This document shows, piece after piece, positions 1 through 64,000 of a stretch of DNA of 64,000 nt. This stretch comes from Streptomyces sp. CGMCC 4.7035 (GTDB taxonomy: Bacteria > Actinomycetota > Actinomycetes > Streptomycetales > Streptomycetaceae), in contig NZ_CP134053.1 of the NCBI RefSeq assembly GCF_031583065.1, forward strand, positions 5,125,001-5,189,000, read 5' to 3'. Every line of letters starts with the position of its first letter. Positions within the stretch are counted from its first letter, which is position 1. The notes beneath the pieces were generated by a model that was not told the origin of the DNA, did no database searches, and saw only the letters and a program-made list of their open reading frames with translations. The position numbers were made by a program, and so were the translations under genes.

Positions 1-1
1 G

Positions 2-643
2 CCGAACCCTGCGCTGGGCGTGCGCGGTCTGCGGACGCTGCTCGACCACCCCGATGTGCTGCGCACGCAGCTGACCGCGCTCGCGAAGGCCGCGGAGGGG
101 CTTCCGGTCTACCTCGAGGTCATGGCCCCGATGGTCGCCGACCGCGCCGATGCGAAGGCGTTCGCGGACGCGTGCCGCGAGGCCGGGCTTCAGGCGAAGT
201 TCGGTGCCATGGTGGAGATTCCGTCGGCCGCGCTGCGGGCGCGCTCGATTCTGCAGGAGGTCGAGTTCCTGTCGCTGGGGACCAACGATCTCGCGCAGTA
301 CACGTTCGCCGCCGACCGTCAGGTGGGTGCGGTGTCGCGTCTGCAGGACCCGTGGCAGCCCGCGCTGCTCGACCTGGTCGCGCTGTCCGCCGAGGCGGCG
401 AAGGCCGAGGGCAAGAGCTGTGGTGTCTGTGGTGAGGCCGCGTCGGACCCGCTGCTGGCGTGTGTGCTGACCGGTCTGGGTGTCACCTCCCTGTCCATGG
501 GCGCGGCGTCGATTCCTTATGTCCGGGCGACGTTGGCGAAGTACACGCTGGCGCAGTGCGAGCGTGCCGCGGCGGCCGCGCGCGCCGCCGACTCTGCCGA
601 CGAGGCGCGCACCGCGGCTCAGACGGTACTGTCCGGCGAGTAG
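2..643 (+). CDS. ptsI: Phosphoenolpyruvate-protein phosphotransferase (PTS enzyme I), C-terminal part
   Basis: Cytoplasmic enzyme I takes phosphate from phosphoenolpyruvate and passes it to HPr at the head of the sugar phosphotransferase system. Only the last 213 codons lie in the window, out of about 556 in the family. They cover much of the PEP-binding TIM barrel. Visible motifs are NPALGVRGLR (substrate-binding arginine) at the window edge, LGTNDLAQYTFAADR in the middle, and SCGVCGEAASDP carrying the conserved active-site cysteine. The frame is open from base 2 and ends in TAG at 641-643. A strong hairpin follows at 679-710. The family assignment is secure. The true start lies outside the window. 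Confidence 0.96.
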   Translation, partial: PNPALGVRGLRTLLDHPDVLRTQLTALAKAAEGLPVYLEVMAPMVADRADAKAFADACREAGLQAKFGAMVEIPSAALRARSILQEVEFLSLGTNDLAQYTFAADRQVGAVSRLQDPWQPALLDLVALSAEAAKAEGKSCGVCGEAASDPLLACVLTGLGVTSLSMGAASIPYVRATLAKYTLAQCERAAAAARAADSADEARTAAQTVLSGE

Positions 644-678
644 CCGGGACGCGTCGCCGATTCGACCGTCGAGCGGTG

Positions 679-710
679 AGGGGCGCTCCACCTGTGGGTG
701 GGGCGCCCCT
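679..710 (+). terminator. Hairpin terminator after ptsI
   Basis: Inverted repeat with AGGGGCGC on the left and GCGCCCCT on the right, extended inward by six more pairs (one G-T) around a TGTG loop, giving a stem of about 14 bp. It lies 36 bp after the ptsI stop. The convergent gene at 803-1696 ends about 90 bp further on, so the hairpin could serve both directions. Confidence 0.75.
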
Positions 711-746
711 TGCTCGTTCAGACGCCCTGCGGCTGCTCAGTGGCTG

Positions 747-784
747 CGGGTCCCGTGTTCATCAGCGGGTCCCGTGTTCATCAG
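747..784. repeat. Tandem duplication of a 19-bp unit
   Basis: The unit CGGGTCCCGTGTTCATCAG occurs twice in exact tandem and then starts a third time (CGG). It lies between the ptsI terminator and the 3' end of the convergent gene. It looks like a local slippage duplication. No function is visible. Confidence 0.85.
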
Positions 785-802
785 CGGCTCCCATGGGTCG
801 GT

Positions 803-1696
803 TCAATGGGTGTGGCCCGTCGGGGGGCCGTCGTCCCCGAGGTCGGGTGGTGCGCAGTAGTCGACGCCGGATTCCGGGGAGACCAGGTCACCGGACTCGA
901 CGTCGGTGCAGTAGGCGTCGAATACCTCTCCGGCGGTGAGCGGTTCCAGTCGTTCGCCGCGCAGGCGCCATCCGTAGACGCGGTCGCTCGTGTCGGGTGC
1001 GGTGGTGCGCATGACGAGTCCGCCGACACCGTGGGTGGCGATGCCCAGGGCGAGGACCGTGGTGAACTCGAGCGCCTCGGTCTCGTCGAGGCTCGTCGTG
1101 CCGTCGGGGTCCGCGTCGGCGTGGAGTACCGCGACGAGTGTCTCGGGTGCTGCCGTGACACTGCACACGAGGTGGCGGTGGCCGGGACTCGCGGTGTCGA
1201 GGATGCGGGTGAGGAGACGGGAGGCGTGGGCGAAGGCGGCGCGTCCGATGTCCTCACCGCAGGCGGCGCAGTCGCCGAGGTGGGCCAGCACTGTGGTCGC
1301 GTACTGCCAGGTGGCGTGTCGTACGGCTTCGTCGACCAGGTCCGGAACGAGTTCGGCCAAGGGCTGCCCCTCGTACGGGACGGTCGGTCCCGTTGCGGCC
1401 AGTTCCGCTGTGAAGCGGGTGCGGCTGGACGGGGCGTCGGGTTCCAGGCCGCTGTCGGCGCAGAACTCCGCGTACTCCTGCGGGTCGAAGAGGGCGACCG
1501 TGGTGTGGCGGCCCTGGGCGGCGAGGGTCCTGAGCAGGGTTTCCACCTGCTGCAGGTAGGCCGTGTGGTCGTCGAAGCTGAAGGTGCGGTAGCGCCGCAT
1601 CGCGGTGAAGTCGTGGTCGTCGGTCAACAGGCCGATGGTGCCCGCGATTTCGCGGCGCAGGACGCGTCGCATGGTCTGGTGCTCGGTGTGCCGCAT
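803..1696 (-). CDS. Hypothetical protein, 297 aa
   Basis: I do not recognise the family. The start chosen is the ATG beginning MRHTEHQT, preceded by GCAGGGGGAAAC as ribosome binding site; an upstream in-frame ATG adds 11 residues without a better site. The protein is acidic, has no transmembrane segment or signal peptide, and contains one CAACGE cysteine pair near residue 147. It is rich in alpha-helical, cytoplasmic-looking sequence, and its C-terminal tail is rich in Asp, Gly and Pro. Its codon use matches its neighbours, so it is a real gene. It is convergent with ptsI and transcribed away from the region shared with the acetoacetyl-CoA synthetase. No function can be assigned. Confidence 0.8.
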   Translation of the reverse strand: MRHTEHQTMRRVLRREIAGTIGLLTDDHDFTAMRRYRTFSFDDHTAYLQQVETLLRTLAAQGRHTTVALFDPQEYAEFCADSGLEPDAPSSRTRFTAELAATGPTVPYEGQPLAELVPDLVDEAVRHATWQYATTVLAHLGDCAACGEDIGRAAFAHASRLLTRILDTASPGHRHLVCSVTAAPETLVAVLHADADPDGTTSLDETEALEFTTVLALGIATHGVGGLVMRTTAPDTSDRVYGWRLRGERLEPLTAGEVFDAYCTDVESGDLVSPESGVDYCAPPDLGDDGPPTGHTH

Positions 1697-1831
1697 GTTT
1701 CCCCCTGCGTACAGTCGATCAATGCTCACTCACAGTAACTGGTGGCACTGACAGCGCCTGCCGGCCCGGGGCTTCGCCTGTGCGGGGCGGGTCCCGGGCC
1801 GCTGCGGTTCTGTGGCTCTGCTGCGGGGTGT

Positions 1832-3799
1832 TCAGGCGCGCTTGCGGGCCAGGTCCTCGTAGAAGTGCAGCAGGTCGAGGTCGTCGATGGAACTGGGGTT
1901 GACGGCCTTCTCCAGGGGGGTGCCCTGGAGGAGCCGCTTGACCGGGACCTCGATGCGCTTGCCCGTGAGGGTGTGCGGGATACCCGGGACCTCGATGATC
2001 TCGTCGGGGACGTGGCGCGGTGAGAGCTGTTCGCGGATGGTCTGCTTGATGTGGTTCAGCAGTGTGTCGTCGAGTACGGCGCCTGGGGCCAGATGGACGA
2101 AGAGGGGCATCCAGTAGCCGCCGTCGGGCTGCTCGATGCCGATGACGAGGGACTCCTTGATCTCGGGAAGGCGCTCGACGGCTTCGTAGATGTCGGCCGA
2201 ACCCATGCGGACGCCCTGGCGGTTGAGCGTGGAGTCGGACCGGCCGTGGATGATCACGGAGCCTCGGGAGGTGACCGTGATCCAGTCGCCGTGGCGCCAT
2301 GCTCCGGGATACATGTCGAAGTAGCTGTCGTGGTATCGGCTGCCGTCGGGGTCGTTCCAGAAGTGGATCGGCATCGAGGGCATCGGGTTGGTGACGACCA
2401 GCTCGCCGACCTCGTCGATCACGGGTTCGCCGCTGGAGTCCCAGGACTGCAGGTCGGTGCCGAGGCCGGGCGCCTGGAGTTCGCCGATGTACACCGGGAC
2501 GGTCGGCACGGCTCCCGCGAAGCAGGAGCAAACGTCCGTGCCGCCGCTTACGGAGGCGATCCACAGGTCGTCGCGGACCTCGTCGTGGAGCCAGCTGAAG
2601 CCGTCCGGGGGCAGGGGCGAGCCGGTCGTGGCCACGCACTGCACGCGGGCGAGGTCGTAGTCGCGCGCCGGGTGCACGCCGGCCTTGCGGCAGGCCATGA
2701 CGTACGCCGCGGACGTGCCGTAAACAGTGGCCCCGGTGCGTTCGGCGACCCGCCACTGAGCGCCCATGTCGGGATAGCCGGGGCTGCCGTCGTACAGGAC
2801 GACCGTGGTACCCGTCAGGAGGCCCGAGACGAGGAAGTTCCACATCATCCAGCCGGTGGACGTGTACCAGAAGAGGCGGTCCTGGGGGCCGAGGTCGCAG
2901 TGCAGGCCGAGCTGCTTGAGGTGCTCGATCAGGATGCCGCCCTGGGACTGGACGATGGCCTTGGGCAGGCCGGTCGTGCCCGAGGAGTACAGCACCCACA
3001 GCGGGTGGTCGAACGGGACCTGTTCGAAGAGCGGCTCGACGTCCGCCGAGGTCAGGGCCGACCACTCCAGGGCGCCTTCGGGGGCGTCGGTGCCGAGCAG
3101 CGGGATGTGGACGACGGCGCGCAGGGTGGGCAGTTCGCGGCGCAGTTCGGCGACGATGTCACGGCGGTCGTGCTCCTTTCCGCCGTAGCGGTAGCCGTCG
3201 ACCGCGAACAGGACGACGGGCTCCACCTGCTGGAAGCGGTCCAGGACGCTGCGGGCTCCGAAGTCGGGTGCGCAGGAGGTCCACACCCCGCCGACGGCGG
3301 CCGTGGCGAGGAGGGCGACGACGGCCTGCGGGACGTTCGGAAGGTAGCCGCTGACCCGGTCACCGGGGCGCACACCGAGGGCGCGCAGCTCGGCGGCGAG
3401 GGAGCCGACCTGACGACGCAGTTCGGCCCAGGTGACCGGGCGGGGCTGGTGGGTCTCGTCGACGGCCAGGAGGGCCGGCTCGTCGGCACGGGTGGTCACG
3501 GCACGCAGAGCGTGTTCGGCGTAGTTCAGGGTCGCCCCGGGGAACCACTCGGCGCCCGGCATGGAGCGGCTGCCGAGCACGCGCGCGTAGGGCGTGGAGA
3601 ACCGTACGTCGAACCACTCCGTGACGGCCTTCCAGAAGGTTTCCAGCTCGTCCACGGACCATCGGTGAAGCGCCGCGTAGCCGCCCTCGGCGGGGGCTCC
3701 ATGGCGTTCGGCCGCCCAGGCCTGGAACCTGGTGATCTGTGCCCGGGCGATGCGCTCGGCGTCGGGCTGCCAGAGTGGCGTGGGGTTCGCTGAGGTCAT
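1832..3799 (-). CDS. Acetoacetyl-CoA synthetase
   Basis: A 655-residue ANL-superfamily ligase that activates acetoacetate (or a related short acid) to its CoA thioester with ATP, in the cytoplasm. The N-terminal acetyl-CoA-synthetase-like cap is followed by the ATP-binding loop YSSGTTGLPKA (residues 271-281), the SGGTDVC segment, the hinge HGRSDSTLNRQGVRMG, and the C-terminal TLTGKR lysine loop. Length and the HFWNDPDGSRY region fit acetoacetate-CoA ligase better than acetyl-CoA synthetase. Start MTSANPTPLW was chosen because GGGAG lies just upstream; longer in-frame versions read into low-quality sequence. It has no co-directional partner nearby, so it is probably monocistronic. It would feed ketone-body or polyhydroxybutyrate-derived acetoacetate into the acetyl-CoA pool. 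Confidence 0.92.
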   Translation of the reverse strand: MTSANPTPLWQPDAERIARAQITRFQAWAAERHGAPAEGGYAALHRWSVDELETFWKAVTEWFDVRFSTPYARVLGSRSMPGAEWFPGATLNYAEHALRAVTTRADEPALLAVDETHQPRPVTWAELRRQVGSLAAELRALGVRPGDRVSGYLPNVPQAVVALLATAAVGGVWTSCAPDFGARSVLDRFQQVEPVVLFAVDGYRYGGKEHDRRDIVAELRRELPTLRAVVHIPLLGTDAPEGALEWSALTSADVEPLFEQVPFDHPLWVLYSSGTTGLPKAIVQSQGGILIEHLKQLGLHCDLGPQDRLFWYTSTGWMMWNFLVSGLLTGTTVVLYDGSPGYPDMGAQWRVAERTGATVYGTSAAYVMACRKAGVHPARDYDLARVQCVATTGSPLPPDGFSWLHDEVRDDLWIASVSGGTDVCSCFAGAVPTVPVYIGELQAPGLGTDLQSWDSSGEPVIDEVGELVVTNPMPSMPIHFWNDPDGSRYHDSYFDMYPGAWRHGDWITVTSRGSVIIHGRSDSTLNRQGVRMGSADIYEAVERLPEIKESLVIGIEQPDGGYWMPLFVHLAPGAVLDDTLLNHIKQTIREQLSPRHVPDEIIEVPGIPHTLTGKRIEVPVKRLLQGTPLEKAVNPSSIDDLDLLHFYEDLARKRA

Positions 3800-4003
3800 G
3801 GGGCGGCTCCCGGACTGTGCGCGTCGTGTGCGTGGGTCGCGCACGAGCAGGGGTGTGCGCGTTACGCGGCTGACACGGACGATGCCATGTGATCGACTTC
3901 TGCACCAGGGTGCGCCCCACATAGTCGTCATCGTGAAGATGTGCTCTTGCCACGGGTGAACGACAGTTGAACGGCGCCCCTGTACGGGGATGTCAATGGC
4001 AGG

Positions 4004-6379
4004 GTGAGCAGTATGGACGGTCGTGACCTGGTGCGTTCGGTGAAGGCGGTCGGCTCGGGGGGTGCGGCACTGGGTTTGCGCACAGTGCGAGCCGCGTGGC
4101 GCAGGAGGCGTACCGACGCGACCGGGTTGCCGCGGCGGGGTGCGGAGCGGGCGCGGGTGCCCGGTCCCGTGGAGGGTGCGGAGCCCGGGCCCGGCGGCGG
4201 CGTCGTGCGGTTCGCCCGGTCCGAGCTGCGAATCATGGTCGCTGTGAACGGGGCGGTGTTCTGGGGCTGGGACGGGGCCGGTCCCGAGCCGTCGTACGCG
4301 CTCGCCGGCGGCAGCCCTGAGCCGGATCCGCGGGCCGTGCTGGAGCCGGACAAGGACGGCGGCTGGCGGGTCGTGGCGGAGCGCGTCACGGTCGTCGTGT
4401 CACGGCACGGCGCCATCGAGGTGTGTACCCCCGGTGGCGTGACCCTGCGCCGGGATCTTCCGCCCCGGTGGTGGGAGCCGGCGGACGGGGGCGGTGCGCG
4501 GTGGATGCAGCGGTCCGAGGTGATGCCGGACGCGCGGTTCTTCGGGCTCGGCGGGCGGGCCACGGGTCCGCGGTTGCGCGACGGAACGTATCGGCTGTGG
4601 AACACGGACCCCGGGGAGCCCTTCGTCCCGGGCGACGACCCGCTGTACATCACCATGCCGGTGCAGATGGTGGTCGCCGACGCGGCCACGCATCTCGCGT
4701 TTTACGACAGCTCGTGGGACGGCACGGTGACGTTGCGCGAGGGCGGGGAGGGCGCGGGCTCGGGTCACGACCGGGCCGGCACCTGCGAGGTGCGGTTGGA
4801 CGGCGGACCGCTGCGTTGCTGGGTGATGGTGGGTACCCCCGCGCGCGTACTGCTCGTCTGGGCGTCGCTGACCGGTGCGCCCGCCCTTCCTCCGGCGTGG
4901 GCGCTGGGGCACCATCACGCGCGGTGGGGGTTCGGCACCGAGCAGGAGGTGCGACGGATCGTTGCCGGATACCAGGAGCGCGGTCTTCCGCTCGACGCCG
5001 TCCACCTGGACATCGACCACTACGACGGCCACCGGGTGTTCACGGTGGACCAGGATCGTTTTCCGAAGCTTCCGGTGCTCGCCGAGGAACTGCGCCGGGA
5101 CGGGATCCGCCTGGTGTCCATTGTCGACCCCGCGGTCAAGGCCCAGCCGGGCGACACCGTATACGACAGCGGGAATGCCGAAGACGCGTTCGTACGGGAT
5201 GCGTCGGGGCGTGTCGTCGAAGGGGTCGTGTGGCCCGGGAAGGCGGTCTATCCGGACTTCACTCACGCGCGCGTACGACAGTGGTGGGGCGGGCTGTACG
5301 AGGAGCGTCTCGCTCAGGGCTTCGCGGGTTTCTGGCACGACATGAACGAACCCGTGTCGTTCACCGCCTTCGGGGAGAACACCCTGCCCCGCTCGGCCCG
5401 GCACGCGCTGGAAGGCCATGGCGGTGACCACAGGGAGGCCCACAACGTGTACGCGCTGTGCATGGCGCGGGCCGCGTACGAGGGTCTGCGTGAACTCGCC
5501 CCTGAGGAGAGGCCGTTCCTCTTCTCGCGTTCGGGGTGGGCCGGAATGCAGCGCTACGGGGGGACCTGGTCGGGAGACGTGGCCACGGGCTGGCCCGGAT
5601 TGCGCGCGTCGCTGTCACTGGTGATGGGGCTGGGGCTGTGCGGGGTGCCGTACTCCGGGCCGGACGTGGGCGGCTTCGACGGGAGTCCGTCGCCGGAGCT
5701 GTACCTGCGCTGGTTCCAGCTGGCCTCGTACCTGCCGTTGTTCCGTACACATGCGAGTCTGCGGGCGGGGCGCCGGGAGCCCTGGGAGTTCGGCGACGAC
5801 GTGCTCGAGCACGCGCGCGTGGCGCTCGCCGAACGGCGTCGGCTGCTGCCGTACTTCGTCACTCTGGCGCATCTGGCACGACGCACGGGAGCGCCCTATG
5901 TACGGCCCTTGTGGTGGGGCACACCCGAGGACCGGGCGCTGAGGGACTGCGAGGACGCCTTCCTGCTCGGCGACAGCCTCCTGGTGGCACCGGTGCTGGA
6001 TCCCGGCGCGGACCGGCGGGCGGTGCTGCTGCCGCGGGGGCGCTGGTACGACACGGCGACCGAGGAGGCGTACCAGGGGCCCGGCCAGGTGCTGATCGAC
6101 GCTCCGTTGGCGCGGATTCCGGTGCTCGCACGCGCGGGCGCCGTCCTGCCCGTGCTGGGTGAGGACGGTGGTCTGGAGCTGGAGGCGTGGGCGCCCGCGC
6201 GGGGGCGGTCCGGGGGCGGGCTGGTGGTGCCGGACGCGGGTGACGGCTGGGACGAGCCGGAGATCGAGCGGTATGTCACGCGGTGGAAGGGCAAGCGGGT
6301 GGTCGTCCGGCGGGACGGGGACGACGGCCGGAGCGAGCCCTTGTATCCGGTACGCATACGGGGCCTCGACCGCAGGTGA
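4004..6379 (+). CDS. GH31 family alpha-glucosidase
   Basis: A 791-residue glycoside hydrolase of family 31, which releases terminal alpha-linked glucose (or xylose) with retention. The nucleophile Asp446 lies in FWHDMNEP and the acid/base Asp525 in GGTWSGDV. Other GH31 landmarks are VHLDIDHYDG at about residue 340, LFSRSGWAG, and FRTHAS near residue 580. The N-terminus is basic (RRRRTD) but has no convincing signal peptide or lipobox, so a cytoplasmic enzyme is likely. Start: GTG at 4004, or ATG at 4013, which sits at good distance from AGGGTGAG. The gene is divergent from the acetoacetyl-CoA synthetase and ends just before a strong hairpin. The substrate cannot be read from sequence. Confidence 0.93.
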   Translation: MSSMDGRDLVRSVKAVGSGGAALGLRTVRAAWRRRRTDATGLPRRGAERARVPGPVEGAEPGPGGGVVRFARSELRIMVAVNGAVFWGWDGAGPEPSYALAGGSPEPDPRAVLEPDKDGGWRVVAERVTVVVSRHGAIEVCTPGGVTLRRDLPPRWWEPADGGGARWMQRSEVMPDARFFGLGGRATGPRLRDGTYRLWNTDPGEPFVPGDDPLYITMPVQMVVADAATHLAFYDSSWDGTVTLREGGEGAGSGHDRAGTCEVRLDGGPLRCWVMVGTPARVLLVWASLTGAPALPPAWALGHHHARWGFGTEQEVRRIVAGYQERGLPLDAVHLDIDHYDGHRVFTVDQDRFPKLPVLAEELRRDGIRLVSIVDPAVKAQPGDTVYDSGNAEDAFVRDASGRVVEGVVWPGKAVYPDFTHARVRQWWGGLYEERLAQGFAGFWHDMNEPVSFTAFGENTLPRSARHALEGHGGDHREAHNVYALCMARAAYEGLRELAPEERPFLFSRSGWAGMQRYGGTWSGDVATGWPGLRASLSLVMGLGLCGVPYSGPDVGGFDGSPSPELYLRWFQLASYLPLFRTHASLRAGRREPWEFGDDVLEHARVALAERRRLLPYFVTLAHLARRTGAPYVRPLWWGTPEDRALRDCEDAFLLGDSLLVAPVLDPGADRRAVLLPRGRWYDTATEEAYQGPGQVLIDAPLARIPVLARAGAVLPVLGEDGGLELEAWAPARGRSGGGLVVPDAGDGWDEPEIERYVTRWKGKRVVVRRDGDDGRSEPLYPVRIRGLDRR

Positions 6380-6450
6380 TTCGGGCGGTACGCGGGAGGG
6401 GTGCCCCGCGTGTGATGAGGGCGGTACGCACGGAGGGTCCCGGCATGATT

Positions 6451-6483
6451 CGGGCGGGACGGGCGCAGACGCCGTCCCGCCCG
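6451..6483. terminator. Bidirectional terminator between GH31 and Nudix genes
   Basis: Perfect 12-bp stem CGGGCGGGACGG / CCGTCCCGCCCG with a 9-nt loop, placed between two convergent genes and only 5 bp from the stop codon of the minus-strand gene. The preceding 70 bp contain imperfect repeats of GGGCGGTACGC. Confidence 0.75.
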
Positions 6484-6487
6484 TGGC

Positions 6488-7024
6488 TCACACGTACCGG
6501 CCCTCGAACCATCCCTGTACGACGAGCGTGTGCAGGGGGAAGGCGAGTTCGGTCGGCCGGCGCAGCAACTGCCAGCCCTCCGTCTCGACCGTTCCGGCCG
6601 ACGGCGGCAGGTCGGCGGCCGGGCGCTCGGGGAGGAGCCCGAACAGCAGCAGATGACCGTCGGGCGAGCTCATCGCGTCGACGAGCCGCACGTCGCGGCT
6701 GGCCGCGTCGATGCCGGTCTCTTCCTTGAGCTCACGGACGACGGCGTGCCGCCAGTCCTCCCGGTGATCGATGAAGCCTCCGGGCAGTGCGGTGCCGCCG
6801 CGCGCGGGAGGGATGGCTCTGGTGATGACGACCAGGGCGGTTCCCTTGGTGTCGTAGACGGGCTGGAGGGCCACCGCGACGGGCAGCGGATTGCGGTAGG
6901 CCACCGTGCCGCAGGCGGCGCAGGTGCGCGGCCAGCCGGAGATGCCCTCTCCGTAGGACGTTCCGCAGCTCGAACAGTGGGAGTCCGGCACGACGTCGGC
7001 GGATGGGAACGGGGAATCGGACAC
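6488..7024 (-). CDS. Nudix hydrolase with N-terminal zinc ribbon
   Basis: A 178-residue Nudix enzyme, expected to hydrolyse a nucleoside diphosphate linked to another moiety. The Nudix box is complete: GFIDHREDWRHAVVRELKEE followed by TGI, with all three catalytic glutamates. In front of it is a zinc ribbon made of two CxxC pairs (CSSCG near residue 18 and CAACG near residue 36), the arrangement seen in NudC-like and related Nudix proteins. However, the NudC signature SQPWPFPxS downstream of the box is absent, so NADH pyrophosphatase activity should not be assumed. The gene follows the VanX-like gene on the same strand, with a 46-bp gap between them. Cytoplasmic. Confidence 0.88.
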   Translation of the reverse strand: MSDSPFPSADVVPDSHCSSCGTSYGEGISGWPRTCAACGTVAYRNPLPVAVALQPVYDTKGTALVVITRAIPPARGGTALPGGFIDHREDWRHAVVRELKEETGIDAASRDVRLVDAMSSPDGHLLLFGLLPERPAADLPPSAGTVETEGWQLLRRPTELAFPLHTLVVQGWFEGRYV

Positions 7025-7070
7025 GTGGCGGACTGTATCCGATTACCTGGAGGGCGTCTTCCGGAGGCGC

Positions 7071-7880
7071 TCAGGCGGAGGACGTGAGCGAATGCAGGGA
7101 CACCGGGAAGTCGAAATAGGTGTCCGGGTACGACTCCGGCTTGTAGGTGTAGTGCCACCACTCCTCGGCCAGGTTGACGAATCCGAGGTTCTCCAGAGTG
7201 CTCTTCAGGAGCTGACGGTTGGCACGCTGCTCACCGACGATCCGGGGGTCGTCGGTGTGGGCGAGGGTGTCGAAGCAGTCGTAGCCCGTCCCCATGTCGA
7301 CGGAGTTGTCCGGGAAGCGCTCACCCTCGGGCGCGTAGCACGGCACGAGCGGCTCGCCCGGGGCGTACGGCCGGGTCGGCCTGGCCGGCAGCCGCACGAT
7401 CGTCAGGTCCATGGTGGAGCCCCGGCTGTGTCCGGACTTCTCCGCGATGTAACCGTCCGCGAACAGGCGGGTCTTGTCGACCTGCGGATAGAACTCCGCC
7501 TTCATCCTCTGGTCGTCGAGGTCCTTCGCCCAGCGCACGAAGTGGTCGACGGCGCGCTGCGGCCGGTAACAGTCGTACACCTTGAGCGTGTAGCCCTCGC
7601 TCAGCAGCTTCATCTGGGCCTTGTGGAGGGCTTCGGCAGCCGGGCGGGTGAGGATGCACAGGGGCTGTCGGTAGCCGTCGATGCGCTCGCCGACGAAGTT
7701 GTGCGGGGTGAAGTACCGGATCTCCTGGAGGATCGTCGGGTCCACGGAGCTCAGTGCCACGAAGTCCGCGGGCGCCTTGGGTTGCGCAGTCGCCTGGGCG
7801 GTGGCCGAGGTGGACGCGACGGCCAGGAGTGCGGCGAACGCGGTGACGAGGCCTCGTACCGCGACAGAAAAACGTGTCAT
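7071..7880 (-). CDS. Secreted VanX-like D-Ala-D-Ala dipeptidase (peptidase M15D)
   Basis: A 269-residue zinc peptidase of the VanX/DdpX type, expected to cut D-Ala-D-Ala or related peptidoglycan-derived dipeptides. The N-terminus MTRFSVAVRGLVTAFAALLA is a clear signal peptide ending near ATAQA, so the enzyme acts outside the membrane, unlike VanX of resistance clusters. Zinc-binding and catalytic motifs are SGHSRGSTMD (His and Asp ligands) and EEWWHYTY (catalytic Glu and third ligand His). The start was chosen at the ATG that directly begins the signal peptide; a longer in-frame start gives an implausible leader. No vanHA-like genes are adjacent, so a wall-recycling role is more likely than glycopeptide resistance. 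Confidence 0.9.
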   Translation of the reverse strand: MTRFSVAVRGLVTAFAALLAVASTSATAQATAQPKAPADFVALSSVDPTILQEIRYFTPHNFVGERIDGYRQPLCILTRPAAEALHKAQMKLLSEGYTLKVYDCYRPQRAVDHFVRWAKDLDDQRMKAEFYPQVDKTRLFADGYIAEKSGHSRGSTMDLTIVRLPARPTRPYAPGEPLVPCYAPEGERFPDNSVDMGTGYDCFDTLAHTDDPRIVGEQRANRQLLKSTLENLGFVNLAEEWWHYTYKPESYPDTYFDFPVSLHSLTSSA

Positions 7881-8075
7881 GTCCGTTGCATTTATCAGGC
7901 GTTGGGCCGCGCGGGGAAGGCGACACGCTCCGCGCCCGTTCGGGGGACGGGGGATGACGGGAACCACCCACGCTGATTCTTGCCCCAACGCCCCAACGCC
8001 CCGACGCTCCGGGCCGGGACGGCCGGCGCGGATTCGCTACGACGCCTGCCCATCTTCCGGGCCCCGTGGCACACT

Positions 8076-8092
8076 TCTGACGATCCGTCAGA
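8076..8092. promoter_or_regulatory. 17-bp palindrome, candidate TetR-type operator
   Basis: Perfect inverted repeat TCTGACG-ATC-CGTCAGA, 27 bp upstream of the GTG start of the DUF35 gene, so it is well placed to control the DUF35-thiolase operon. A closely similar site (TGACG-GTA-CGTCAGAT) lies at 54959. No adjacent regulator gene is visible. Confidence 0.6.
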
Positions 8093-8119
8093 TGCATCGG
8101 TTTACCTTGGGGAGGGACC

Positions 8120-8566
8120 GTGTCACATACCCGCACACCTGCGGTGGCCGGATGGTTCGCCGGCGAAGGGGACGACTTCCACCTCCTCGGCACGCGGTGT
8201 TCGGCGTGCGGCTCGGTGTTCTTCCCGCGCGAGGACGCGTTCTGCCGCAACCCCGGGTGCGGGGGCGACTCGCTCACCGAAGTGCAACTTTCCAAACGAG
8301 GGCGAATCTGGTCGTACACGGATACCCGATACCAGCCACCATCACCCTATGTGACGAATCCGGAACTTCCGTGGGAGCCCTACGCGTTGATCGCGGTGGA
8401 ACTGGAAGCAGAGCGGCTCGTGGTGCTCGGGCAGGCGGTTCCGGGGGTGACCGTCGCCGATCTGGTGGTGGGCATGGAGGTGGAGGTCGTCCCCGGCGTG
8501 CTGAACGAGGACGCGGAGACGACCTGGACGACATGGCACTGGCGGCCGACGGGGGTGGCGGTATGA
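8120..8566 (+). CDS. DUF35 zinc-ribbon/OB-fold protein (acyl-CoA-associated)
   Basis: A 148-residue protein with a rubredoxin-like zinc ribbon (CSACG near residue 32 and CRNPGCGG near residue 49) followed by an OB-fold domain, the DUF35 architecture. Such proteins bind acyl-CoA and act as obligate partners of thiolase-fold enzymes, for example the ChsH2/Ltp2 pairs in steroid side-chain breakdown. The GTG start sits behind GGAGGGACC. The stop overlaps the start of the next gene (ATGA), so the two products are almost certainly made together and probably form one complex. The nature of the acyl substrate is unknown. Confidence 0.88.
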   Translation: MSHTRTPAVAGWFAGEGDDFHLLGTRCSACGSVFFPREDAFCRNPGCGGDSLTEVQLSKRGRIWSYTDTRYQPPSPYVTNPELPWEPYALIAVELEAERLVVLGQAVPGVTVADLVVGMEVEVVPGVLNEDAETTWTTWHWRPTGVAV

Positions 8567-9753
8567 CGGACGACGTGGCGGTGCTCGGCGCGGGCATGCA
8601 CCCCTGGGGCAAATGGGGACGCAGCTTTGTCGAATACGGCACGGTGGCGGCGCGCGCGGCGCTCGCCGACGCGGGGGTCGACTGGCGGGACGTCGGCTCG
8701 ATCGTGGGCGCGGACACGGTGCGGGGCGGCTATCCGGGGTACGTGGCGGGGGCGACGTTCGCCAGGGCGCTCGGCTGGCAGGGGGCACGGGTCGCGAGTG
8801 TGTACGCGGCGTGCGCGTCGGGGGCCCAGGCGGTCAACGCGGCGCGGACTCAGATCCTTTCGGGACTCGCGGACGTGGTGCTCGTGGTCGGGGCGGACTC
8901 GGCACCCAAGGGGTTCTTCCGACCGGCGGGCGGCGACCGACCCGACGATCCGGACTGGCTGCGGTTCCGGGTCCTTGGGGCGACGAATCCGGCGTACTTC
9001 GGGCTGTACGCGCGCCGGCGAATGGCCGTCCACGGAGATACCGTCGACGACTTCGCCCAGGTCAAGGTGAAGAACGCGGCCTTGGGGGCGCTGAATCCGA
9101 ACGCCCGCTACCGCAAGCGGGTCACCGCCGAGGAGGTGGCCGCCTCCGCGGTCGTGGCCGATCCGCTGCGGCTGCTCGACATCTGCGCGACCTCGGACGG
9201 CGGGGCTGCACTCGTCCTGTCGAGCATGGAGTTCGCACGACGGCACGGGGCGGCGGAGCCGGTGCGGATCCGGGCGCTGTCCACGGTGACGCCGCGCTAT
9301 CCCAACACCGTGCTCGACCTGCCCGACATCGCAACGGACTCGGCGGTCGCGGTGGAGCCGGCCGACGAGACGTTCCGTGCGTCGATCGCGCGCACCGCGT
9401 ACGAGGAGGCGGGTATCGGGCCCGAGGACCTCTCGCTCGCCGAGGTCTACGACCTGTCCACCGCCCTGGAGTTGCAGTGGTACGAGGATCTGGGGCTGTG
9501 CGGGGCGGGCGAGGCGGCGAAGCTGCTGCGGGAAGGAGCCACTTCGCCCGGTGGGCGCATACCCGTCAATGCCAGCGGTGGACTGGCGTCCTTCGGAGAG
9601 GCCGTTCCGGCGCAGGCGATCGCCCAGGTGTGCGAGCTGGCCTGGCAGTTGCGCGGAGCCGCCGGTGACCGGCAGGTGGCGGGGGCGCGGGTGGGCATCT
9701 CCGCGAACCAAGGGCTGTTCGGGCATGGTTCCGCTGTGATCGCGGTGCGATGA
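8563..9753 (+). CDS. Thiolase-fold lipid-transfer-type protein, probably a DUF35-partnered aldolase or acyltransferase
   Basis: A 396-residue thiolase-superfamily protein of the SCPx/lipid-transfer type. The nucleophile position is kept: Cys84 in YAACASG. The two histidines expected of a working thiolase are not: the usual HDCF motif reads YDLS (Tyr296), and the usual GHP motif reads FGEAVPA (Glu346). Ltp2-type retro-aldolases, which work with a DUF35 partner, also depart from the thiolase residues at about these positions. Given the overlapping DUF35 gene, a carbon-carbon lyase or a non-canonical acyltransferase is more likely than a standard thiolase. The start is the ATG overlapping the upstream stop. 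Confidence 0.85.
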   Translation: MTDDVAVLGAGMHPWGKWGRSFVEYGTVAARAALADAGVDWRDVGSIVGADTVRGGYPGYVAGATFARALGWQGARVASVYAACASGAQAVNAARTQILSGLADVVLVVGADSAPKGFFRPAGGDRPDDPDWLRFRVLGATNPAYFGLYARRRMAVHGDTVDDFAQVKVKNAALGALNPNARYRKRVTAEEVAASAVVADPLRLLDICATSDGGAALVLSSMEFARRHGAAEPVRIRALSTVTPRYPNTVLDLPDIATDSAVAVEPADETFRASIARTAYEEAGIGPEDLSLAEVYDLSTALELQWYEDLGLCGAGEAAKLLREGATSPGGRIPVNASGGLASFGEAVPAQAIAQVCELAWQLRGAAGDRQVAGARVGISANQGLFGHGSAVIAVR

Positions 9754-9940
9754 TCCGGCACCGCGCAGCCCCTGTGCGGCCCAGTCGCCGGCCCGGCCGA
9801 GCAGGCCGCCTCGGCCTCCGGACGGCGGTCGCCTCCCGCCCCGCGACCGCCATCGGCACGCTCCGTGATCGGCCGGGAATCCTGTGTGAACAGCTCATGA
9901 ACTGCGCCTCGGCGTGCGCCGGCGGCGTCATCATGCTCCC

Positions 9941-11581
9941 GTGCCCTCCTGGACGGATACTCTCCGCTTCGCCTTCCAGCCGGTGGTCAATCTGACGACC
10001 GGAGGGGTCGCGGCGCTGGAGATACTCGCTCGTCCGGAGACCGGCGACGTCCTCGCGCAGGCCCGCCGAGATCCCGAACTCGACGGGAACGTGGCGGCGT
10101 TGGCAGTCCGTGCGGCGGCTCGGAAAGAGACCCTGCTGCCCCTTCACGTCAACGTGTTCGCCGCGACCCTCGCCGATCTCGGAGGGCTCGCCGCGCTGCG
10201 GGATGCCGTGCGCTCGGCGGGGCGGCTGCCGTGGGAGGTGACCGTCGACGTCGGCCCGCCGTACACGCACGTGCCGCATCAGGCGCTGCTGGAAGCCGTC
10301 GCCGTACTGCGCGGCGAGGGCTTCCGGGTCTGCGCGGATGGCGTCGGCGACGGCGACGTACCGCTGCGGCTGCTCACGGACCTGGCGCCGGACCTGATGA
10401 AGCTCGACGTGTCCCTGCTGACACGGCCGTCCGCGGTGCGGGCCATGCGGACGCTGTGCGAGCAGTTGGGCGCGCTGCTGTCCGTCGAGGGTGTGGAGAC
10501 CGAGTCGCAGTGCGCCGCCGCGCGGGTGGCGGGGGCGCAGTTGGCGCAGGGCGACCTGTTCGCGCCGCCGTCCCGGCTGCCCGTGGTGGACGTATACGTT
10601 CCGACGCCGCCCCCTTCCGTGGTGGCGACGCCGCGCACCGGGCCGTCGGTGCGGCAGTTCGTACGGCCCGGCGCACTGCTGCCCGCCACGGCCTCGGCCG
10701 GGCAGGTACGGGCGCTGCTCACCGGGTCGCCCGAGGTGTCCGGAGTGCTGCTGGTGGACCCGGCCGGGGTGCCGGTCCGTTCGGTGCATCGCTCACGGTT
10801 CCTGCTGTCGCTGTCGGGACGCTACGGGCATGCGCTGTACGCCGACCGGCCGGCCTGGAAGCTCGGTGACCCGCCGCGTACGGTCGGAATCGACGCCACC
10901 GCCTGGGAGGTGCTCGACGTGGTGGCGGACGGCCGGCAGGACCGCGCCTCCGACGACGTGGCGGTGGTCGACCGCGACAGGCGGTGCGTGGGGATCGTAC
11001 GGCTCGCGGATCTCGTACGGGCGCTGGCCGAGAGCCGGGTCGAGGAGGCGGCGGGACTCAATCCGCTGACGCGGCTGCCCGGCTCGGACGCGATCACCGG
11101 TGAGGTGGACCGACGGATCGCGGACGGGCGGATGTTCGCGCTGAGCTGGCTGGACGTCGACCACTTCAAGCAGGTCAACGACGGGGCGGGGTTCGCGGCG
11201 GGCGACGAGCTGATCCGGGCGGTGGGACGGGCGTTGCAGGGCGCCGCGTCCGGCAGCATGCGTGTGGGGCACATCGGCGGGGACGACTTCCTGGTGCTGG
11301 CGGATCCGGACGGCCTCGATCCGCTGGCCACCTCGGTGCTGGACGCGCCCTGGTCGGCCGGCGGGCGCACCGTCACGCTGTCCCTGGCCACGATCCTGTG
11401 CGCACCGGGAAGCGTGGCGGACCACCGGCAGGCGGCCGCTTGCCTCGCGCCCCTCAAGCAGGCCGCGAAGGCGCTGACCGGGGCGAGTTGGGTGCTGGGC
11501 CGGGCGGGGCTGCCGGGCCATGAGATCCGTCGCGGCTCCGCGGCGGCACCGGCCCAGGCGGGCGGGCCGGTGCGGGGCTGA
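9941..11581 (+). CDS. EAL-CBS-GGDEF protein with degenerate c-di-GMP motifs
   Basis: A 546-residue protein with an N-terminal EAL domain (residues 1-215), a CBS-like pair (about 235-375) and a C-terminal GGDEF-like domain (about 380-530). The EAL signature is EILAR, which fits ExLxR, and MKLD, VEGVE and QGDLF are kept, but the metal-binding DD of DDFG is replaced by CADGVGDG. The GGDEF motif reads GGDDF. Catalysis by both domains is therefore doubtful; a sensory or binding role is plausible. By synteny it matches the S. coelicolor protein I recall as SCO1397. The start is uncertain: GTG at 9941 begins PSWTDTLRF, and GTG at 9914 is an alternative; neither has a strong ribosome binding site. 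No transmembrane segment. Confidence 0.85.
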   Translation: MPSWTDTLRFAFQPVVNLTTGGVAALEILARPETGDVLAQARRDPELDGNVAALAVRAAARKETLLPLHVNVFAATLADLGGLAALRDAVRSAGRLPWEVTVDVGPPYTHVPHQALLEAVAVLRGEGFRVCADGVGDGDVPLRLLTDLAPDLMKLDVSLLTRPSAVRAMRTLCEQLGALLSVEGVETESQCAAARVAGAQLAQGDLFAPPSRLPVVDVYVPTPPPSVVATPRTGPSVRQFVRPGALLPATASAGQVRALLTGSPEVSGVLLVDPAGVPVRSVHRSRFLLSLSGRYGHALYADRPAWKLGDPPRTVGIDATAWEVLDVVADGRQDRASDDVAVVDRDRRCVGIVRLADLVRALAESRVEEAAGLNPLTRLPGSDAITGEVDRRIADGRMFALSWLDVDHFKQVNDGAGFAAGDELIRAVGRALQGAASGSMRVGHIGGDDFLVLADPDGLDPLATSVLDAPWSAGGRTVTLSLATILCAPGSVADHRQAAACLAPLKQAAKALTGASWVLGRAGLPGHEIRRGSAAAPAQAGGPVRG

Positions 11582-12041
11582 GATCCGCGCGCTGGTTCGT
11601 CAGGGAGCCGCCCGGGCACCCGAGCCCGTCCCGCGCCGAGATCCGCCGCGGCTGGGAAGCGGCAGCCGGCCCGCCACCCGAGCCGCAGCGAGGCCAAGTC
11701 CTCCTGGGCCCGGCAGCGGCACCCGATCAGTGGCGCCTTCACAGCCCGTCCCAACCGTTGTCGTCCCCGACCTTGACGCTCTCTGGGCGCAGGGGAAAAC
11801 TTCCGGATGTCAGTCGGCATCGCCGTATTCGGGCGTATTCAGATGGCGCGCCCCTCCGGCCCACGCCAGCAGGTCGGGCCGTCCCCCACGGGCGATTCCA
11901 CTGGACAGGCACGCTCGTCACGGACGCCGGGTGGGGCGCGGGATCTTCCCTGCCTTCGGCTGAAGTCGCCAAGGGAAACGCACCCTGCACGGAGGACGGA
12001 CACGGGGCGGGACCGCCCCGGGCGAGGGCCTAGGAGCCGCC
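11582..12041. other. Intergenic region upstream of glpF
   Basis: 460 bp without a convincing gene. It must carry the glpFK promoter. TTGACG at 11773-11778 followed 17 bp later by AAAACT is the only -35/-10-like pair noticed, and it is weak. Two direct CGTATTC repeats 10 bp apart (about 11825-11842) lie downstream and could bind a regulator. The first half is low-complexity GC-rich sequence after the EAL gene, including a repeated GAGATCCG motif. Confidence 0.4.
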
Positions 12042-12800
12042 ATGACCCATGGAAGCATCTTCGTCGGCGAGTTGATCGGAACGGCCATACTCATCCTGTT
12101 CGGCGCCGGTGTCTGCGCCGCCGTCACCCTCAACTACTCCAAGGCCAAGGGCGCGGGCTGGATCGTCATCGCCTTCGGCTGGGGCTTCGGCGTCCTGGCG
12201 GGCGCGTACACCGCCGCCCCGAAGTCCGGCGGGCACCTCAACCCCGCGGTGACCATCGGCCTCGCCATCGCCGACATCACCAAGTGGGGCGACGTCCCGT
12301 ACTACCTGCTGGGCCAGATGGCGGGCGCGATCCTCGGTGCCGTCCTGACCTGGCTGCTCTACTTCGCGCAGTTCCAGGCCAACGCCGAGGAGGACAAGGC
12401 CCTGCCCACGCTCGGGATCTTCTCCACCGCCCCGGAGATCCGCAATCCGGTCGCCAACCTGATCACCGAGATCATCGCGACCGTCGGCCTGGTGCTGCCC
12501 ATCCTGTTCTTCGGCAAGAACCTCGGCACCGGCATCGGCCCGATCCCGGGTACGACGGCGTACGGGTCGGGTATCGGAATCCTGCTCGTCGCCCTGCTCG
12601 TCGTGGGCATCGGCCTCTCCCTCGGCGGGCCCACCGGATACGCGATCAACCCGGCCCGTGACCTGGGCCCACGCATCACCCACGCCCTGCTACCCATTCC
12701 CAACAAGGGGACCTCGGACTGGGGTTACGCCTGGATACCAGTGGTGGGACCGCTGATCGGCGGGGCGCTGTCAGCGCTTGTGTACAAAGCAGCCTTCTGA
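12042..12800 (+). CDS. glpF: Glycerol uptake facilitator (MIP/aquaglyceroporin)
   Basis: A 252-residue inner-membrane channel for glycerol. It has six hydrophobic segments and the two half-helix signatures of the family: [11 protein letters not shown] (residues about 65-75) and [10 protein letters not shown] (about 200-210). The Asp after the second NPAR favours a glycerol facilitator over a water-only aquaporin. The start has AGGAGCCGCC directly in front. glpK follows after 21 bp, so both are co-transcribed and glycerol entering here is trapped by phosphorylation. No GylR-type IclR regulator and no glpD are adjacent, unlike the main gyl operon known in Streptomyces, so this may be a second copy. 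Confidence 0.95.
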
Positions 12801-12821
12801 CCCTTTGACGAAGGGGACGTC

Positions 12822-14339
<1,518 letters not shown>

Positions 14340-14394
14340 GAAACGCGCTCCACGCGCGCGTGTGCCCCGTGTGAGGCACGGGCGCGTGCACGGC

Positions 14395-14432
14395 TGCGGC
14401 TCGTACCCCGGTCGGCGGGGGTACGAGCCGCA
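14395..14432. terminator. Bidirectional terminator between glpK and cvnD
   Basis: Perfect 15-bp stem TGCGGCTCGTACCCC / GGGGTACGAGCCGCA around an 8-nt loop, midway between the convergent glpK and CvnD-type genes. Confidence 0.85.
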
Positions 14433-14449
14433 CGTGCGCCTCCACGGGA

Positions 14450-15055
14450 TCAGGTGGTGACGCTCTCCCGGCGGTCGGCCGCGTGCGCCATGGCGTGCCG
14501 GACGACCTCGATCAGCACCTTCTTGGCCGACTCGCGCTCGCGGGCGTCACAGAGGACGACCGGCACGCCGTCGTCGAGGTCGAGAGCCCGCCGCACGGCA
14601 TCAGCGGGGTACCGGGCCGCGCCCTCGAAGCAGTTGACGGCGATGACGAACGGGATGAAGCGTCGCTCGAAGTAGTCGACCGCGGCGAAGCAGTCCTCCA
14701 GGCGACGGGTGTCCGCGAGGACGACAGCGCCCAGGGCGCCGGAGGCCAGTTCGTCCCACAGGAACCAGAAGCGGTCCTGGCCGGGTGTCCCGAAGAGGTA
14801 CAGCACCAGGTCCTCGCGGACGGAGATGCGCCCGAAGTCCATGGCGACGGTGGTGGTGTGCTTGCCCTCCACCCCACTGGTGTCGTCCACCGGCAGGCCC
14901 GCCTCGGTGAGTACCTCCTCGGTGCGCAGCGGCCTGATTTCGCTGACCGCGCCGACGAGCGTCGTCTTGCCCACGCCGAAACCGCCGGCCACGAGGATCT
15001 TGAGGGTGACGGGCTCGACCGGAGGCTTGCCGCGCTCACTGCGCCCGAAGATCAT
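14450..15055 (-). CDS. cvnD: Conservon GTPase-like protein CvnD
   Basis: A 201-residue small-GTPase-like protein, the last member of a Streptomyces conservon, where it works with a sensor-kinase-like protein (CvnA), a Roadblock protein (CvnB) and a DUF742 protein (CvnC) at the membrane. Motifs are the P-loop GGFGVGKTT near residue 20, a switch-II-like [10 protein letters not shown] near residue 80, and VNCFE in place of NKxD. The start [10 protein letters not shown] has AGGAGAAGAG in front. It overlaps the end of the hydantoinase gene by 20 bp, so it is translated from that gene's mRNA instead of following cvnC directly, which is unusual. The Cvn number is not assigned. Confidence 0.93.
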
Positions 15056-18000
15056 CGTTCTCTTCTCCTGCTTGATGGGAATCGGTCGGCGGCGGTCCGT
15101 AGCCTCCGCCGCCGGGGGTTTCGACGAGCAGTACGTCGCCGGGTCCGACATCTGCCGAATCACTGCCCTCGAGATGCAGCACGGTCCCGTCCGCGCGCTC
15201 CACGCGGTTGGCGCCGAGCGCCCCGGGCTCGCCGCCCGCCATACCGTAGGGCGGGACCCTCCGGTGCTGGGAGAGCGTGGAGACGGTCATGGGCTCCTGG
15301 AAGCGAATACGGCGCACGGCGCCGTCCCCGCCGCGCCAACGGCCGGCACCTCCGCTGCCGTACCGTACCGCGAACTCGTCGAGCAGGACCGGCAGACGCC
15401 ATTCGAGGACTTCGGGGTCGGTCAGGCGCGAGTTGGTCATGTGCGTCTGCACGACGGGCGCACCCGGGAAGCCGTCACCCGCGCCGGAGCCGGAGGCCAC
15501 GGTCTCGTAGTACTGGTACCGGTCGTTGCCGAAGCTGACGTTGTTCATGGTGCCGGAGCCCTCGGCCTGCACACCGAGAGCCGCGTACAGGGCGCCGGTG
15601 ATGGCCTGTGATGTCTCGACGTTTCCGGCGACGACGGCGGCCGGCGGCTCCGGCGCGAGCATGGAGCCGGGCGGCACGACGATGTCGAGGGGACGCAGAC
15701 AGCCGTCGTTGAGGGGGATGTCGTCGGCGACGAGAGTGCGGAAGACATACAGGACGGCGGCGTTGACGACGGAGAAGGGAGCGTTGAAATTGGTGGCCAG
15801 CTGCGGGGACGTGCCGGTGAAGTCGACGGTCGCGCGACGGTTCTCCCGGTCCACGCGCACACGGACGCGGATGACGGCGCCGGAGTCGGTCTCGTAGGCG
15901 TACTCGCCGTCGTCGAGGGCGTCGATGACGCGGCGGACCGCTTCCTCCGCATTGTCCTGGACGTGCTTCATATATGCCTGGACGACGTCGAGCCCGAAGT
16001 TCTCGATCATGTGGCCGACTTCGTCGACGCCCTTCCGGTTGGCGGCGATCTGGGCGCGCAGGTCGGCGAGGTTGGTCTTCGGGTTGCGCGACGGGTAAGG
16101 CGCCTCGGCGAGCAGACGGAATGTCTCCTCCTCGCGGAAGCGGCCGTTCTCGGCCAGCAGCCAGTTGTCGAACAGGACCCCCTCTTCCTCGATGGTCCGG
16201 CTGTGCGCGGGCATGGACCCGGGCGCGATGCCGCCGATCTCCGCGTGGTGACCGCGGGAGGCGACGTAGAAGAGGATCCGCTCACCCTCCGTGTCGAAGA
16301 CCGGGGTGATGACGGTGACGTCGGGCAGATGGGTGCCGCCGTGGTACGGGTCGTTGACCGCGTAGGTGTCGCCGGGGCGCATGCTGTCGGCGCGCCGCCG
16401 GATGACCTCTTTGACGCTGGTGCCCATGGAGCCCAGGTGCACGGGGATATGGGGGGCGTTGGCGACCAGGTTGCCCTCGGGGTCGAAGAGGGCGCAGGAG
16501 AAGTCGAGGCGTTCCTTGATGTTGACGGACTGGGCGGTGGACTCCAGCCGGGCGCCCATCTGTTCGGCGATGGACATGAACAGGTTGTTGAAGACCTCCA
16601 GCAGAACCGGGTCGGCTTTTGTGTCGAGGTCGGAACTCTCCGTAATCGCCACGCGTTCCATGACCAGATGCCCGTCGTCGGTCGCCGCGGCCCGCCAGCC
16701 GTCGTCGACGACGGTCGTCGCACTGGCCTCCGTGATGATCGCGGGGCCGGTGACGCTTTCGCCGGGGGGCAGGTGCTCCCGGCGGTGGAGAGGTACGTCG
16801 CGCCAGGCGCCGCCCGTGTGGAGGCGGACGGTCTCGGGGGCGGCGGAGCGGCCTTCGTACGGGGCGAGGGCGGAGAGATCGGGGGGTTGGGTGATGCCGG
16901 TGGCTTCCACGGAGAGGGCTTCGACGACGATCGGGCGGTCGAGCGTGAAGGAGTACGTGGCGCGATGACGTTCTTCGAAGGAGTGCCTCATCGTGTCGGG
17001 CTCGGTCAGCTCGACGGTGAGGGTGGTGTCGGTGCCGTCGTAGCGCAGCTGGGCCCGGCGGGTGACGCGGATGCGGTCCTCGGGCACGTCCTCCGCGAGG
17101 AGTTCGCCGCGGGCGGCGCTCTCCAGGTCGTCGGCGGTCTTGCGGACGCCGGGCATCGAGGTGGGATCCAGGGGTGCCTCGACGGACTGTTCACGCATGG
17201 CCGTGGTGTCGGCGAGCCCGATGCCGAGCGCGGAGAGCACACCGGCCATGGGTGGTACGAGGACGGTGCGGATGCCCAGGGAGTCCGCCACCATGCACGC
17301 GTGCTGACCGCCTGCTCCACCGAAGGTGGTGAGCGCGTAGCGGGTGACGTCGTGGCCCTTCTGGACCGAGATCCGCTTGACGGCGTTGGCGATGTTGGCG
17401 ACGGCGATCTGCAGGTAGCCCTCGGCGACCTGTTCGGGGGTGCGGTCGTCGCCCGTCCGCTCGCGGATCTGGTCCGCGAGCGCGGCGAACCGCTCGTGGA
17501 CGAGCGCGTCGTCCAGGGGCTGGTCGCCGTCCGGGCCGAACACCCTGGGGAAGTGCGCGGGTTGGATGCGGCCGAGCATCACGTTGGCATCGGTGACGGC
17601 AAGCGGGCCGCCGCCCCGGTAGCAGGCGGGCCCCGGGTCCGCGCCCGCCGAGTCCGGCCCTACGCGGTAGCGGGACCCGTCGAAGTGGAGGATCGAGCCG
17701 CCGCCCGCCGCGACCGTGTGGATGTCGAGCATGGGCGCCCGCAGCCGGACTCCGGCGATCAGGGTGGTGAAGACGCGTTCGTACTCACCGGTGAAGTGCG
17801 AGACATCCGTGGAGGTGCCGCCCATGTCGAAGCCGATGACGCGGTCGAAGCCGGCGAGCTGCGACATCCGGGCCATGCCGACGATGCCGCCCGCGGGCCC
17901 GGACAGGATGGCGTCCTTGCCGCGGAACTGTCCGGCCTCGGCGAGCCCGCCGTTGGACTGCATGAACATCAGCCGTACGCCTTCGAGTTCGTCGGCGATG

Positions 18001-18653
18001 TGCTGGACGTAGCGGCGCAGGACGGGCGAGAGGTAGGCGTCGACGACGGCGGTGTCGCCGCGCGGGACCAGTTTCATCAGAGGGCTGACCTCGCTGGAGA
18101 GCGAGATCTGCGGGAAGCCGGTGCGGGCGGCCAGCTCGCCGATGGCGCACTCGTGGGCGGGGTGGAGATGGCTGTGCATGCAGACCACGGCGAGCGCGCG
18201 GATCCCGTCGTCGTACGCCTCGTGCAGCGGCCCGGCCAGTGCCTCCAGATCGGGGGCGCGCAGCACGGTGCCGTCGGCGGCGACGCGTTCGTCGACCTCG
18301 ACGACCCGCTCGTACAGCAGCTCGGGCAGTTCGATGGCACGGGCGAAGATGCTCGGGCGGTTCTGGTAGGCGATGCGCAGGGCGTCGCGGAAGCCACGGG
18401 TGACGACCAGGAGGGTGCGCTCACCCTTGCGTTCGAGGAGGGCGTTGGTGGCGACGGTGGTGCCCATGCGGACGGCGTCGATGGGACCCGCGTCGTCGAG
18501 GAGTTCGCGTACGCCCGCGACGGCCGCGTCGGCGTACCGGTGGGGGTTGTCCGACAGCAGCTTGTGCGTGAGCAGGCGGCCGTCGGGGCGGCGCGCGACG
18601 ATGTCGGTGAAGGTGCCGCCGCGGTCGACCCAGAACTGCCAGCCCGTGGTCAC
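15036..18653 (-). CDS. Fused hydantoinase A/B - ATP-dependent 5-oxoprolinase family protein
   Basis: A 1205-residue fusion of the HyuA (residues 1 to about 690) and HyuB (about 700 to 1190) domains, as in eukaryotic 5-oxoprolinase and some N-methylhydantoinases. It should open a 5-oxoproline or hydantoin ring using ATP in the cytoplasm. HyuA shows the actin-like phosphate loop [10 protein letters not shown] at residue 11 and [12 protein letters not shown] near 280. HyuB shows [32 protein letters not shown] and the C-terminal [18 protein letters not shown] start behind GGAGAGACGGAC. The gene sits between cvnC and cvnD, separated from cvnC by 231 bp with hairpins and overlapping cvnD by 20 bp. 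The substrate (5-oxoproline or a hydantoin) cannot be decided from sequence. Confidence 0.92.
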
Positions 18654-18813
18654 GTCCGTCTCTCCGATCGCGCTGCTCGGAACCGTGTCCGCAGGGTGCT
18701 CGGCCCGCTGCGGTTGGTCGTCGACGATCGGTCAGATCATAACGGGAGGGACGTCTCGGCGCCGGTCCGCGCGCGGGCGGGTTCGGCGTTGCCCGCTCGT
18801 GCACGAGGGTGCC

Positions 18814-18864
18814 CCGGACCTCCGGTCCGGCTCCTCCGCGAACGCCTCGCGGCGCTCGCGGAGG
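18814..18864 (-). terminator. Two hairpins between cvnC and the hydantoinase gene
   Basis: CCGGACC-TCC-GGTCCGG (18814-18830) is followed closely by CCTCCGCGA / TCGCGGAGG (18833-18864). They lie just after the cvnC stop in the transcribed direction and could end the cvnABC message before the hydantoinase-cvnD unit. Confidence 0.5.
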
Positions 18865-18884
18865 GCCGTCGGTCGAACCACCCC

Positions 18885-19280
18885 TCACAGGGCCCGCAGG
18901 CCGCTGATGACGTCGCGCAGGATGCTCTCGTCCACCAGCTCGGCGGGCGGCACGGGACGCGACACATGCACCAGTTCCTCGTCCACGAGGTCGCCGACGA
19001 GGACGCGCACCACGCCGACGGGCAGATCGAGTTCTGCGGCGAGTTCGGCGACCGACTGGGGGGTGTCACGGCACAGCTCGACGATGCCCACGTGCTCCGG
19101 GGACAGCGACGGGTCCGCCTCCGGGTCGTCCACGTCCGCTTCCGTGACGACCACCGCGATCAGGTCGAGGCGGTGCTGGAACGCATGGGTGGTGCGGCCT
19201 CGCGTCATGGCGTACGGACGGACCACCGGTCCGGCCTCGTCGTCGAACCAGTGGCTGCTTCCCTGACCGTCTCCGCTCAT
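18885..19280 (-). CDS. cvnC: Conservon DUF742 protein CvnC
   Basis: A 131-residue DUF742 protein. The middle (residues about 60-110) reads as a winged helix: SVAELAAELDLPVGVVRVLVGDL is the recognisable core, and RPYAMTRGRT near residue 20 is the usual N-terminal motif. In conservons CvnC associates with CvnB, CvnD and the kinase-like CvnA. It starts 9 bp after the cvnB stop. Downstream, where cvnD would normally follow, come two hairpins and the hydantoinase gene. Confidence 0.92.
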   Translation of the reverse strand: MSGDGQGSSHWFDDEAGPVVRPYAMTRGRTTHAFQHRLDLIAVVVTEADVDDPEADPSLSPEHVGIVELCRDTPQSVAELAAELDLPVGVVRVLVGDLVDEELVHVSRPVPPAELVDESILRDVISGLRAL

Positions 19281-19289
19281 GCCATCCCA

Positions 19290-19730
19290 CTACCCGCCCG
19301 CGGGCAGATCGGTGCGCGGAGCGGACCCCAGATGTACGCCGACCCGCTTGACCAGCAGCGTCATCTCGTACGCGACCTGCCCGACATCGGATTCGGCGTC
19401 CGCCAGGACGGCGAGGCAACTGCCGTCGCCGGCGGCCGTGACGAACAGGAAGGCCTCGTCGAGTTCGACGATGGTCTGGCGGACGCCGCCCGCGTCGAAG
19501 TGCCGGCCGACGCCCTTGGCGAGGCTGTGGAATCCGGAGGCGACCGCGGCCAGGTGCTCGCTGTCCTCCCGGCTCAGCTCCTTGGAGACCCCTGTGGGCA
19601 GGCCGTCGCTGGAGAGCACGAGCGCCTTGCGGATGCTGGCGACGCGCTCCACCAGGTCGTCCAGGAGCCAGTTCAGCTCTCCCGACGCCTTGCTGCTCAC
19701 GATGGATCCTGCGGCCTTCGGTGCGGTCAT
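19290..19730 (-). CDS. cvnB: Conservon Roadblock/LC7 protein CvnB
   Basis: A 146-residue Roadblock/LC7-family protein (MglB-like), expected to dimerise and to modulate the CvnD GTPase-like protein. The core reads LNWLLDDLVERVASIRKALV at residue 19, then LVLSSDGLPTG and the second half with FLFVTAAGDGSCLAVL. The start overlaps the end of cvnA by four bases (ATGA), so translation is coupled to the kinase. Confidence 0.94.
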   Translation of the reverse strand: MTAPKAAGSIVSSKASGELNWLLDDLVERVASIRKALVLSSDGLPTGVSKELSREDSEHLAAVASGFHSLAKGVGRHFDAGGVRQTIVELDEAFLFVTAAGDGSCLAVLADAESDVGQVAYEMTLLVKRVGVHLGSAPRTDLPAGG

Positions 19731-22519
19731 CGACCGTCCCCCTTTGTCGTTCCTCTTGCTGAGCCGTCCCGGGCCTCGTCGCCCGCGGCGTTCTCCTCGC
19801 GGCCGCGCTGCCAGCCCCGCTGGAGCGAGGCAAAGCGGCTGCGGACCTCGTCGGCGTCGCGCTCGGCGAGACCTGCCCGGTGCGCGGCGCGGGACCGCTC
19901 CCGTTCGGCGCGCCGGTCCGGGTCTTCCTTCAACTGCGGGGCCAGGCTGGCCTGCCGGATACGGCGGGGCAGCGCGGCCGCGCCCGATTCTGCCGGTCCG
20001 GCCGCCGCGTCCCGGCGCGGAGTGGTCCCGTCCGGGCCGGCCGGGGGCCGGGTGCGGCGCCGCTGAGGCAGGGCGGGGGCCTCGGGACGGTCACCATGCA
20101 AACGCGTGGCGCCTCCGGTGAGTTCCCCTGGGCGGCCGAAAGGCGTCTTGTCCTCCTGAAGCCCCGTCATGCCCCGGTCGATCGGATGCGGTTCCTCGTC
20201 GGCTGCCTCGCCCCGTGGCCCGGCTTCCCGCACGGGGCGGCCGTGCGAGCTGACGAGCTTGGGGGTCTGGCGGCGCGGCAGCGGGACCGGGCCGCCCGGG
20301 TGGTCGGTGTCCCCGGGGAAAGCCGGTTCGCGCCGTCTGTCGCGTGCCTGCTGGTGCTGCTCCCCCGGGGCGTCCGCGAGGGAGCGGCGCGGCCGGAACA
20401 GTCCCCCGCGTTCGCTGTCCTCGTCGCCGAGGGCGCCCGGGAAGTCGTCGAGTGCGTCCAGGTCGACCGGTGCCTCCAGTTCGACCGGCCCGTCCAGGAT
20501 CGACACCGGTAGGCCGGGCAGCTTCACCGGCACCTGGGACAGTGCCGACGTGCGGTCCTCCCCGGTCCGGGATTTCTTGTCGGGCATCGCGCGGTCGAGA
20601 CGGAAGCCGATCCCGTTGGTGTCCGGGACGTCGTCGGTGAGCAGCGTGTCGGGGATGAAGACGACGGCCGTGGTGCCGCCGTACGGGGACGGCTGGAGGG
20701 AGACGCGGACGTTCTGCCGCTGGGCGAGCCGGCTGACCACGAAGAGGCCGAGCCGGTCGGTGTCGGAGAGCTCGAACTCGGGGGTCTCCGCGAGCCTCAG
20801 GTTGGCCTCCAGGAGCGCCTCCGCCGCCATGCCGAGGCCACGGTCGTGGATCTCCAGCGTGAAGCCGTTGGCGACACGTTCGCCAAGGACCTGCACGGCG
20901 GTGTGCGGCGGCGAGAACACCGTGGCGTTCTCCAGGAGCTCGGCCACCAGGTGGGTGAGGTCGGCCACCGCGGGCCCGGTGACGGCGACGCGGGGCAGTC
21001 TGCGCACCTCGATGCGCTCGTAGTCCTCGACCTCGGCGACGGCGGCGCGCACCACGTCCATGAGCTGGATGGGCTTGCGCCACTGCCGGGAGGGAGCGGC
21101 TCCGGACAGGATGACCAGGCCCTCGGCGTGGCGGCGCATGCGCGTGGTGAGGTGGTCGAGACGGAAGAGGTCGGCGAGTTCGTCGGTGTCCTCGGTCCGG
21201 CGCTCCATGGTGTCGAGCAGGGTCAGCTGCTTGTGCAGCAGGACCTGGCTGCGGCGGGCGAGGTTGACGAAGACCTCGGCGACCCCGGCGCGGAGTTCGG
21301 CCTGTTTGACGGCGGCCTCGACGGCGGCGCGCTGGAGGGTGTTGAGTGCCTGTCCGACCTCACCGATCTCGTTCTTGTCGTACTCCAGGCGCGGCGCCTC
21401 GGTCTCGACGTCGATCTGTTCCCCCGCCGAGAGACGGCGCATCACGCTGGGCAGCCGCACCCCGGATGCCTCATGGGCCTCCAGGCGCAGCCGGCGCAGA
21501 TCGCGGATGAGGGCGCGGCCGATGCGTACGGACATGATGAGCGAGACCAGCAGGGCGACCAGGCCCAGGACGCCCGCGACGGCCGCCTTGACGATGACGT
21601 CGACGGCGAGGGGGCGGACGCGGTCCTGGTAGCGGTCGCCCGCCTGGGTGCTCATTTTGTCGAGCCGGTCGAGCACTTGGCCGGCGACCTCGTCCCAGCT
21701 CTTGGCGGTCACACCGCGCGGGGTGCCGGGAGTGGCATTGATGACGGTCTGCTCAGCCACGCGCAGGGGGGCGGTGTCGGCGTTCTTCCAGTAGTGCTGG
21801 AAGCGTTCGCTCTCCGAGCCGGGCAGCAGCGCCAGGCTGACGTCGTACATCACGGCGCGCTGGGCGACGAGGTCGGAGACGGCGTGGATGTCGTCTCGGG
21901 TGATCCGGCCGGCGACGAGCGCGGAGCTCAGGAGGGAGTCCTCGCGGGAGAGCAGCTCGCGGGCGCGGGAGACGCCGACGAGGGCCCGTCCCTGTTTGTC
22001 CATCTCCACATTGTCGAGGGCCTGAAGGTTGGCCAGGAGCGTGAAGCAGGGGTCGATCAGCCGGTTGTAGAGGTCGAGGACCTGGGAGCGGTTGACGGTG
22101 CCGTCCTCGACGCTGCGGCGCAGCGACTTGAGGCTGTCGAGGGCGTCCATGATCGAGGTGAGGCGCTCGGTGGCGCCCTGCCCCATGTCGTCGTGGAGGT
22201 CCTCGTCCTTGCTGTTGCGGCGGAGCTTCGAGACGACCTGGTCGGTGGCCTCACGGCTGCGGCGCAGCGCGGCGAGGGCGTCGGAAGCGCGCGGGTCGGC
22301 GAGGTAGACGAGGGTCTGGCGGCGCTCCCGTTGCAGGACGCGGACGGTGTCCTCGGTGGGGTAACCGACCTTTTCCACGACGGACGAGACGTTGAACAGC
22401 GACTGGGCCGCACGGCCGGTGAGTACGGTGGCGAAGGCCCAGATGGCCGTCAGGGACAACAGCGGCACGAGGAGCAGCGCCACGATCTTCCGGCGGATGG
22501 ACTTCCCGCGAAAGCGCAT
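19727..22519 (-). CDS. cvnA: Conservon sensor-kinase-like membrane protein CvnA
   Basis: A 930-residue nitrate/nitrite-sensor-like (NIT) histidine kinase. A basic N-terminus is followed by a transmembrane helix (KIVALLLVPLLSLTAIWAFA), a long extracellular NIT-type sensor region (about 40-310), a second helix (about residue 315-335), a HAMP-like linker, and an HATPase_c domain with ELLENATVF (N box), IHDRGLGM (G1) and LGLFVVSRLAQR (G2). About 300 low-complexity, Pro/Arg/Gly-rich residues follow. Start MRFRGKSIRR lies behind GGGGGAGGCC; longer in-frame starts add a leader unlike any CvnA. No response regulator is adjacent, as is normal for conservons, which signal through CvnB-D. Confidence 0.93.
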   Translation of the reverse strand: MRFRGKSIRRKIVALLLVPLLSLTAIWAFATVLTGRAAQSLFNVSSVVEKVGYPTEDTVRVLQRERRQTLVYLADPRASDALAALRRSREATDQVVSKLRRNSKDEDLHDDMGQGATERLTSIMDALDSLKSLRRSVEDGTVNRSQVLDLYNRLIDPCFTLLANLQALDNVEMDKQGRALVGVSRARELLSREDSLLSSALVAGRITRDDIHAVSDLVAQRAVMYDVSLALLPGSESERFQHYWKNADTAPLRVAEQTVINATPGTPRGVTAKSWDEVAGQVLDRLDKMSTQAGDRYQDRVRPLAVDVIVKAAVAGVLGLVALLVSLIMSVRIGRALIRDLRRLRLEAHEASGVRLPSVMRRLSAGEQIDVETEAPRLEYDKNEIGEVGQALNTLQRAAVEAAVKQAELRAGVAEVFVNLARRSQVLLHKQLTLLDTMERRTEDTDELADLFRLDHLTTRMRRHAEGLVILSGAAPSRQWRKPIQLMDVVRAAVAEVEDYERIEVRRLPRVAVTGPAVADLTHLVAELLENATVFSPPHTAVQVLGERVANGFTLEIHDRGLGMAAEALLEANLRLAETPEFELSDTDRLGLFVVSRLAQRQNVRVSLQPSPYGGTTAVVFIPDTLLTDDVPDTNGIGFRLDRAMPDKKSRTGEDRTSALSQVPVKLPGLPVSILDGPVELEAPVDLDALDDFPGALGDEDSERGGLFRPRRSLADAPGEQHQQARDRRREPAFPGDTDHPGGPVPLPRRQTPKLVSSHGRPVREAGPRGEAADEEPHPIDRGMTGLQEDKTPFGRPGELTGGATRLHGDRPEAPALPQRRRTRPPAGPDGTTPRRDAAAGPAESGAAALPRRIRQASLAPQLKEDPDRRAERERSRAAHRAGLAERDADEVRSRFASLQRGWQRGREENAAGDEARDGSARGTTKGDGR

Positions 22520-22940
22520 GGCCTCCCCCAGCTCGCCCCCCTCCGGCCCGGGGGTACACATGTGCGTCAACAAACGGCGTGAGCCTACTACTGACACACA
22601 GGTATCTCGAAGGACCGACCCGGGCGCACCACCCACGGACAGCGAACAGGACATGGGTAGTTGTCCCGCCATTGCGGGAGATTGCCGCCCTGGAACGCGC
22701 ATGCGGCGCAGGAGGTCATTCGACCAGGAACCCGGGCGACTTGGCCGGAATTTTTCCTTCATCGGGAATCTTCACGCAACGTCGATCGTCTTCCTGTACG
22801 GGAATCGGGGGCGGATTCGGGCCACAGGTGCCGCGTGCCGCGCTCAGGCGGCGTAAAACAGCGCAAGCCGGGCAGCCACTGGGGAGCCGGGGTCCGATGA
22901 CACCGGGACGAGCGGTCTGCGGGCGGTGGGGAGTGACGAG
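22520..22940. other. Divergent intergenic region between cvnA and a membrane-protein gene
   Basis: 421 bp that must hold the promoters of the cvnABC unit (minus strand) and of the gene at 22941 (plus strand). Reading leftward, TTGACG occurs on the minus strand near 22570, but no clear -10 partner was found. No coding sequence, repeat or RNA was recognised. Confidence 0.4.
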
Positions 22941-23480
22941 ATGATGGGCACGGCGGAGCGGCGGGAGGCGCCGGGGGCGGGCACGGCGACGCCCATGGGG
23001 ACGCGACGGAGCCCACAGGCACCGGAGCGCGGTTCTACGGCGGGCCGGCGGCACACCACGACAGCTGAGCAGCGGTTTCGGGCGCCGCAGTACCGGCCGT
23101 TGTGGACCGAGGAGCCGGCGCGTCGGCGGCGGCTGCCGGACCCGGTGCGTACGGCGGCCGTGCGGGCGGTGCTCATCATCGCGGTGACACTGATCCAGGC
23201 GGTGATCGCCTTCCTGTGCACGCTGGCCGGCTCCTGGCTGGCGTTCCCCATGGTGCTGAGCAGCGTCGCCAGCACAGTGGTCGCGACGTGGGGCGTGCTG
23301 GACGTCTGGGTGACGCGCCAGGTGTGGAACCAGCGCAATGGCGTGGTGTCGGCCCCGAGCAGCACGGCCCGGGCACTGCGCCGGGAGCGCCGCCTGACTC
23401 GCCGTCAGGCTCGGACCGCCGAGCGGGCACAGGCGCGGATACGCAGGCAGGGCGGGACCGGGCAGCTGTCGCACCCGTGA
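22941..23480 (+). CDS. Small membrane protein with two transmembrane helices
   Basis: A 179-residue protein of unknown function. The first 70 residues are polar and rich in Arg, Ala, Gly and Thr. Two hydrophobic helices follow (about residues 77-97 and 100-120: VRAVLIIAVTLIQAVIAFL, then a Gly/Ser/Val-rich second helix). The C-terminal 45 residues are strongly basic (RRERRLTRRQARTAERAQAR) and probably cytoplasmic. The start ATG lies behind GGTGGGGAGTGACGAG, with a second ATG directly after it. It is convergent with the SMC-type operon and ends at a shared hairpin. I do not recognise the family. Confidence 0.75.
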   Translation: MMGTAERREAPGAGTATPMGTRRSPQAPERGSTAGRRHTTTAEQRFRAPQYRPLWTEEPARRRRLPDPVRTAAVRAVLIIAVTLIQAVIAFLCTLAGSWLAFPMVLSSVASTVVATWGVLDVWVTRQVWNQRNGVVSAPSSTARALRRERRLTRRQARTAERAQARIRRQGGTGQLSHP

Positions 23481-23509
23481 TCGCGTGTGCGGGGACAAGG
23501 GTGCGCCCC

Positions 23510-23530
23510 CGCCGCCACCTGGTGGCGGCG
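23510..23530. terminator. Bidirectional terminator
   Basis: Perfect 9-bp stem CGCCGCCAC / GTGGCGGCG with a CTG loop, between the convergent membrane-protein gene and the 3' end of the SMC-type gene. Confidence 0.65.
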
Positions 23531-23600
23531 TGACGGGCACGCCGCCCCTCATGCCCCCATGACCATGCCCCCGTGACCCGGGGCCGGGCAGACCTGACGG

Positions 23601-26600
23601 CTACGCGGGCCGTTTGAACATCCGTGTCGCCGTGATCTCGCTGTGCACTGCTTCTCCGCCCTGGGGCTGCTGCGGCAGTCCGGGCCGGAGGTGTTCCTCC
23701 ACGCGGATGTACTTCAGTCCGGCCCGCAGGTCGGCGTCGTTGCGCAGCCGGATGACCAGCGGGAACTCGGCGAGCGCGGTCGTGTCGAACAGGCCGGTGG
23801 TGTAGAGGAGCTGGACGCCCAGCGCGTCCGAGACGGCCCGCTGGAGCTCCAGCAGGTACGTCGCGTTGGCGCGCCCGATGGGGTTGTCCAGGAACAGCGT
23901 GCCCGCGTGGCGGTGCTTGTCGCGGCCTCGGTCGTTGGAGCGCAGCGCGGCCATCGTGCAGTACAGCGCGATGGCGGCGGTGAGCAGCTGCCCGCCCGAG
24001 AAGACGTCGCCCATCTGCCCGACCGGCACGCGCTCAGCGCGCAGCACGGCGTCGGGCTTCAGGATCTCGACGGCGATGCCCTTTGGCTGGAGCGCCGCGC
24101 TGACTCCCCTCAGGAGCAGGGACATGCCGTCGCGGCGCAGGTCGGAGTTCTTCCTGACGGCCGCGCGGGTCGCCTCGTCGATGACCTCGCCGAGCCGTTC
24201 GACGAGCGTGGCCTGGTCTGGCTCCTCGAACCGGATCCGCAGGAACTCCTGCCCGGACCATTCGCCCAGCCCCTCGGGGAGCCGGGAGAGCCGCTGTGCC
24301 GACCGCAGCGTGGCCAGGGCCGACTCGACCAGTCCCCGCAGCCGGTCCACGATCGAGTCCCGGTTGCGCTCCAGCTGCGCCAACTCGTCGGTCAGCACGC
24401 GCAGCCGGGGTGCGAAGGCCTCCGCCCACCGCTGGGCGTGCTCCGGCAGCGCGGACGCGGGCAGTTCGCGGATCTGCTGCCGGGCGGGGGTGCGGACGTG
24501 CTCGTACCGGGTGGAGTTGGCGTGCCGTACGAGGACATCGCTCGCCTCACGCACGGCGGCCTCGGCGGCGGACAGATCGCCGGCGCAGCCGCGCAGCGAG
24601 CGGCGGGCCTCGGCGGCGGCCTGCCGGGCCTCTTCCAGCGTGCCGGGGTAGGGCTCGGGCGCTTCCTGCTCCTCGTCCGTGGTGTGCTCGCGCAGCAGGT
24701 CACGAAGCATCGCGGCGATCTCGTCGAAGCCGCCGGCGGCGTCCTCGGCCGCCCGATGGGCGTCGAGGAGTTCGGCGTGGGCCTCGCGGGCCTGGCTCAA
24801 TGCCTCGGTGCGGGAGGCAAGTTCGCCGGTGGCCGTGCGCAGCAGGGCCTGGGCGTGCTCGGTGTCCCGGGGGACCAGCTCCTCGGGCAGCTCGGTGTGG
24901 GCCTCGCCGTTCTCCGGCGCGTGCCGCTCGGCCTCGCCGCGAAGCCGGCCGAGCTGCTCGCTCGCCGTGGACATGCGCGTCTCCAGGAGCTGCACCAGCT
25001 CCTCGGCGCGTACGGCGGCGGCCTGCCGGGAGGGGCCGTCGGAGCCGTCCGGGGACTGAAGGAGCTGCTCGGCGCGCGTGCGCACCTTGTTGCTGAGCCG
25101 GTCCAGTTCGGCGAGTGCCGCGGATTCGTCACTCTCGGCCCGTGCCTGCTCGGCCCGCAGGTCGGCACCGACGCCGACCTTCTCGTACACCTGGGAGGCC
25201 GCCCGATAGGCCTCGCGGAGAGCGGGGAGGGACGCCTTCGGCCCGTTCTCGTCGTCCTCCGGTACGTCGTCGGGGGCACCCGCGATCTCCGCGCGCTCGG
25301 CGCGCAGCGCACGCGCCGTGCGGCGGGCGTCGTCGGCGGCGCGCTGGGCGGCCCGCCGGTCCTCGTCGGCGGCTCGGGCGCGCTCCAGACAGGACTGGGC
25401 GCGGGCCTCCGACTCGACCGCCTCGTCGGCGAGTTCACGCAGCTTGACCTGCCATCCGGCGCGTTCGCGCAGTCGGAAGGCGAGTCCGGCGAGCGCGTCG
25501 GCGGCGCGCCGGGCCTTCTGCGCGGCCTCCTGCCGCTCGTCACGCACCTGTGCGGCCTCGGCGGCGGCCTCGTCGGTCTCGGCCCGGACGGTGCGCGCCT
25601 CGGCCAGCTCGGCCTCGGCCTCCTCGGCGAACGCGCGCGCGTCCTGGGCGGCCGCGGCGAGTTCGGTGAGCCGTCCGGCAGGACAGCCGGTGCGCCAGGA
25701 CGCCAGCCGGGCCGCCAGCTCACGGTCCTTGCCGAGCCGGGCCGCCAGCGCCCGGATCTCCTCGTCCCGCTCGGTGGCCCGCGCGCGCAGCGCCTGGCGC
25801 TCCTCGTCGGCGGCGTACTCGTCGTGCATGGCGGGGTTCGGCGGTACGAGGAACACGCCGCTGTCGCCCTCGTCGAGAGCCGGGGTCGGGGCGAGCAGCG
25901 CGGCGGCCGTGCCGACGGCGACGGCTGAACGAGGCAGCAACGCGGCGTCGCTCAGCGCCTCGCGGGCCCGGGCGTGCGAGTCCGGATCCGTGATGATCAC
26001 GCCGTCGACCAGTTCGGGGCGGGCGGCCAGCACGCGCGCGTGGTCGGCGGGGTCGACGGCCTGGGCGAGATAGCGCCAGCCGGGCAGGGCGGGGATGCCG
26101 TGCTCGCCGAGGAACTCGACGGTCGCCAGCACGTCCGGGCCCGGCGGAAGCAGTCCGCCGTCACCGAGCGCGCCGAGGATGCGGGCGTCGTCGGCCGCCG
26201 CGGTCCGCAGCTCGAAGAGCTGCCGCTCGGCGGAGGAGACCGTGTCGTCGAGCAGCTCGCGCAGTTCGTCGGCGAAGCCGTCCAGTTCCTCGGGGGTGAG
26301 GGTGCCCTCTCCCGTTGTCGGAGCGTCGGTCGCGCTCGTGTCCTCGTCACGCCGGGGTCCCGGCACCCGGGTACGGGCGCCGCTTCCCGACAGACTCAGC
26401 AGTTCCGCCAGCCGCTCCTCGGCCGCCAGCGCCTCCGCCGTCCGGCGCTCGCCCTCGTACGCCCGCTCGGCGGCCGTGGCAGCGTCCGCCGCGCGGGCCG
26501 CCGTCAGTTCCGCGCGGGACTCGGCGGAGGCCGCCTCACGCGCGTGCTCGGACGCCCGGCGGGAGGCCTCGCGTGCGGTGTCCCAGGCCGCGACGGCCGT

Positions 26601-28229
26601 TTTCTCGGCGTCGCTGGCGGCGAGCGCGGCCCGCGCCGGGTCCGCGTCGGGTGCGGTGTCGTCCAGCCAGCCCGCGCGCACGGCCTCGGCGGTCTCCTGC
26701 TCGACCTCGCTGAGGCGCTGGCGCAGGTGTCCGGCCTCGCTGCGGGCGCGCTGCGCCTCGGTGGCGGCGGCGGTCGAGTCCCGGTACGCGGACTCACCGA
26801 CCTCCTGGAGCGCGGCGGACCGCTCCTCCTCCTCGTTGGCGAGGGTCTCGGCGCTCTCGGCGGCCGCGTGCAGCGCCCGTACGAGATCGACGGCGGCCTT
26901 GGCGCGGGCCGCGAGCGCCGGCGCGGCGTCCCGCTCGGCCTCACGGATCGCGGCGGCCACGCGCGCGGAGCGGTCGGCGGCGGCGCGGTGCCGCAGCACG
27001 GCCTCGGCGGCCTGCCACGCGGAGTACAGCTGGCGCGCGTCGGCCAGCTCGCGCTTCTGCGCCGCGGCGGCCTTCTCGGCGCCGGCCAGCGCCAGCGAGG
27101 CGTGCCGGTAGGCGAGTTCGGCCGCGACCAGCGCAGTGCGCTCCCTGGCACCTTCGGCATGCGTGACCGTGTACGCGGCGGCGGTCACCCGCTGGGCCAG
27201 GTCGGCGGCGCGTACCCGCTCCCGCACTCCGCGCGCGGACAGTCGCCGGGCCAGCGTGCGCGTCCGCCGCTCGGCGCCCGCGTGGACGTCCCGCGCCCGC
27301 GCCCGCGCCTCGGCGGCGTCGACGATGCGCCCGAGCAGGTCCACCGACCCGGCGGTGAAATCGCGTTCGGCGATCAGCTCGGAACGTCGCCCCAGCTTGT
27401 TGCCGAAACCGCTGACCAGGTCGGCGAGTCCGTCGGTGTCCCGGGTGTCGGTGACGGCGCGCAGCAGCAGGTCCGTGAAGTCGGAGTCCTTCTTGACCGC
27501 GAAGAGACCGGCGGCCTCGCCCTCGTCGGCGTTCATCTCCCGCTGGTAGCGGAAGAGTTCCGGGTCAAGGCCCAGGTCCGTCAGATGCTCGTTCCAGCGG
27601 TCGTGGATCTCCTCCCAGTGCACTTCGAGGTGCGGGTACGCCTTGCCCGCCTCCGTGAGGGCGTCCCGGAAGCCCTTCATCGTGCGGCGCCGCCCCTGCG
27701 CCCCGGAGGCGCCCTCGACGGGCGGCCGTACGGCGGTGGACTCGGCCACCGGCAGATTGTCGAGGCTGAGGCCGGGGCCCGGCCGGAAGGAGTACCAGGC
27801 CTCCGCGAACTTCCGCGGGTCGTTGGACACCTGCCGCCCGCGCCACTCGCTCACCTTGCCGACCACGACGCACTCGCCGGTCAGCGTGTGCTGCCACTCC
27901 AGGGCGACATGTCCGCAGTCGTCGGCGAGCAGGAACTTGCGCAGCACACCGGAGCTGGCGCCGCCGAGTGTGTTGCGGTGGCCCGGCAGCATCACCGAGA
28001 AGATCAACTTGAGCAGGACGGACTTGCCGCCGCCGTTCTCCAGGAAGAGCACGCCCGCGGGTGCGGGCCGGCGGGGCGGTCCGGCCGGCTCCTCCTCGAA
28101 GAACTCCGCCTGGATGGGCGCGGGGTCGGGTACCGGATCACCCACACCCCGCAGGTCCAGCACGGTGTCGGCGTAGCGCGCACCGGCCGGGCCGATGGAG
28201 TAGAGGCGGACCCGGGACAGCTCGTACAT
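23601..28229 (-). CDS. SMC/MukB-like ATPase with very long coiled coil (JetC/MksB-like)
   Basis: A 1542-residue protein built like an SMC-type ATPase: N-terminal Walker A (FLENGGGKSVLLK, residues about 63-75), a central region of about 1100 residues of Ala/Glu/Arg-rich coiled coil interrupted near residue 650-760 by a globular hinge-like part (GIPALPGWRYLAQAVDPADH), and a C-terminal head with the ABC signature VFSGGQ and Walker B TLFLDNP. After Walker B comes Asn instead of the usual Glu. It is the third gene of an operon with kleisin-like and MukE-like genes, which matches MukBEF/MksBEF and Wadjet JetABC. I expect it to bind and move along DNA with its partners. It does not resemble chromosomal SMC, RecN or SbcC closely. 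The exact family name is not established. Confidence 0.8.
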   Translation of the reverse strand: MYELSRVRLYSIGPAGARYADTVLDLRGVGDPVPDPAPIQAEFFEEEPAGPPRRPAPAGVLFLENGGGKSVLLKLIFSVMLPGHRNTLGGASSGVLRKFLLADDCGHVALEWQHTLTGECVVVGKVSEWRGRQVSNDPRKFAEAWYSFRPGPGLSLDNLPVAESTAVRPPVEGASGAQGRRRTMKGFRDALTEAGKAYPHLEVHWEEIHDRWNEHLTDLGLDPELFRYQREMNADEGEAAGLFAVKKDSDFTDLLLRAVTDTRDTDGLADLVSGFGNKLGRRSELIAERDFTAGSVDLLGRIVDAAEARARARDVHAGAERRTRTLARRLSARGVRERVRAADLAQRVTAAAYTVTHAEGARERTALVAAELAYRHASLALAGAEKAAAAQKRELADARQLYSAWQAAEAVLRHRAAADRSARVAAAIREAERDAAPALAARAKAAVDLVRALHAAAESAETLANEEEERSAALQEVGESAYRDSTAAATEAQRARSEAGHLRQRLSEVEQETAEAVRAGWLDDTAPDADPARAALAASDAEKTAVAAWDTAREASRRASEHAREAASAESRAELTAARAADAATAAERAYEGERRTAEALAAEERLAELLSLSGSGARTRVPGPRRDEDTSATDAPTTGEGTLTPEELDGFADELRELLDDTVSSAERQLFELRTAAADDARILGALGDGGLLPPGPDVLATVEFLGEHGIPALPGWRYLAQAVDPADHARVLAARPELVDGVIITDPDSHARAREALSDAALLPRSAVAVGTAAALLAPTPALDEGDSGVFLVPPNPAMHDEYAADEERQALRARATERDEEIRALAARLGKDRELAARLASWRTGCPAGRLTELAAAAQDARAFAEEAEAELAEARTVRAETDEAAAEAAQVRDERQEAAQKARRAADALAGLAFRLRERAGWQVKLRELADEAVESEARAQSCLERARAADEDRRAAQRAADDARRTARALRAERAEIAGAPDDVPEDDENGPKASLPALREAYRAASQVYEKVGVGADLRAEQARAESDESAALAELDRLSNKVRTRAEQLLQSPDGSDGPSRQAAAVRAEELVQLLETRMSTASEQLGRLRGEAERHAPENGEAHTELPEELVPRDTEHAQALLRTATGELASRTEALSQAREAHAELLDAHRAAEDAAGGFDEIAAMLRDLLREHTTDEEQEAPEPYPGTLEEARQAAAEARRSLRGCAGDLSAAEAAVREASDVLVRHANSTRYEHVRTPARQQIRELPASALPEHAQRWAEAFAPRLRVLTDELAQLERNRDSIVDRLRGLVESALATLRSAQRLSRLPEGLGEWSGQEFLRIRFEEPDQATLVERLGEVIDEATRAAVRKNSDLRRDGMSLLLRGVSAALQPKGIAVEILKPDAVLRAERVPVGQMGDVFSGGQLLTAAIALYCTMAALRSNDRGRDKHRHAGTLFLDNPIGRANATYLLELQRAVSDALGVQLLYTTGLFDTTALAEFPLVIRLRNDADLRAGLKYIRVEEHLRPGLPQQPQGGEAVHSEITATRMFKRPA

Positions 28230-28302
28230 GGCGGCGGACTCTCGTCGTGATTCTTGCTAAGTCTTCGGAAACGTGGGGGGAAGTTCGGAAGCCGCGGGGG
28301 CT

Positions 28303-29190
28303 TCAGGAGCTTCCGGAGTGGAACGGCAGTCCGGCGTCGGCCACCAGCTCCAAGTCGTCGGTGTGCTCGGCGGGCAGCAGACTCGCGGTGCCGTCGGTCA
28401 CCGGAACGACGCCCAGTTCGAGGAGTTCGGCCATGGCGGCGGTGCCCGCCATGTCGCGGACCTGGAGCTGGTAGCGGGCCGTCGTGCGGTACGTGCCGCC
28501 GTTGTCGTCGCCCGTGCGCTGCAGGAACCCGGAGTCGGTGAGGAACGCGGCGGCCTTGCCGACGATGCCGGTGGTCGAACCTGCCAGCCTGCGCGCGTCC
28601 TTGGTGGCCCCGGTAGCGCTGCGTCTGGCCCAGATGCGCCAGGCCGCCTCAAGGCCCGGCGCGTCCGTCGCCGGGTCGGTGTTCTCGCCCTGCTCCTCCG
28701 CCCGCTCCTCCAGACGACGGCAGGCCTGGCGTACGAAGGCATCGACGCCGTTGACCGTGACACGCCCGATGTAGCCGTCGTCGGCGAGGTCCTCGGGGCG
28801 CGGGAACGCCAGGGCCGCGACGGCGAGGTGCGCGAGCCCGTGCAAAAAGCGGTCCCCGGAGTCGGCCGACGTGCGACGCGCGTAGTCACCCATACGGACG
28901 GCGAACACGGAGTCCTCGGCCGCGGTCACGGCCATGCCCGCGCGCGGGGACACCTCCAGGACGACAAGACCGAGCCCGGTCGCGACGGCGTCGGCGAGCC
29001 GTGCGAACGGCGGGTCCTCGCGGTAGCGGCGCAGCAGTTCCGCGTACTCCTGGTCGCGCGCGGGCTGCAGCTTGGGCTGCAGCCCGAAGGCGACGAGCCG
29101 CGCCGCGTCGGCGGCGTCGGCGGGGGTGACGGCGGCACTCACGGGCGCGGCGGCGGCCTCCGGCTCACTCCAGTCGACTTGCTCGGTCAC
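28303..29190 (-). CDS. MukE/JetB-like partner protein of the SMC operon
   Basis: A 295-residue acidic protein. Residues 190-255 read like a winged helix (STTGIVGKAAAFLTDSGFLQ, then a hairpin with YRTTARYQLQVRDMAG), as expected for a MukE/MksE/JetB subunit. No transmembrane segment or catalytic motif is seen. It is the middle gene, 37 bp after the kleisin-like gene and 73 bp before the SMC-like gene, all on one strand. It starts at GTG. The role as accessory subunit is inferred mainly from gene order, size and the wHTH-like segment, not from a recognised signature. Confidence 0.65.
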   Translation of the reverse strand: MTEQVDWSEPEAAAAPVSAAVTPADAADAARLVAFGLQPKLQPARDQEYAELLRRYREDPPFARLADAVATGLGLVVLEVSPRAGMAVTAAEDSVFAVRMGDYARRTSADSGDRFLHGLAHLAVAALAFPRPEDLADDGYIGRVTVNGVDAFVRQACRRLEERAEEQGENTDPATDAPGLEAAWRIWARRSATGATKDARRLAGSTTGIVGKAAAFLTDSGFLQRTGDDNGGTYRTTARYQLQVRDMAGTAAMAELLELGVVPVTDGTASLLPAEHTDDLELVADAGLPFHSGSS

Positions 29191-29227
29191 GGTTGCGGCT
29201 CCTTGCTGCGCTGATACTGGTTGCTGC

Positions 29228-30754
29228 TCATGCTGCTTCCGTCCGGTCCGCAGCCATTCCCGCCGCGTCCAGCAGAGCCGTGCCGACGATCAGATCCGCA
29301 CCGCCGAACTCCGGATCGTCCAGCTCCGTGCCGTCGTCCACGGCGAACAGCAGCTTCTCCTCGCCCTGCCGGTAAGCCGTGCCGACCGGCGGGCTGGCCG
29401 CGTGCACGGCCAACAGGGCGACGAGATACGGCAGTTCGGGATCCCGGCGGCGTGCCTCCGCGAGCAGTCCGGACAGCCGGCGGGGCGCGTCGGCCGGCAG
29501 ATCGAGCAGCTCCATGGCGGCGGCCAGCTGGTCCTCGCTGAACCGGCTGTCGTCCGGCGTGGCGATCAGATCCGGCTCGGGCATCTCGGCCCCGAGGTGC
29601 TCACGCTCCATCGGAGGCGTCAGCAGCAGCTCGACGAGGTCCCCGACGCGCACGGACGCGGGTGTGCGCAGCCCCGTCCCGCGCGCGAAGAAGGCGTCCG
29701 TGACGCGCATCGCCTGCTCCAGGGGGAGGGGCAGCACCGGCGCCACGAGGTGCCCGTACAGATCTATTCCCGATGTCGTCATCGGCGTGGCGAACGCCTG
29801 CCGGTCCTGCTCGGCGCGGAACAGCGGGCCCGCCTCCAGGAGCCGCGACTGCAGCTGCGTGTGCCTGCGGATGCAGTCCTTGACGATGTCGACGAGCTCG
29901 GCGGCGCGCCGCTTCTGCTCGGCGTCCTCGGACTCGTCCCGGGCCTTGCGGATGTTGGTGAGGATCGCGTTCTCGTGGCGGTAGCGGTCGGCCACGTGGT
30001 CGAGGGCCTCGGCGATCATGTCCGGCACCGTGTTGAGCCAGTCCACCGCCCGGACGTTGCGCCGGGTCGCCTCCAGGGCCCTGCGCAGCGACTCCGAGTA
30101 CTGCACGGTCCGGTAGCGCGCCTGCTCGGCGGCGAGCTGGGCGTCGGCCAGGCGACCGCGGCTGATCAGCACCTCCAGCTTGACCTCGGCGGCGATCTGC
30201 GCGCTGGTGACGTCCGTGTCGAGGGCACCGACGAGGACGTTGACCGCCTCGTCCGTCGTGCGGAGGTAGACGCTTCCGCCGTACCCCGGCACCTCTTCGA
30301 TCAGCTTGAAGTCGTAGTCACGACGGACATATGTGCCATCCGGAGCAAACGTGCCATATGCGGCACGGAACCCGCGGTCGACGCTGCCGACGTTGATCAG
30401 GTTCTCCAGGACCCAGCGGGCCACGCGCTCATGCTCGGCGACGGGGCGCCGCGGGCCCTGGGCGGCGATGCGCGGAATGAGGCGGGCGACGATCTGGTCG
30501 TGGTCCGCGCCGGTGTCGAAGTCCATGTTCAGCGTGACCAGGTCGATGGCGGCGAGGGCGATCTCCGCCATCCCGTACACGGAGTACTCACCCGCGAGGT
30601 TCGCCTTGCGCGCGTCCAGGTCGTGGATCGGCGCGGTACAGGCGAGCGCGCGCAGCCGCCGCGCCAGCCCCTCGTCGGCGGCCGGGCCCGGAGCAGGGCG
30701 CGGCCCCGCGCTGAGCTGGGGCGGAACACGGTCCGTCGATGCAGGCGAAGTCAC
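29228..30754 (-). CDS. Kleisin-like (MukF/MksF/JetA-like) subunit of the SMC operon
   Basis: A 508-residue, mostly helical protein. Residues about 100-170 look like a winged helix ending in SVYLRTTDEAVNVLVGAL, followed by a long helical stretch (about 175-320) of the kind that in MukF/JetA forms the neck-binding and middle region, and a C-terminal globular part. A MukF-like architecture fits the first-gene position before a MukE-like and an SMC-like gene. The start is probably GTG at 30754 (TSPASTDRV); TTG at 30784 is possible and adds ten residues. It lies 152 bp after the GntR gene on the same strand, so co-transcription with that regulator cannot be excluded. No nuclease or TOPRIM motif is present. 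Confidence 0.68.
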   Translation of the reverse strand: MTSPASTDRVPPQLSAGPRPAPGPAADEGLARRLRALACTAPIHDLDARKANLAGEYSVYGMAEIALAAIDLVTLNMDFDTGADHDQIVARLIPRIAAQGPRRPVAEHERVARWVLENLINVGSVDRGFRAAYGTFAPDGTYVRRDYDFKLIEEVPGYGGSVYLRTTDEAVNVLVGALDTDVTSAQIAAEVKLEVLISRGRLADAQLAAEQARYRTVQYSESLRRALEATRRNVRAVDWLNTVPDMIAEALDHVADRYRHENAILTNIRKARDESEDAEQKRRAAELVDIVKDCIRRHTQLQSRLLEAGPLFRAEQDRQAFATPMTTSGIDLYGHLVAPVLPLPLEQAMRVTDAFFARGTGLRTPASVRVGDLVELLLTPPMEREHLGAEMPEPDLIATPDDSRFSEDQLAAAMELLDLPADAPRRLSGLLAEARRRDPELPYLVALLAVHAASPPVGTAYRQGEEKLLFAVDDGTELDDPEFGGADLIVGTALLDAAGMAADRTEAA

Positions 30755-30906
30755 GGTGCACAGATTAGGTCCTCGGTCTGACAACAGCCCAAACGGAAGC
30801 GCTCCGCCGGGAGAGCCAGGGAACCGCGGGTCGTTTTCCCGGGGCGGGCCGTCGCGGCTGGTCGCGCCCCGCGGCGGAGCCGCACGATGTCACGGCCCCG
30901 CACCCC

Positions 30907-31620
30907 TTACGGGGCGCTCCCCCTCTGGCCCTCATCGGCCATCCGGCGTCCGTACGCCTCGACCAGACCCGCCCGCGAGTCGTCGAGGTAGGCCGCGAGC
31001 TGGTGCTCGGCGCGGTCGCGGTCGCCCGCCTGGAGTGTTTCGAGGATCTGCTGGTTGCGTGCGAGGTACGGCTCGTGCAGGCGGCGCGGGTCCGCCACCA
31101 CGTGGAAGGCCAGGCGCAGTTCGGCGAAGACGCTGCGCATCAGCTCGTCCATGCGTTCGCTGCCCGCGAGCGCCACCAGTTCCCGATGGAACTGGATGTT
31201 GGCCGTCGACACACCTTTCCAGTCACCTTCGCGCGCCGCCCTCTGCCCCTCCTCGACGGCCCCGGCGAGGCCGTCGAGGGCGTACGGCGGCTCGCCGAGA
31301 CCTCGTACGACGGCGCACTCGACGAGGCTGCGGGTGCGGTGGATGTCCTCGACGTCCTCGACGGTCAGCACGCGCACGAAGACGCCGCGGTTCAACTCGT
31401 GGACGAGCAGCCTCTCGTGCGTGAGCAGCCGGAACGCCTCGCGCAGCGTGTTGCGGGACACACCGAGCGCGCCGCCGATGCTGTCCTCCGAGAGCCGGGA
31501 GCCGGGCGGGAAGTAGCCCTCGGCGATACGGCTCCTGAGGATGTCCGCCACCCGCTCGGCGGTGCTGGTGCGCCCCAGCAGGGCCCGATCGTCGGCCAGT
31601 CCTGCCGGCTGCTCTGCCAT
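30907..31620 (-). CDS. GntR-family regulator, FadR/FCD subfamily
   Basis: A 237-residue regulator with an N-terminal winged helix (residues about 18-80, with LSEDSIGGALGVSRNTLREA) and a C-terminal FCD ligand domain (about 95-225) with the metal-binding pattern in FHRELVALAGS and EHQLAAYL. FCD regulators usually respond to small organic acids. The gene is divergent from pxpABC, and the 234-bp gap holds a perfect 19-bp palindrome. Control of the 5-oxoprolinase operon, and of itself, is the natural inference. The start ATG begins MAEQPAG; no strong ribosome binding site precedes it. Confidence 0.88.
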   Translation of the reverse strand: MAEQPAGLADDRALLGRTSTAERVADILRSRIAEGYFPPGSRLSEDSIGGALGVSRNTLREAFRLLTHERLLVHELNRGVFVRVLTVEDVEDIHRTRSLVECAVVRGLGEPPYALDGLAGAVEEGQRAAREGDWKGVSTANIQFHRELVALAGSERMDELMRSVFAELRLAFHVVADPRRLHEPYLARNQQILETLQAGDRDRAEHQLAAYLDDSRAGLVEAYGRRMADEGQRGSAP

Positions 31621-31668
31621 GCCCGGAATTCAATCGCAGATACAGGAACGAAACAACATAGGTATTGA

Positions 31669-31687
31669 AGGATCGTTCAACGATCCT
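31669..31687. promoter_or_regulatory. 19-bp perfect palindrome, candidate operator of the GntR regulator
   Basis: AGGATCGTT-C-AACGATCCT: nine-base arms around one central base, in an unusually AT-rich patch 49 bp upstream of the gntR start and 168 bp upstream of pxpA. Its position between a GntR/FCD gene and the operon it faces makes it the likely binding site. Confidence 0.65.
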
Positions 31688-31694
31688 CTACCTT

Positions 31695-31832
31695 GACATC
31701 CCGGTGTTCTGGGGCTGCGGCGTGACCCCGCGGGCCGCGGTGATGGCCTCGCGCCCGCCCTTCGCCATCACCCACGCCCCGGGGCAGATGTTCATCACCG
31801 ACGCCCGCGACGAGCAGTACCGCGTCGCCTGA
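31695..31832 (+). pseudogene. 3' remnant of a DUF1445 (putative hydro-lyase / D-glutamate-cyclase-like) gene
   Basis: The frame reads [20 protein letters not shown] and then [20 protein letters not shown] before stopping at TGA 31830-31832. This is the typical C-terminus of DUF1445 proteins (about 260-270 residues), which often sit next to pxpABC. Only about 45 codons remain. Upstream, the frame runs through the 19-bp palindrome to a TAG at 31659, so the rest of the gene is missing. The remnant ends 22 bp before pxpA, suggesting it was once the first gene of this operon and was lost by an internal deletion. No function is expected, though it could still couple translation. Confidence 0.75.
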
Positions 31833-31854
31833 CGTCGCCGGACCAGGAGGGACC

Positions 31855-32607
31855 ATGATCGATCTGAACGCCGACCTCGGCGAGGGGTTCGGCCGCTGGC
31901 GGCTCACCGACGACGAGCGGCTGCTGTCCGTCGTCACGAGTGCCAACGTGGCCTGCGGTTTCCACGCCGGGGACGCGGCCACCATGCGGCGGGTGTGCGA
32001 GCTGGCGGCCGAACGGGGCGTACGGATCGGCGCCCAGGTCTCCTACCGGGACCTGGCCGGTTTCGGGCGGCGCGCGATGGACGTGCCGCCCGCCGAGCTG
32101 GCGGCCGAAGTGGCGTACCAGATCGGCGCCTTGGAGGTCTTCGCGCGCGCGGCGGGCTCCCGGGTGTCGTACGTGAAGCCGCACGGCGCGCTGTACAACC
32201 GGGTGGTCCACGACGAGCGGCAGGCGGAGGCGGTGGTCGACGGCGTGCTGCTCGCCGACGCCACGCTGCCTGTGCTCGGGCTGCCCGGGTCTCGGTTCCT
32301 GGAGGTGGCGGAGAAGGCCGGACTGCCCGTCGTCACCGAGGCGTTCGCGGACCGCGCGTACACCGACGAGGGCACGCTGGTGCCACGCGGTCAGGACGGT
32401 GCGGTGGTCACCGACCCCGACACGGTCGTGGAGCGCTCGGTGAGCCTCGCCCGCCTCGGCGTCGTCACCGCGTACTCCGGGCGCGACATCCCGGTGCGAG
32501 CACGTTCCTTGTGCCTGCACGGGGACACGCCGGGCGCGGTCGACCTGGCCCGCCGCGTGCGCGCCGAACTGGAGGCCTCGGGGGTGCGCGTGGAGGCCTT
32601 CGCGTGA
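31855..32607 (+). CDS. pxpA: 5-oxoprolinase subunit A (LamB/YcsF family)
   Basis: A 250-residue LamB/YcsF protein. PxpA with PxpB and PxpC forms the bacterial ATP-dependent 5-oxoprolinase that opens pyroglutamate to glutamate. Motifs are IDLNADLGEGFG at residue 2, NVACGFHAGD near residue 33, and VKPHGALYN near residue 105. The start follows an ideal CAGGAGGGACC site. The stop overlaps the pxpB start (GTGA), and pxpB overlaps pxpC, so the three subunits are translationally coupled. Cytoplasmic. Confidence 0.96.
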   Translation: MIDLNADLGEGFGRWRLTDDERLLSVVTSANVACGFHAGDAATMRRVCELAAERGVRIGAQVSYRDLAGFGRRAMDVPPAELAAEVAYQIGALEVFARAAGSRVSYVKPHGALYNRVVHDERQAEAVVDGVLLADATLPVLGLPGSRFLEVAEKAGLPVVTEAFADRAYTDEGTLVPRGQDGAVVTDPDTVVERSVSLARLGVVTAYSGRDIPVRARSLCLHGDTPGAVDLARRVRAELEASGVRVEAFA

Positions 32608-33221
32608 AGGTTCTGCCCGTGGGCGACGAGGCCCTGCTCGTCGAGCTGTCCTGTGGCGAGGAGGCCCAGGCCCTGCACGCCGAGCTGCTGCGCCGCAGGG
32701 CGGTCGGCGAGCTGACGGTGCGCGAGATCGTGCCCGCGGCCCGTACGGTCCTGCTCGACGGCCTGCCCGAGCCGGCGCGGCTCGCGGCGCGGCTCACCGA
32801 CTGGGAGATCCCACCGGTCCCCGCGCGCGCGGAGGACGCGATCGAGATCCCCGTACGGTACGACGGTCCCGATCTGCCGGACGTGGCCGCGCTGTGGGGC
32901 GTGGGGCAGGACGAGGTGGCACGGATCCACGCGGCGGCCGCATTCCGGGTCGCCTTCTGCGGCTTCGCGCCCGGCTTCGGCTACCTCACCGGCCTGCCGG
33001 ACCGCTACCACGTGCCGCGCCGGGCCACCCCGCGCACGGCCGTCCCGGCGGGCTCGGTGGCGCTCGCGGGCCCGTACACGGGCGTGTACCCGCGCTCGTC
33101 GCCGGGTGGCTGGCAGCTCATCGGCACGACCGACACGGTGATGTGGGACCACGCGCGCGTACCGGCCGCGCTGCTCATTCCGGGAGCCCGCGTCCGCTTC
33201 GTCCCGGTGGGGTCCGGATGA
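32604..33221 (+). CDS. pxpB: 5-oxoprolinase subunit B (KipI-like)
   Basis: A 205-residue member of the PxpB/KipI/allophanate-hydrolase-subunit-1 family. Family landmarks are VLPVGDEALLVEL at the N-terminus, FCGFAPGFGYLTGLP near residue 118, and GSVALAGPYTGVYPRSSPGG near residue 150. It starts at a GTG overlapping the pxpA stop and ends overlapping the pxpC start. As a subunit of 5-oxoprolinase it is the more likely reading; a KipI-like kinase inhibitor role is not supported because no KinA-type partner is present. Confidence 0.95.
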   Translation: MKVLPVGDEALLVELSCGEEAQALHAELLRRRAVGELTVREIVPAARTVLLDGLPEPARLAARLTDWEIPPVPARAEDAIEIPVRYDGPDLPDVAALWGVGQDEVARIHAAAAFRVAFCGFAPGFGYLTGLPDRYHVPRRATPRTAVPAGSVALAGPYTGVYPRSSPGGWQLIGTTDTVMWDHARVPAALLIPGARVRFVPVGSG

Positions 33222-34087
33222 CGGACCGCGCGCTCGCCGTCGTACGGGCCGGGGCGCTGACCACCGTGCAGGACCTGGGGCGACCCGGGCACGCCCATCT
33301 CGGGGTGCCGCGCTCCGGGGCGCTCGACGCGCCCGCGGCGGCGCTCGTCAACCGGCTGGTGGGGAATCCGCCGGAGGCGGCCGTACTGGAGACCACGCTC
33401 AACGGCTGTGCCGTGCGGCCGCGTTCGGCGGTCACCGTCGCGGTCGGCGGCGCGCCCTGCCCGGTCACCGTGGACGGCCGGCCCGTGCCCTGGGGAGGGC
33501 CGGTGCGCGTGCCGGGTGGCGCGCTGCTCGACGTCGGGTACGTGCGCTCCGGAGTACGCAGCTATCTGGCCGTCTCGGGCGGAGTGGCCGTGGAGCCGGT
33601 GCTCGGCAGCCGCTCCACGGACCTGCTCTCCGGACTCGGCCCGCCACCGCTCACGGACGGCGCCGTGTTGCCCCTCGGCAGGCCGATCGGCCCCCACGCG
33701 CGCGTGGACGCCGTCCCGCAGCCGGGTCCGCCGGCCGAGCTCGTGCTGCGTGTGACGCCGGGGCCGCGCGACGACTGGTTCACGGCGGACGCGGTTCGCA
33801 CCCTCGTCACGGGTGCGTACCGCGTGTCCGCCGCGAGCAACCGGATCGGCCTGCGCACGGAAGGCCCCGCGCTGGAACGTGCCCGGGTGGGTGAACTGCC
33901 CAGTGAGGGGATGGTGCTGGGCGCGGTTCAGGTACCGCCCGACGGCAGACCGGTCGTCTTCCTGGCCGACCATCCGACCACCGGGGGGTACCCGGTGATC
34001 GCGGTCGTGCGGGCCGCCGACCTCGCGGCCGCGGCCCAGGCGGCGCCTGGCACGCCTGTGCGGTTCGCGGCCGTACGCCGCCGCTAG
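33218..34087 (+). CDS. pxpC: 5-oxoprolinase subunit C (biotin-dependent carboxyltransferase-like family)
   Basis: A 289-residue PxpC/KipA/allophanate-hydrolase-subunit-2 family protein. Motifs are VQDLGRPGHAHLGVPRSGALD at residues 17-37 (one G/A-rich block), ETTLNG near 58, SYLAVSGGV near 108 and the C-terminal FLADHPTTGGYPVIA. It completes the pxpABC operon, starting at an ATG that overlaps the pxpB stop. Intergenic hairpins and repeats follow directly, so it is probably the last gene. Confidence 0.95.
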   Translation: MTDRALAVVRAGALTTVQDLGRPGHAHLGVPRSGALDAPAAALVNRLVGNPPEAAVLETTLNGCAVRPRSAVTVAVGGAPCPVTVDGRPVPWGGPVRVPGGALLDVGYVRSGVRSYLAVSGGVAVEPVLGSRSTDLLSGLGPPPLTDGAVLPLGRPIGPHARVDAVPQPGPPAELVLRVTPGPRDDWFTADAVRTLVTGAYRVSAASNRIGLRTEGPALERARVGELPSEGMVLGAVQVPPDGRPVVFLADHPTTGGYPVIAVVRAADLAAAAQAAPGTPVRFAAVRRR

Positions 34088-34494
34088 GGGGTGCCGCCGC
34101 CGGGCGTGCCGGGTGCCGTCCCCAGGTGGGCCGGCACCCGGTGGTGGTGCGGGCGTCGAGGGTTTCGCCCCCGCCGCCCCTACCCGTCCCTTCCCCCCGG
34201 GGGCTCCGCCCCCGGGCTCCCCCGTCGGGGACTGCGTCCTCTGAGCCCCTGCCTGGGGGCTGCGCCCCCCGACCCCCGCTTCGGCCTGAACGGCCTCGTC
34301 CTCAAACGCCGGACGGGCTGGATGTGGCTGGGCCGCGCTGCAACGCGCGGGCGGGTGGGGCGCTTCGGCCTGAACGGCCTTGTCCTCGAACTCCCCAAGC
34401 TCTCGAGCAGGTGGACCCCCGGGCAGGCTGGATGTGGCCGAGTTGCGCTGCAAGGCGCCGCCTCGCGGTCGCGCGTCGCAGTTGGGCTGTCCCC
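34088..34494. repeat. Intergenic block of terminator hairpins and Streptomyces-type short repeats
   Basis: 407 bp without a gene. Two GGGGGC-TNC-GCCCCC hairpins (about 34199-34213 and 34255-34269) probably end the pxpABC message. Two copies of a short repeat follow: one from about 34280 (CTTCGGCCTGAACGGCCT, then CGTCCTCAAACGCCGGACGG) and one from about 34360 with the same first part and then CGAACTCCCCAAGCTCTCGA. Related copies occur at 42318 and 49433. No open frame with good codon use is seen. Confidence 0.7.
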
Positions 34495-35349
34495 TCACGC
34501 CGCTTCCGGCTGGTCCCCCGTCGACAGTGCGGCCAGCGCCGACGACACCGCGTGCGAGGTGCTCAGGTCCAGCCGCGCGCTGGTTCCACGGGCCTTGTGG
34601 CGCACCTCCGCGGCGGCCAGGGTGAGCAGTTGCGGGAGCAGGTCGGTGCACCGCCTGGCCACCCAGGCCGTCCCGGCGGTGGCCAGCCACCACAGGCTCG
34701 CCGACCGGGTGGGCGCGGGGAACTCGGGCTCGGCCGAGGGCGGGGTGCCGGTCGCGAGGCCCGCCTCGGCAAGCAGGGCGTGGAAGCGCAGGGCGAGCTG
34801 CCGGTGCCCGCGCTCACCCGGGTGCAGCCGGTCCGCGCTCCACATCGCACGGTCGGCGATCCAGTCCCCTTCCGCGGCATGCAGATGCACGGCCCCGTAC
34901 CGCTCGGACAGCGCGTGCACGACCGTGTTCACGGCCCGCTGGCGCCGGGCCAGCGGGCGTGCCAGCGCACCGGGTAGTCCGAGCATCGATCCGGGGTCGG
35001 GCAGACAGGCCGTCAGCAACACCGCGTCCCGCTCCCGGAAAGCCGCGTACACCTTGTCGAGCCGGGCGGCGACGGCGTGGATGTCGAAGGTGCAGCGCAG
35101 GGTGTCATTGACGCCGATGACGACGGAGACGACGTCCGGGCACAGGGCGAGCGCCGCCGGGGTCTGCCGTTCCAGGAGGTCGCGGGTCTGGGCGCCGCTG
35201 AGGGCGAGGTTGGTGAACTCCGCGGGCGCGTTTGCGGGGGCGAGGCCGGCGGCGAGGAGCGCTGCCCACCCCCGCCAGGCGTCCCCGACCGGATCGCCCA
35301 CACCTTCCGTCAGCGAGTCGCCGAGCGCGAGGAACCGCGGGGGTCTCAT
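34495..35349 (-). CDS. SGNH/GDSL-family hydrolase
   Basis: A 284-residue esterase/lipase-type hydrolase. Block I with the nucleophile is LALGDSLTEGVG (Ser12), block III is VIGVNDTL, and block V with Asp and His is DRLHPGERGH near residue 180. No signal peptide, so it appears cytoplasmic. Its start overlaps the end of the upstream glycosyltransferase gene by four bases, making a three-gene unit GT4-GT4-SGNH. This suggests it removes or transfers an acyl group on the glycolipid or glycoside made by the two transferases; that role is inference only. Confidence 0.88.
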   Translation of the reverse strand: MRPPRFLALGDSLTEGVGDPVGDAWRGWAALLAAGLAPANAPAEFTNLALSGAQTRDLLERQTPAALALCPDVVSVVIGVNDTLRCTFDIHAVAARLDKVYAAFRERDAVLLTACLPDPGSMLGLPGALARPLARRQRAVNTVVHALSERYGAVHLHAAEGDWIADRAMWSADRLHPGERGHRQLALRFHALLAEAGLATGTPPSAEPEFPAPTRSASLWWLATAGTAWVARRCTDLLPQLLTLAAAEVRHKARGTSARLDLSTSHAVSSALAALSTGDQPEAA

Positions 35350-36557
35350 CCGACGCCCTCCCGAGCGGCGTCCCGCGCACGGGCGTCACCGGCCGCCGAC
35401 GGTACGTCGGCCGGCAGCGCGTCGTGCGCCGCGAGGAAGGCGTCCACCGCGGTCTTCCACCCGAAGCACTCGGCACGCGCGCGTGCCGCCTCGCGGCGCT
35501 CGCACTCGGACCGCTCCATGACCAGGTCGACGGCGTCCGCGAACGCGTCGCCGTGGTTCACGGCGGTCGCGCCGGCGGAACCGATCACCTCGGGCAGCGC
35601 GGAGAAGGCGCTGGCCACCACGGGCGTGCCGCAGGCCATCGCCTCCAGGGCGGCGAGCCCGAAGGTCTCGGCCGGTCCGGGCGCCAGGCATACGTCGGCG
35701 GAGGCCTGGAGTGCGCCGAGCACGTCCCGGTCACCGACGTGGCCCAGGAAGGTCACCGGCAACCCCCGCTCCCGCGCCCGCTGTTCGAGCCGGGCCCGCA
35801 GCGGTCCGTCCCCGGCCACCACCAGCACCGCGCGCCGCCCGCGCCGCAGCAGTGCTTCCAGGGCGTCCAGGGCCGTACCGGGCCGCTTCTCCACGGAGAG
35901 GCGGGAGCACATGACGAGCAGCGTCTCGTCCCCGCGCGCGTACCGGCCGCGGAGCCCCGGATCCCGCAGCGCGGGGTGGCGCTGTTCCAGGTCGACGCCC
36001 AGCGGAGCCCGTACGACATTACGGGCCCCGATCCGGACGAACTCACGTTCGGCGAACTCGGTGGTGCACACCACGCGCGCGTAGGTGTGCGCCGTACGGG
36101 TGTTGAGGGCATCGGCGGCGCGCCGGGACAGGTTCTCGGACAGGCCCCAGGTGCGCAGGACGCCGTCGGTGGTCTCGTGGGAGACCATGACGGCGGGGAC
36201 CCGGGCGCGCCGCGCCCACTTCCCGGTCCAGCGCAGCGTCGTACGGTCGGAGACCTCCAGGCGGTCGGGGTCCAGCTCCTCCAGGAGAGCGGCGACGCGC
36301 CGCCTGTCCGTGAGGACGCGGTAGCCGCCGGTGCCGGGCAGCAGCGGTCCTGGCAGGGTGATGACCCTTCCCTGCTCGGTCTCGCGGTCGGTGTGGCGCT
36401 CGCCGGGCACGATGAGCACCGGCTGGTGGCCGGCCTCCTTGAAGCCCTTGCCCAGCTCGCGCAACGCGGTGCGCAGACCGCCGGAGGCGGGCGCCACGAA
36501 GTTGGCGAGCCGTATGATCCGCAGACCGCCGCCGGCCCGCTCGGTCGCGAAGCTCAT
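35346..36557 (-). CDS. GT4-family glycosyltransferase (second of pair)
   Basis: A 403-residue GT-B glycosyltransferase of family 4. The N-terminal acceptor domain starts with LRIIRLANFVAPASGGLRT, and the nucleotide-sugar-binding domain (about 200-375) has CSRLSVEKRP, VAGDGPL and the EX7E motif ETFGLAALE. It overlaps its neighbours on both sides by four bases, so it is translated with the other GT4 protein and the SGNH hydrolase. GDP-mannose or another NDP-sugar could be the donor. No membrane segment; it probably acts at the inner face of the membrane. Confidence 0.92.
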   Translation of the reverse strand: MSFATERAGGGLRIIRLANFVAPASGGLRTALRELGKGFKEAGHQPVLIVPGERHTDRETEQGRVITLPGPLLPGTGGYRVLTDRRRVAALLEELDPDRLEVSDRTTLRWTGKWARRARVPAVMVSHETTDGVLRTWGLSENLSRRAADALNTRTAHTYARVVCTTEFAEREFVRIGARNVVRAPLGVDLEQRHPALRDPGLRGRYARGDETLLVMCSRLSVEKRPGTALDALEALLRRGRRAVLVVAGDGPLRARLEQRARERGLPVTFLGHVGDRDVLGALQASADVCLAPGPAETFGLAALEAMACGTPVVASAFSALPEVIGSAGATAVNHGDAFADAVDLVMERSECERREAARARAECFGWKTAVDAFLAAHDALPADVPSAAGDARARDAAREGVG

Positions 36558-37726
36558 GCCGCCACCGCCGTCTTCCGCGCGGCGAGCACGTCCGCGTAGT
36601 GCCCGATGAGCTGGTCGCCGACGGCCGCCCAGGTGCGGCCCTCGACGGTGGCACGTGCGGCGGCCCCGTACGCGGCCCGCAGCGCCGGATCGGCGGCCAG
36701 GGACGCGATCGCGTCCCGTACGGCAGTCGTGTCGCCCGGCGGGACGAGCAGCCCGGTGCGGCCGTGGGTCACCAGGTCGAGCGGTCCGCCCGCGGCGGGG
36801 GCGACGACGGGGAGGCCGCTCGCCATGGCCTCCTGCACGGTCTGGCAGAAGGTCTCGAACGGGCCGGTATGCACGAAGACGTCCAGCGAGGCGAAGATCC
36901 GGGCGAGTTCGTCGCCGGTGCGGCGGCCGAGGAAGACGGCGCCGGGCAGGGCGCCCCGCAGGGTCGTCTCGCTCGGCCCGTCGCCCACGACGACGACGCG
37001 CACGCCGTTCAGGCCGCAGGCACCGGCCAGCAGCTCGACGTGCTTCTCCGGGGCGAGCCGGCCGACATAGCCGACGATCAGCTCACCGTTCGGGGCGAGT
37101 TCACGCCGGATCGCCTCGTCCCGCAGGTCTGGCCGGAAACGGACGGTGTCGACGCCGCGCGGCCAGAGCTTCACCCGGGGCACACCGTGCGCCTCCAGGT
37201 CGCGCAGGGCCGCGCTGGAGGGCGCGAGAGTGCGGTCGGCGGCGGCGTGCACGGAGCGAATGCGCCGCCAGGCCGCGGCCTCACCGGCGCCCATGTAGGT
37301 GCGGGCGTAACCGGCCAGGTCGGTCTGGTAGATGGCGACGGCCGGGATGCCCAGCCGGGCGGCGGCCGCCATGCCGCGGACGCCGAGGACGAAGGGGCTG
37401 GCCAGGTGCACGAGGTCGGCGCGGTGTTCGGTGAGGGCCGCGGCGACACGTCGGCTGGGGAGGGCGACGCGTACCTGGGGATAGCCGGGGAGCGGAAGGG
37501 AGGGAACACGGACGACCGGGCACGGCAGGAGGGCGTCGGGCCCGGTCCCGGTCCCGATAAAGCCACTTCCCTGTTCGAGCGAAGTCGAGGACTTGGCAGA
37601 GGTGGCCGGGGCGACGACGAGGGGAGCGTGACCGCGATCGACGAGGTGCCGGGCGGTCTGGAGCGCGCAGTGGGCCACGCCGTTCACATCGGGGGGAAAG
37701 GATTCGGTCACGATGACGACACGCAT
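36554..37726 (-). CDS. GT4-family glycosyltransferase, MgtA-like
   Basis: A 390-residue GT-B protein. The N-terminal MRVVIVTESFPPDVNGVAH is typical of the MgtA/SqdX-like alpha-mannosyltransferase subgroup, which glycosylates diacylglycerol-linked acceptors. The donor domain shows VGYVGRLAPEKHVELLAG, VVVGDGPSE and the EX7E motif ETFCQTVQE. It is the first gene of the GT4-GT4-SGNH operon and overlaps the next by four bases. The likely product is a membrane glycolipid, but the acceptor is unknown. A paired promoter must lie in the 130 bp upstream. Confidence 0.92.
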   Translation of the reverse strand: MRVVIVTESFPPDVNGVAHCALQTARHLVDRGHAPLVVAPATSAKSSTSLEQGSGFIGTGTGPDALLPCPVVRVPSLPLPGYPQVRVALPSRRVAAALTEHRADLVHLASPFVLGVRGMAAAARLGIPAVAIYQTDLAGYARTYMGAGEAAAWRRIRSVHAAADRTLAPSSAALRDLEAHGVPRVKLWPRGVDTVRFRPDLRDEAIRRELAPNGELIVGYVGRLAPEKHVELLAGACGLNGVRVVVVGDGPSETTLRGALPGAVFLGRRTGDELARIFASLDVFVHTGPFETFCQTVQEAMASGLPVVAPAAGGPLDLVTHGRTGLLVPPGDTTAVRDAIASLAADPALRAAYGAAARATVEGRTWAAVGDQLIGHYADVLAARKTAVAA

Positions 37727-37861
37727 ACCCGTGTTCTCGCCGCGCCGGACGTGGCCACGTCAACGTCGATCTTTCCGGCCGGGGAACGTCCCATGAGCGT
37801 TGGGCTGCACAGCCCAGCAGGTCAGCCCATGTCCATACGCTCCTGACTCCCGGGTCACCGC

Positions 37862-38087
37862 ACGTTCATACGACCGGCATGACGGGATCCGATCCAGACG
37901 TCCGTACAGCCGGGATGGCGGGACCCGATCCGGACGTCCGTATGGCCGGCGTGCCGGGCGTTCCGCTCCGGACATTCATACGGCCGGTATGTCGGGCGCC
38001 CCAATCCAGAGGTTCATACGGCCGGCATGCCGGACGTTTCCGACCTGGACGTTCATACGGCCGGCATGTCGGGCCCGATCCGGCTGC
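37862..38087. repeat. Six-copy tandem repeat (36-39 bp units) that includes the 3' end of the HEAT-repeat gene
   Basis: Units begin at 37862, 37898, 37934, 37972, 38010 and 38049. Each has the core TTCATACGGCCGGCATG (or CCGTAYRGCCGGSRTG) followed by a CGGG...GATCC-like tail. The last unit (38049 onward) covers the stop and final codons of the minus-strand HEAT-repeat gene, which end in GPDMPAV. Read on the minus strand, the other units repeat that ending in diverged form (SGSGPAIPAV, SGSDPVMPV). The array therefore seems to have arisen by repeated duplication of the gene's 3' end. Confidence 0.85.
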
Positions 38088-39471
38088 GCACGGCTGTCTG
38101 GACCTCGGCCTCCTCGGCCGGATCCGCGGCGAGCCGACGCAACTGCTCGACGACGCGGGCATCCCCGGTCTCGGCGTGCCGTGCGGCGATCTCGCGGGTG
38201 GACTCCTCACAGTCCCAGAGGCACTCGACGGCGAGTCCGGCGGGGAAGGAGGGATCCGTGGCGGCCAGGGCGCGGGCGGCCCGGCCACGGAGATGGGATG
38301 AGGCGGTTTCGCGGTAAATATGACGCAGAACGGGGGCAGCGCAGGCGATGCCCAGCCGTCCGGCGCCGTCAACGAGGGTCCACAGGGTCGGCGCGTCGGG
38401 CCCCTCGCCCCGTACCGCCTCCCGCAGCGCCGCGAGCACCAGATCACTGTCCTGCGCGCCGCCCCGGCAGGCGAGCATGCGTCCGGCGGCGGCGCCCAGG
38501 GCGTCCGGCCGACGGGCCCAGCCGCGCGCCCGGTCGACGGCGGCGACGCTGCGCATCCGTTCGAAAGCGTCCACGGCCGCGTCGACCACGAGCGCGGAAC
38601 CGGTGGACACGGCGCCCTCGATGAGGCCGAGGGCATCGGGATCATTGCTGTCGGCGAGGTAGCGCAGGGCGGTGCAGCGCGCCCCTTCGCTGCCCGAGCG
38701 GGCGGCCTCGACGATCTCGGGACGATCCTCCGGGCCCGCGACGGCGGTGAGGCAGCGGGCGGCCGGCACATGGAGCACGGCGCCGCGTTCGATGCCCTGC
38801 TGGGCCCAGTCGAAGACGGCCTGCACGCTCCATCCCGGCCGGGGCCCGTTGGACCGCAACTGCCGCTGCCACCGGTCGAAGCAACCGGCCTCCTGGGCGG
38901 CACGCACGCGTGCCGCGATGGAATCTCGGGGGTCTTCGGCCCACAGCCGCCAGGGCCGTGGCTCGAAGGCGTCCCGGACGGCGGCGGCGAGTTCCGCCTC
39001 GCCCTCGGCATCCGACGGGAAGCGCGCGAGAACGGGCGCGGCGAGGGCGCGCAGCCCCGCGTCGTCGTCACGCAGAGCCAGCTCGTCCAGGGCCCAGGCC
39101 CAGTTGGTGCCGACGGCCGCATACCTGCGCAGCAGTTCGAGTGCGTCCCGTCTGCCGTACGAGGCGAGGTGCCCGAGGACCGCGAGGGCGAGCCCGGTGC
39201 GACAGTCATCGGTTTCGAGGACGTCCTCGGCGCTGAAGAGGTGCGCCTCGATGTCGTCCAGCTCGCCGCTCAGATCGAGGTAGAGCCGGGCGTAGTACAG
39301 GGAGCGGTTCTCCACCTGCCAGTCGTGGCGGGGGTCGCGCAGCACACAGTGGTTGAGAGCCGCGAGCGCCTCGGCACGCGGTGCGGTGAGCGCGTGCAGC
39401 GTACCGTCGCCGCGCCCCCTCTGAAGCAGGCCGAGCAGCGTACCGCTGGGCGCTATGACCGGTTCGAACAT
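38053..39471 (-). CDS. HEAT-repeat-like protein, 472 aa
   Basis: A 472-residue, almost wholly helical protein made of repeated Ala/Leu/Arg-rich helix pairs of the HEAT/PBS-lyase type. Examples are ALRYLADSNDPDALGLIEGA near residue 260 and ARALAATDPSFPAGLAVECL near residue 405. No enzymatic motif, signal peptide or membrane helix. The start MFEPVIAP was preferred over an ATG five codons earlier because GTGAGG lies at suitable distance. It probably serves as a protein-binding scaffold. Its 3' end forms the last unit of a tandem array. A second long frame through the same DNA was judged a shadow. Confidence 0.78.
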   Translation of the reverse strand: MFEPVIAPSGTLLGLLQRGRGDGTLHALTAPRAEALAALNHCVLRDPRHDWQVENRSLYYARLYLDLSGELDDIEAHLFSAEDVLETDDCRTGLALAVLGHLASYGRRDALELLRRYAAVGTNWAWALDELALRDDDAGLRALAAPVLARFPSDAEGEAELAAAVRDAFEPRPWRLWAEDPRDSIAARVRAAQEAGCFDRWQRQLRSNGPRPGWSVQAVFDWAQQGIERGAVLHVPAARCLTAVAGPEDRPEIVEAARSGSEGARCTALRYLADSNDPDALGLIEGAVSTGSALVVDAAVDAFERMRSVAAVDRARGWARRPDALGAAAGRMLACRGGAQDSDLVLAALREAVRGEGPDAPTLWTLVDGAGRLGIACAAPVLRHIYRETASSHLRGRAARALAATDPSFPAGLAVECLWDCEESTREIAARHAETGDARVVEQLRRLAADPAEEAEVQTAVRSRIGPDMPAV

Positions 39472-39772
39472 GGGAAAAAGCCTCACATCAAGCGTCGACG
39501 CAACCGGGGAACACGCATTACCTGGCCGCGTGACAACACGTCGGGGCGCCCGCCGTCTCTTGCTTGCTGTAGACCATCTTCCTCTGCCTCTCGTCGGTGG
39601 CCCATGCGGACCGCATCACGGTCCGCGCGGTGCGGCAACACCTGCCCAGCCATCGCGTCCGTGAATCACGACGTCATGATGACCCGGCGTCTCTCGCTGC
39701 CGCGACCTTATTTCGGGCGGCCCCGTACCGCCTCCCCCGTTGTTTGTGTTTTCGCTGGTCAGAGCATTCGGA
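39472..39772. other. Intergenic region between the ankyrin and HEAT-repeat genes
   Basis: About 300 bp. It holds a perfect hairpin GCGGACCG-CATCA-CGGTCCGC at 39606-39626, a likely terminator for the minus-strand ankyrin gene, and must hold the promoter of the HEAT-repeat gene nearer 39490. The stretch 39690-39770 is less GC-rich than its surroundings. No gene was recognised. Confidence 0.5.
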
Positions 39773-40165
39773 TCAGTGTGCGCCGAACAGTTCGAGCAGT
39801 TCCGTCTTGCCGAACATCCGCGCGGTGTCGATGGCCGAGGGAGTGCCCGCGGCCGGGTCGGCGCCGCCGTCGAGGAGGGCCCGGATGACCTCCACCTCGC
39901 CCTTGAAGACCGCGCCCGCGAGCGGAGTCTGGCCTCGGTCGTTGATCTGGTCCGCCTCCGCGCCGCGCGCCAGCAGGGCCCGGACGGCGTCGGCGTGTCC
40001 GTGATAGGCGGCGAGCATCACGAGGGAGTCGCCCCGGTCGTTGGTGAGGTTGGCCGGAACACCCGCGTCGACGTACGCCACGAGCGTCTCACTCTCGCCT
40101 CGGCGCGCCAGATCGAAGATCTTGGTCGCCAGCTCCACGACCTCGGGGTCTGGGGCTTCACTCAT
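39773..40165 (-). CDS. Ankyrin-repeat protein
   Basis: A 130-residue protein with three to four ankyrin repeats: PANLTNDRGDSLVMLAAYHG, then DQINDRGQTPLAGAVFKGE, then PSAIDTARMFG. Ankyrin repeats bind other proteins. No other domain is present, so the partner cannot be named. The start follows an upstream GAGAGGCGG site. It is divergent from smeA-sffA. Confidence 0.9.
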   Translation of the reverse strand: MSEAPDPEVVELATKIFDLARRGESETLVAYVDAGVPANLTNDRGDSLVMLAAYHGHADAVRALLARGAEADQINDRGQTPLAGAVFKGEVEVIRALLDGGADPAAGTPSAIDTARMFGKTELLELFGAH

Positions 40166-40502
40166 CGGCCGGACCGCCTCTCACTACTGCTGCTGGGGAC
40201 TGCGGGAGCCTACGACAGCGAGCGGTGCGGTCGTACGCGGGCCCATACGGCACCGAGCGGTGACGCCGTACGGGTGAATCGCCAGCGTACTGGCTTCCAC
40301 GGCACATGACGGGCGCCGCACCAGGCAAAGATCACGGCAGCGCCTGGTGAGGGCAGTGGCGCTCCCCGAGGGGCGAAGAGCAGCTCAGCCAGCCGGGGGA
40401 AATATGCGAAATTCCACCCAGTTGCGCCCTTTATCACATGGATACATCCTGTGATCCTGGAAGTACTCATGGTGACTGCCCCCACGAACCAGGAGAGCTC
40501 AA
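40166..40502. promoter_or_regulatory. Upstream region of smeA with a nested inverted repeat at 40433-40455
   Basis: 337 bp that carry the promoter of smeA-sffA and that of the ankyrin gene. At 40433-40455, ATCACA and TGTGAT enclose a second, inner pair GGAT-AC-ATCC. The site is 48 bp upstream of the smeA ATG and overlaps the zone where a promoter would be expected. In S. coelicolor this operon is reported to be under sporulation control, so a developmental regulator is the likely ligand; which one is not clear from sequence. Confidence 0.45.
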
Positions 40503-40697
40503 ATGATTCTGTCCATGTCAGGCGTCCTGCTGCTCGGCGTCGTCGTCTTCCTCTTCTGCCGCAAGGACGGCCTCAAGAGCTCGCATGCCACGGTCTGCGG
40601 CCTCTTCGGCTTCTACCTCTCGAGCACCGCCATCGCTCCGAGCATCAAGGCCGGCGGCTCAAGCCTCGCGAGCCTTCTCGGCGGGATCAATTTCTGA
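40503..40697 (+). CDS. smeA: Small membrane protein SmeA
   Basis: A 64-residue protein with an N-terminal transmembrane helix (MILSMSGVLLLGVVVFLF), a short polar linker and a second, weakly hydrophobic segment. Length, sequence and the following FtsK-like gene match SmeA of S. coelicolor, described as a sporulation-specific small membrane protein that brings SffA to sporulation septa. The ribosome binding site AGGAGAGCTCAA is strong. The gene is followed after 37 bp by sffA. Developmental expression is known for the family and only inferred here. Confidence 0.88.
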   Translation: MILSMSGVLLLGVVVFLFCRKDGLKSSHATVCGLFGFYLSSTAIAPSIKAGGSSLASLLGGINF

Positions 40698-40734
40698 CCC
40701 CGCTCCCCTCCGCACGCACCTCCAGGAGCACGAC

Positions 40735-42288
40735 GTGGCCCGGCGCCCCCTCCCCCGCATTCTGAGCAACGGCAGCGCACAGATCGCCCGCAGCCGGGTG
40801 CTCGCTCGGACGGCGGCCGACAGCGCCACCGACGTCCTCCACCCGCTGATCACCATCACGCGTGGACTGCGCCGGCTGGCCGCGGCCGGGCGGCGCAAGT
40901 GGGCGGACACCCCGAAGGACCGGCGGGGGCCGCTCCTCTTCCTTGTCGCCTCGGTGATCCTGGTCGTGGCCCTGGTGCCGTACGGGCCGCTGTTCGCCGT
41001 CATCGCGGTGATGGCGGTGGCGGGCTGGAAGGGCCGCGAGCGCGCGGTACAGAAGCCCAAGGGCCCCGACGAATCGCAGACCAAACGCCTGCGGTCGCTG
41101 TACGAGGCACTGGTGCCGTACTTCTCGGCGGCCGAGGACCCGGCTCCGCTGTACGCGCACGGCGGGGACTGGACCCAGGCCTTCCCCTCGTACGACTTCG
41201 ACGAGAGCGGCCGCATCTCGCGGCTCCTCGTCCGCTACCCCGCCTACTTCACGGACGGGGAGGCCGAGTCGCGGGCCCGGATCGAGCAGCTCCTGCACGC
41301 CAAGTCGGGCCGGGGCCGCGAGTACCACTTCGGGTGGGACGAGGAGGGCAACGAGCTGACGGTGACCGTGCTGCCGCCGCTGCCCACCGACATCACCGCG
41401 CAGCGCTTCGTGACCGCGCCCGGCGAGACGGTCCTCGGCTTCACCGACCCGACCGGCGTCCAGCGCACGCTCCCGCTCACCCACGGCGAGGAGCAGCGCG
41501 ATGTGCCTCCGGTGGTGTGGCGCACCGGAATGCGCTCCACCGAGCCGCACCTGCTCGTCGTCGGCGAACCCGGCAGCGGTACGACGACGCTGCTGCGCTC
41601 CATCGCCCTCCAGGCGCTGCAGCACGGCGACGTCCTGATCGTGGACGGCGGCGGCACCGGCGAGTACGCGTGTCTGACGGGCCGGGACGGCGTGCTGACC
41701 GTGGAGTCGGGGCTCGCGGGGGCGATGGCGAGCCTTGAGTGGGCGACCAACGAGACGGAACGGCGGCTGATCGCGGCGAACCGGGCCCGGCAGACCGGGC
41801 AACCTCCGCCGGACGACGTCAAGCGCCCCCTGTGGATCCTGCTGGACCGGCCGAGCGCGCTGGGGCATCTCGCCGCGGCCGAGGGCCGCGAGGACCCCCA
41901 GACGCTGCTCCAGGTACCCCTTCGGCACGGTCGTGCGGCGAACGTCACGGTCGTGGTCGCCGAGCAGTTCGACGGTCTGGACGCGCTGTCCGACGCGGTC
42001 CGCCAGCACACCCGCGCGCGTGTGGTGCTCGGCCCGGCGACCCCGGACGAGCTGGAGGCGGTGCTCGGGGCGCCGCCGCACACCACACCCACCAAGGACG
42101 TCCCGCCCGGCCGCGGCTACGCCCGGCTGGGTTCGGGCCCGGTCCACCGCCTTCAGGTGCCGGCCACTCCTGATCCGTACGACGACGCGACCAGCGAGAA
42201 CCACCGGCAGGCGGTGATGGAGCTGCTGCCGCGGCGGAGCGAACCGGTCGCGGCGGTCGGGGCGAAGGCGCTGGCCGCGGAGGGCTGA
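40735..42288 (+). CDS. sffA: SpoIIIE/FtsK-like protein SffA
   Basis: A 517-residue FtsK/SpoIIIE-like protein, partner of SmeA at sporulation septa. Residues about 78-108 hold two close transmembrane helices (LLFLVASVILVVALVPYG then LFAVIAVMAVAG). The P-loop near residue 283 reads GEPGSGTTT, lacking the lysine of GxGKT, and the Walker-B-like strand reads LWILLDRPSA without the usual Glu. ATP hydrolysis and DNA pumping like that of SpoIIIE are therefore doubtful. The gamma domain is absent. GTG start behind CCAGGAGCACGAC. Second gene of the operon, convergent with the MocR gene. Confidence 0.88.
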   Translation: MARRPLPRILSNGSAQIARSRVLARTAADSATDVLHPLITITRGLRRLAAAGRRKWADTPKDRRGPLLFLVASVILVVALVPYGPLFAVIAVMAVAGWKGRERAVQKPKGPDESQTKRLRSLYEALVPYFSAAEDPAPLYAHGGDWTQAFPSYDFDESGRISRLLVRYPAYFTDGEAESRARIEQLLHAKSGRGREYHFGWDEEGNELTVTVLPPLPTDITAQRFVTAPGETVLGFTDPTGVQRTLPLTHGEEQRDVPPVVWRTGMRSTEPHLLVVGEPGSGTTTLLRSIALQALQHGDVLIVDGGGTGEYACLTGRDGVLTVESGLAGAMASLEWATNETERRLIAANRARQTGQPPPDDVKRPLWILLDRPSALGHLAAAEGREDPQTLLQVPLRHGRAANVTVVVAEQFDGLDALSDAVRQHTRARVVLGPATPDELEAVLGAPPHTTPTKDVPPGRGYARLGSGPVHRLQVPATPDPYDDATSENHRQAVMELLPRRSEPVAAVGAKALAAEG

Positions 42289-42317
42289 CGGAGTTGTCGG
42301 CGTGACGGTCCGTCGTG

Positions 42318-42391
42318 GCCGGGCCTCGTCCTCGAACTCCCCCAAGCCCTTCGAGCAAGGGGGACCCCTGGACGGGCTGGACCGACGGCTG
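42318..42391. repeat. Streptomyces-type short repeat acting as a terminator
   Basis: CCTCGTCCTCGAACT is followed by a stem CCCCC-N20-GGGGG that spans 42340-42370, then the tail CTGGACGGGCTGGAC. It matches copies at 34360 and 49433. It lies between two convergent genes, so it is well placed as a bidirectional terminator. Confidence 0.6.
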
Positions 42392-43891
42392 TCAGGCGAC
42401 GAAGGTGCGCGGTGCCTCCGTCGGTCCCGATGCGCCCGTCTCCACCAGGCGCGCAGCGGCCGCCAGGCGCACCGCCGCTTCCTCGGCCACCGCGCCGCCC
42501 ACCGTGAACGGCAGCCGCACATACCCCTCGAACGCGCCGTCCACACCGAAGCGCGGCCCTGACGGCACCCGGACGCCGACCCGCTCCCCGGCCTCCGCCA
42601 GACGGGACCCCGACACGCCACCCGTGCGCACCCACAGAGTGAGGCCGCCGTGCGGTACCGAGAACTCCCACGACGGCAGCTCCCTTCGTACGGCGGCGAC
42701 CAGGGCGTCCCGGTTCTCCCGGGCCTGCCCGCGCCGCAGATCCACCGCCTGCTCCCAGCCGCCCGTGCTCAGCAGCCAGTTCACGGCCAGTTGCTCCAGT
42801 ACCGGCGTGCCGAGGTCGGCGTAGGCGCGGGCCGCGACCAGGCTGCGGATCACATCGGGGGCCGCCCGCACCCAGCCGATGCGCATGCCCGCCCAGAACG
42901 CCTTGCTCGCCGAGCCGACCGTGATGACCGTGGATCCGGCGGTGTCGAAGCCGCACACCGGGCGCGGCATCTCCAGTCCGTCCTCCAGATGCAGCTCGCT
43001 CATCGTCTCGTCGACGACCAGGACCGTCCCGGCGGAACGGGCCGCCTCCACCAGGCGGCGGCGCTGGTCCTCGTCCGCCAGCGCGCCCGTCGGATTGTGG
43101 AAGTCCGCGACCACGTAGGCGAGCCGCGGCGCGGCCTCCCGCAGCACCTGACGCCAGCGGTCCAGGTCCCAGCCGCCGAGCCCGTCGGCCATGGCCACGG
43201 GGACCAACCGGGCACCCGCCTCCCGCATCAGCTGGAGGATGTTGGCGTACGACGGCGACTCGACCGCGATACGTTCGCCGCGCCCCGCGAAGAGGTGACA
43301 GATCGCGTCCATCGCGCCCATCGCGCCCGTGGTCACCATGATCTGCTCGGGCATGGTGGGGATGCCGCGCGCCGTGTAGCGCTCGGCGAGCATGGAACGC
43401 AGCGCGGGCAGGCCCGCGGGGTAGTCCCCGTGCGTGTGCGCGTACGGCGGCAGCTCCTCCAAGGCGCCCTGCACCGCACGGGTGAGCCACGGCTCCGGTG
43501 CGGGCAGCGCCGCGCAGCCCAGGTCGATCATCGAGCCGAGCGCCTCGGGCGGGAGGGGTTCGAGCCCGCGCGCCGGAAGCGGGTTCCCGGCCGGCACGGC
43601 GGTCCAGCTGCCCGCGCCCCGGCGGGACTCCAGGAATCCCTCGGTGCGCAGCGCCTCGTACGCGGCCGCGACCGTCGTACGGCTCACGGACAGGGCGAGC
43701 GCCAGCTCCCGCTCGGCGGGCAGCCGGGCCGCGACCGACACGCGGCCCTCCAGGACGAGCAGCCGGACGCCGTCGGCCAGCGCGCGATAGGCGGGCGGGC
43801 GGCGGGTGCCGGGGCCGGACGGACGGTCCTGCTGGGAGTTGAGCAGCCGGGCGAGCTGTGCCGCGCCCACCGCCGAGGTCCACTGCGCCAT
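42392..43891 (-). CDS. MocR-family regulator (GntR winged helix fused to aminotransferase fold)
   Basis: A 499-residue protein with an N-terminal GntR-type winged helix (residues about 30-100, LPAERELALALSVSRTTVAA) and a fold-type I aminotransferase domain (about 130-490). The PLP lysine is in VGSASKAFWAGMR near residue 318 and the PLP-binding Asn is in ADFHNPTG. Such regulators sense PLP or an amino compound. The gene is divergent from a YczE-type membrane-protein gene, the same pairing as ycxD-yczE in Bacillus subtilis, so that transporter is the likely target. The start MAQWTSAVG was preferred over an upstream GTG. Confidence 0.92.
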   Translation of the reverse strand: MAQWTSAVGAAQLARLLNSQQDRPSGPGTRRPPAYRALADGVRLLVLEGRVSVAARLPAERELALALSVSRTTVAAAYEALRTEGFLESRRGAGSWTAVPAGNPLPARGLEPLPPEALGSMIDLGCAALPAPEPWLTRAVQGALEELPPYAHTHGDYPAGLPALRSMLAERYTARGIPTMPEQIMVTTGAMGAMDAICHLFAGRGERIAVESPSYANILQLMREAGARLVPVAMADGLGGWDLDRWRQVLREAAPRLAYVVADFHNPTGALADEDQRRRLVEAARSAGTVLVVDETMSELHLEDGLEMPRPVCGFDTAGSTVITVGSASKAFWAGMRIGWVRAAPDVIRSLVAARAYADLGTPVLEQLAVNWLLSTGGWEQAVDLRRGQARENRDALVAAVRRELPSWEFSVPHGGLTLWVRTGGVSGSRLAEAGERVGVRVPSGPRFGVDGAFEGYVRLPFTVGGAVAEEAAVRLAAAARLVETGASGPTEAPRTFVA

Positions 43892-43926
43892 GATTTCCAG
43901 TCCACCTTCCCGGAATTGGCCATGGA

Positions 43927-43946
43927 TGGCTTCGCTTTCCAAGCCA
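43927..43946. promoter_or_regulatory. Inverted repeat in the MocR/YczE divergent promoter region
   Basis: TGGCTT-N8-AAGCCA, followed at about 43967 by the direct repeat CCACTACCACTAC. Both lie in the roughly 100 bp between the divergent starts, where a MocR regulator would be expected to bind. Confidence 0.35.
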
Positions 43947-43992
43947 CAGAGTGACATGCCTCAGGCCACTACCACTACAGGGGGGGTATGTC

Positions 43993-44685
43993 TTGTCCGC
44001 TGGCTCTTCCGACTCGTCCGACTCGTCCGACTCGTCTTCCAGAAGTCGTCTGGGACGGCGATTGGTCCAGCTCTACGCAGGTCTCGCGTTGTACGGCGCG
44101 AGCTCGGCCCTCCTCGTGAAGGCAGGTCTCGGTCTGGAGCCCTGGAACGTCCTCCACCAGGGTCTCGCGGAACTCACCGGACTCAGCATGGGGGTGGTGC
44201 TGACGATCGTGGGCGCGGCCGTCCTGCTGCTGTGGATCCCGCTGCGTCAGCGCCCCGGTCTCGGCACCGTCTCCAACGTCCTCGTGATCGGTTTCGTCAT
44301 GGACGCCACTCTGTCCGTGCTTCCCGGCGTGCACACCCTGGCCGTACGGGTTCCCCTTCTTCTGGCGGGCATCGTGCTCAACGGCGTGGCGACCGGCCTC
44401 TACATCACCGCGAACTTCGGCCCGGGCCCGCGCGACGGCCTGATGACCGGACTGCACCGGCGCACGGGCCGCTCGGTCCGGCTGATCCGCACCGCCGTGG
44501 AGGTCACCGTCGTCGCGACCGGCTTCGCCCTCGGCGGCACCGTCGGGGTCGGCACCGTGCTGTACGCGCTGTCCATCGGCCTGCTCGCCCAGCTCTTCCT
44601 GCGCGTGTTCGCCGTCCCCTCGGCATCGGGCCGCAGCACGGTCGTTGCCACCGGGCAACCGGATCGCGCGATACTGCCCCGGTGA
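43993..44685 (+). CDS. YczE/YitT-type integral membrane protein
   Basis: A 230-residue protein with five or six transmembrane helices, beginning with LYAGLALYGASSALLVKAG. The sequence AGLGLEPWNVLHQGLAE is a hallmark of the YczE family, thought to be transporters or transport accessories. The first 20 residues contain a Ser-Asp repeat (SSDSSDSSDSS) coded by a 9-bp microsatellite. TTG at 43993 is preferred as start because GGGGGG lies 6 bp upstream; GTG at 43951 has no ribosome binding site. It is divergent from its probable MocR regulator, and its stop overlaps the start of the glycerophosphodiesterase gene. Confidence 0.82.
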   Translation: MSAGSSDSSDSSDSSSRSRLGRRLVQLYAGLALYGASSALLVKAGLGLEPWNVLHQGLAELTGLSMGVVLTIVGAAVLLLWIPLRQRPGLGTVSNVLVIGFVMDATLSVLPGVHTLAVRVPLLLAGIVLNGVATGLYITANFGPGPRDGLMTGLHRRTGRSVRLIRTAVEVTVVATGFALGGTVGVGTVLYALSIGLLAQLFLRVFAVPSASGRSTVVATGQPDRAILPR

Positions 44686-45449
44686 CCACCCTCATACGCC
44701 ACCCCTATCTCGACCATCCCGGCCCGATCGCCTTCGCCCACCGGGGAGGGGCGGCGGAGGGCCTGGAGAACACCGCGATCCAGTTCAGGCGCGCGGTGGC
44801 GGCGGGGTACCGCTACATCGAGACGGACGTGCACGCCACGGCCGACGGGAAGCTGGTCGCGTTCCACGACGCGACCCTGGACCGGGTGACGGACGGGGCG
44901 GGCCGGATCGCCGACCTGCCCTGGGAAGACGTGCGGCAGGCGCGCGTGGCGGGCAGCGAGCCCGTGCCCCTCTTCGAGGATCTGCTGGAGGAGTTCCCCG
45001 AGGTCCGCTGGAACGTGGACGTCAAAGCGGAGCCAGCCCTGCGCCCCCTGCTCGACCTGATCGAGCGCGCGAACTGCTGGGACCGCATCTGCGTCGGCTC
45101 GTTCTCCGAAGCACGCGCCGCCCGCGCCCAGCGCCTGGCCGGACCGCGCCTGGCGACGTCGTACGGCACCCGCGGCGTGCTCGGCCTGCGGCTGCGCTCC
45201 TTGGGCATACCGGCGGCGCTGCGCCGCTCGGCGGTCGCCGCCCAGGTACCGGAGTTCCAGTCGGGCATCCGCGTGGTCGACCACCGCTTCGTGCACACCG
45301 CCCACGCCCGCGGGTTGCAGGTGCACGTGTGGACGGTCAACGAACCCGAGCGCATGCACCGCCTTCTGGACCTGGGAGTCGATGGCATCATGACCGATCA
45401 CATCGGCACGCTGCGCAAGGTGCTGCAGGACCGGGGCACCTGGGTCTGA
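44682..45449 (+). CDS. Glycerophosphodiester phosphodiesterase
   Basis: A 255-residue GDPD-family enzyme that splits glycerophosphodiesters into glycerol-3-phosphate and an alcohol. Catalytic motifs are FAHRGGAAEGLENT (His, Arg, Glu) near residue 18, ETDVHATADGKLV near residue 45 with the metal-binding Glu and Asp, FHDATLDRVTDG near 60, and NVDVKAEP near 110. No signal peptide, so it is cytoplasmic. The GTG start overlaps the stop of the YczE-type gene (GTGA), which couples the two. It could supply glycerol-3-phosphate from phospholipid head groups. Confidence 0.94.
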   Translation: MTTLIRHPYLDHPGPIAFAHRGGAAEGLENTAIQFRRAVAAGYRYIETDVHATADGKLVAFHDATLDRVTDGAGRIADLPWEDVRQARVAGSEPVPLFEDLLEEFPEVRWNVDVKAEPALRPLLDLIERANCWDRICVGSFSEARAARAQRLAGPRLATSYGTRGVLGLRLRSLGIPAALRRSAVAAQVPEFQSGIRVVDHRFVHTAHARGLQVHVWTVNEPERMHRLLDLGVDGIMTDHIGTLRKVLQDRGTWV

Positions 45450-45492
45450 GCAACCCCGCGCGGTCACGCTCCACGGAGAAGCGAGGGAACGG

Positions 45493-46839
45493 GTGGGCAC
45501 CGACACCGTGCGGGCAGTGGCGGCCGACGAGGCCGCCGAACGGCGCCGCGAACAGCGCGGCTGGTATTTCTACGACTGGGCGTGCCACGTCTATTCGACC
45601 AGCGTGCTGACCGTGTTCCTCGGCCCCTACCTCACCTCGGTGGCCAAGGCGGCGGCGGACGCGGACGGCTATGTACACCCTCTCGGCCTCCCGGTCCGCG
45701 CGGGCTCCTTCTTCGCGTACTCCGTCTCCGCCTCCATCGTCGTCGCGGTTCTCGTCATGCCGCTCGCGGGTGCTGCGGCCGACCGCAGCGGCCGCAAGAA
45801 GCCCCTGCTCGCCGTGAGCGCGTATCTGGGCGCCGTGGCCACCACGGGCATGTTCTTCCTGGACGGTGACCGCTATCTGCTCGGCGGTCTCCTGCTGATC
45901 GTCGCGAACGCGTCGGTGGCCGTCTCGATGGTGATCTACAACTCCTACCTGCCGCAGATCGCCCGGCCCGAGGAGCGCGACGCGGTCTCCTCGCGCGGCT
46001 GGGCGTTCGGCTATGTGGCCGGCACGCTGGTCCTGATCGCCAACCTGGTCCTCTTCACGGCGCACGACTCCTTCGGCGTCTCCGAGTCGACCGCCGTCCG
46101 CATCTGCCTGGCCTCTGCGGGCATCTGGTGGGGCGCCTTCACGGTCGTACCGCTGAGGCGGCTGCGCGACCGGAGTGTGAGCTTCACGGCTCCTGCGGTG
46201 CAGGGCTGGCGGCAGCTGGCGGCCACGGTCCGGGACATGCGCGGCAAACCGCTCACCCTCGCCTTCCTGGTGGCGTATCTCACCTACAACGACGGCATTC
46301 AGACGGTGGTGACACAAGCGTCGGTGTACGGCTCCGAGGAACTGGGCCTGAGCCAGTCGACGCTGATCACCGCCGTGCTGATGGTGCAGGTTGTGGCGGT
46401 GGGAGGCGCCCTGGGCATGGGGCGACTGGCCCGGAGGTTCGGCGCCAAGCGCACGATCCTCGGGTCGCTCGTCGCGTGGACGGTGACTCTGAGTGCCGGG
46501 TACTTCCTGCCGGCGGGCGCGCCCGGGTGGTTCTTCGTGCTGGCGGCCTGTATCGGGCTGGTCCTCGGGGGCAGCCAGGCGCTGTCCCGGTCGCTGTTCT
46601 CGCAGCTCGTTCCGCCCGGCAAGGAGGCCGAGTACTTCTCGGCGTACCAGATGAGCGACCGCGGCATGAGCTGGCTGGGCCCACTGCTGTTCGGGCTCAC
46701 CTATCAGCTGACCGGAAGCTATCGGGACGCGATCATTTCGCTGGTGGCCTTCTTCGCGATGGGATTCGTGCTGCTGGCACGGGTTCCGGTGCGGCAGGCG
46801 GTGCGCGACGCGGGCAATCCCGTACCCGAGAAGATTTAG
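45493..46839 (+). CDS. MFS permease, UMF1/Atg22-like family
   Basis: A 448-residue transporter with about 12 transmembrane helices. The opening QRGWYFYDWACHVYSTSVLT, with YDWA, is diagnostic of the UMF1 (Vacuole effluxer Atg22-like) family, and AAADRSGRKKP is the cytoplasmic loop between helices 2 and 3. The GTG start begins VGTDTVRAVAA. It lies 43 bp after the glycerophosphodiesterase gene and is probably read from the same promoter. The substrate is unknown; family members have been linked with amino acid or small-molecule efflux. Confidence 0.9.
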   Translation: MGTDTVRAVAADEAAERRREQRGWYFYDWACHVYSTSVLTVFLGPYLTSVAKAAADADGYVHPLGLPVRAGSFFAYSVSASIVVAVLVMPLAGAAADRSGRKKPLLAVSAYLGAVATTGMFFLDGDRYLLGGLLLIVANASVAVSMVIYNSYLPQIARPEERDAVSSRGWAFGYVAGTLVLIANLVLFTAHDSFGVSESTAVRICLASAGIWWGAFTVVPLRRLRDRSVSFTAPAVQGWRQLAATVRDMRGKPLTLAFLVAYLTYNDGIQTVVTQASVYGSEELGLSQSTLITAVLMVQVVAVGGALGMGRLARRFGAKRTILGSLVAWTVTLSAGYFLPAGAPGWFFVLAACIGLVLGGSQALSRSLFSQLVPPGKEAEYFSAYQMSDRGMSWLGPLLFGLTYQLTGSYRDAIISLVAFFAMGFVLLARVPVRQAVRDAGNPVPEKI

Positions 46840-46925
46840 CGCCTGACGGCAAAGGCCTGTAGTGTACGCGTTTGGCCTGCCAGGCGTACCGTTACTGCGC
46901 GTCAATGGAGCCGAAACGCTGGGTG

Positions 46926-46943
46926 ACATCTGCTAGCAGATGT
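46926..46943. promoter_or_regulatory. 18-bp perfect palindrome upstream of rbpA
   Basis: ACATCTGCTAGCAGATGT is self-complementary over its whole length. It lies 87 bp after the MFS gene and 76 bp upstream of the sigma-R-type promoter of rbpA. It may bind a regulator of rbpA or of an upstream promoter. It lacks a T-run and a loop, so it is less likely to be a terminator. Confidence 0.5.
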
Positions 46944-47018
46944 GACAAACCGGGCGCCGGTGGGTACAACAAGGGGCGGCTACGACGGCGACGCATGACC
47001 CGGAACGGGACTCGGAAC

Positions 47019-47045
47019 GGGAATCTTTACCGCCGACCGGACGTT
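47019..47045 (+). promoter_or_regulatory. Sigma-R-type promoter of rbpA
   Basis: GGGAAT (47019-47024), an 18-bp spacer, then GTT (47043-47045) matches the Streptomyces sigma-R consensus GGAAT-N18/19-GTT. It is 62 bp upstream of the rbpA start. rbpA of S. coelicolor is a known member of the thiol-stress sigma-R regulon, which supports the reading. Confidence 0.85.
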
Positions 47046-47106
47046 GACCGGATGACGACGACAGCGACACCTGTCCTGTGGGCGACAAGCCCGGGAGGCA
47101 CGATTC

Positions 47107-47481
47107 ATGAGTGAGCGAGCTCTTCGCGGCACGCGCCTCGTGGTGACCAGCTACGAGACGGACCGCGGCATCGACCTGGCCCCGCGCCAGGCCGTGGAGT
47201 ACGCATGCGAGAAGGGGCACCGGTTCGAGATGCCCTTCTCGGTCGAGGCGGAGATCCCGCCGGAGTGGGAGTGCAAGGTCTGCGGGGCCCCGGCACTCCT
47301 GGTGGACGGCGAAGGCCCGGAAGAGAAGAAGGCCAAGCCCGCGCGTACGCACTGGGACATGCTGATGGAGCGGCGCACCCGCGAGGAGCTCGAAGAGGTC
47401 CTCGAGGAGCGGCTGGCCGTTCTCCGCTCCGGTGCGATGAACATCGCGGTACACCCGCGGGACAGCCGCAAGTCCGCGTAG
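47107..47481 (+). CDS. rbpA: RNA polymerase-binding protein RbpA
   Basis: A 124-residue protein, the actinobacterial RbpA that binds RNA polymerase and the principal sigma factor (HrdB) and stabilises the open complex. The core domain contains a zinc-binding-like region around CEKGHRF (residue 36) and CKVCGAP (residue 58). The C-terminal sigma-interacting helix is THWDMLMERRTREELEEVLE. Length and sequence match S. coelicolor RbpA. The ATG lies behind GGGAGGCACGATTC. It has its own sigma-R-type promoter and ends at a perfect 18-bp terminator. Confidence 0.98.
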   Translation: MSERALRGTRLVVTSYETDRGIDLAPRQAVEYACEKGHRFEMPFSVEAEIPPEWECKVCGAPALLVDGEGPEEKKAKPARTHWDMLMERRTREELEEVLEERLAVLRSGAMNIAVHPRDSRKSA

Positions 47482-47523
47482 CCCCTCCGGGGGCTGGGCG
47501 GCAGACAGCGAAACGCCAATGAG

Positions 47524-47564
47524 CAGTGGGTGCCGTACGTCGGTATGACGTACGGCACCCACTG
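47524..47564. terminator. Bidirectional terminator between rbpA and the FxsA-like gene
   Basis: Perfect 18-bp stem CAGTGGGTGCCGTACGTC / GACGTACGGCACCCACTG with loop GGTAT, followed by TGTTTCGTTTGTT on the plus strand. It lies 43 bp after rbpA and 80 bp from the stop of the convergent gene. Confidence 0.9.
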
Positions 47565-47643
47565 TTTCGTTTGTTGCGTTCCGTTTGTTGCGTTCTGCGG
47601 TGCTGCTGATTGCCCTGTGCGCGCTGGTGAGCGGCCGGTGCCC

Positions 47644-48207
47644 TCAGCGGGTCAGCGGAGGCCGCGGTTCCGGCGAGGCCCCGTCCGGCCCGTCCGCGTC
47701 GTCCCTGATGACCTCACCCTGGACGACCTTCCCGTCAGGACGGTGCATACGGGCCTGCTGGAAGGCGTCACCGAAGCTGCCGTAAGGCGCCTCGCGGAGT
47801 TTGCGGTCGATCGTGCGCTCCGCGTATCGGCCCACCGCCTTCTGGACCGGCGGGAGCAGAAGCAGCAGGCCCGCCGCGTCGGAGGTCAGGCCCGGCAGCA
47901 TCAGGAGCAGGCCGCCGAGCATCATCAGCCCGTTGCCACCGCCGCTCGACGGGGAGCCGCCGCGCTGAAGCGCCTCGTTGAGGTTCTGGAAGGCACGGCG
48001 CCCGGCCCGCTTGACGACCACGGAGCCGCCCACGAAACCGGCGACCAGCAGCAGGAACACCGTGAAGCCGCCGGCCGCGCCCGCCACCACCGTGAGCAGC
48101 CAGATCTCCAGCACCAGCCACGCGGCGATGCCCAGGGGCAGGAACGTGCGCAGCCGGGAACGCCGCGGCCGGGCGGAGTAGGGAGAGGTCGGTGCGCCAA
48201 TCGTCAT
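47644..48207 (-). CDS. FxsA-family membrane protein
   Basis: A 187-residue FxsA-like protein. The N-terminal part has two or three hydrophobic helices (LGIAAWLVLEIWLLTVVAG, FTVFLLLVAGFVGGSVVV, then LMMLGGLLLMLPGLTSDAAG), with the LPGLTSD motif typical of FxsA. In E. coli FxsA limits phage exclusion by the F-factor; in actinomycetes the role is unknown. The start MTIGAPTS was chosen; an ATG five codons earlier is possible. Polar C-terminal tail of about 60 residues. Convergent with rbpA. Confidence 0.85.
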   Translation of the reverse strand: MTIGAPTSPYSARPRRSRLRTFLPLGIAAWLVLEIWLLTVVAGAAGGFTVFLLLVAGFVGGSVVVKRAGRRAFQNLNEALQRGGSPSSGGGNGLMMLGGLLLMLPGLTSDAAGLLLLLPPVQKAVGRYAERTIDRKLREAPYGSFGDAFQQARMHRPDGKVVQGEVIRDDADGPDGASPEPRPPLTR

Positions 48208-48358
48208 GCACCCAGTGTGCATGGACGCGGCTCAGTACGACATAAGCGGGTGATCACGCACCCTTGTGAACCACGAAGCCGTACCGGTGAACCCGTACGA
48301 GCGACGGCGGGAAGGGAGCCACCGTTGACCCGGCGCCCGTACGGGACCCGTGAACCGC

Positions 48359-49153
48359 TCAGGCGGACTTGTTGCGGCCCGTGACCTTGGCGACGCGCTC
48401 CCCCACGCCCCACGCCGTGACGCGCCACAGCGCCTCGACGAGGATGTCGCGGCTCATCTTGGAGTCGCCCAGCTCCCGCTCGACGAAGGTGATGGGCACC
48501 TCGACCACATGGAAGCCCGCCTTGACCGCGCGGCGGGCCAGGTCGACCTGGAAGCAGTACCCCTGCGAGGCGACCTCGTCGAGGCCCAGGCCCTCCAGGG
48601 TCTCGCGGCGGAAGGCCCGGTAGCCACCGGTGATGTCACGCAGCGGCAGGTCGAGGGCGAGGCGCGAGTAGAGGCTGCCGCCGCGGGAGATGAACTCGCG
48701 GCTCTTGGGCCAGTTCACGACCCGGCCGCCCGGCACCCAGCGGGAGCCCAGCACGAGGTCGGCGCCCTTGAGTGCGGTCAGCAGGCGAGGCAGTTCCTCG
48801 GGCTGGTGGGAGCCGTCGGCGTCCATCTCGATCAGGACGCCGTAGCCGTGCTCCAGGCCCCAGCGGAAGCCCGCGAGGTACGCGGCGCCCAGCCCTTCCT
48901 TGCCCTTGCGGTGCAGCACCTGGACGTGATCGTCCTCGGCCGCCAGTTCGTCCGCGAGCTTGCCCGTGCCGTCGGGGCTGTTGTCGTCGGCCACGAGGAC
49001 GTGCGCCTCGGGCACGGCCGACCGCACCCGGCCGACGATCGCCTTGATGTTCTCCGCCTCGTTGTAGGTCGGGATGATCACCAAAGCGGTGCCGAGCGGG
49101 CCGAACTGCCTCCTCTGGGCTCCTGCCGCGAGGGTCCCGTCGCCGTCATTCAC
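48359..49153 (-). CDS. ppm1: Polyprenol monophosphomannose synthase
   Basis: A 264-residue GT2 enzyme that moves mannose from GDP-mannose to polyprenyl phosphate at the inner face of the membrane; the product feeds protein O-mannosylation and envelope glycans. Motifs are LVIIPTYNEAENI near residue 24, VADDNSPDGTG near residue 52, the DxD-type EMDADGSHQPEEL near residue 110 and DITGGYRAFRR near residue 183. No transmembrane domain and no fused Lnt domain. In S. coelicolor ppm1 is required for receptor glycosylation used by phage phiC31. It starts behind AAGGGGCAGCAGTGA. Confidence 0.93.
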   Translation of the reverse strand: MNDGDGTLAAGAQRRQFGPLGTALVIIPTYNEAENIKAIVGRVRSAVPEAHVLVADDNSPDGTGKLADELAAEDDHVQVLHRKGKEGLGAAYLAGFRWGLEHGYGVLIEMDADGSHQPEELPRLLTALKGADLVLGSRWVPGGRVVNWPKSREFISRGGSLYSRLALDLPLRDITGGYRAFRRETLEGLGLDEVASQGYCFQVDLARRAVKAGFHVVEVPITFVERELGDSKMSRDILVEALWRVTAWGVGERVAKVTGRNKSA

Positions 49154-49769
49154 TGCTGCCCCTTCATATTCCGTACGCAGAGGACCACCATAGTGGCCAC
49201 GGTCTGAGCCGACATGACAGCACGTGCGTGTGAGGGTGTCGTTTCCACAAGAGTCGGGTAAGAACGTTGGTTACGTATCCCTGCGTTTCATCGGTCGTTG
49301 CCCGGTGTGCACCTCGGCCGGGGTCGCACTGCGGATCGGGGCCCGGCGCCCTTCGGGCCGACCTGGGACCCGCTGGCTGCGGGTCGACCGAAAGCCGTTG
49401 TCTACTGAACGTCCGGGCCCCACCCGGGTCACACCTTCCCCCAAGCTCTCGACTGCGCTCGAGCAGGGAGGGACCCCCATGCGGCCGGGACGTTCCCTTG
49501 CCGCGGCGCGGGCGCTGAGCCTGGCTCCCAGTGGTGGTGCGCCGGTGCGGCACACCATCCCTGACCCAGCGGCGTTGCGGCAACTGCGCGGAGGTTCCCC
49601 GGCCGGACGTCCGGTGGTGGACCCGGCCGAACCTACCGGCCCCCCGCGCCTCGCTGTCAACAGCCCTTTGAGCTGCGGATCTGCCATCAATGGCCTGGTC
49701 AGAGGGGAGGATGCGCAGGTCGGGCAACGCGGCCGCACCGGGTGATCGCGGCCTCACCACCCCAGGAGA
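49154..49769. other. 616-bp intergenic region with a Streptomyces-type repeat
   Basis: No open frame here has good codon use on either strand. It should contain the promoter of ppm1 near 49160-49260. At 49433-49484 there is another copy of the short repeat: CCCCCAAGCTCTCGACTGCG followed by CTCGAGCAGGGAGGGACCCC, with CTCGA/TCGAG arms. The rest is GC-rich spacer. Confidence 0.6.
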
Positions 49770-51395
49770 TCACTCGCCCGGCCCCACGAACACCGTTCGA
49801 CCGCCCACCACGGTGCGCAGGCAGACGGGGAGGTCGCCGCCGGGCGTCAGATCGGGCAGTCCGGGGGTGCCGGAGCGGGGATCCGTGGACCATCGGGCCA
49901 CCCGGTCGTCGGGGGCCTGGACCACGAGTGCGTCGGTGCGCCATACGGCGTAGTCCGCGGGCGCGCCCGGCACCAGCACGCCCGCGTCGTCCCGTCCGAT
50001 CGCGCGCCAGCCGCCGCGTGTATGCGCCGTGAACGCGGCCCGTACCGAGACCCCGTGCCCGGGGGTGCGGTGGAAGGCCGCCGCGCGGACCGTGCCCCAC
50101 GGATCCAGCGGGGTGACGGGACTGTCGGAGCCGAAGGCGAGCGGGACACCGGCGCGCAGCAGGGCCGCGAACGGGTTCAGCGTACGGGCCCGCCCGGCAC
50201 CGAGGCGCTGGGCGTACATACCGTCCTCGCCGCCCCACAGCGCGTCGAAGGCGGGCTGGACGGAAGCGGTCAGACCGAGTTCGGCGAAGGCGGCGATGGT
50301 CTCGGGCGTGAGCATCTCGGCGTGCTCGACGCGGTGGCGGGCGGCACGGACGCGGGCGAGGCCGACCTTGTCCGCGGCGGCCCGTACACCCTCGACGACG
50401 GTGGTCACGGCGGCGTCGCCGATCGCGTGGAAGCCCGCCTGGAGGCCCGCCTCGGTGCAGGCGGTGACGTGTGCGGCGACGTCGACCGCGTCGAGGTAGG
50501 CGGTGCCGGTGTGGCCGGCGTCGGCGTACGGCTCGTGCAGGCAGGCGGTGTGCGAGCCGATGGAGCCGTCGACGAAGAGGTCGCCCGCGGCGCCGAGCGC
50601 GCCCAGCTCCCGTGCCTTGGCCACGCCTTCTTCGCCCCCCTCGGCCCAGTAGCCGACGACCCGCGGCCCCGGCTCCTCGGCGACCAGCCGCAGCAGCCCG
50701 GTGAAGTCGTCCTCGGAGGAGATCTCCGGGCCGGCGCACTCGTGGACCGAACCGATGCCGAGGGAGGCGGCGTGCGCGAGGGCGGCGCGCTGGGCCTCGG
50801 TGCGCTGCGCGGGGGTCACGGCCGCGAACGCGGCGGCGCGCACGGCGTGGTGGGCGTCGCGGGTGAGCGGCTCGCCGTCCGTGAACCCGGCCTTGTCGCG
50901 TACGCCCGGTACCCGGTCGAGCAGGGCGGTGGTGACGACGGCCGAATGGACGTCGATCCGGCTCAGATAGAGCGGACGGCCGCCGGTGGCCTCATCGAGT
51001 TCGTCGCGCCGCGGAGCCCGCCGTTCGGGCCAGCGGGCCGCGTCCCAGCCGTGGCCGAGGAGGACGCGGTCGGCCGGGCGGGCGGCGGCGAAGTCGCGGA
51101 CGAGGGCGAGGGCGGCCGTCAGGGAGGGCGCGCCGGACAGGTCGAGGCCGGTGAGCGCGAGGCCGGTGGAGGTGGTGTGCACATGTGCGTCGGTGAACGC
51201 CGGGGTGACGAGCGCGCCGTCCAGGTCGATGACCTCGTCCACGCCCTCCGCGAAGGCGTCGGCGGCACCCTCGGAGCCGACCCAGGCGACCTGTCCGCGC
51301 TCGACGACCATGGCGGTCGCGAAGGGATCGGCGGGGCTGTGGACTTCTCCTCGGCGCAGCAGGACGGTCCGTGACGGGGCGGTGCGCTCATTCAT
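49770..51395 (-). CDS. Amidohydrolase family protein (YtcJ-like)
   Basis: A 541-residue metal-dependent hydrolase of the amidohydrolase_3/YtcJ type. The first two metal-ligand histidines are in FTDAHVHTTSTG near residue 67; HAIGDAAV near residue 312 and HRVEHAEML near 340 carry further His ligands; FGSDSPVTPLDP near 415 carries the catalytic Asp. It probably cleaves an amide or imide in the cytoplasm; no substrate can be named. Start MNERTAPS, since longer in-frame starts read into poor sequence. The divergent or nearby Lrp-type gene at 51442 is on the same strand, 46 bp upstream, so the two could form a unit. Confidence 0.9.
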   Translation of the reverse strand: MNERTAPSRTVLLRRGEVHSPADPFATAMVVERGQVAWVGSEGAADAFAEGVDEVIDLDGALVTPAFTDAHVHTTSTGLALTGLDLSGAPSLTAALALVRDFAAARPADRVLLGHGWDAARWPERRAPRRDELDEATGGRPLYLSRIDVHSAVVTTALLDRVPGVRDKAGFTDGEPLTRDAHHAVRAAAFAAVTPAQRTEAQRAALAHAASLGIGSVHECAGPEISSEDDFTGLLRLVAEEPGPRVVGYWAEGGEEGVAKARELGALGAAGDLFVDGSIGSHTACLHEPYADAGHTGTAYLDAVDVAAHVTACTEAGLQAGFHAIGDAAVTTVVEGVRAAADKVGLARVRAARHRVEHAEMLTPETIAAFAELGLTASVQPAFDALWGGEDGMYAQRLGAGRARTLNPFAALLRAGVPLAFGSDSPVTPLDPWGTVRAAAFHRTPGHGVSVRAAFTAHTRGGWRAIGRDDAGVLVPGAPADYAVWRTDALVVQAPDDRVARWSTDPRSGTPGLPDLTPGGDLPVCLRTVVGGRTVFVGPGE

Positions 51396-51441
51396 GGGGA
51401 CAGTCTCGCGCCTCGTGCGAGCCGTCCCGCACGCAGGTCCC

Positions 51442-51882
51442 TCAGATCCGGGGCGGCCGTGCCTCGTACGGCGTCGAGAGAACCACCGTCGTGCGTGTCG
51501 ACACCCCCGCGAGCGTCCGCAGCCGCGCCAGTAGCTCCTCCAGCTCATGGGGCGTGGCCACGCGGACCTTCAGAATGTAGTTCTCGTCGCCCGCGACGCT
51601 GTGGCACGCCTCGATCTCCGGGACGCCGGCGAGGCGGTCGGCGATGTCGTCGGGTGCGCTGGGGTCGAACGGCTTCACCGAGATGAAGGCGGTCAGTGGC
51701 AGCCCGACGGCCTCCGGGTCGACGACCGCGGCGTAACCGCGGATGACGCCGCGCTGTTCCAGCCGGCGCACCCGCTGGTGCACGGCCGACGTGGACAGGC
51801 CCGTGGCCTTGCCCAGGTCGGTGTAGCTCATCCGCCCGTCCTTGACGAGCAGCTGCACGATCTGTCGGTCCAGCTCCTCCAT
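51442..51882 (-). CDS. Lrp/AsnC-family transcriptional regulator
   Basis: A 146-residue regulator. The helix-turn-helix is at residues about 6-50 (RMSYTDLGKATGLSTSAVHQ) and the ligand-binding RAM domain at about 70-140 (VAGDENYILKVRVATPHELE). Lrp-type proteins sense amino acids. It lies 46 bp upstream of the amidohydrolase gene on the same strand, so it may control and be co-transcribed with it. The ATG was chosen at MEELDRQIV, where the conserved fold begins; longer frames add an unconserved leader. Confidence 0.93.
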   Translation of the reverse strand: MEELDRQIVQLLVKDGRMSYTDLGKATGLSTSAVHQRVRRLEQRGVIRGYAAVVDPEAVGLPLTAFISVKPFDPSAPDDIADRLAGVPEIEACHSVAGDENYILKVRVATPHELEELLARLRTLAGVSTRTTVVLSTPYEARPPRI

Positions 51883-52198
51883 GGCGCAAGAACCTACAGT
51901 GCGCCTGATCCTCACGGATACCTGAGCGGCGCAGGTCATACCCGGTTTGTGATGTTGCCGGGAGCGGCCTGGTGCGCCGTCCGCGAGCCGAAACCGCCAC
52001 AGCCCTTCTGGGGTTGTTCGCCTCCGGGGCGCCTGAGCCCGGCTCACTCCTGGCATCTGCGAGCGGCATGTGACGAACGCCACAGTGTCGGGGCGGGCTT
52101 GGTGATGTCCTCACGATTACCGCCGAGACGGGACGGGAAGTGCTTGCTGTGGCCGACGCCGCAGCGCCTTGTCGGCCCAGCCCGAGGGGGAGAATCCC
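51883..52198. other. Divergent intergenic region
   Basis: 316 bp between the Lrp-type gene (minus) and the gene at 52199 (plus). It must hold both promoters, but no convincing -35/-10 pair, palindrome or RNA was recognised. Confidence 0.35.
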
Positions 52199-52624
52199 AT
52201 GCAGAGTCTGAAGCGCCCTGGTCGCACCATGTCCAAGCGGCAGCAGCCGGTCGTCGAGCCCGAGCCGGAGGGCGTCGAACCCGGCGACGACGAGTTCGAC
52301 GCGTACGACACCTTTGAGATGTACCGGGTCATCTGCCCGGACTGCGCGCAGCCCATCGCACTCCTGGCGGACGAGGAGGTCCTGCCGGAGCACGCGCTGT
52401 GCGCCTCACCGTGGAACCCGTTCGGCCTCACGGTTTGTGCCGGTACGGGCCGCGCGGCGGCCGACGCCCGGCCCGCGGACGAGTCCGTGACGCCCCATGA
52501 GCAGGACACGGCCCTGCTGTTGACGCTCCCTCAGGGGCTCGACTGGCGCATGCAGCCGTTCTCGCACGTCGGCGGCCCGGGCTCGCGCCCGATGCGGATG
52601 CCGGCGATGCGGCGCGCCGCCTGA
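52199..52624 (+). CDS. Small acidic protein with cysteine pairs, 141 aa
   Basis: A 141-residue protein. A charged N-terminal region (EPEPEGVEPGDDEFDAYD) is followed by a possible zinc-binding segment, CPDCAQPIALL near residue 45 with further cysteines about 20 and 31 residues later. The C-terminus is rich in Pro, Arg and Met. The ATG lies behind GAGGGGGAGAATCCC. The family is not recognised. It is convergent with the phosphotransferase gene, which ends only 10 bp away. Confidence 0.75.
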   Translation: MQSLKRPGRTMSKRQQPVVEPEPEGVEPGDDEFDAYDTFEMYRVICPDCAQPIALLADEEVLPEHALCASPWNPFGLTVCAGTGRAAADARPADESVTPHEQDTALLLTLPQGLDWRMQPFSHVGGPGSRPMRMPAMRRAA

Positions 52625-52634
52625 CGCCTCGCCC

Positions 52635-53747
52635 TCATCCGAGCGGCGTCGCTTCGTCCCAGTAACTGCCCTGCACCATGGCACGCAGGCTGTCGTGGTG
52701 CAGGATCAGTGTGTCCGGATCCGAGGGGACGGCGGCCTCATTGAAGTGCACCTGGCGGTAGGCGACCCGCAGCATGACAATCGCGTGCCGCAGGGCGGCG
52801 TACAGCGTGTAGAAGTCCATGGCCCGCGGTGAGTGGCCGGTGAGTTCGGCATAGCGGCGTTCGACGTTCTCCCGGCGCAGGAAGCCGGGCAGTCCGCGCT
52901 GTCCTGCGCGCACCGTCAGGTCGTGGAAGAAGCGGTGCAGATAGACGGTCCAGCCGAGGTCGACCTCGCGCGGGGCCAGGGCCGCCATCTCCCAGTCGAG
53001 GACGGCGACGGGTTCGAAGCCGTCGTAGACGACGTTTCCGATGCGCGCGTCGCCCCAGTTGAGCACGGTGTCGCCCTCGTCGGGCGGCCACAGTTCGTCG
53101 AGCCGGTCGAAGGCGTCCTCGATGACGGGTGAGCGCGCCAGTCCGTCGACGACCCAGGCGTAGTAGGCGCGCTGGGACGCGACATGGCGGCGCAACGGGC
53201 TTCCCGCGCCGGGCAGTTCGAGGAAACCGGCCGCATCGGACGGCACCTGGTCGTGCAGCCGGGCGAGCAGCGCCACCGAGGCGGCCTCCAGCTGTGCGCG
53301 CTGCTCGTCGCTCGCGGCGTGCAGCCAGTTCCCCTCGTACGTGTAGGGCATGACGTCCGGCGGTACGCGTCCCTCGGCCCGCTCCATCACGAAGAACGGT
53401 GCTCCGAGCGGCCCTTCGTCCTCCTCCAGCCACAGCACGCGCGGCACCGGCAGGTCCGAGTGCTCGGCGACCAGTCGCATCGTCCGGTACTGCTTGGGCA
53501 TGTCGTAGGACGGAAAGACCGTGTAGGCCGCCGGGTCCGCCGCGAGCCTCAACGCACAGCCGCGCACCGGCGGCCCGGGGTGTTCGATGTCGAAGAGCAG
53601 GGTCTCGCTGGACATGCCGTTGGACGCGGGCACGCTGATGTTCACGGCCTTGGCGCCGGGCAGGCGCGTACCGAGCCAGGCGGTCAGCCGGCGGGCCAGT
53701 TCCTCCACATCGCGGGTGCTCGTCCTCGGGCGTGGTGCCGTCGCCAT
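52635..53747 (-). CDS. Aminoglycoside-phosphotransferase-fold protein (ACAD10-type kinase domain)
   Basis: A 370-residue kinase-fold protein of the APH/ChoK class. Motifs are the ATP-binding ALRLAADP near residue 80, the catalytic-loop LNWGDARIGNVVYDG near residue 232 (with Asp and Asn; the usual HGD reads WGD) and the metal-binding AVLDWEMAALA near residue 252. The subgroup is the one linked with acyl-CoA dehydrogenases (ACAD10/11-like), thought to phosphorylate hydroxyacyl-CoA. It starts 14 bp after the lipocalin-like gene on the same strand. Antibiotic resistance is unlikely. Confidence 0.85.
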   Translation of the reverse strand: MATAPRPRTSTRDVEELARRLTAWLGTRLPGAKAVNISVPASNGMSSETLLFDIEHPGPPVRGCALRLAADPAAYTVFPSYDMPKQYRTMRLVAEHSDLPVPRVLWLEEDEGPLGAPFFVMERAEGRVPPDVMPYTYEGNWLHAASDEQRAQLEAASVALLARLHDQVPSDAAGFLELPGAGSPLRRHVASQRAYYAWVVDGLARSPVIEDAFDRLDELWPPDEGDTVLNWGDARIGNVVYDGFEPVAVLDWEMAALAPREVDLGWTVYLHRFFHDLTVRAGQRGLPGFLRRENVERRYAELTGHSPRAMDFYTLYAALRHAIVMLRVAYRQVHFNEAAVPSDPDTLILHHDSLRAMVQGSYWDEATPLG

Positions 53748-53761
53748 CTCCCCCACTCCCT

Positions 53762-54886
53762 TCAGGGCGCGACCGATCCGAAACCGGTGAACCCGCTCGG
53801 ATCGTGCCGCCCGAACGAGCCGTGTTCGAAGATGCCGTGGCCGACCTGGCCGTCCAGCGTGAAGCGGGCCGCGTGGTCGGTGACCCCGTACGCGGCGAGC
53901 GGGTGGGCGGACGGGTCGGACAGGTCGTAGCGGCGGCGGTCGGTCCAGCCGAGGCCGCGCCAGGTGCCGTGCTGCCAGTCGTCGGCGGGCGGATAGCCGG
54001 CGCCGACGGCGAGCGGGGAGGAGGTGAGGACCTCCAGGCCCAGTTCCATCGGCTTGCGGCCGATCGGGTCGGTCAGCTGGATCACCACGTGCCGGGGGTG
54101 ACGGGTGCCCGAACGGTAGGTGATCTCCGCCTGGGGCCAGCCGAGTTGAAGGTCGCGTCGGCCGTTCCGGACGAGCGTGGCGTCGTTGAGGGTGCGGTAG
54201 CCGTCGGCGTCCTCCTGGATGACGACCATGACGAAACGATCCTCGAAGCGGGCCGGGGCCCAGATCCAGTGGAAGCCGTCCGCCGGATCGGTGAACCGCC
54301 CGCCGTCCTCGCCCGGGATCGGCCGCACGCCCCAACTGCGGTCGCGGGTGCCGGTCCACTCGTCGGCGGACAGCCGGATCTCCTCGCCGCCGATCCGGAT
54401 CCAGCCCTCGCACCGGCCCGCCTGCACGAACCGCCTGCCCTCCAGGGTGAGCCGGCCGCCGCGCCGCTGGAGGTGGTGCGGCTCCCAGAGCGCCGGGAAC
54501 TCCGCCGACCAGGCGATCTCGTACGACAGCCCGTCCGGGTCGTCCGGATCCGCCGCGCAGGTCAGGAGGAAGTCCCGCAGGGGCCGCTCGACGTGGATCC
54601 GCAGCGGGCCGACCTCGGTGCCCATCCGGTCGTCCGGAAGCGCGTCCGACGCCCGTACGGCGTGCAGGGTGTCGCCGATGCGCAGGGTCGCGTAGGCGTC
54701 GATCACCCCGACGTTCGGGTACACCCCGAGCCCGAGGATCAGCAGTGCCCGCCCCCGGTGGTCGACGACGTGGAAGATGCAGCGGTCGTAGGCGTTGCGG
54801 TCCCCGGTCGCGACGTGCTTCATCGACAGGGGCACCTGGTGAACGGGGTACTCGTCGAGCGGTACGGGACGGTCGTCGTCGGGCAC
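53762..54886 (-). CDS. Lipocalin/AttH-like beta-rich protein, 374 aa
   Basis: A 374-residue beta-rich protein, of the kind often found next to ACAD10-type kinases and acyl-CoA genes. It shows repeated Trp/Gly strand motifs such as DEWTGTRDRSWGVRPI near residue 190 and FHWIWAPARFEDRF near 220, which resemble the AttH/carotenoid-hydratase-like two-barrel fold. No signal peptide. GTG start behind AGGGAGGCTTGCC. It is the first gene of a pair with the phosphotransferase, 14 bp apart, and a TGACG-GTA-CGTCA operator-like site lies 73 bp upstream. A role in lipid or steroid-like catabolism is inferred. Confidence 0.75.
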   Translation of the reverse strand: MPDDDRPVPLDEYPVHQVPLSMKHVATGDRNAYDRCIFHVVDHRGRALLILGLGVYPNVGVIDAYATLRIGDTLHAVRASDALPDDRMGTEVGPLRIHVERPLRDFLLTCAADPDDPDGLSYEIAWSAEFPALWEPHHLQRRGGRLTLEGRRFVQAGRCEGWIRIGGEEIRLSADEWTGTRDRSWGVRPIPGEDGGRFTDPADGFHWIWAPARFEDRFVMVVIQEDADGYRTLNDATLVRNGRRDLQLGWPQAEITYRSGTRHPRHVVIQLTDPIGRKPMELGLEVLTSSPLAVGAGYPPADDWQHGTWRGLGWTDRRRYDLSDPSAHPLAAYGVTDHAARFTLDGQVGHGIFEHGSFGRHDPSGFTGFGSVAP

Positions 54887-54958
54887 GGCAAGCCTCCCTG
54901 AGCGCACGGCAGTCGACGCCGCCGGCCAAGGGCGCGGCCGGCCCCCCAACGGCGCAGT

Positions 54959-54971
54959 TGACGGTACGTCA
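54959..54971. promoter_or_regulatory. Operator-like palindrome TGACG-N3-CGTCA
   Basis: TGACG-GTA-CGTCA followed by GAT, 73 bp upstream of the lipocalin-like gene. It closely matches the 17-bp palindrome before the DUF35-thiolase operon at 8076-8092, suggesting a shared TetR-type regulator of lipid genes. Confidence 0.5.
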
Positions 54972-55110
54972 GATATGCTGTGACGACCAGATGCCGTGCG
55001 GCCGGCGGTTGCCCGGCGAAGGCGCGCCATGCTCCGTACGAGCCCCCGGAGAACTCACGCCCGATTAGCGCGGCCGGTGACCTGCGCGCGCATCCCGGCG
55101 TTGCCCATGC

Positions 55111-55383
55111 ATGACCGCCATGACCGCCACAGACTCAGCCACCGTGCGTCGGCGACGGGTGTTCGTTCCGGCACCGGCGGCAGCGCTTCCGCCGCCGCAG
55201 CCCCAGGATCCGCCCATCTATCGCGCGCTGATGCGCACCTGGGCCGACCGCGGGCGCACGCTGCCCGGGCGCCACGACCCGGAGTGGGTCCGGCTCGCGG
55301 CGCCCCCGGACGGCCTGAGCCGGCTCACGGCCGGCCAGGACCCGTTCAGCGCGACTCGGGACCAGCGAGGTGACGGGCGATGA
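55111..55383 (+). CDS. Conserved small protein, 90 aa
   Basis: A 90-residue protein with a core reading PIYRALMRTWADRGRTLPGR then HDPEWVRLAAPP, a pattern I recall in many short Streptomyces proteins of unknown function. The N-terminus is Ala/Pro-rich. ATG at 55111 or 55120 may be used. Its 3' end overlaps that of the convergent acyl-CoA dehydrogenase gene by 38 bp. Confidence 0.65.
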   Translation: MTAMTATDSATVRRRRVFVPAPAAALPPPQPQDPPIYRALMRTWADRGRTLPGRHDPEWVRLAAPPDGLSRLTAGQDPFSATRDQRGDGR

Positions 55384-56518
55384 CCATCCGCTGGATCTGA
55401 TTCGTCCCCTCGACGATCTGCAGCGCCTTCGCCTCGCGCATATAGCGCTCGACCGGGAAGTCCGCGGTGTAGCCGTACCCGCCGAGCACCTGGACGGCGT
55501 CGGTGGTGACCTTCATCGCCGTATCGGTGCAGTGCAGCTTGGCCATGGCCGCCTGCTTGGCGAACGGCCGGCCGGCATCGCGCAGCCGCGCCGCCGCCAG
55601 GTACAACGCGCGGCCCGCCTCGATCTGCGTCGCCATGTCGGCGAGGAGGAAGCGCAGCCCCTCGAAGTCGGAGATCGGCCGCCCGAACTGCCGCCGGTCG
55701 GTGGCGTACGCGACGGCCTCGTCGAGCGCGGCCTGCGCCAGCCCGATGGCGCAGGCCGCGATGCCGAGCCGTCCGGAGTCGAGCGCGGACAGGGCGATCG
55801 CGAAGCCCTGGCCCTCCTCGCCGACGCGGCGGTCATCACCGACACGTACGCCGTCGAAGTGGACTTGCGCCGTGGGCGAGCCCTTCATGCCCATCTTCTT
55901 CTCGGGCACCGCACCGGTGAGCCCCTCGGCGTCGCCCGGCACGAGGAACGCGGTGATCCCGCGGGGGCCCTCCTCTCCGGTGCGCGCCATCACGGTGTAG
56001 AAGTCGGCGATCCCACCGTGCGTGATCCAGGCCTTGGTGCCTGTGATCGCCCAGTGGTCGTCGTCACGGACGGCCTTCGTCCGCAGGGACGCCGCATCGG
56101 ATCCGGACGACGCCTCGGACAGGCAGTAAGCCCCCAGCAGACCGCCGCCGAGCATCGCGGGCAGATGCTCGAGCTGCTGCTCCTTGGTTCCGTAGTGGGC
56201 GAGGGCATGGCAGGCCAAGGTGTGGACGCTGACGCCGAGGCCGACGGTGAGGCGGGCCGCGGCCAGCTCCTCGAGGACCTGGAGGTAGACCTCGTACGGC
56301 TGCTCGCCGCCGCCGTACTCGGAGTCGTACGGCAGGCCGAGCAGTCCGGATTCGGAGAGCAGTCGGAAGACCTCGCGCGGGAAGCGCCCGGCGTCCTCCT
56401 CCTCGGCCGCCTTCGGGGCGATCTCGTGCTGCGCGATGTCGCGGACGAGCGAGATCAGATCCCGGGCCTCGTCCGTGGGCAGTTGACGGTCCACCGGCTG
56501 CGGGGCGCGGTCGGGCAT
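55346..56518 (-). CDS. Acyl-CoA dehydrogenase
   Basis: A 390-residue FAD-dependent acyl-CoA dehydrogenase, first step of beta-oxidation or of branched-chain amino acid breakdown. Domains follow the usual order: helical N-terminal domain (20-125), beta domain with CLSEASSGSDAASLRT and WITHGG, and C-terminal helical domain ending QVLGGYGYTADFPVERYMRE, with the catalytic Glu expected in the adjoining region RDAK/IVEGTN. The start is the ATG beginning MPDRAPQPVDR, preceded by GGGAGGAGAGCGTCGCC; nine residues more are possible upstream. The exact acyl chain is unknown. It stands alone on its strand. Confidence 0.95.
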   Translation of the reverse strand: MPDRAPQPVDRQLPTDEARDLISLVRDIAQHEIAPKAAEEEDAGRFPREVFRLLSESGLLGLPYDSEYGGGEQPYEVYLQVLEELAAARLTVGLGVSVHTLACHALAHYGTKEQQLEHLPAMLGGGLLGAYCLSEASSGSDAASLRTKAVRDDDHWAITGTKAWITHGGIADFYTVMARTGEEGPRGITAFLVPGDAEGLTGAVPEKKMGMKGSPTAQVHFDGVRVGDDRRVGEEGQGFAIALSALDSGRLGIAACAIGLAQAALDEAVAYATDRRQFGRPISDFEGLRFLLADMATQIEAGRALYLAAARLRDAGRPFAKQAAMAKLHCTDTAMKVTTDAVQVLGGYGYTADFPVERYMREAKALQIVEGTNQIQRMVIARHLAGPESR

Positions 56519-56943
56519 GGCGACGCTCTCCTCCCTGTCGGGCACATCGGCGAACGCGCGCCTTGGGTGGGGCGGCTCCGCCGGGTCTCACTGGGCCTGG
56601 CCGATGGTCGCCGTTCCGGGTCTCGGAAGCGGCTGACCAGCGGTTGTGGCGCTTGGAGTATGCCCGATCGGAGGCACCGAGTCACCAGTTAACGACCGCT
56701 TACTTCAAGAAATGCGGATCGAGCCGGCATCGGGGCGGGTTCAGGGTGCGACCAGAGCGGGGCCGGCGGCGGAGCCAGGACGGATCGAGGTGAATTGGTC
56801 CAAACCATTGACCTATTGGTCTAGTCCTCATACTGTGCCGTTCACCGCGCACCGCTCCCGGCCCTTGGGTGAACCGCACCTTCCGGCGCTCCCCGGCAGG
56901 CCGGGCCCTTCCCTCGCTCTCCCCCTCCTCCGAGGAGACCCCC
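56519..56943. other. Intergenic region between the acyl-CoA dehydrogenase and the chitinase
   Basis: 425 bp. The right half holds the chitinase promoter and two DasR-like sites (see 56795-56836). The left half should hold the promoter of the acyl-CoA dehydrogenase. No gene was seen. Confidence 0.5.
56795..56836 (+). promoter_or_regulatory. Chitinase promoter with two DasR-like (dre) sites
   Basis: Site 1, TTGGTCCAAACCAT (56795-56808), and site 2, TGGTCTAGTCCT (56817-56828), resemble the dre consensus ACTGGTCTAGACCACT. A promoter TTGACC (56808-56813), 17 bp, TACTGT (56831-56836) runs through them. Site 2 lies inside the spacer, a placement that fits repression by DasR and induction by N-acetylglucosamine-derived signals, as known for Streptomyces chitinase genes. 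Confidence 0.7.
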
Positions 56944-58194
<1,251 letters not shown>

Positions 58195-58213
58195 CGGGAG
58201 TCATAAGGAACAT

Positions 58214-58242
58214 GGGGCGGGAGTCGCGGTGGCTCCCGCCCC
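58214..58242. terminator. Bidirectional terminator after the chitinase
   Basis: Perfect 10-bp stem GGGGCGGGAG / CTCCCGCCCC with a 9-nt loop, between the chitinase stop and the end of the convergent TetR gene. Confidence 0.85.
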
Positions 58243-58251
58243 GGTGCGCGG

Positions 58252-58911
58252 TCAGGTGTCCCGGCGGGCAGGCGGCGGGGCCGCGTACGCGGGTTCCAGT
58301 TCCTCGATGGCGCGCAGGGTGCCGCCGAGCGTCTTGACGAGCAGTGCGCGCATGGAGTCGCGGGGCAGCTCCGGGCGGTCGATCCAGTCGAGGGTCGCCC
58401 CCTCCACACTGCACACCCAGCCGAGGAGTCCCATACGCACCAGTGGAGCGATCTCGCGCCTGCCGTACGCCCCCTCGGCGATCGTGGCGACGATCGCCTC
58501 GCGCACACCGTCCCGGATGGCCTGCACCTGGGCGTCGAAGCCCACACCGCCGCTGACGATCGTGCGGTAGGCGGCCTGGTTGTGCTCGGCGTAGCGCAGA
58601 TAGCGGTCGATGGTGCGGTGCACACGCTCCACCGGTGGCAGTTCGAGACCGCCGGCCGCGGAGGTGACGAGGTCGGCCACCGAGTCCTCGACAATGGCCA
58701 GGTAATAGCCGCGCTTCGACTTGAAGTAGTAGTAGATCAGCCCTTTGGCCACATGGGCGTGGCGCGCTATGTCGTCCATCGACAGCGCGTCGTACGAAGT
58801 GCCGGCGAACAACTTCCGCCCGATGGCTATGAGTTCGGCGCGGCGCGCCACAGAGCGATCGGTACCGCGCACGGGGGTGCCGACGGCGCCTCGCTGTTGA
58901 CTGTTATTCAA
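58252..58911 (-). CDS. TetR-family transcriptional regulator
   Basis: A 219-residue repressor. The N-terminal helix-turn-helix (residues about 28-65) reads LSMDDIARHAHVAKGLIYYY, and the C-terminal ligand domain has no recognisable sequence motif. TTG at 58911 (beginning NNSQQRGAV) is the preferred start because conserved sequence begins there; longer starts read into unrelated sequence. It is convergent with the chitinase. Its targets are unknown; the TGACG-N3-CGTCA sites in the window would suit a TetR regulator, but they are not near this gene. Confidence 0.85.
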   Translation of the reverse strand: MNNSQQRGAVGTPVRGTDRSVARRAELIAIGRKLFAGTSYDALSMDDIARHAHVAKGLIYYYFKSKRGYYLAIVEDSVADLVTSAAGGLELPPVERVHRTIDRYLRYAEHNQAAYRTIVSGGVGFDAQVQAIRDGVREAIVATIAEGAYGRREIAPLVRMGLLGWVCSVEGATLDWIDRPELPRDSMRALLVKTLGGTLRAIEELEPAYAAPPPARRDT

Positions 58912-59053
58912 TTTCGGCCCAGGTCTCCAACTGCCAGCGGGACAGCGGCAGTATTGCAGAACGACACCACCAGCATGTTCGACTTTGATCGACAGGCCGG
59001 ACGGCGTTCGGGAATCGCCGGAGGCCGTTCCGGAAGTCCCTGGGCCGATCCGT

Positions 59054-59200
59054 TCAGAGCAGGCCGAGTTGGGTGACGAGCATCGCGAGGACCACCACCA
59101 GGGTCCAGCCCGCGACATGCTCGACGATCTTCGGGCCGTCGTCCTTCGGACCGCCCGTGCGGGCTCGGACGCGGGCTGCGGTGGCTGAGGTGGAGGTCAT
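59054..59200 (-). CDS. SCO1431-type small membrane protein
   Basis: A 48-residue protein with a basic/acidic N-terminal half (MTSTSATAARVRARTGGPKD) and one transmembrane helix at the C-terminus (WTLVVVLAMLVTQLGLL). Length and sequence fit the short Streptomyces proteins named for SCO1431, and the position next to the chitinase region agrees. The ATG is preceded by AGCGAGATGCC. Function unknown. It lies 142 bp upstream of the TetR gene on the same strand. Confidence 0.75.
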   Translation of the reverse strand: MTSTSATAARVRARTGGPKDDGPKIVEHVAGWTLVVVLAMLVTQLGLL

Positions 59201-59303
59201 GGCATCTCGCTGGGTCTCGGGCTGTGCGGCGGACTCCCCCCACCGATGTGTCCACCTTGCCACCGGAATGCGCCCGTGCGGCGGAGAGCTTGGTCACACG
59301 GAA

Positions 59304-59327
59304 AGGCCCCCGGTCTCCCGGGGGCCT
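59304..59327 (-). terminator. Terminator after the C39-like gene
   Basis: Perfect 10-bp stem AGGCCCCCGG / CCGGGGGCCT with loop TCTC, 27 bp downstream of the stop of the minus-strand C39-like gene. Confidence 0.8.
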
Positions 59328-59354
59328 CGGGTGTCACCGCCGTGCCCTGCCGCG

Positions 59355-60716
59355 TCAGCGGACGCCCACCGCCGCCAGCGCCTTGCGCTGCCGCGCGGTG
59401 AGGTGGGCCGGGAAGTAGAGGTAGCAGACGCCGCCGGTGCCGGAGACGACCTTGCCGGAGGCGTTGTACCGCTTGGTCCTGAGCCAGATGTTCTCCCACT
59501 CGCGCCGCTTGTAGACGCGACGCACCTCCGCGTCGCTGGGCGAGGCCGGGTCGTTGGCGATCACATCGCCTTCGGCGGTGAAACCGATCACGGTCATCAG
59601 GTGACCTGAGGTGCCGTATCCGGCCCCCGTCAGCTCCTCCTTCAGGAACGACTGGGACGTTATGGCCGGGATGCCCGCCGCGATCAGCGTCTCCAGGTCG
59701 GTGAGCGAGGACAGCCGGGTGACCACACCCCTGAGGTCCCAGAACGTCGCCGCGTAGGCCGCGTTGAACGGCCAGTTGCCGCAGCCCTGGTACTGGTGGT
59801 CGTAGGTGAAGCGGGCGGCGTGGCAGACCTGCGGATCGGCGTACGAGGGGTCGACCCAGGACAGCTGCGTGGGGGTGAGCTTCCGGCCCCAGTATTCGAT
59901 GATCATCTGCGAGGACGTGGGGCTGCACCAGGCCTCGCCGCCGTTGTCGTACTCCGGGTACTGACCCTTGTGGATCTCCTGCGAGTAGCGCGGGACGATC
60001 AGCTCCTGGGCGAGGCCGGGCGTGGAGGCCGGGACGGTGAAGCGGTCGGGGATGTCGGAGCCCATGGCGCCGAGCCGCCACACGGTCGGGGTGGCCTTCG
60101 TGCCGGGCGCACGGTAGAGGGTCAGGCGCAGGCGGTACGAGACCAGGCGCAGGCCCGAGGCGCCGTCGGCGATGGCGAAGGTGTCCGTCCAGATGTTGCT
60201 CTTGCCGTCTGTCTGATCGTCGACGGAGGTCCGCTTGATGTCCTGGTCGCCGGCCGCCCAGCGGCCCATCACGTACCAGGGGGTGTCCGTGCCGTCGGAG
60301 TACGTGCCCTTCAGTTCGACCTGGAGCCAGGTGCCGGCCGGGGTGTGCGCGTTCCAGGAGGCGATGACCTCGGTGGAGGGAACGGTCAGCCTGTGCACCG
60401 GAGAGGTCCAGACGGCGTACTCCCAGGTGGCGGTCCTGCCGGTGTGCGGGTCGGTGTAGTCGGTGCGGCCGGCCGGAGCGGCGATCACCGCGCCGGGGCG
60501 GGAGCCGGCGACGGCGCGTACACCCTGGGCGGTGCCACTACGCCAGTCGGCGTACGAAGTCCAGGCGCGGTAGTCCACGAGACCCGGAGGTGATTTCGTC
60601 GGTCCGCCGGATGGGGCGGCCGCGGCTGCCGGGCCGGCGGTCAGTCCGGTCGCCGTGGCCACGGCGACCGCTGCGGTGAGGATGGATCTGCGGGACGGCT
60701 CTGAAGCTCTGGTCAT
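59355..60716 (-). CDS. Tat-exported C39-like peptidase-domain protein
   Basis: A 453-residue secreted protein. The N-terminus carries a Tat signal (PSRRSILTAAVAVATATG, with twin Arg) cut near AAAAPSG. A beta-rich domain (about 50-225) is followed by a papain-like C39_2 domain: the nucleophile Cys is in GGEAWCSPTSSQM, His in TSGHLMTVIGF and Asp in IANDPASP. Substrate unknown; wall-linked or secreted peptides are possible. The start MTRASEPSRR directly begins the Tat signal. A DasR-like site lies 117 bp upstream, so it may belong to the chitin/N-acetylglucosamine regulon. Confidence 0.88.
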   Translation of the reverse strand: MTRASEPSRRSILTAAVAVATATGLTAGPAAAAAPSGGPTKSPPGLVDYRAWTSYADWRSGTAQGVRAVAGSRPGAVIAAPAGRTDYTDPHTGRTATWEYAVWTSPVHRLTVPSTEVIASWNAHTPAGTWLQVELKGTYSDGTDTPWYVMGRWAAGDQDIKRTSVDDQTDGKSNIWTDTFAIADGASGLRLVSYRLRLTLYRAPGTKATPTVWRLGAMGSDIPDRFTVPASTPGLAQELIVPRYSQEIHKGQYPEYDNGGEAWCSPTSSQMIIEYWGRKLTPTQLSWVDPSYADPQVCHAARFTYDHQYQGCGNWPFNAAYAATFWDLRGVVTRLSSLTDLETLIAAGIPAITSQSFLKEELTGAGYGTSGHLMTVIGFTAEGDVIANDPASPSDAEVRRVYKRREWENIWLRTKRYNASGKVVSGTGGVCYLYFPAHLTARQRKALAAVGVR

Positions 60717-60831
60717 CGGTGGGTGACCCCCATTGGTCCGGAAGCGGCGGTTCAGACGCATGGTGTGCGCCAACTATGGCCGCCGCAAGCGGACTTCTGC
60801 CAGCACTTCGGCCATCGACGCGCCCACCAAT

Positions 60832-60847
60832 ATAGGTCCAGACCACT
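60832..60847 (-). promoter_or_regulatory. DasR-like (dre) site upstream of the C39-like gene
   Basis: On the minus strand the sequence reads AGTGGTCTGGACCTAT, close to the dre consensus AGTGGTCTAGACCACT: the left nine bases match and the right arm keeps ACC. TATATT directly follows and could be the -10 element. It is 117 bp upstream of the C39-like start, and about 100 bp beyond the end of the APC permease gene. Confidence 0.55.
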
Positions 60848-60949
60848 GGCATGACCTGGGGTGCCGCGGCTTGGGCGGACGCGGTCGCCTGGCCCGGGGC
60901 CGGAGAGCCCGCATCCAGGGCGGCCGTACGCGCCGAAGCCGCGGCACCC

Positions 60950-62494
60950 TCAGACGAGGTCCATCGCCGCGACCTCGTCCGGGCGGCCGTAGCTGACCGG
61001 CCCCTCGAAGTGGCGCCGCGCGGTGGCGAACCACCACACCGTGGCGACGACCAGCACGACCGCCAGGGCGATCGGCGCGTAGTTGAAGGAGTCGACGGTG
61101 ATCGGCGACGCCTGGGGCAGCATGAAGAGCACGCTGCTGAGCAGGATCCAGGCGACGGCGAGGACGCCGATGGGCGTGCTCCACCGTCCGAGATGCCAGG
61201 GGCCGGGCCGGAACTCGGCACCGAGCCGCAGCCGCAGGAAGATCGGCACGGCGTAGGCGAGGAAGAGCCCCACGACGTTGACACTGACGATCGCGGTGAA
61301 GGCGGTGTGGGACCACCATCCGGGCAGCACCAGGGCGAGCGAGCAGGCGACCGCGAGCCAGACCGCCTTGACCGGCGTACGGGTGCGCGGCGAGACCGAG
61401 TGCCACCAGCGCGAGCCCGGCATCGCGCCGTCCCGGGAGAAGGCGAAGATCTGCCGGGTGTTGCTGGTCAGATTGGCCAGGCCGCAGAAGAGCATGGCGC
61501 CGATGACGACGAGCAGCAATATCTTTGCCGCGCTCATGCCAACCCCGTCGATGAGGATCTGCACGGGCGGTGCCGAGGAGCCGGCCACCTTGGCGTAGTC
61601 GCCGATGCTGTACACCAGGGCGAGCATGAGGATGAGGCCGGTGACCGCCGAACAGCCGATGGCACGGGTGATGCCCCGGGGAGCGTTGACCGTCGCCCCG
61701 ACCGTCTCCTCGGACATATGGAAGCTGCCGTCGAAGCCGGTGAAGGTCCAGCTGGTGACGAGCAGGCCGAGCATGCCTCCGTACAGCCCGTTGGTGAATC
61801 CGGTGTTGTTCACGAAATGCGTGGCGAACGACACCGACCGGTGCTCGTCCGGCCCCACGACCAGCGCGCCCACGATCACCACGAGCCCGATCAGCAGCCA
61901 CCACACGGAGATCCGGTTGAGGACGGCGACGAGCCGCACGGTGTAGGTGTTGGCCAGCCCCTGGACCACGATGATCAGCGCCGTGATCAGCACGGTCTGG
62001 TGCGCGGTGGGCTCGTACGAGGGCCACTGCAGGACGAGGAACGCCTGGATGAAGGTGGCGGCCGCGTAGCCGGTGGCCGCCGTGCCGCCCACCTGCCCCA
62101 CGAAGTTCAGCCAGCCGGTGTACCAGGACCAGGCGCCCCGATGCCGTTTGGCGAGCTTTCCGGCGGAGAAATAGAGGGCCCCGCTCGTCGGATACGCGGA
62201 TGCCACCTCCGCCATCGCGGCACCGATGAACAGCACCATGACGGAGACGCCGATCCAGCCGAAGACGAGAATGCGCGGGCCGCCCGCGTTCATGCCGAAT
62301 CCGAACGACGAGAAAATCCCGGAGAGGATGTTGATGATGGTGAAGGATATGGCGAAATTGTCGAAGGCCTTGAACCGTCGGGTGAGTTTTCGCGGATATC
62401 CCATCGCGTGCAGTGTCGCGTCGTCGTCGATCGCGACGGGATCCCGGCCCGCTCGTCGTCGTCTCGTACGGGCCGCAGATATCCGTTCTGACAC
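60950..62494 (-). CDS. APC-family amino acid permease
   Basis: A 514-residue transporter with about 12 transmembrane helices, of the amino acid/choline (APC) superfamily. Recognisable parts are FKAFDNFAISFTIINILSG in helix 1, YPTSGALYFSAGKLAKRH in helix 2-3, and the FTGFDGSFHMSEETVGA motif in helix 6, which resembles GABA- and polyamine-type permeases. It begins at GTG (SERISAARTRR) behind AGAGAAAGGTCC. It probably imports an amino acid or amine such as GABA, choline or polyamine; the substrate is not clear. It stands alone, 49 bp downstream of the hypothetical gene on the same strand, so they may be co-transcribed. Confidence 0.9.
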   Translation of the reverse strand: MSERISAARTRRRRAGRDPVAIDDDATLHAMGYPRKLTRRFKAFDNFAISFTIINILSGIFSSFGFGMNAGGPRILVFGWIGVSVMVLFIGAAMAEVASAYPTSGALYFSAGKLAKRHRGAWSWYTGWLNFVGQVGGTAATGYAAATFIQAFLVLQWPSYEPTAHQTVLITALIIVVQGLANTYTVRLVAVLNRISVWWLLIGLVVIVGALVVGPDEHRSVSFATHFVNNTGFTNGLYGGMLGLLVTSWTFTGFDGSFHMSEETVGATVNAPRGITRAIGCSAVTGLILMLALVYSIGDYAKVAGSSAPPVQILIDGVGMSAAKILLLVVIGAMLFCGLANLTSNTRQIFAFSRDGAMPGSRWWHSVSPRTRTPVKAVWLAVACSLALVLPGWWSHTAFTAIVSVNVVGLFLAYAVPIFLRLRLGAEFRPGPWHLGRWSTPIGVLAVAWILLSSVLFMLPQASPITVDSFNYAPIALAVVLVVATVWWFATARRHFEGPVSYGRPDEVAAMDLV

Positions 62495-62543
62495 AGCCGG
62501 ACCTTTCTCTGGGGGGAGGTTGACCGGAAATGGGACGAAGGGA

Positions 62544-63500
62544 TCAGGAGACTCCCGGCACGGGCAGTCCGCAGGCGCGACGGGCGCGCGACAGCTGCTC
62601 CTCGGGATCGCCGAACACACTCCAGGGCATTCGGGAGGCGTAGGGACCCATGGCCATCAGGACGGCACGCGCCTCGAACTCCCGCTGCGCCATGACCAGC
62701 GCATGTGCGAGGTACGCCAGATCGAGCACCGGCGTGAAGCGGTGCGCGGCGGCCTGTGGCAGCCAGTTCTCATAGATCGCGAGCGCGGTGGAGCGCCACT
62801 GGGGCTGCTCCCAGACGCGGTCGGCGAGCAGCCGAGTCGGGTCATAGCTCTCGACGAGCGCGACCAGCGGAAGGAGGCGCAGTGACGAGGTGGCGGGCGC
62901 CCGCTGGCCGAGGAAGGCGGCGACGTCCCAGGCGGCGTTCACCGAGCCGCCGTGGCGAGGGAAGAAGTAGGCGAGAAAGCGGTGGTGGCCCTCACGGTGG
63001 AAGCGGTCCAGCCGCAGGATGTGCGAGAAGAGCTGCCAGGGGCCCGGCGGCGCGGTGAGCAGGCCCTGCGGGGCGGCCTCACGGATCTCGTGCAGGCGGG
63101 CCAGTGCCAGCCGGGCCACCCAGGGAGTGGGGTCGTACGGTGCCATGGTGGTCGCCCGTTGGCAGGCGTTCAGCGCGATGCGCTCCAGCGCACGGGCCCG
63201 CTCGTCATGGGCGTCGGCGGCGCGCAGCGCCCGCAGGACGGCGACGCGCGCCCACATCAGGGCGGCCTCGGGGCTGGGCTCCTCGGCCAGCCAGCGTTCG
63301 GTGAGGTCGGAGTCGGCGGCCTCGGATGCGAGGATCAGGGAGCGGTGGGCGCGCAGTGCGGTGTCCTCGCGCGTCTCGACGAGCAGTTCGTAGGCGCTCA
63401 GACGGCGACCGGCCCGTACTTCCACGCATGCGCTCGCGAGCTTGCGGTCGTCGGCCGCCGGATGCCACACATACTGCCCCTCGAATAAGCCCGCGGCCAT
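62544..63500 (-). CDS. Hypothetical helical protein, 318 aa
   Basis: A 318-residue, almost entirely helical, Ala/Arg-rich cytoplasmic protein with tetratricopeptide-like helix pairs, for example ALERIALNACQRATTMAPYD near residue 116 and LAHALVMAQREFEARAVLMA near residue 265. The start MAAGLFEGQYVWHP has ACGGGGAAGC in front. I do not recognise the family. Helical-repeat proteins of this kind often bind other proteins. It lies 49 bp upstream of the APC permease on the same strand, but no link in function is visible. Confidence 0.78.
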   Translation of the reverse strand: MAAGLFEGQYVWHPAADDRKLASACVEVRAGRRLSAYELLVETREDTALRAHRSLILASEAADSDLTERWLAEEPSPEAALMWARVAVLRALRAADAHDERARALERIALNACQRATTMAPYDPTPWVARLALARLHEIREAAPQGLLTAPPGPWQLFSHILRLDRFHREGHHRFLAYFFPRHGGSVNAAWDVAAFLGQRAPATSSLRLLPLVALVESYDPTRLLADRVWEQPQWRSTALAIYENWLPQAAAHRFTPVLDLAYLAHALVMAQREFEARAVLMAMGPYASRMPWSVFGDPEEQLSRARRACGLPVPGVS

Positions 63501-63763
63501 GCTTCCCCGTCCATCCCCGTACGACGCTTCGCAGTTGCGCACCAGGCACCCTACTCAGCATCGAGCGCAACCGGAATGGACATTCCTAAACACCCGGTTC
63601 GGGGGGTCCCCCTGCGATCCCCTGTCTGCAGAGCATGTCTGGTTCGGAGAACACGAAAGAGGGAGGCCGGTAATTGATCAGTGAACAGTTCAATGCGGCA
63701 CTAATTCCGCGGTCATGGGGCGGCCTCCGCCACCCGGCCGGCCGGCCCTCCCACCCGCGTAAA

Positions 63764-64000
63764 ATGTTCCTCCGCAATATGCCCACGCCCCCTCATGCTC
63801 CGGGAATCGCCATTCACGCCCTCGCGTCCCACCTCCGGCAGCTGCCGCCGTCCTGCGGCCCTGTCCGCCTCGTCGGCGTCGACGGTCACGCCGGCTCCGG
63901 CAAGTCCACGTTCGCCGGACAGTTGGCGGGCGCGCTCGGCGGTGCGCCCGTGCTGCACCTCGACGACATCGCCAGCCACGAGGAGCTGTTCGCCTGGACG
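63764..64000 (+). CDS. Uridine-kinase-like P-loop protein, N-terminal part
   Basis: The frame is open from ATG 63764 (or ATG 63779, MPTPPHAPG) to the end of the window, 79 codons. It contains a P-loop GVDGHAGSGKSTFA near residue 40 and a following LHLDDIASHEELFAWT, the pattern of uridine-kinase/phosphoribulokinase-like ATPases in Streptomyces. The phosphate acceptor cannot be named because the substrate-binding part lies beyond the window. The start is uncertain. Confidence 0.82.
   Translation, partial: MFLRNMPTPPHAPGIAIHALASHLRQLPPSCGPVRLVGVDGHAGSGKSTFAGQLAGALGGAPVLHLDDIASHEELFAWT

Follow-up and report, generated by a model that had tools for sequence, protein, structure and literature searches.

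A Wadjet type III-related SMC operon without detectable JetD in Streptomyces, preceded by a promoter motif shared with DNA repair genes

In Wadjet, loop extrusion by JetABC is followed by activation of JetD, which then cuts the DNA (PMC12647877). A three-gene operon in Streptomyces sp. CGMCC 4.7035 raises the question of what such a complex does when no JetD gene accompanies it. The operon lies in a 64,000-nucleotide stretch of the chromosome, here termed the window. The accessible text of a 2023 review treats it as a paradox that chromosome folding and immunity can both be tasks of identical or closely related SMC complexes (PMC10586767). Searches of an open-access library brought up no description of a nuclease-free JetABC set in Streptomyces. 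PADLOC, according to the accessible part of its description, reports MukFEB-like sets as Wadjet 'other' (PMC9252829), and such loci may therefore already be listed there without comment.

The operon consists of three collinear open reading frames on the minus strand, all with coding-like codon usage:

29228..30754, minus strand: jetA-like gene, MukF/JetA-type kleisin, 508 aa, GTG start
28303..29190, minus strand: jetB-like gene, MukE/JetB-type (KITE) winged-helix subunit, 295 aa, GTG start after AAGGAG
23601..28229, minus strand: jetC-like gene, SMC/MukB-type ATPase, 1542 aa, assigned on the basis of PADLOC JetC3

The identical gene trio and order recur in most relatives whose flanking sequences were fetched, and the three-gene block is therefore beyond chance; the original prediction of an operon ending in a 1542-residue ATPase is borne out. 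A longer jetA reading frame with a TTG start reaches 30784, but it enters a conserved promoter block, so that 30754, the operon end first proposed, is the preferred start. The ATPase N-terminal sequence quoted at that time, FLENGGGKSVLLK, is present at residues 62-74 of the 1542-aa protein.

At the level of subunit identity, the ATPase matches the PADLOC JetC3 model PDLC00588 with 1411.4 bits and the kleisin matches the JetA3 model PDLC00567 with 618.9 bits. The operon is therefore not an unknown SMC family, and the early impression that the ATPase resembles no recognised family does not hold. Nor is the ATPase an ordinary SbcC or RecN, since it has no match in Pfam or NCBIfam at E values up to 1. 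JetB gives no match to PADLOC JetB3; the same model finds three of four JetB proteins from JetD-bearing loci only at E 0.002-0.02 and misses the fourth. At E up to 10, JetA had no sequence match among solved structures; JetC had none at E up to 1, and JetB drew only weak, unrelated rows. The predicted JetA structure is MukF-like and that of JetB is nearest to MukE/JetB chains; both matches are modest, the closest neighbours are MukBEF/MukEF entries, and the assignment of the matched chains as MukF or MukE was judged from chain length. Profiles and models agree with the gene order and folds JetA-JetB-JetC/MukF-MukE-MukB that had been proposed.

Three short motifs mark the ATPase:

28020..28040, minus strand: ENGGGKS, JetC residues 64-70, which we take to be the Walker A motif; no position below 95% identity across the 70 core rows
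23988..24002, minus strand: FSGGQ, JetC residues 1410-1414, presumably the ABC signature; no position below 95% identity across the 70 core rows
23880..23897, minus strand: LFLDNP, JetC residues 1445-1450, Walker B, from the core JetC alignment

The core (nuclease-free) alignment comprises 70 JetC rows without stop codons, 69 of them distinct and the window's JetC included. SMC proteins usually have a glutamate at the Walker B position where LFLDNP has an asparagine. The same asparagine is found in JetD-bearing copies, as is ENGGGKS.

An SMC ATPase with intact motifs, a kleisin and a KITE subunit are encoded together in one operon, the arrangement of condensin-type complexes such as MukBEF and MksBEF. 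Relative to MukBEF, the structural neighbours are shared, but neither JetA nor JetC has a sequence match among solved chains, and the lineage by profile is that of Wadjet type III. MksBEF and MksBEFG are likewise built on a three-subunit MukBEF-like complex; however, MksB of C. glutamicum is given as 1111 aa in the accessible source text, compared with 1542 aa for the ATPase here, and the present operon matches JetC3 profiles and bears a damage-type promoter. The accessible text on these systems states that P. aeruginosa MksBEF is assumed to organise the chromosome and that C. glutamicum MksBEFG acts on plasmids (PMC7083940); strains of Pseudomonas such as PA14 are described, again in accessible text, as having an additional operon with mksG (PMC10123090). 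With Wadjet type III the operon shares the JetA3 and JetC3 matches, a MukE/JetB-like middle subunit and the order A-B-C, and its identity as a Wadjet type III relative is well supported. It differs from Wadjet type III in that JetD is not found, in its near-universal and vertical inheritance, and in being ∼25-60% identical to JetD-bearing copies.

The absence of JetD, first noted for the immediate neighbourhood, extends to the whole genome. No JetD was found beside the operon, and PF09983, a JetD3 protein query (which proves little when taken alone) and PADLOC JetD3 were all without a match in the genome, which speaks against a JetD hidden elsewhere. PF09983 is too weak as the sole test, since it scores the JetD of locus L011 at only E 0.14, and PDLC00594 was therefore added. 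A home-made JetD profile also gave no matches over the core loci, whereas JetD-bearing copies match it at E 1e-36 or better. The profile used was a trimmed one, an earlier version having been dropped after it picked up a frame that overlaps the 3′ end of jetC.

The gene set itself is nearly ubiquitous. JetA is present in 386 of 392 sampled Streptomyces genomes, and JetB in 371 of 384. Among 150 genomes from the family Streptomycetaceae, 148 have JetA; outside the family the JetA set was found in two of 24 genomes, both with distant copies. JetD, counted as a match to either PF09983 or PADLOC JetD3, was found in 57 of the 392 Streptomyces genomes and not in the other 335. A strong JetD3 match (E under 1e-40) occurs in 32 genomes, and all 32 also carry a JetA of the core type, at E 1.3e-280 or better. 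JetD-bearing type III systems in the genus are sporadic extra copies. A nuclease linked elsewhere had been named as grounds for abandoning the original prediction; such a linkage does exist, but in these separate, divergent copies, and the loci of the present orthologue lack JetD. The three-gene block is thus kept without JetD across the genus.

In the JetA tree, the 25 core rows group together as a single clade (100/100) amid branches that bear JetD. dN/dS is 0.05-0.22 against 11 Streptomyces and 0.24-0.41 against Yinghuangia. The nuclease-free set is a single family-wide clade under purifying selection, and loss of the JetD nuclease from the Streptomyces core set is well supported.

Upstream of jetA there is a motif that the original prediction missed and that provides the best clue to function:

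30762..30783, minus strand: RecA-NDp/PafBC-type promoter motif TGTCAG-10N-TAATCT, exact match to the published motif; coordinates give its footprint

The motif matches the published RecA-NDp sequence TGTCAG-10N-TA-3N-T exactly (accessible text of PMC8151990) and agrees in spacing with tTGTCRgtg-8nt-TannnT (accessible text of PMC5656591). It ends 7 nt upstream of the jetA GTG in a leaderless-type layout, the same distance as at recA in this genome. TGTCRG-10N-TA-3N-T is found in 104 of 120 distinct core jetA upstream regions (mean of 0.0 in shuffled sequences, none on the reverse strand), and it is the only conserved regulatory signal found there. Genome-wide there are 97 sites, versus nine for the reversed pattern, and these precede recA, uvrA, uvrB, uvrC, radA, recQ, sbcD, ruvC and others, as well as the genes for XseA and a PD-(D/E)XK nuclease. 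ssDNA activates PafBC, according to accessible text (PMC11804915), and the accessible portions of the cited PafBC literature name no SMC complex as a member of the regulon. A study in S. venezuelae found that the M. smegmatis PafBC motif is seemingly not conserved there (PMC9380542). The present sequences suggest that jetABC is induced by DNA damage.

The distribution of the motif shows some variation. Two early-branching members, Yinghuangia L215 and L140, show no copy even under relaxed matching, and L143-L146 have it; JetD-less copies outside Streptomycetaceae have it in none of five cases. Ten of 37 non-core upstream regions (35 with JetD, two undecided) carry it, and the damage promoter is therefore not unique to nuclease-free copies. 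For this reason damage induction alone does not imply a chromosomal role.

Of the two neighbours of the operon first described, the GntR regulator stands:

30907..31620, minus strand: GntR/FCD regulator (Pfam GntR and FCD), outside the operon, in 40 of 66 core loci over 18 kb

The small membrane protein is not confirmed: the gene list based on codon usage is empty from 22762, where a nitrate-sensing-type histidine kinase begins, to 23601. Present in only 40 of 66 loci, GntR is unsupported as the operon's regulator. Other neighbours of the operon that recur, over 18 kb, among the 66 core loci are LamB/YcsF (45), a HEAT-like protein (42), the histidine kinase (36), two glycosyltransferases (30 and 27), a GDSL lipase (26) and an ankyrin protein (24); none of those recurring in at least 24 loci resembles a nuclease by Pfam. 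The synteny run gave jetC in 0 of 66 loci, probably an artefact of cut-offs on a low-complexity coiled coil, since other locus searches do find jetC.

The reading that is somewhat favoured is that of a nuclease-free loop extruder, derived from Wadjet III, that Streptomycetaceae have fixed as a second condensin, inducible by damage and with a role in chromosomal repair. On this view a full loop-extruding JetA-JetB-JetC complex, descended from Wadjet type III, would have lost JetD on the Streptomycetaceae stem and become fixed beside Smc-ScpAB. Transcribed from a RecA-NDp/PafBC-type promoter, JetABC would be made when ssDNA signals DNA damage. It would most likely entrap and loop damaged or stalled chromosome, so that broken ends or sister arms do not part before they are repaired, by analogy with MukBEF, MksBEF and Smc5/6, which act on their own chromosomes. 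Perhaps, at a little short of an even chance, this near-universal SMC of chromosome care is a bacterial counterpart of Smc5/6, a formerly plasmid-killing Wadjet III that discarded its nuclease and placed its extruder in the RecA-independent damage regulon, where it corrals damaged arms for repair.

Might JetABC instead still serve immunity? Induced by the ssDNA of invaders or replicating elements, it could recognise plasmid or phage DNA, compact it and block it, or deliver it to those host nucleases that share its regulon. Its closest relatives are indeed JetD-bearing Wadjet III systems, some with the same promoter motif; PafBC responds to ssDNA, and in this genome the motif also precedes genes for repair nucleases, SbcD and XseA among them. 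Yet near-universal vertical presence and dN/dS near 0.1 are unlike the patchy JetD-bearing copies, and all 32 genomes that match JetD3 strongly retain the core JetA as well, which makes an immunity role rather unlikely. It is doubtful that JetABC pairs with an unlinked nuclease in place of JetD, as a Wadjet whose effector has been exchanged. In MksBEFG the nuclease docks on the kleisin, MksG interacting with MksF (accessible text of PMC7083940), and the PD-(D/E)XK nuclease and SbcD lie under the same motif; however, a promoter common to dozens of genes is weak evidence of partnership, and the recurring neighbours offer no nuclease-like Pfam.

A mainly developmental function, in sporulation or the folding of linear chromosome arms with the damage promoter as just one input, would accord with a near-universal set so far known only in Streptomycetaceae and with the use of SMC for spore compaction in Streptomyces (accessible text of PMC13121528), but the damage motif is the sole conserved regulatory signal seen, and this explanation appears improbable. 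Decay to a functionless relic of Wadjet is very improbable. JetD is gone, jetC is interrupted in core loci L141 and L219, and jetA is without nearby jetBC in L016 and L228; against this, motifs and reading frames are intact in the 70 aligned core JetC rows and the promoter is conserved, and the selection data already disfavour a relic.

The repair-associated condensin reading, if correct, would bear on the paradox of SMC complexes that serve both folding and immunity. In the Streptomyces lineage an immunity SMC appears to have shed its weapon and settled into housekeeping as a fixed complex regulated by damage; some of these genomes also contain JetD-bearing relatives, which provide natural controls. 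A 2026 paper about SMC during germination of Streptomyces has 'MksB' once in its accessible text, in a reference, and 'Wadjet' nowhere (PMC13121528). The findings suggest that a defence system was turned into normal chromosome care in Streptomyces, and they would add a second SMC system to this model of how linear chromosomes fold and spores form.

The three-gene operon of the original prediction is borne out, and all of its open reading frames lie on the minus strand:

29228-30754, minus strand, jetA-like gene (kleisin)
28303-29190, minus strand, jetB-like gene (MukE/JetB type)
23601-28229, minus strand, jetC-like gene (SMC/MukB-type ATPase)

Intergenic gaps are 37 nt and 73 nt. The GTG at 30754 was chosen as the jetA start over a longer TTG open reading frame, because the bases between the two form a conserved promoter block.

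JetA is found in all 37 genus genomes of a first sample that counts in the organism itself, and outside the family in 2 of 24 genomes at 32-46% identity. The survey of other Streptomyces that had been proposed confirms wide occurrence: JetA is present in 386/392 genus genomes (378/380 of good quality; E < 1e-250 for 381 of the 386 matches by hand count) and JetB in 371/384, weakly in three (G204, G248, G332). At the family level JetA occurs in 148/150 genomes and all 17 genera are matched, the match in genus g23, a single genome (G424), being weak (E 4.7e-17). Assemblies lacking JetA (six genus, two family) are mostly fragmented, contaminated or incomplete. JetC was tallied in fetched loci of the JetD-less Streptomycetaceae clade, here termed core, that have more than 6 kb past jetA and lie outside a 70-row alignment. 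It is a single long open frame in L163, L170 and L196, is marred by N runs in L017 and L178 and is interrupted in L141 and L219, while jetBC are absent near jetA in L016 and L228; in 50 more core loci the DNA past jetA is too short to assess jetC. Genome G012, the source of L016, has jetB at another place. L228 (1-11479), which is filed as a viral contig, opens with an intact core jetA and has no jetBC behind it, and in L016 (9560-18001) jetB is similarly apart from jetA. These layouts hint that jetA and jetB may have been split by an inserted element.

JetD was not found in the organism's own genome with the Pfam model PF09983, a JetD3 protein or the PADLOC JetD3 model. Across the genus, PF09983, which by itself under-counts type III JetD, matches 43/392 genomes and the PADLOC model PDLC00594 matches 48/392 (32 with E < 1e-40); weak matches may represent other TOPRIM proteins. 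Either model matches 57/392, presuming that both searches covered the same 392 genomes, for which request, size and printed handles agree. On the question of a distant jetD, none was found in this genome nor, by these two models, in 335/392. The genus also has separate JetABC copies with JetD immediately downstream; the ones that can be aligned to the core JetA or JetB share about 25-59% identity with it. Core-type JetA is present in 32/32 genomes with a strong JetD3 match. In the best 80 of 386 relatives, seven copies have JetD alongside (L149 and L150 from Streptomyces, and one each from Nocardia, Pseudonocardia ammonioxydans, a Propionibacteriaceae MAG, Arthrobacter and a Streptosporangiaceae MAG), and JetD was not found beside those of Actinophytocola, two Pseudonocardia, Cellulomonas and Amycolatopsis. 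In Amycolatopsis pithecellobii (L190, 9983-16828) a JetD-less JetABC lies between uvrC-rapZ-yvcK-whiA and gap-pgk-tpi blocks, as judged by eye. JetA relatives occur in five plasmid records, each <60% identical, and in one viral contig (L228, 87% identity); none were found in phage records.

In a JetA tree of 64 hand-chosen rows (25 core, 32 JetD-bearing, 5 other JetD-less, 2 undecided), the core is a single clade with support 100/100 amid JetD-bearing branches. Yinghuangia and relatives form its first split; its exact sister group is unsure because of the midpoint root and the meeting of some long branches. The five non-core JetD-less rows require four changes, i.e. independent losses. The operon is Wadjet-III-derived by descent and not Wadjet by membership, since the defining nuclease JetD was sought and not found. 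Values of dN/dS (Nei-Gojobori) are 0.05-0.22 against 11 Streptomyces relatives and 0.24-0.41 against Yinghuangia. JetC matches in the core exceed the JetD-bearing ones in length (median 1552 vs 1484 aa; maximum 1691 in the aligned set). At a Walker B position (23880-23897) where SMC proteins are expected to carry Glu, JetC of type III carries Asn, whether or not JetD is present. By hand-copied numbers, the locus lies 15-20% from one chromosome end in 12/19 chromosomes, the present genome, at 36%, being among the exceptions. Wadjet has been reported as enriched in Actinobacteria and toward Streptomyces chromosome ends (PMC10482375); the available text of that survey does not mention a JetD-less core copy, and no description of the JetD-less jetABC set was found in the open-access literature searched.

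An alignment of 28 jetA upstream regions reveals CGTTTsG...TGTCAG..N..CCTARTCTGTGCACC, an isolated block that abuts the start codon and above which the DNA is unalignable. The window site (30762-30783, minus strand) fits TGTCAG-10N-TA-3N-T, a form of the PafBC motif reported in M. tuberculosis (PMC8151990), as well as the spacing of tTGTCRgtg-8nt-TannnT (PMC5656591). In 320-nt windows, TGTCRG-10N-TA-3N-T is present in 104/120 distinct core regions (shuffles 0.0, reverse strands 0) and a slightly relaxed form in 110/120 (shuffles 0.2, reverse strands 0); nine of the ten without the latter have TGTCC. Among early-branching loci, L143-L146 have the strict motif, which was not found in L142, L215 and L140. 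It precedes 10 of 37 non-core copies (35 with JetD; two undecided, both without the motif), all ten being JetD-bearing Wadjet III (L108, L110-L113, L115, L120, L126, L137, L203), and 0/5 JetD-less copies outside the family.

The general motif has 97 sites in the genome vs 9 for the reversed pattern, many before repair genes, and the narrower TGTCRG-10N-TARTSTG has 4 vs 0. Of the 97 sites, 94 have a coding-like open reading frame starting within 160 nt, against 57% of random positions, and in 41 the start lies 6 or 7 nt away, against 1.7%; jetA and recA both start at 7 nt. Twenty repair-like downstream proteins, chosen by eye from the 97, were profiled and named by best match, some under the curated cut-off since the fetched stretch truncated them: RadA, RecQ, PcrA, XseA, a UvrD-type helicase, DinG/YoaA, SbcD, Ung, RuvC, UvrC, UvrA, UvrB, Ogt, DnaG, RecD2, a RarA-like protein, a PD-(D/E)XK nuclease, a DarG-like macrodomain, a Hel308-like helicase and a PDZ-Lon protease. 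Both sbcD and recD2 have the jetA site in its TGTCAGACC form. Other sites stand before transporters, TnpB-like genes and unknowns. Eight TnpB-like (IS605 OrfB) genes have the motif (L277, L279, L288, L289, L299, L315, L323, L324), in seven at 7 nt from the start; the likeness was judged by eye, L277 alone being profiled. In S. coelicolor, a macrodomain gene with a RecA-independent damage (RecA-NDp) promoter is known (PMC5087735), and PafB and PafC have been named (PMC6789036).

DNA extrusion in Wadjet is driven by the JetABC motor, and JetD becomes activated when this process has finished (PMC12647877); JetABC without JetD would leave a loop extruder. As ssDNA switches on PafBC (PMC11804915), the complex probably works in the context of replication stress or breaks. 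Together these points favour JetABC as a damage-inducible condensin acting on the chromosome in repair, which would hold or compact it while repair proceeds. Immunity exerted without a nuclease is a less likely alternative. Cooperation with an exchanged nuclease is slightly less probable again; among window neighbours recurring in at least 24 of 66 core loci, Pfam found no nuclease.

Beyond the condensin favoured here, the motif before ten JetD-bearing copies suggests, from sequence, that actinobacterial Wadjet III may be damage-inducible. The genome-wide damage motif set is found in a genus for which the existence of a RecA-NDp/PafBC response was left undecided in the available text of a S. 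venezuelae study (PMC9380542).
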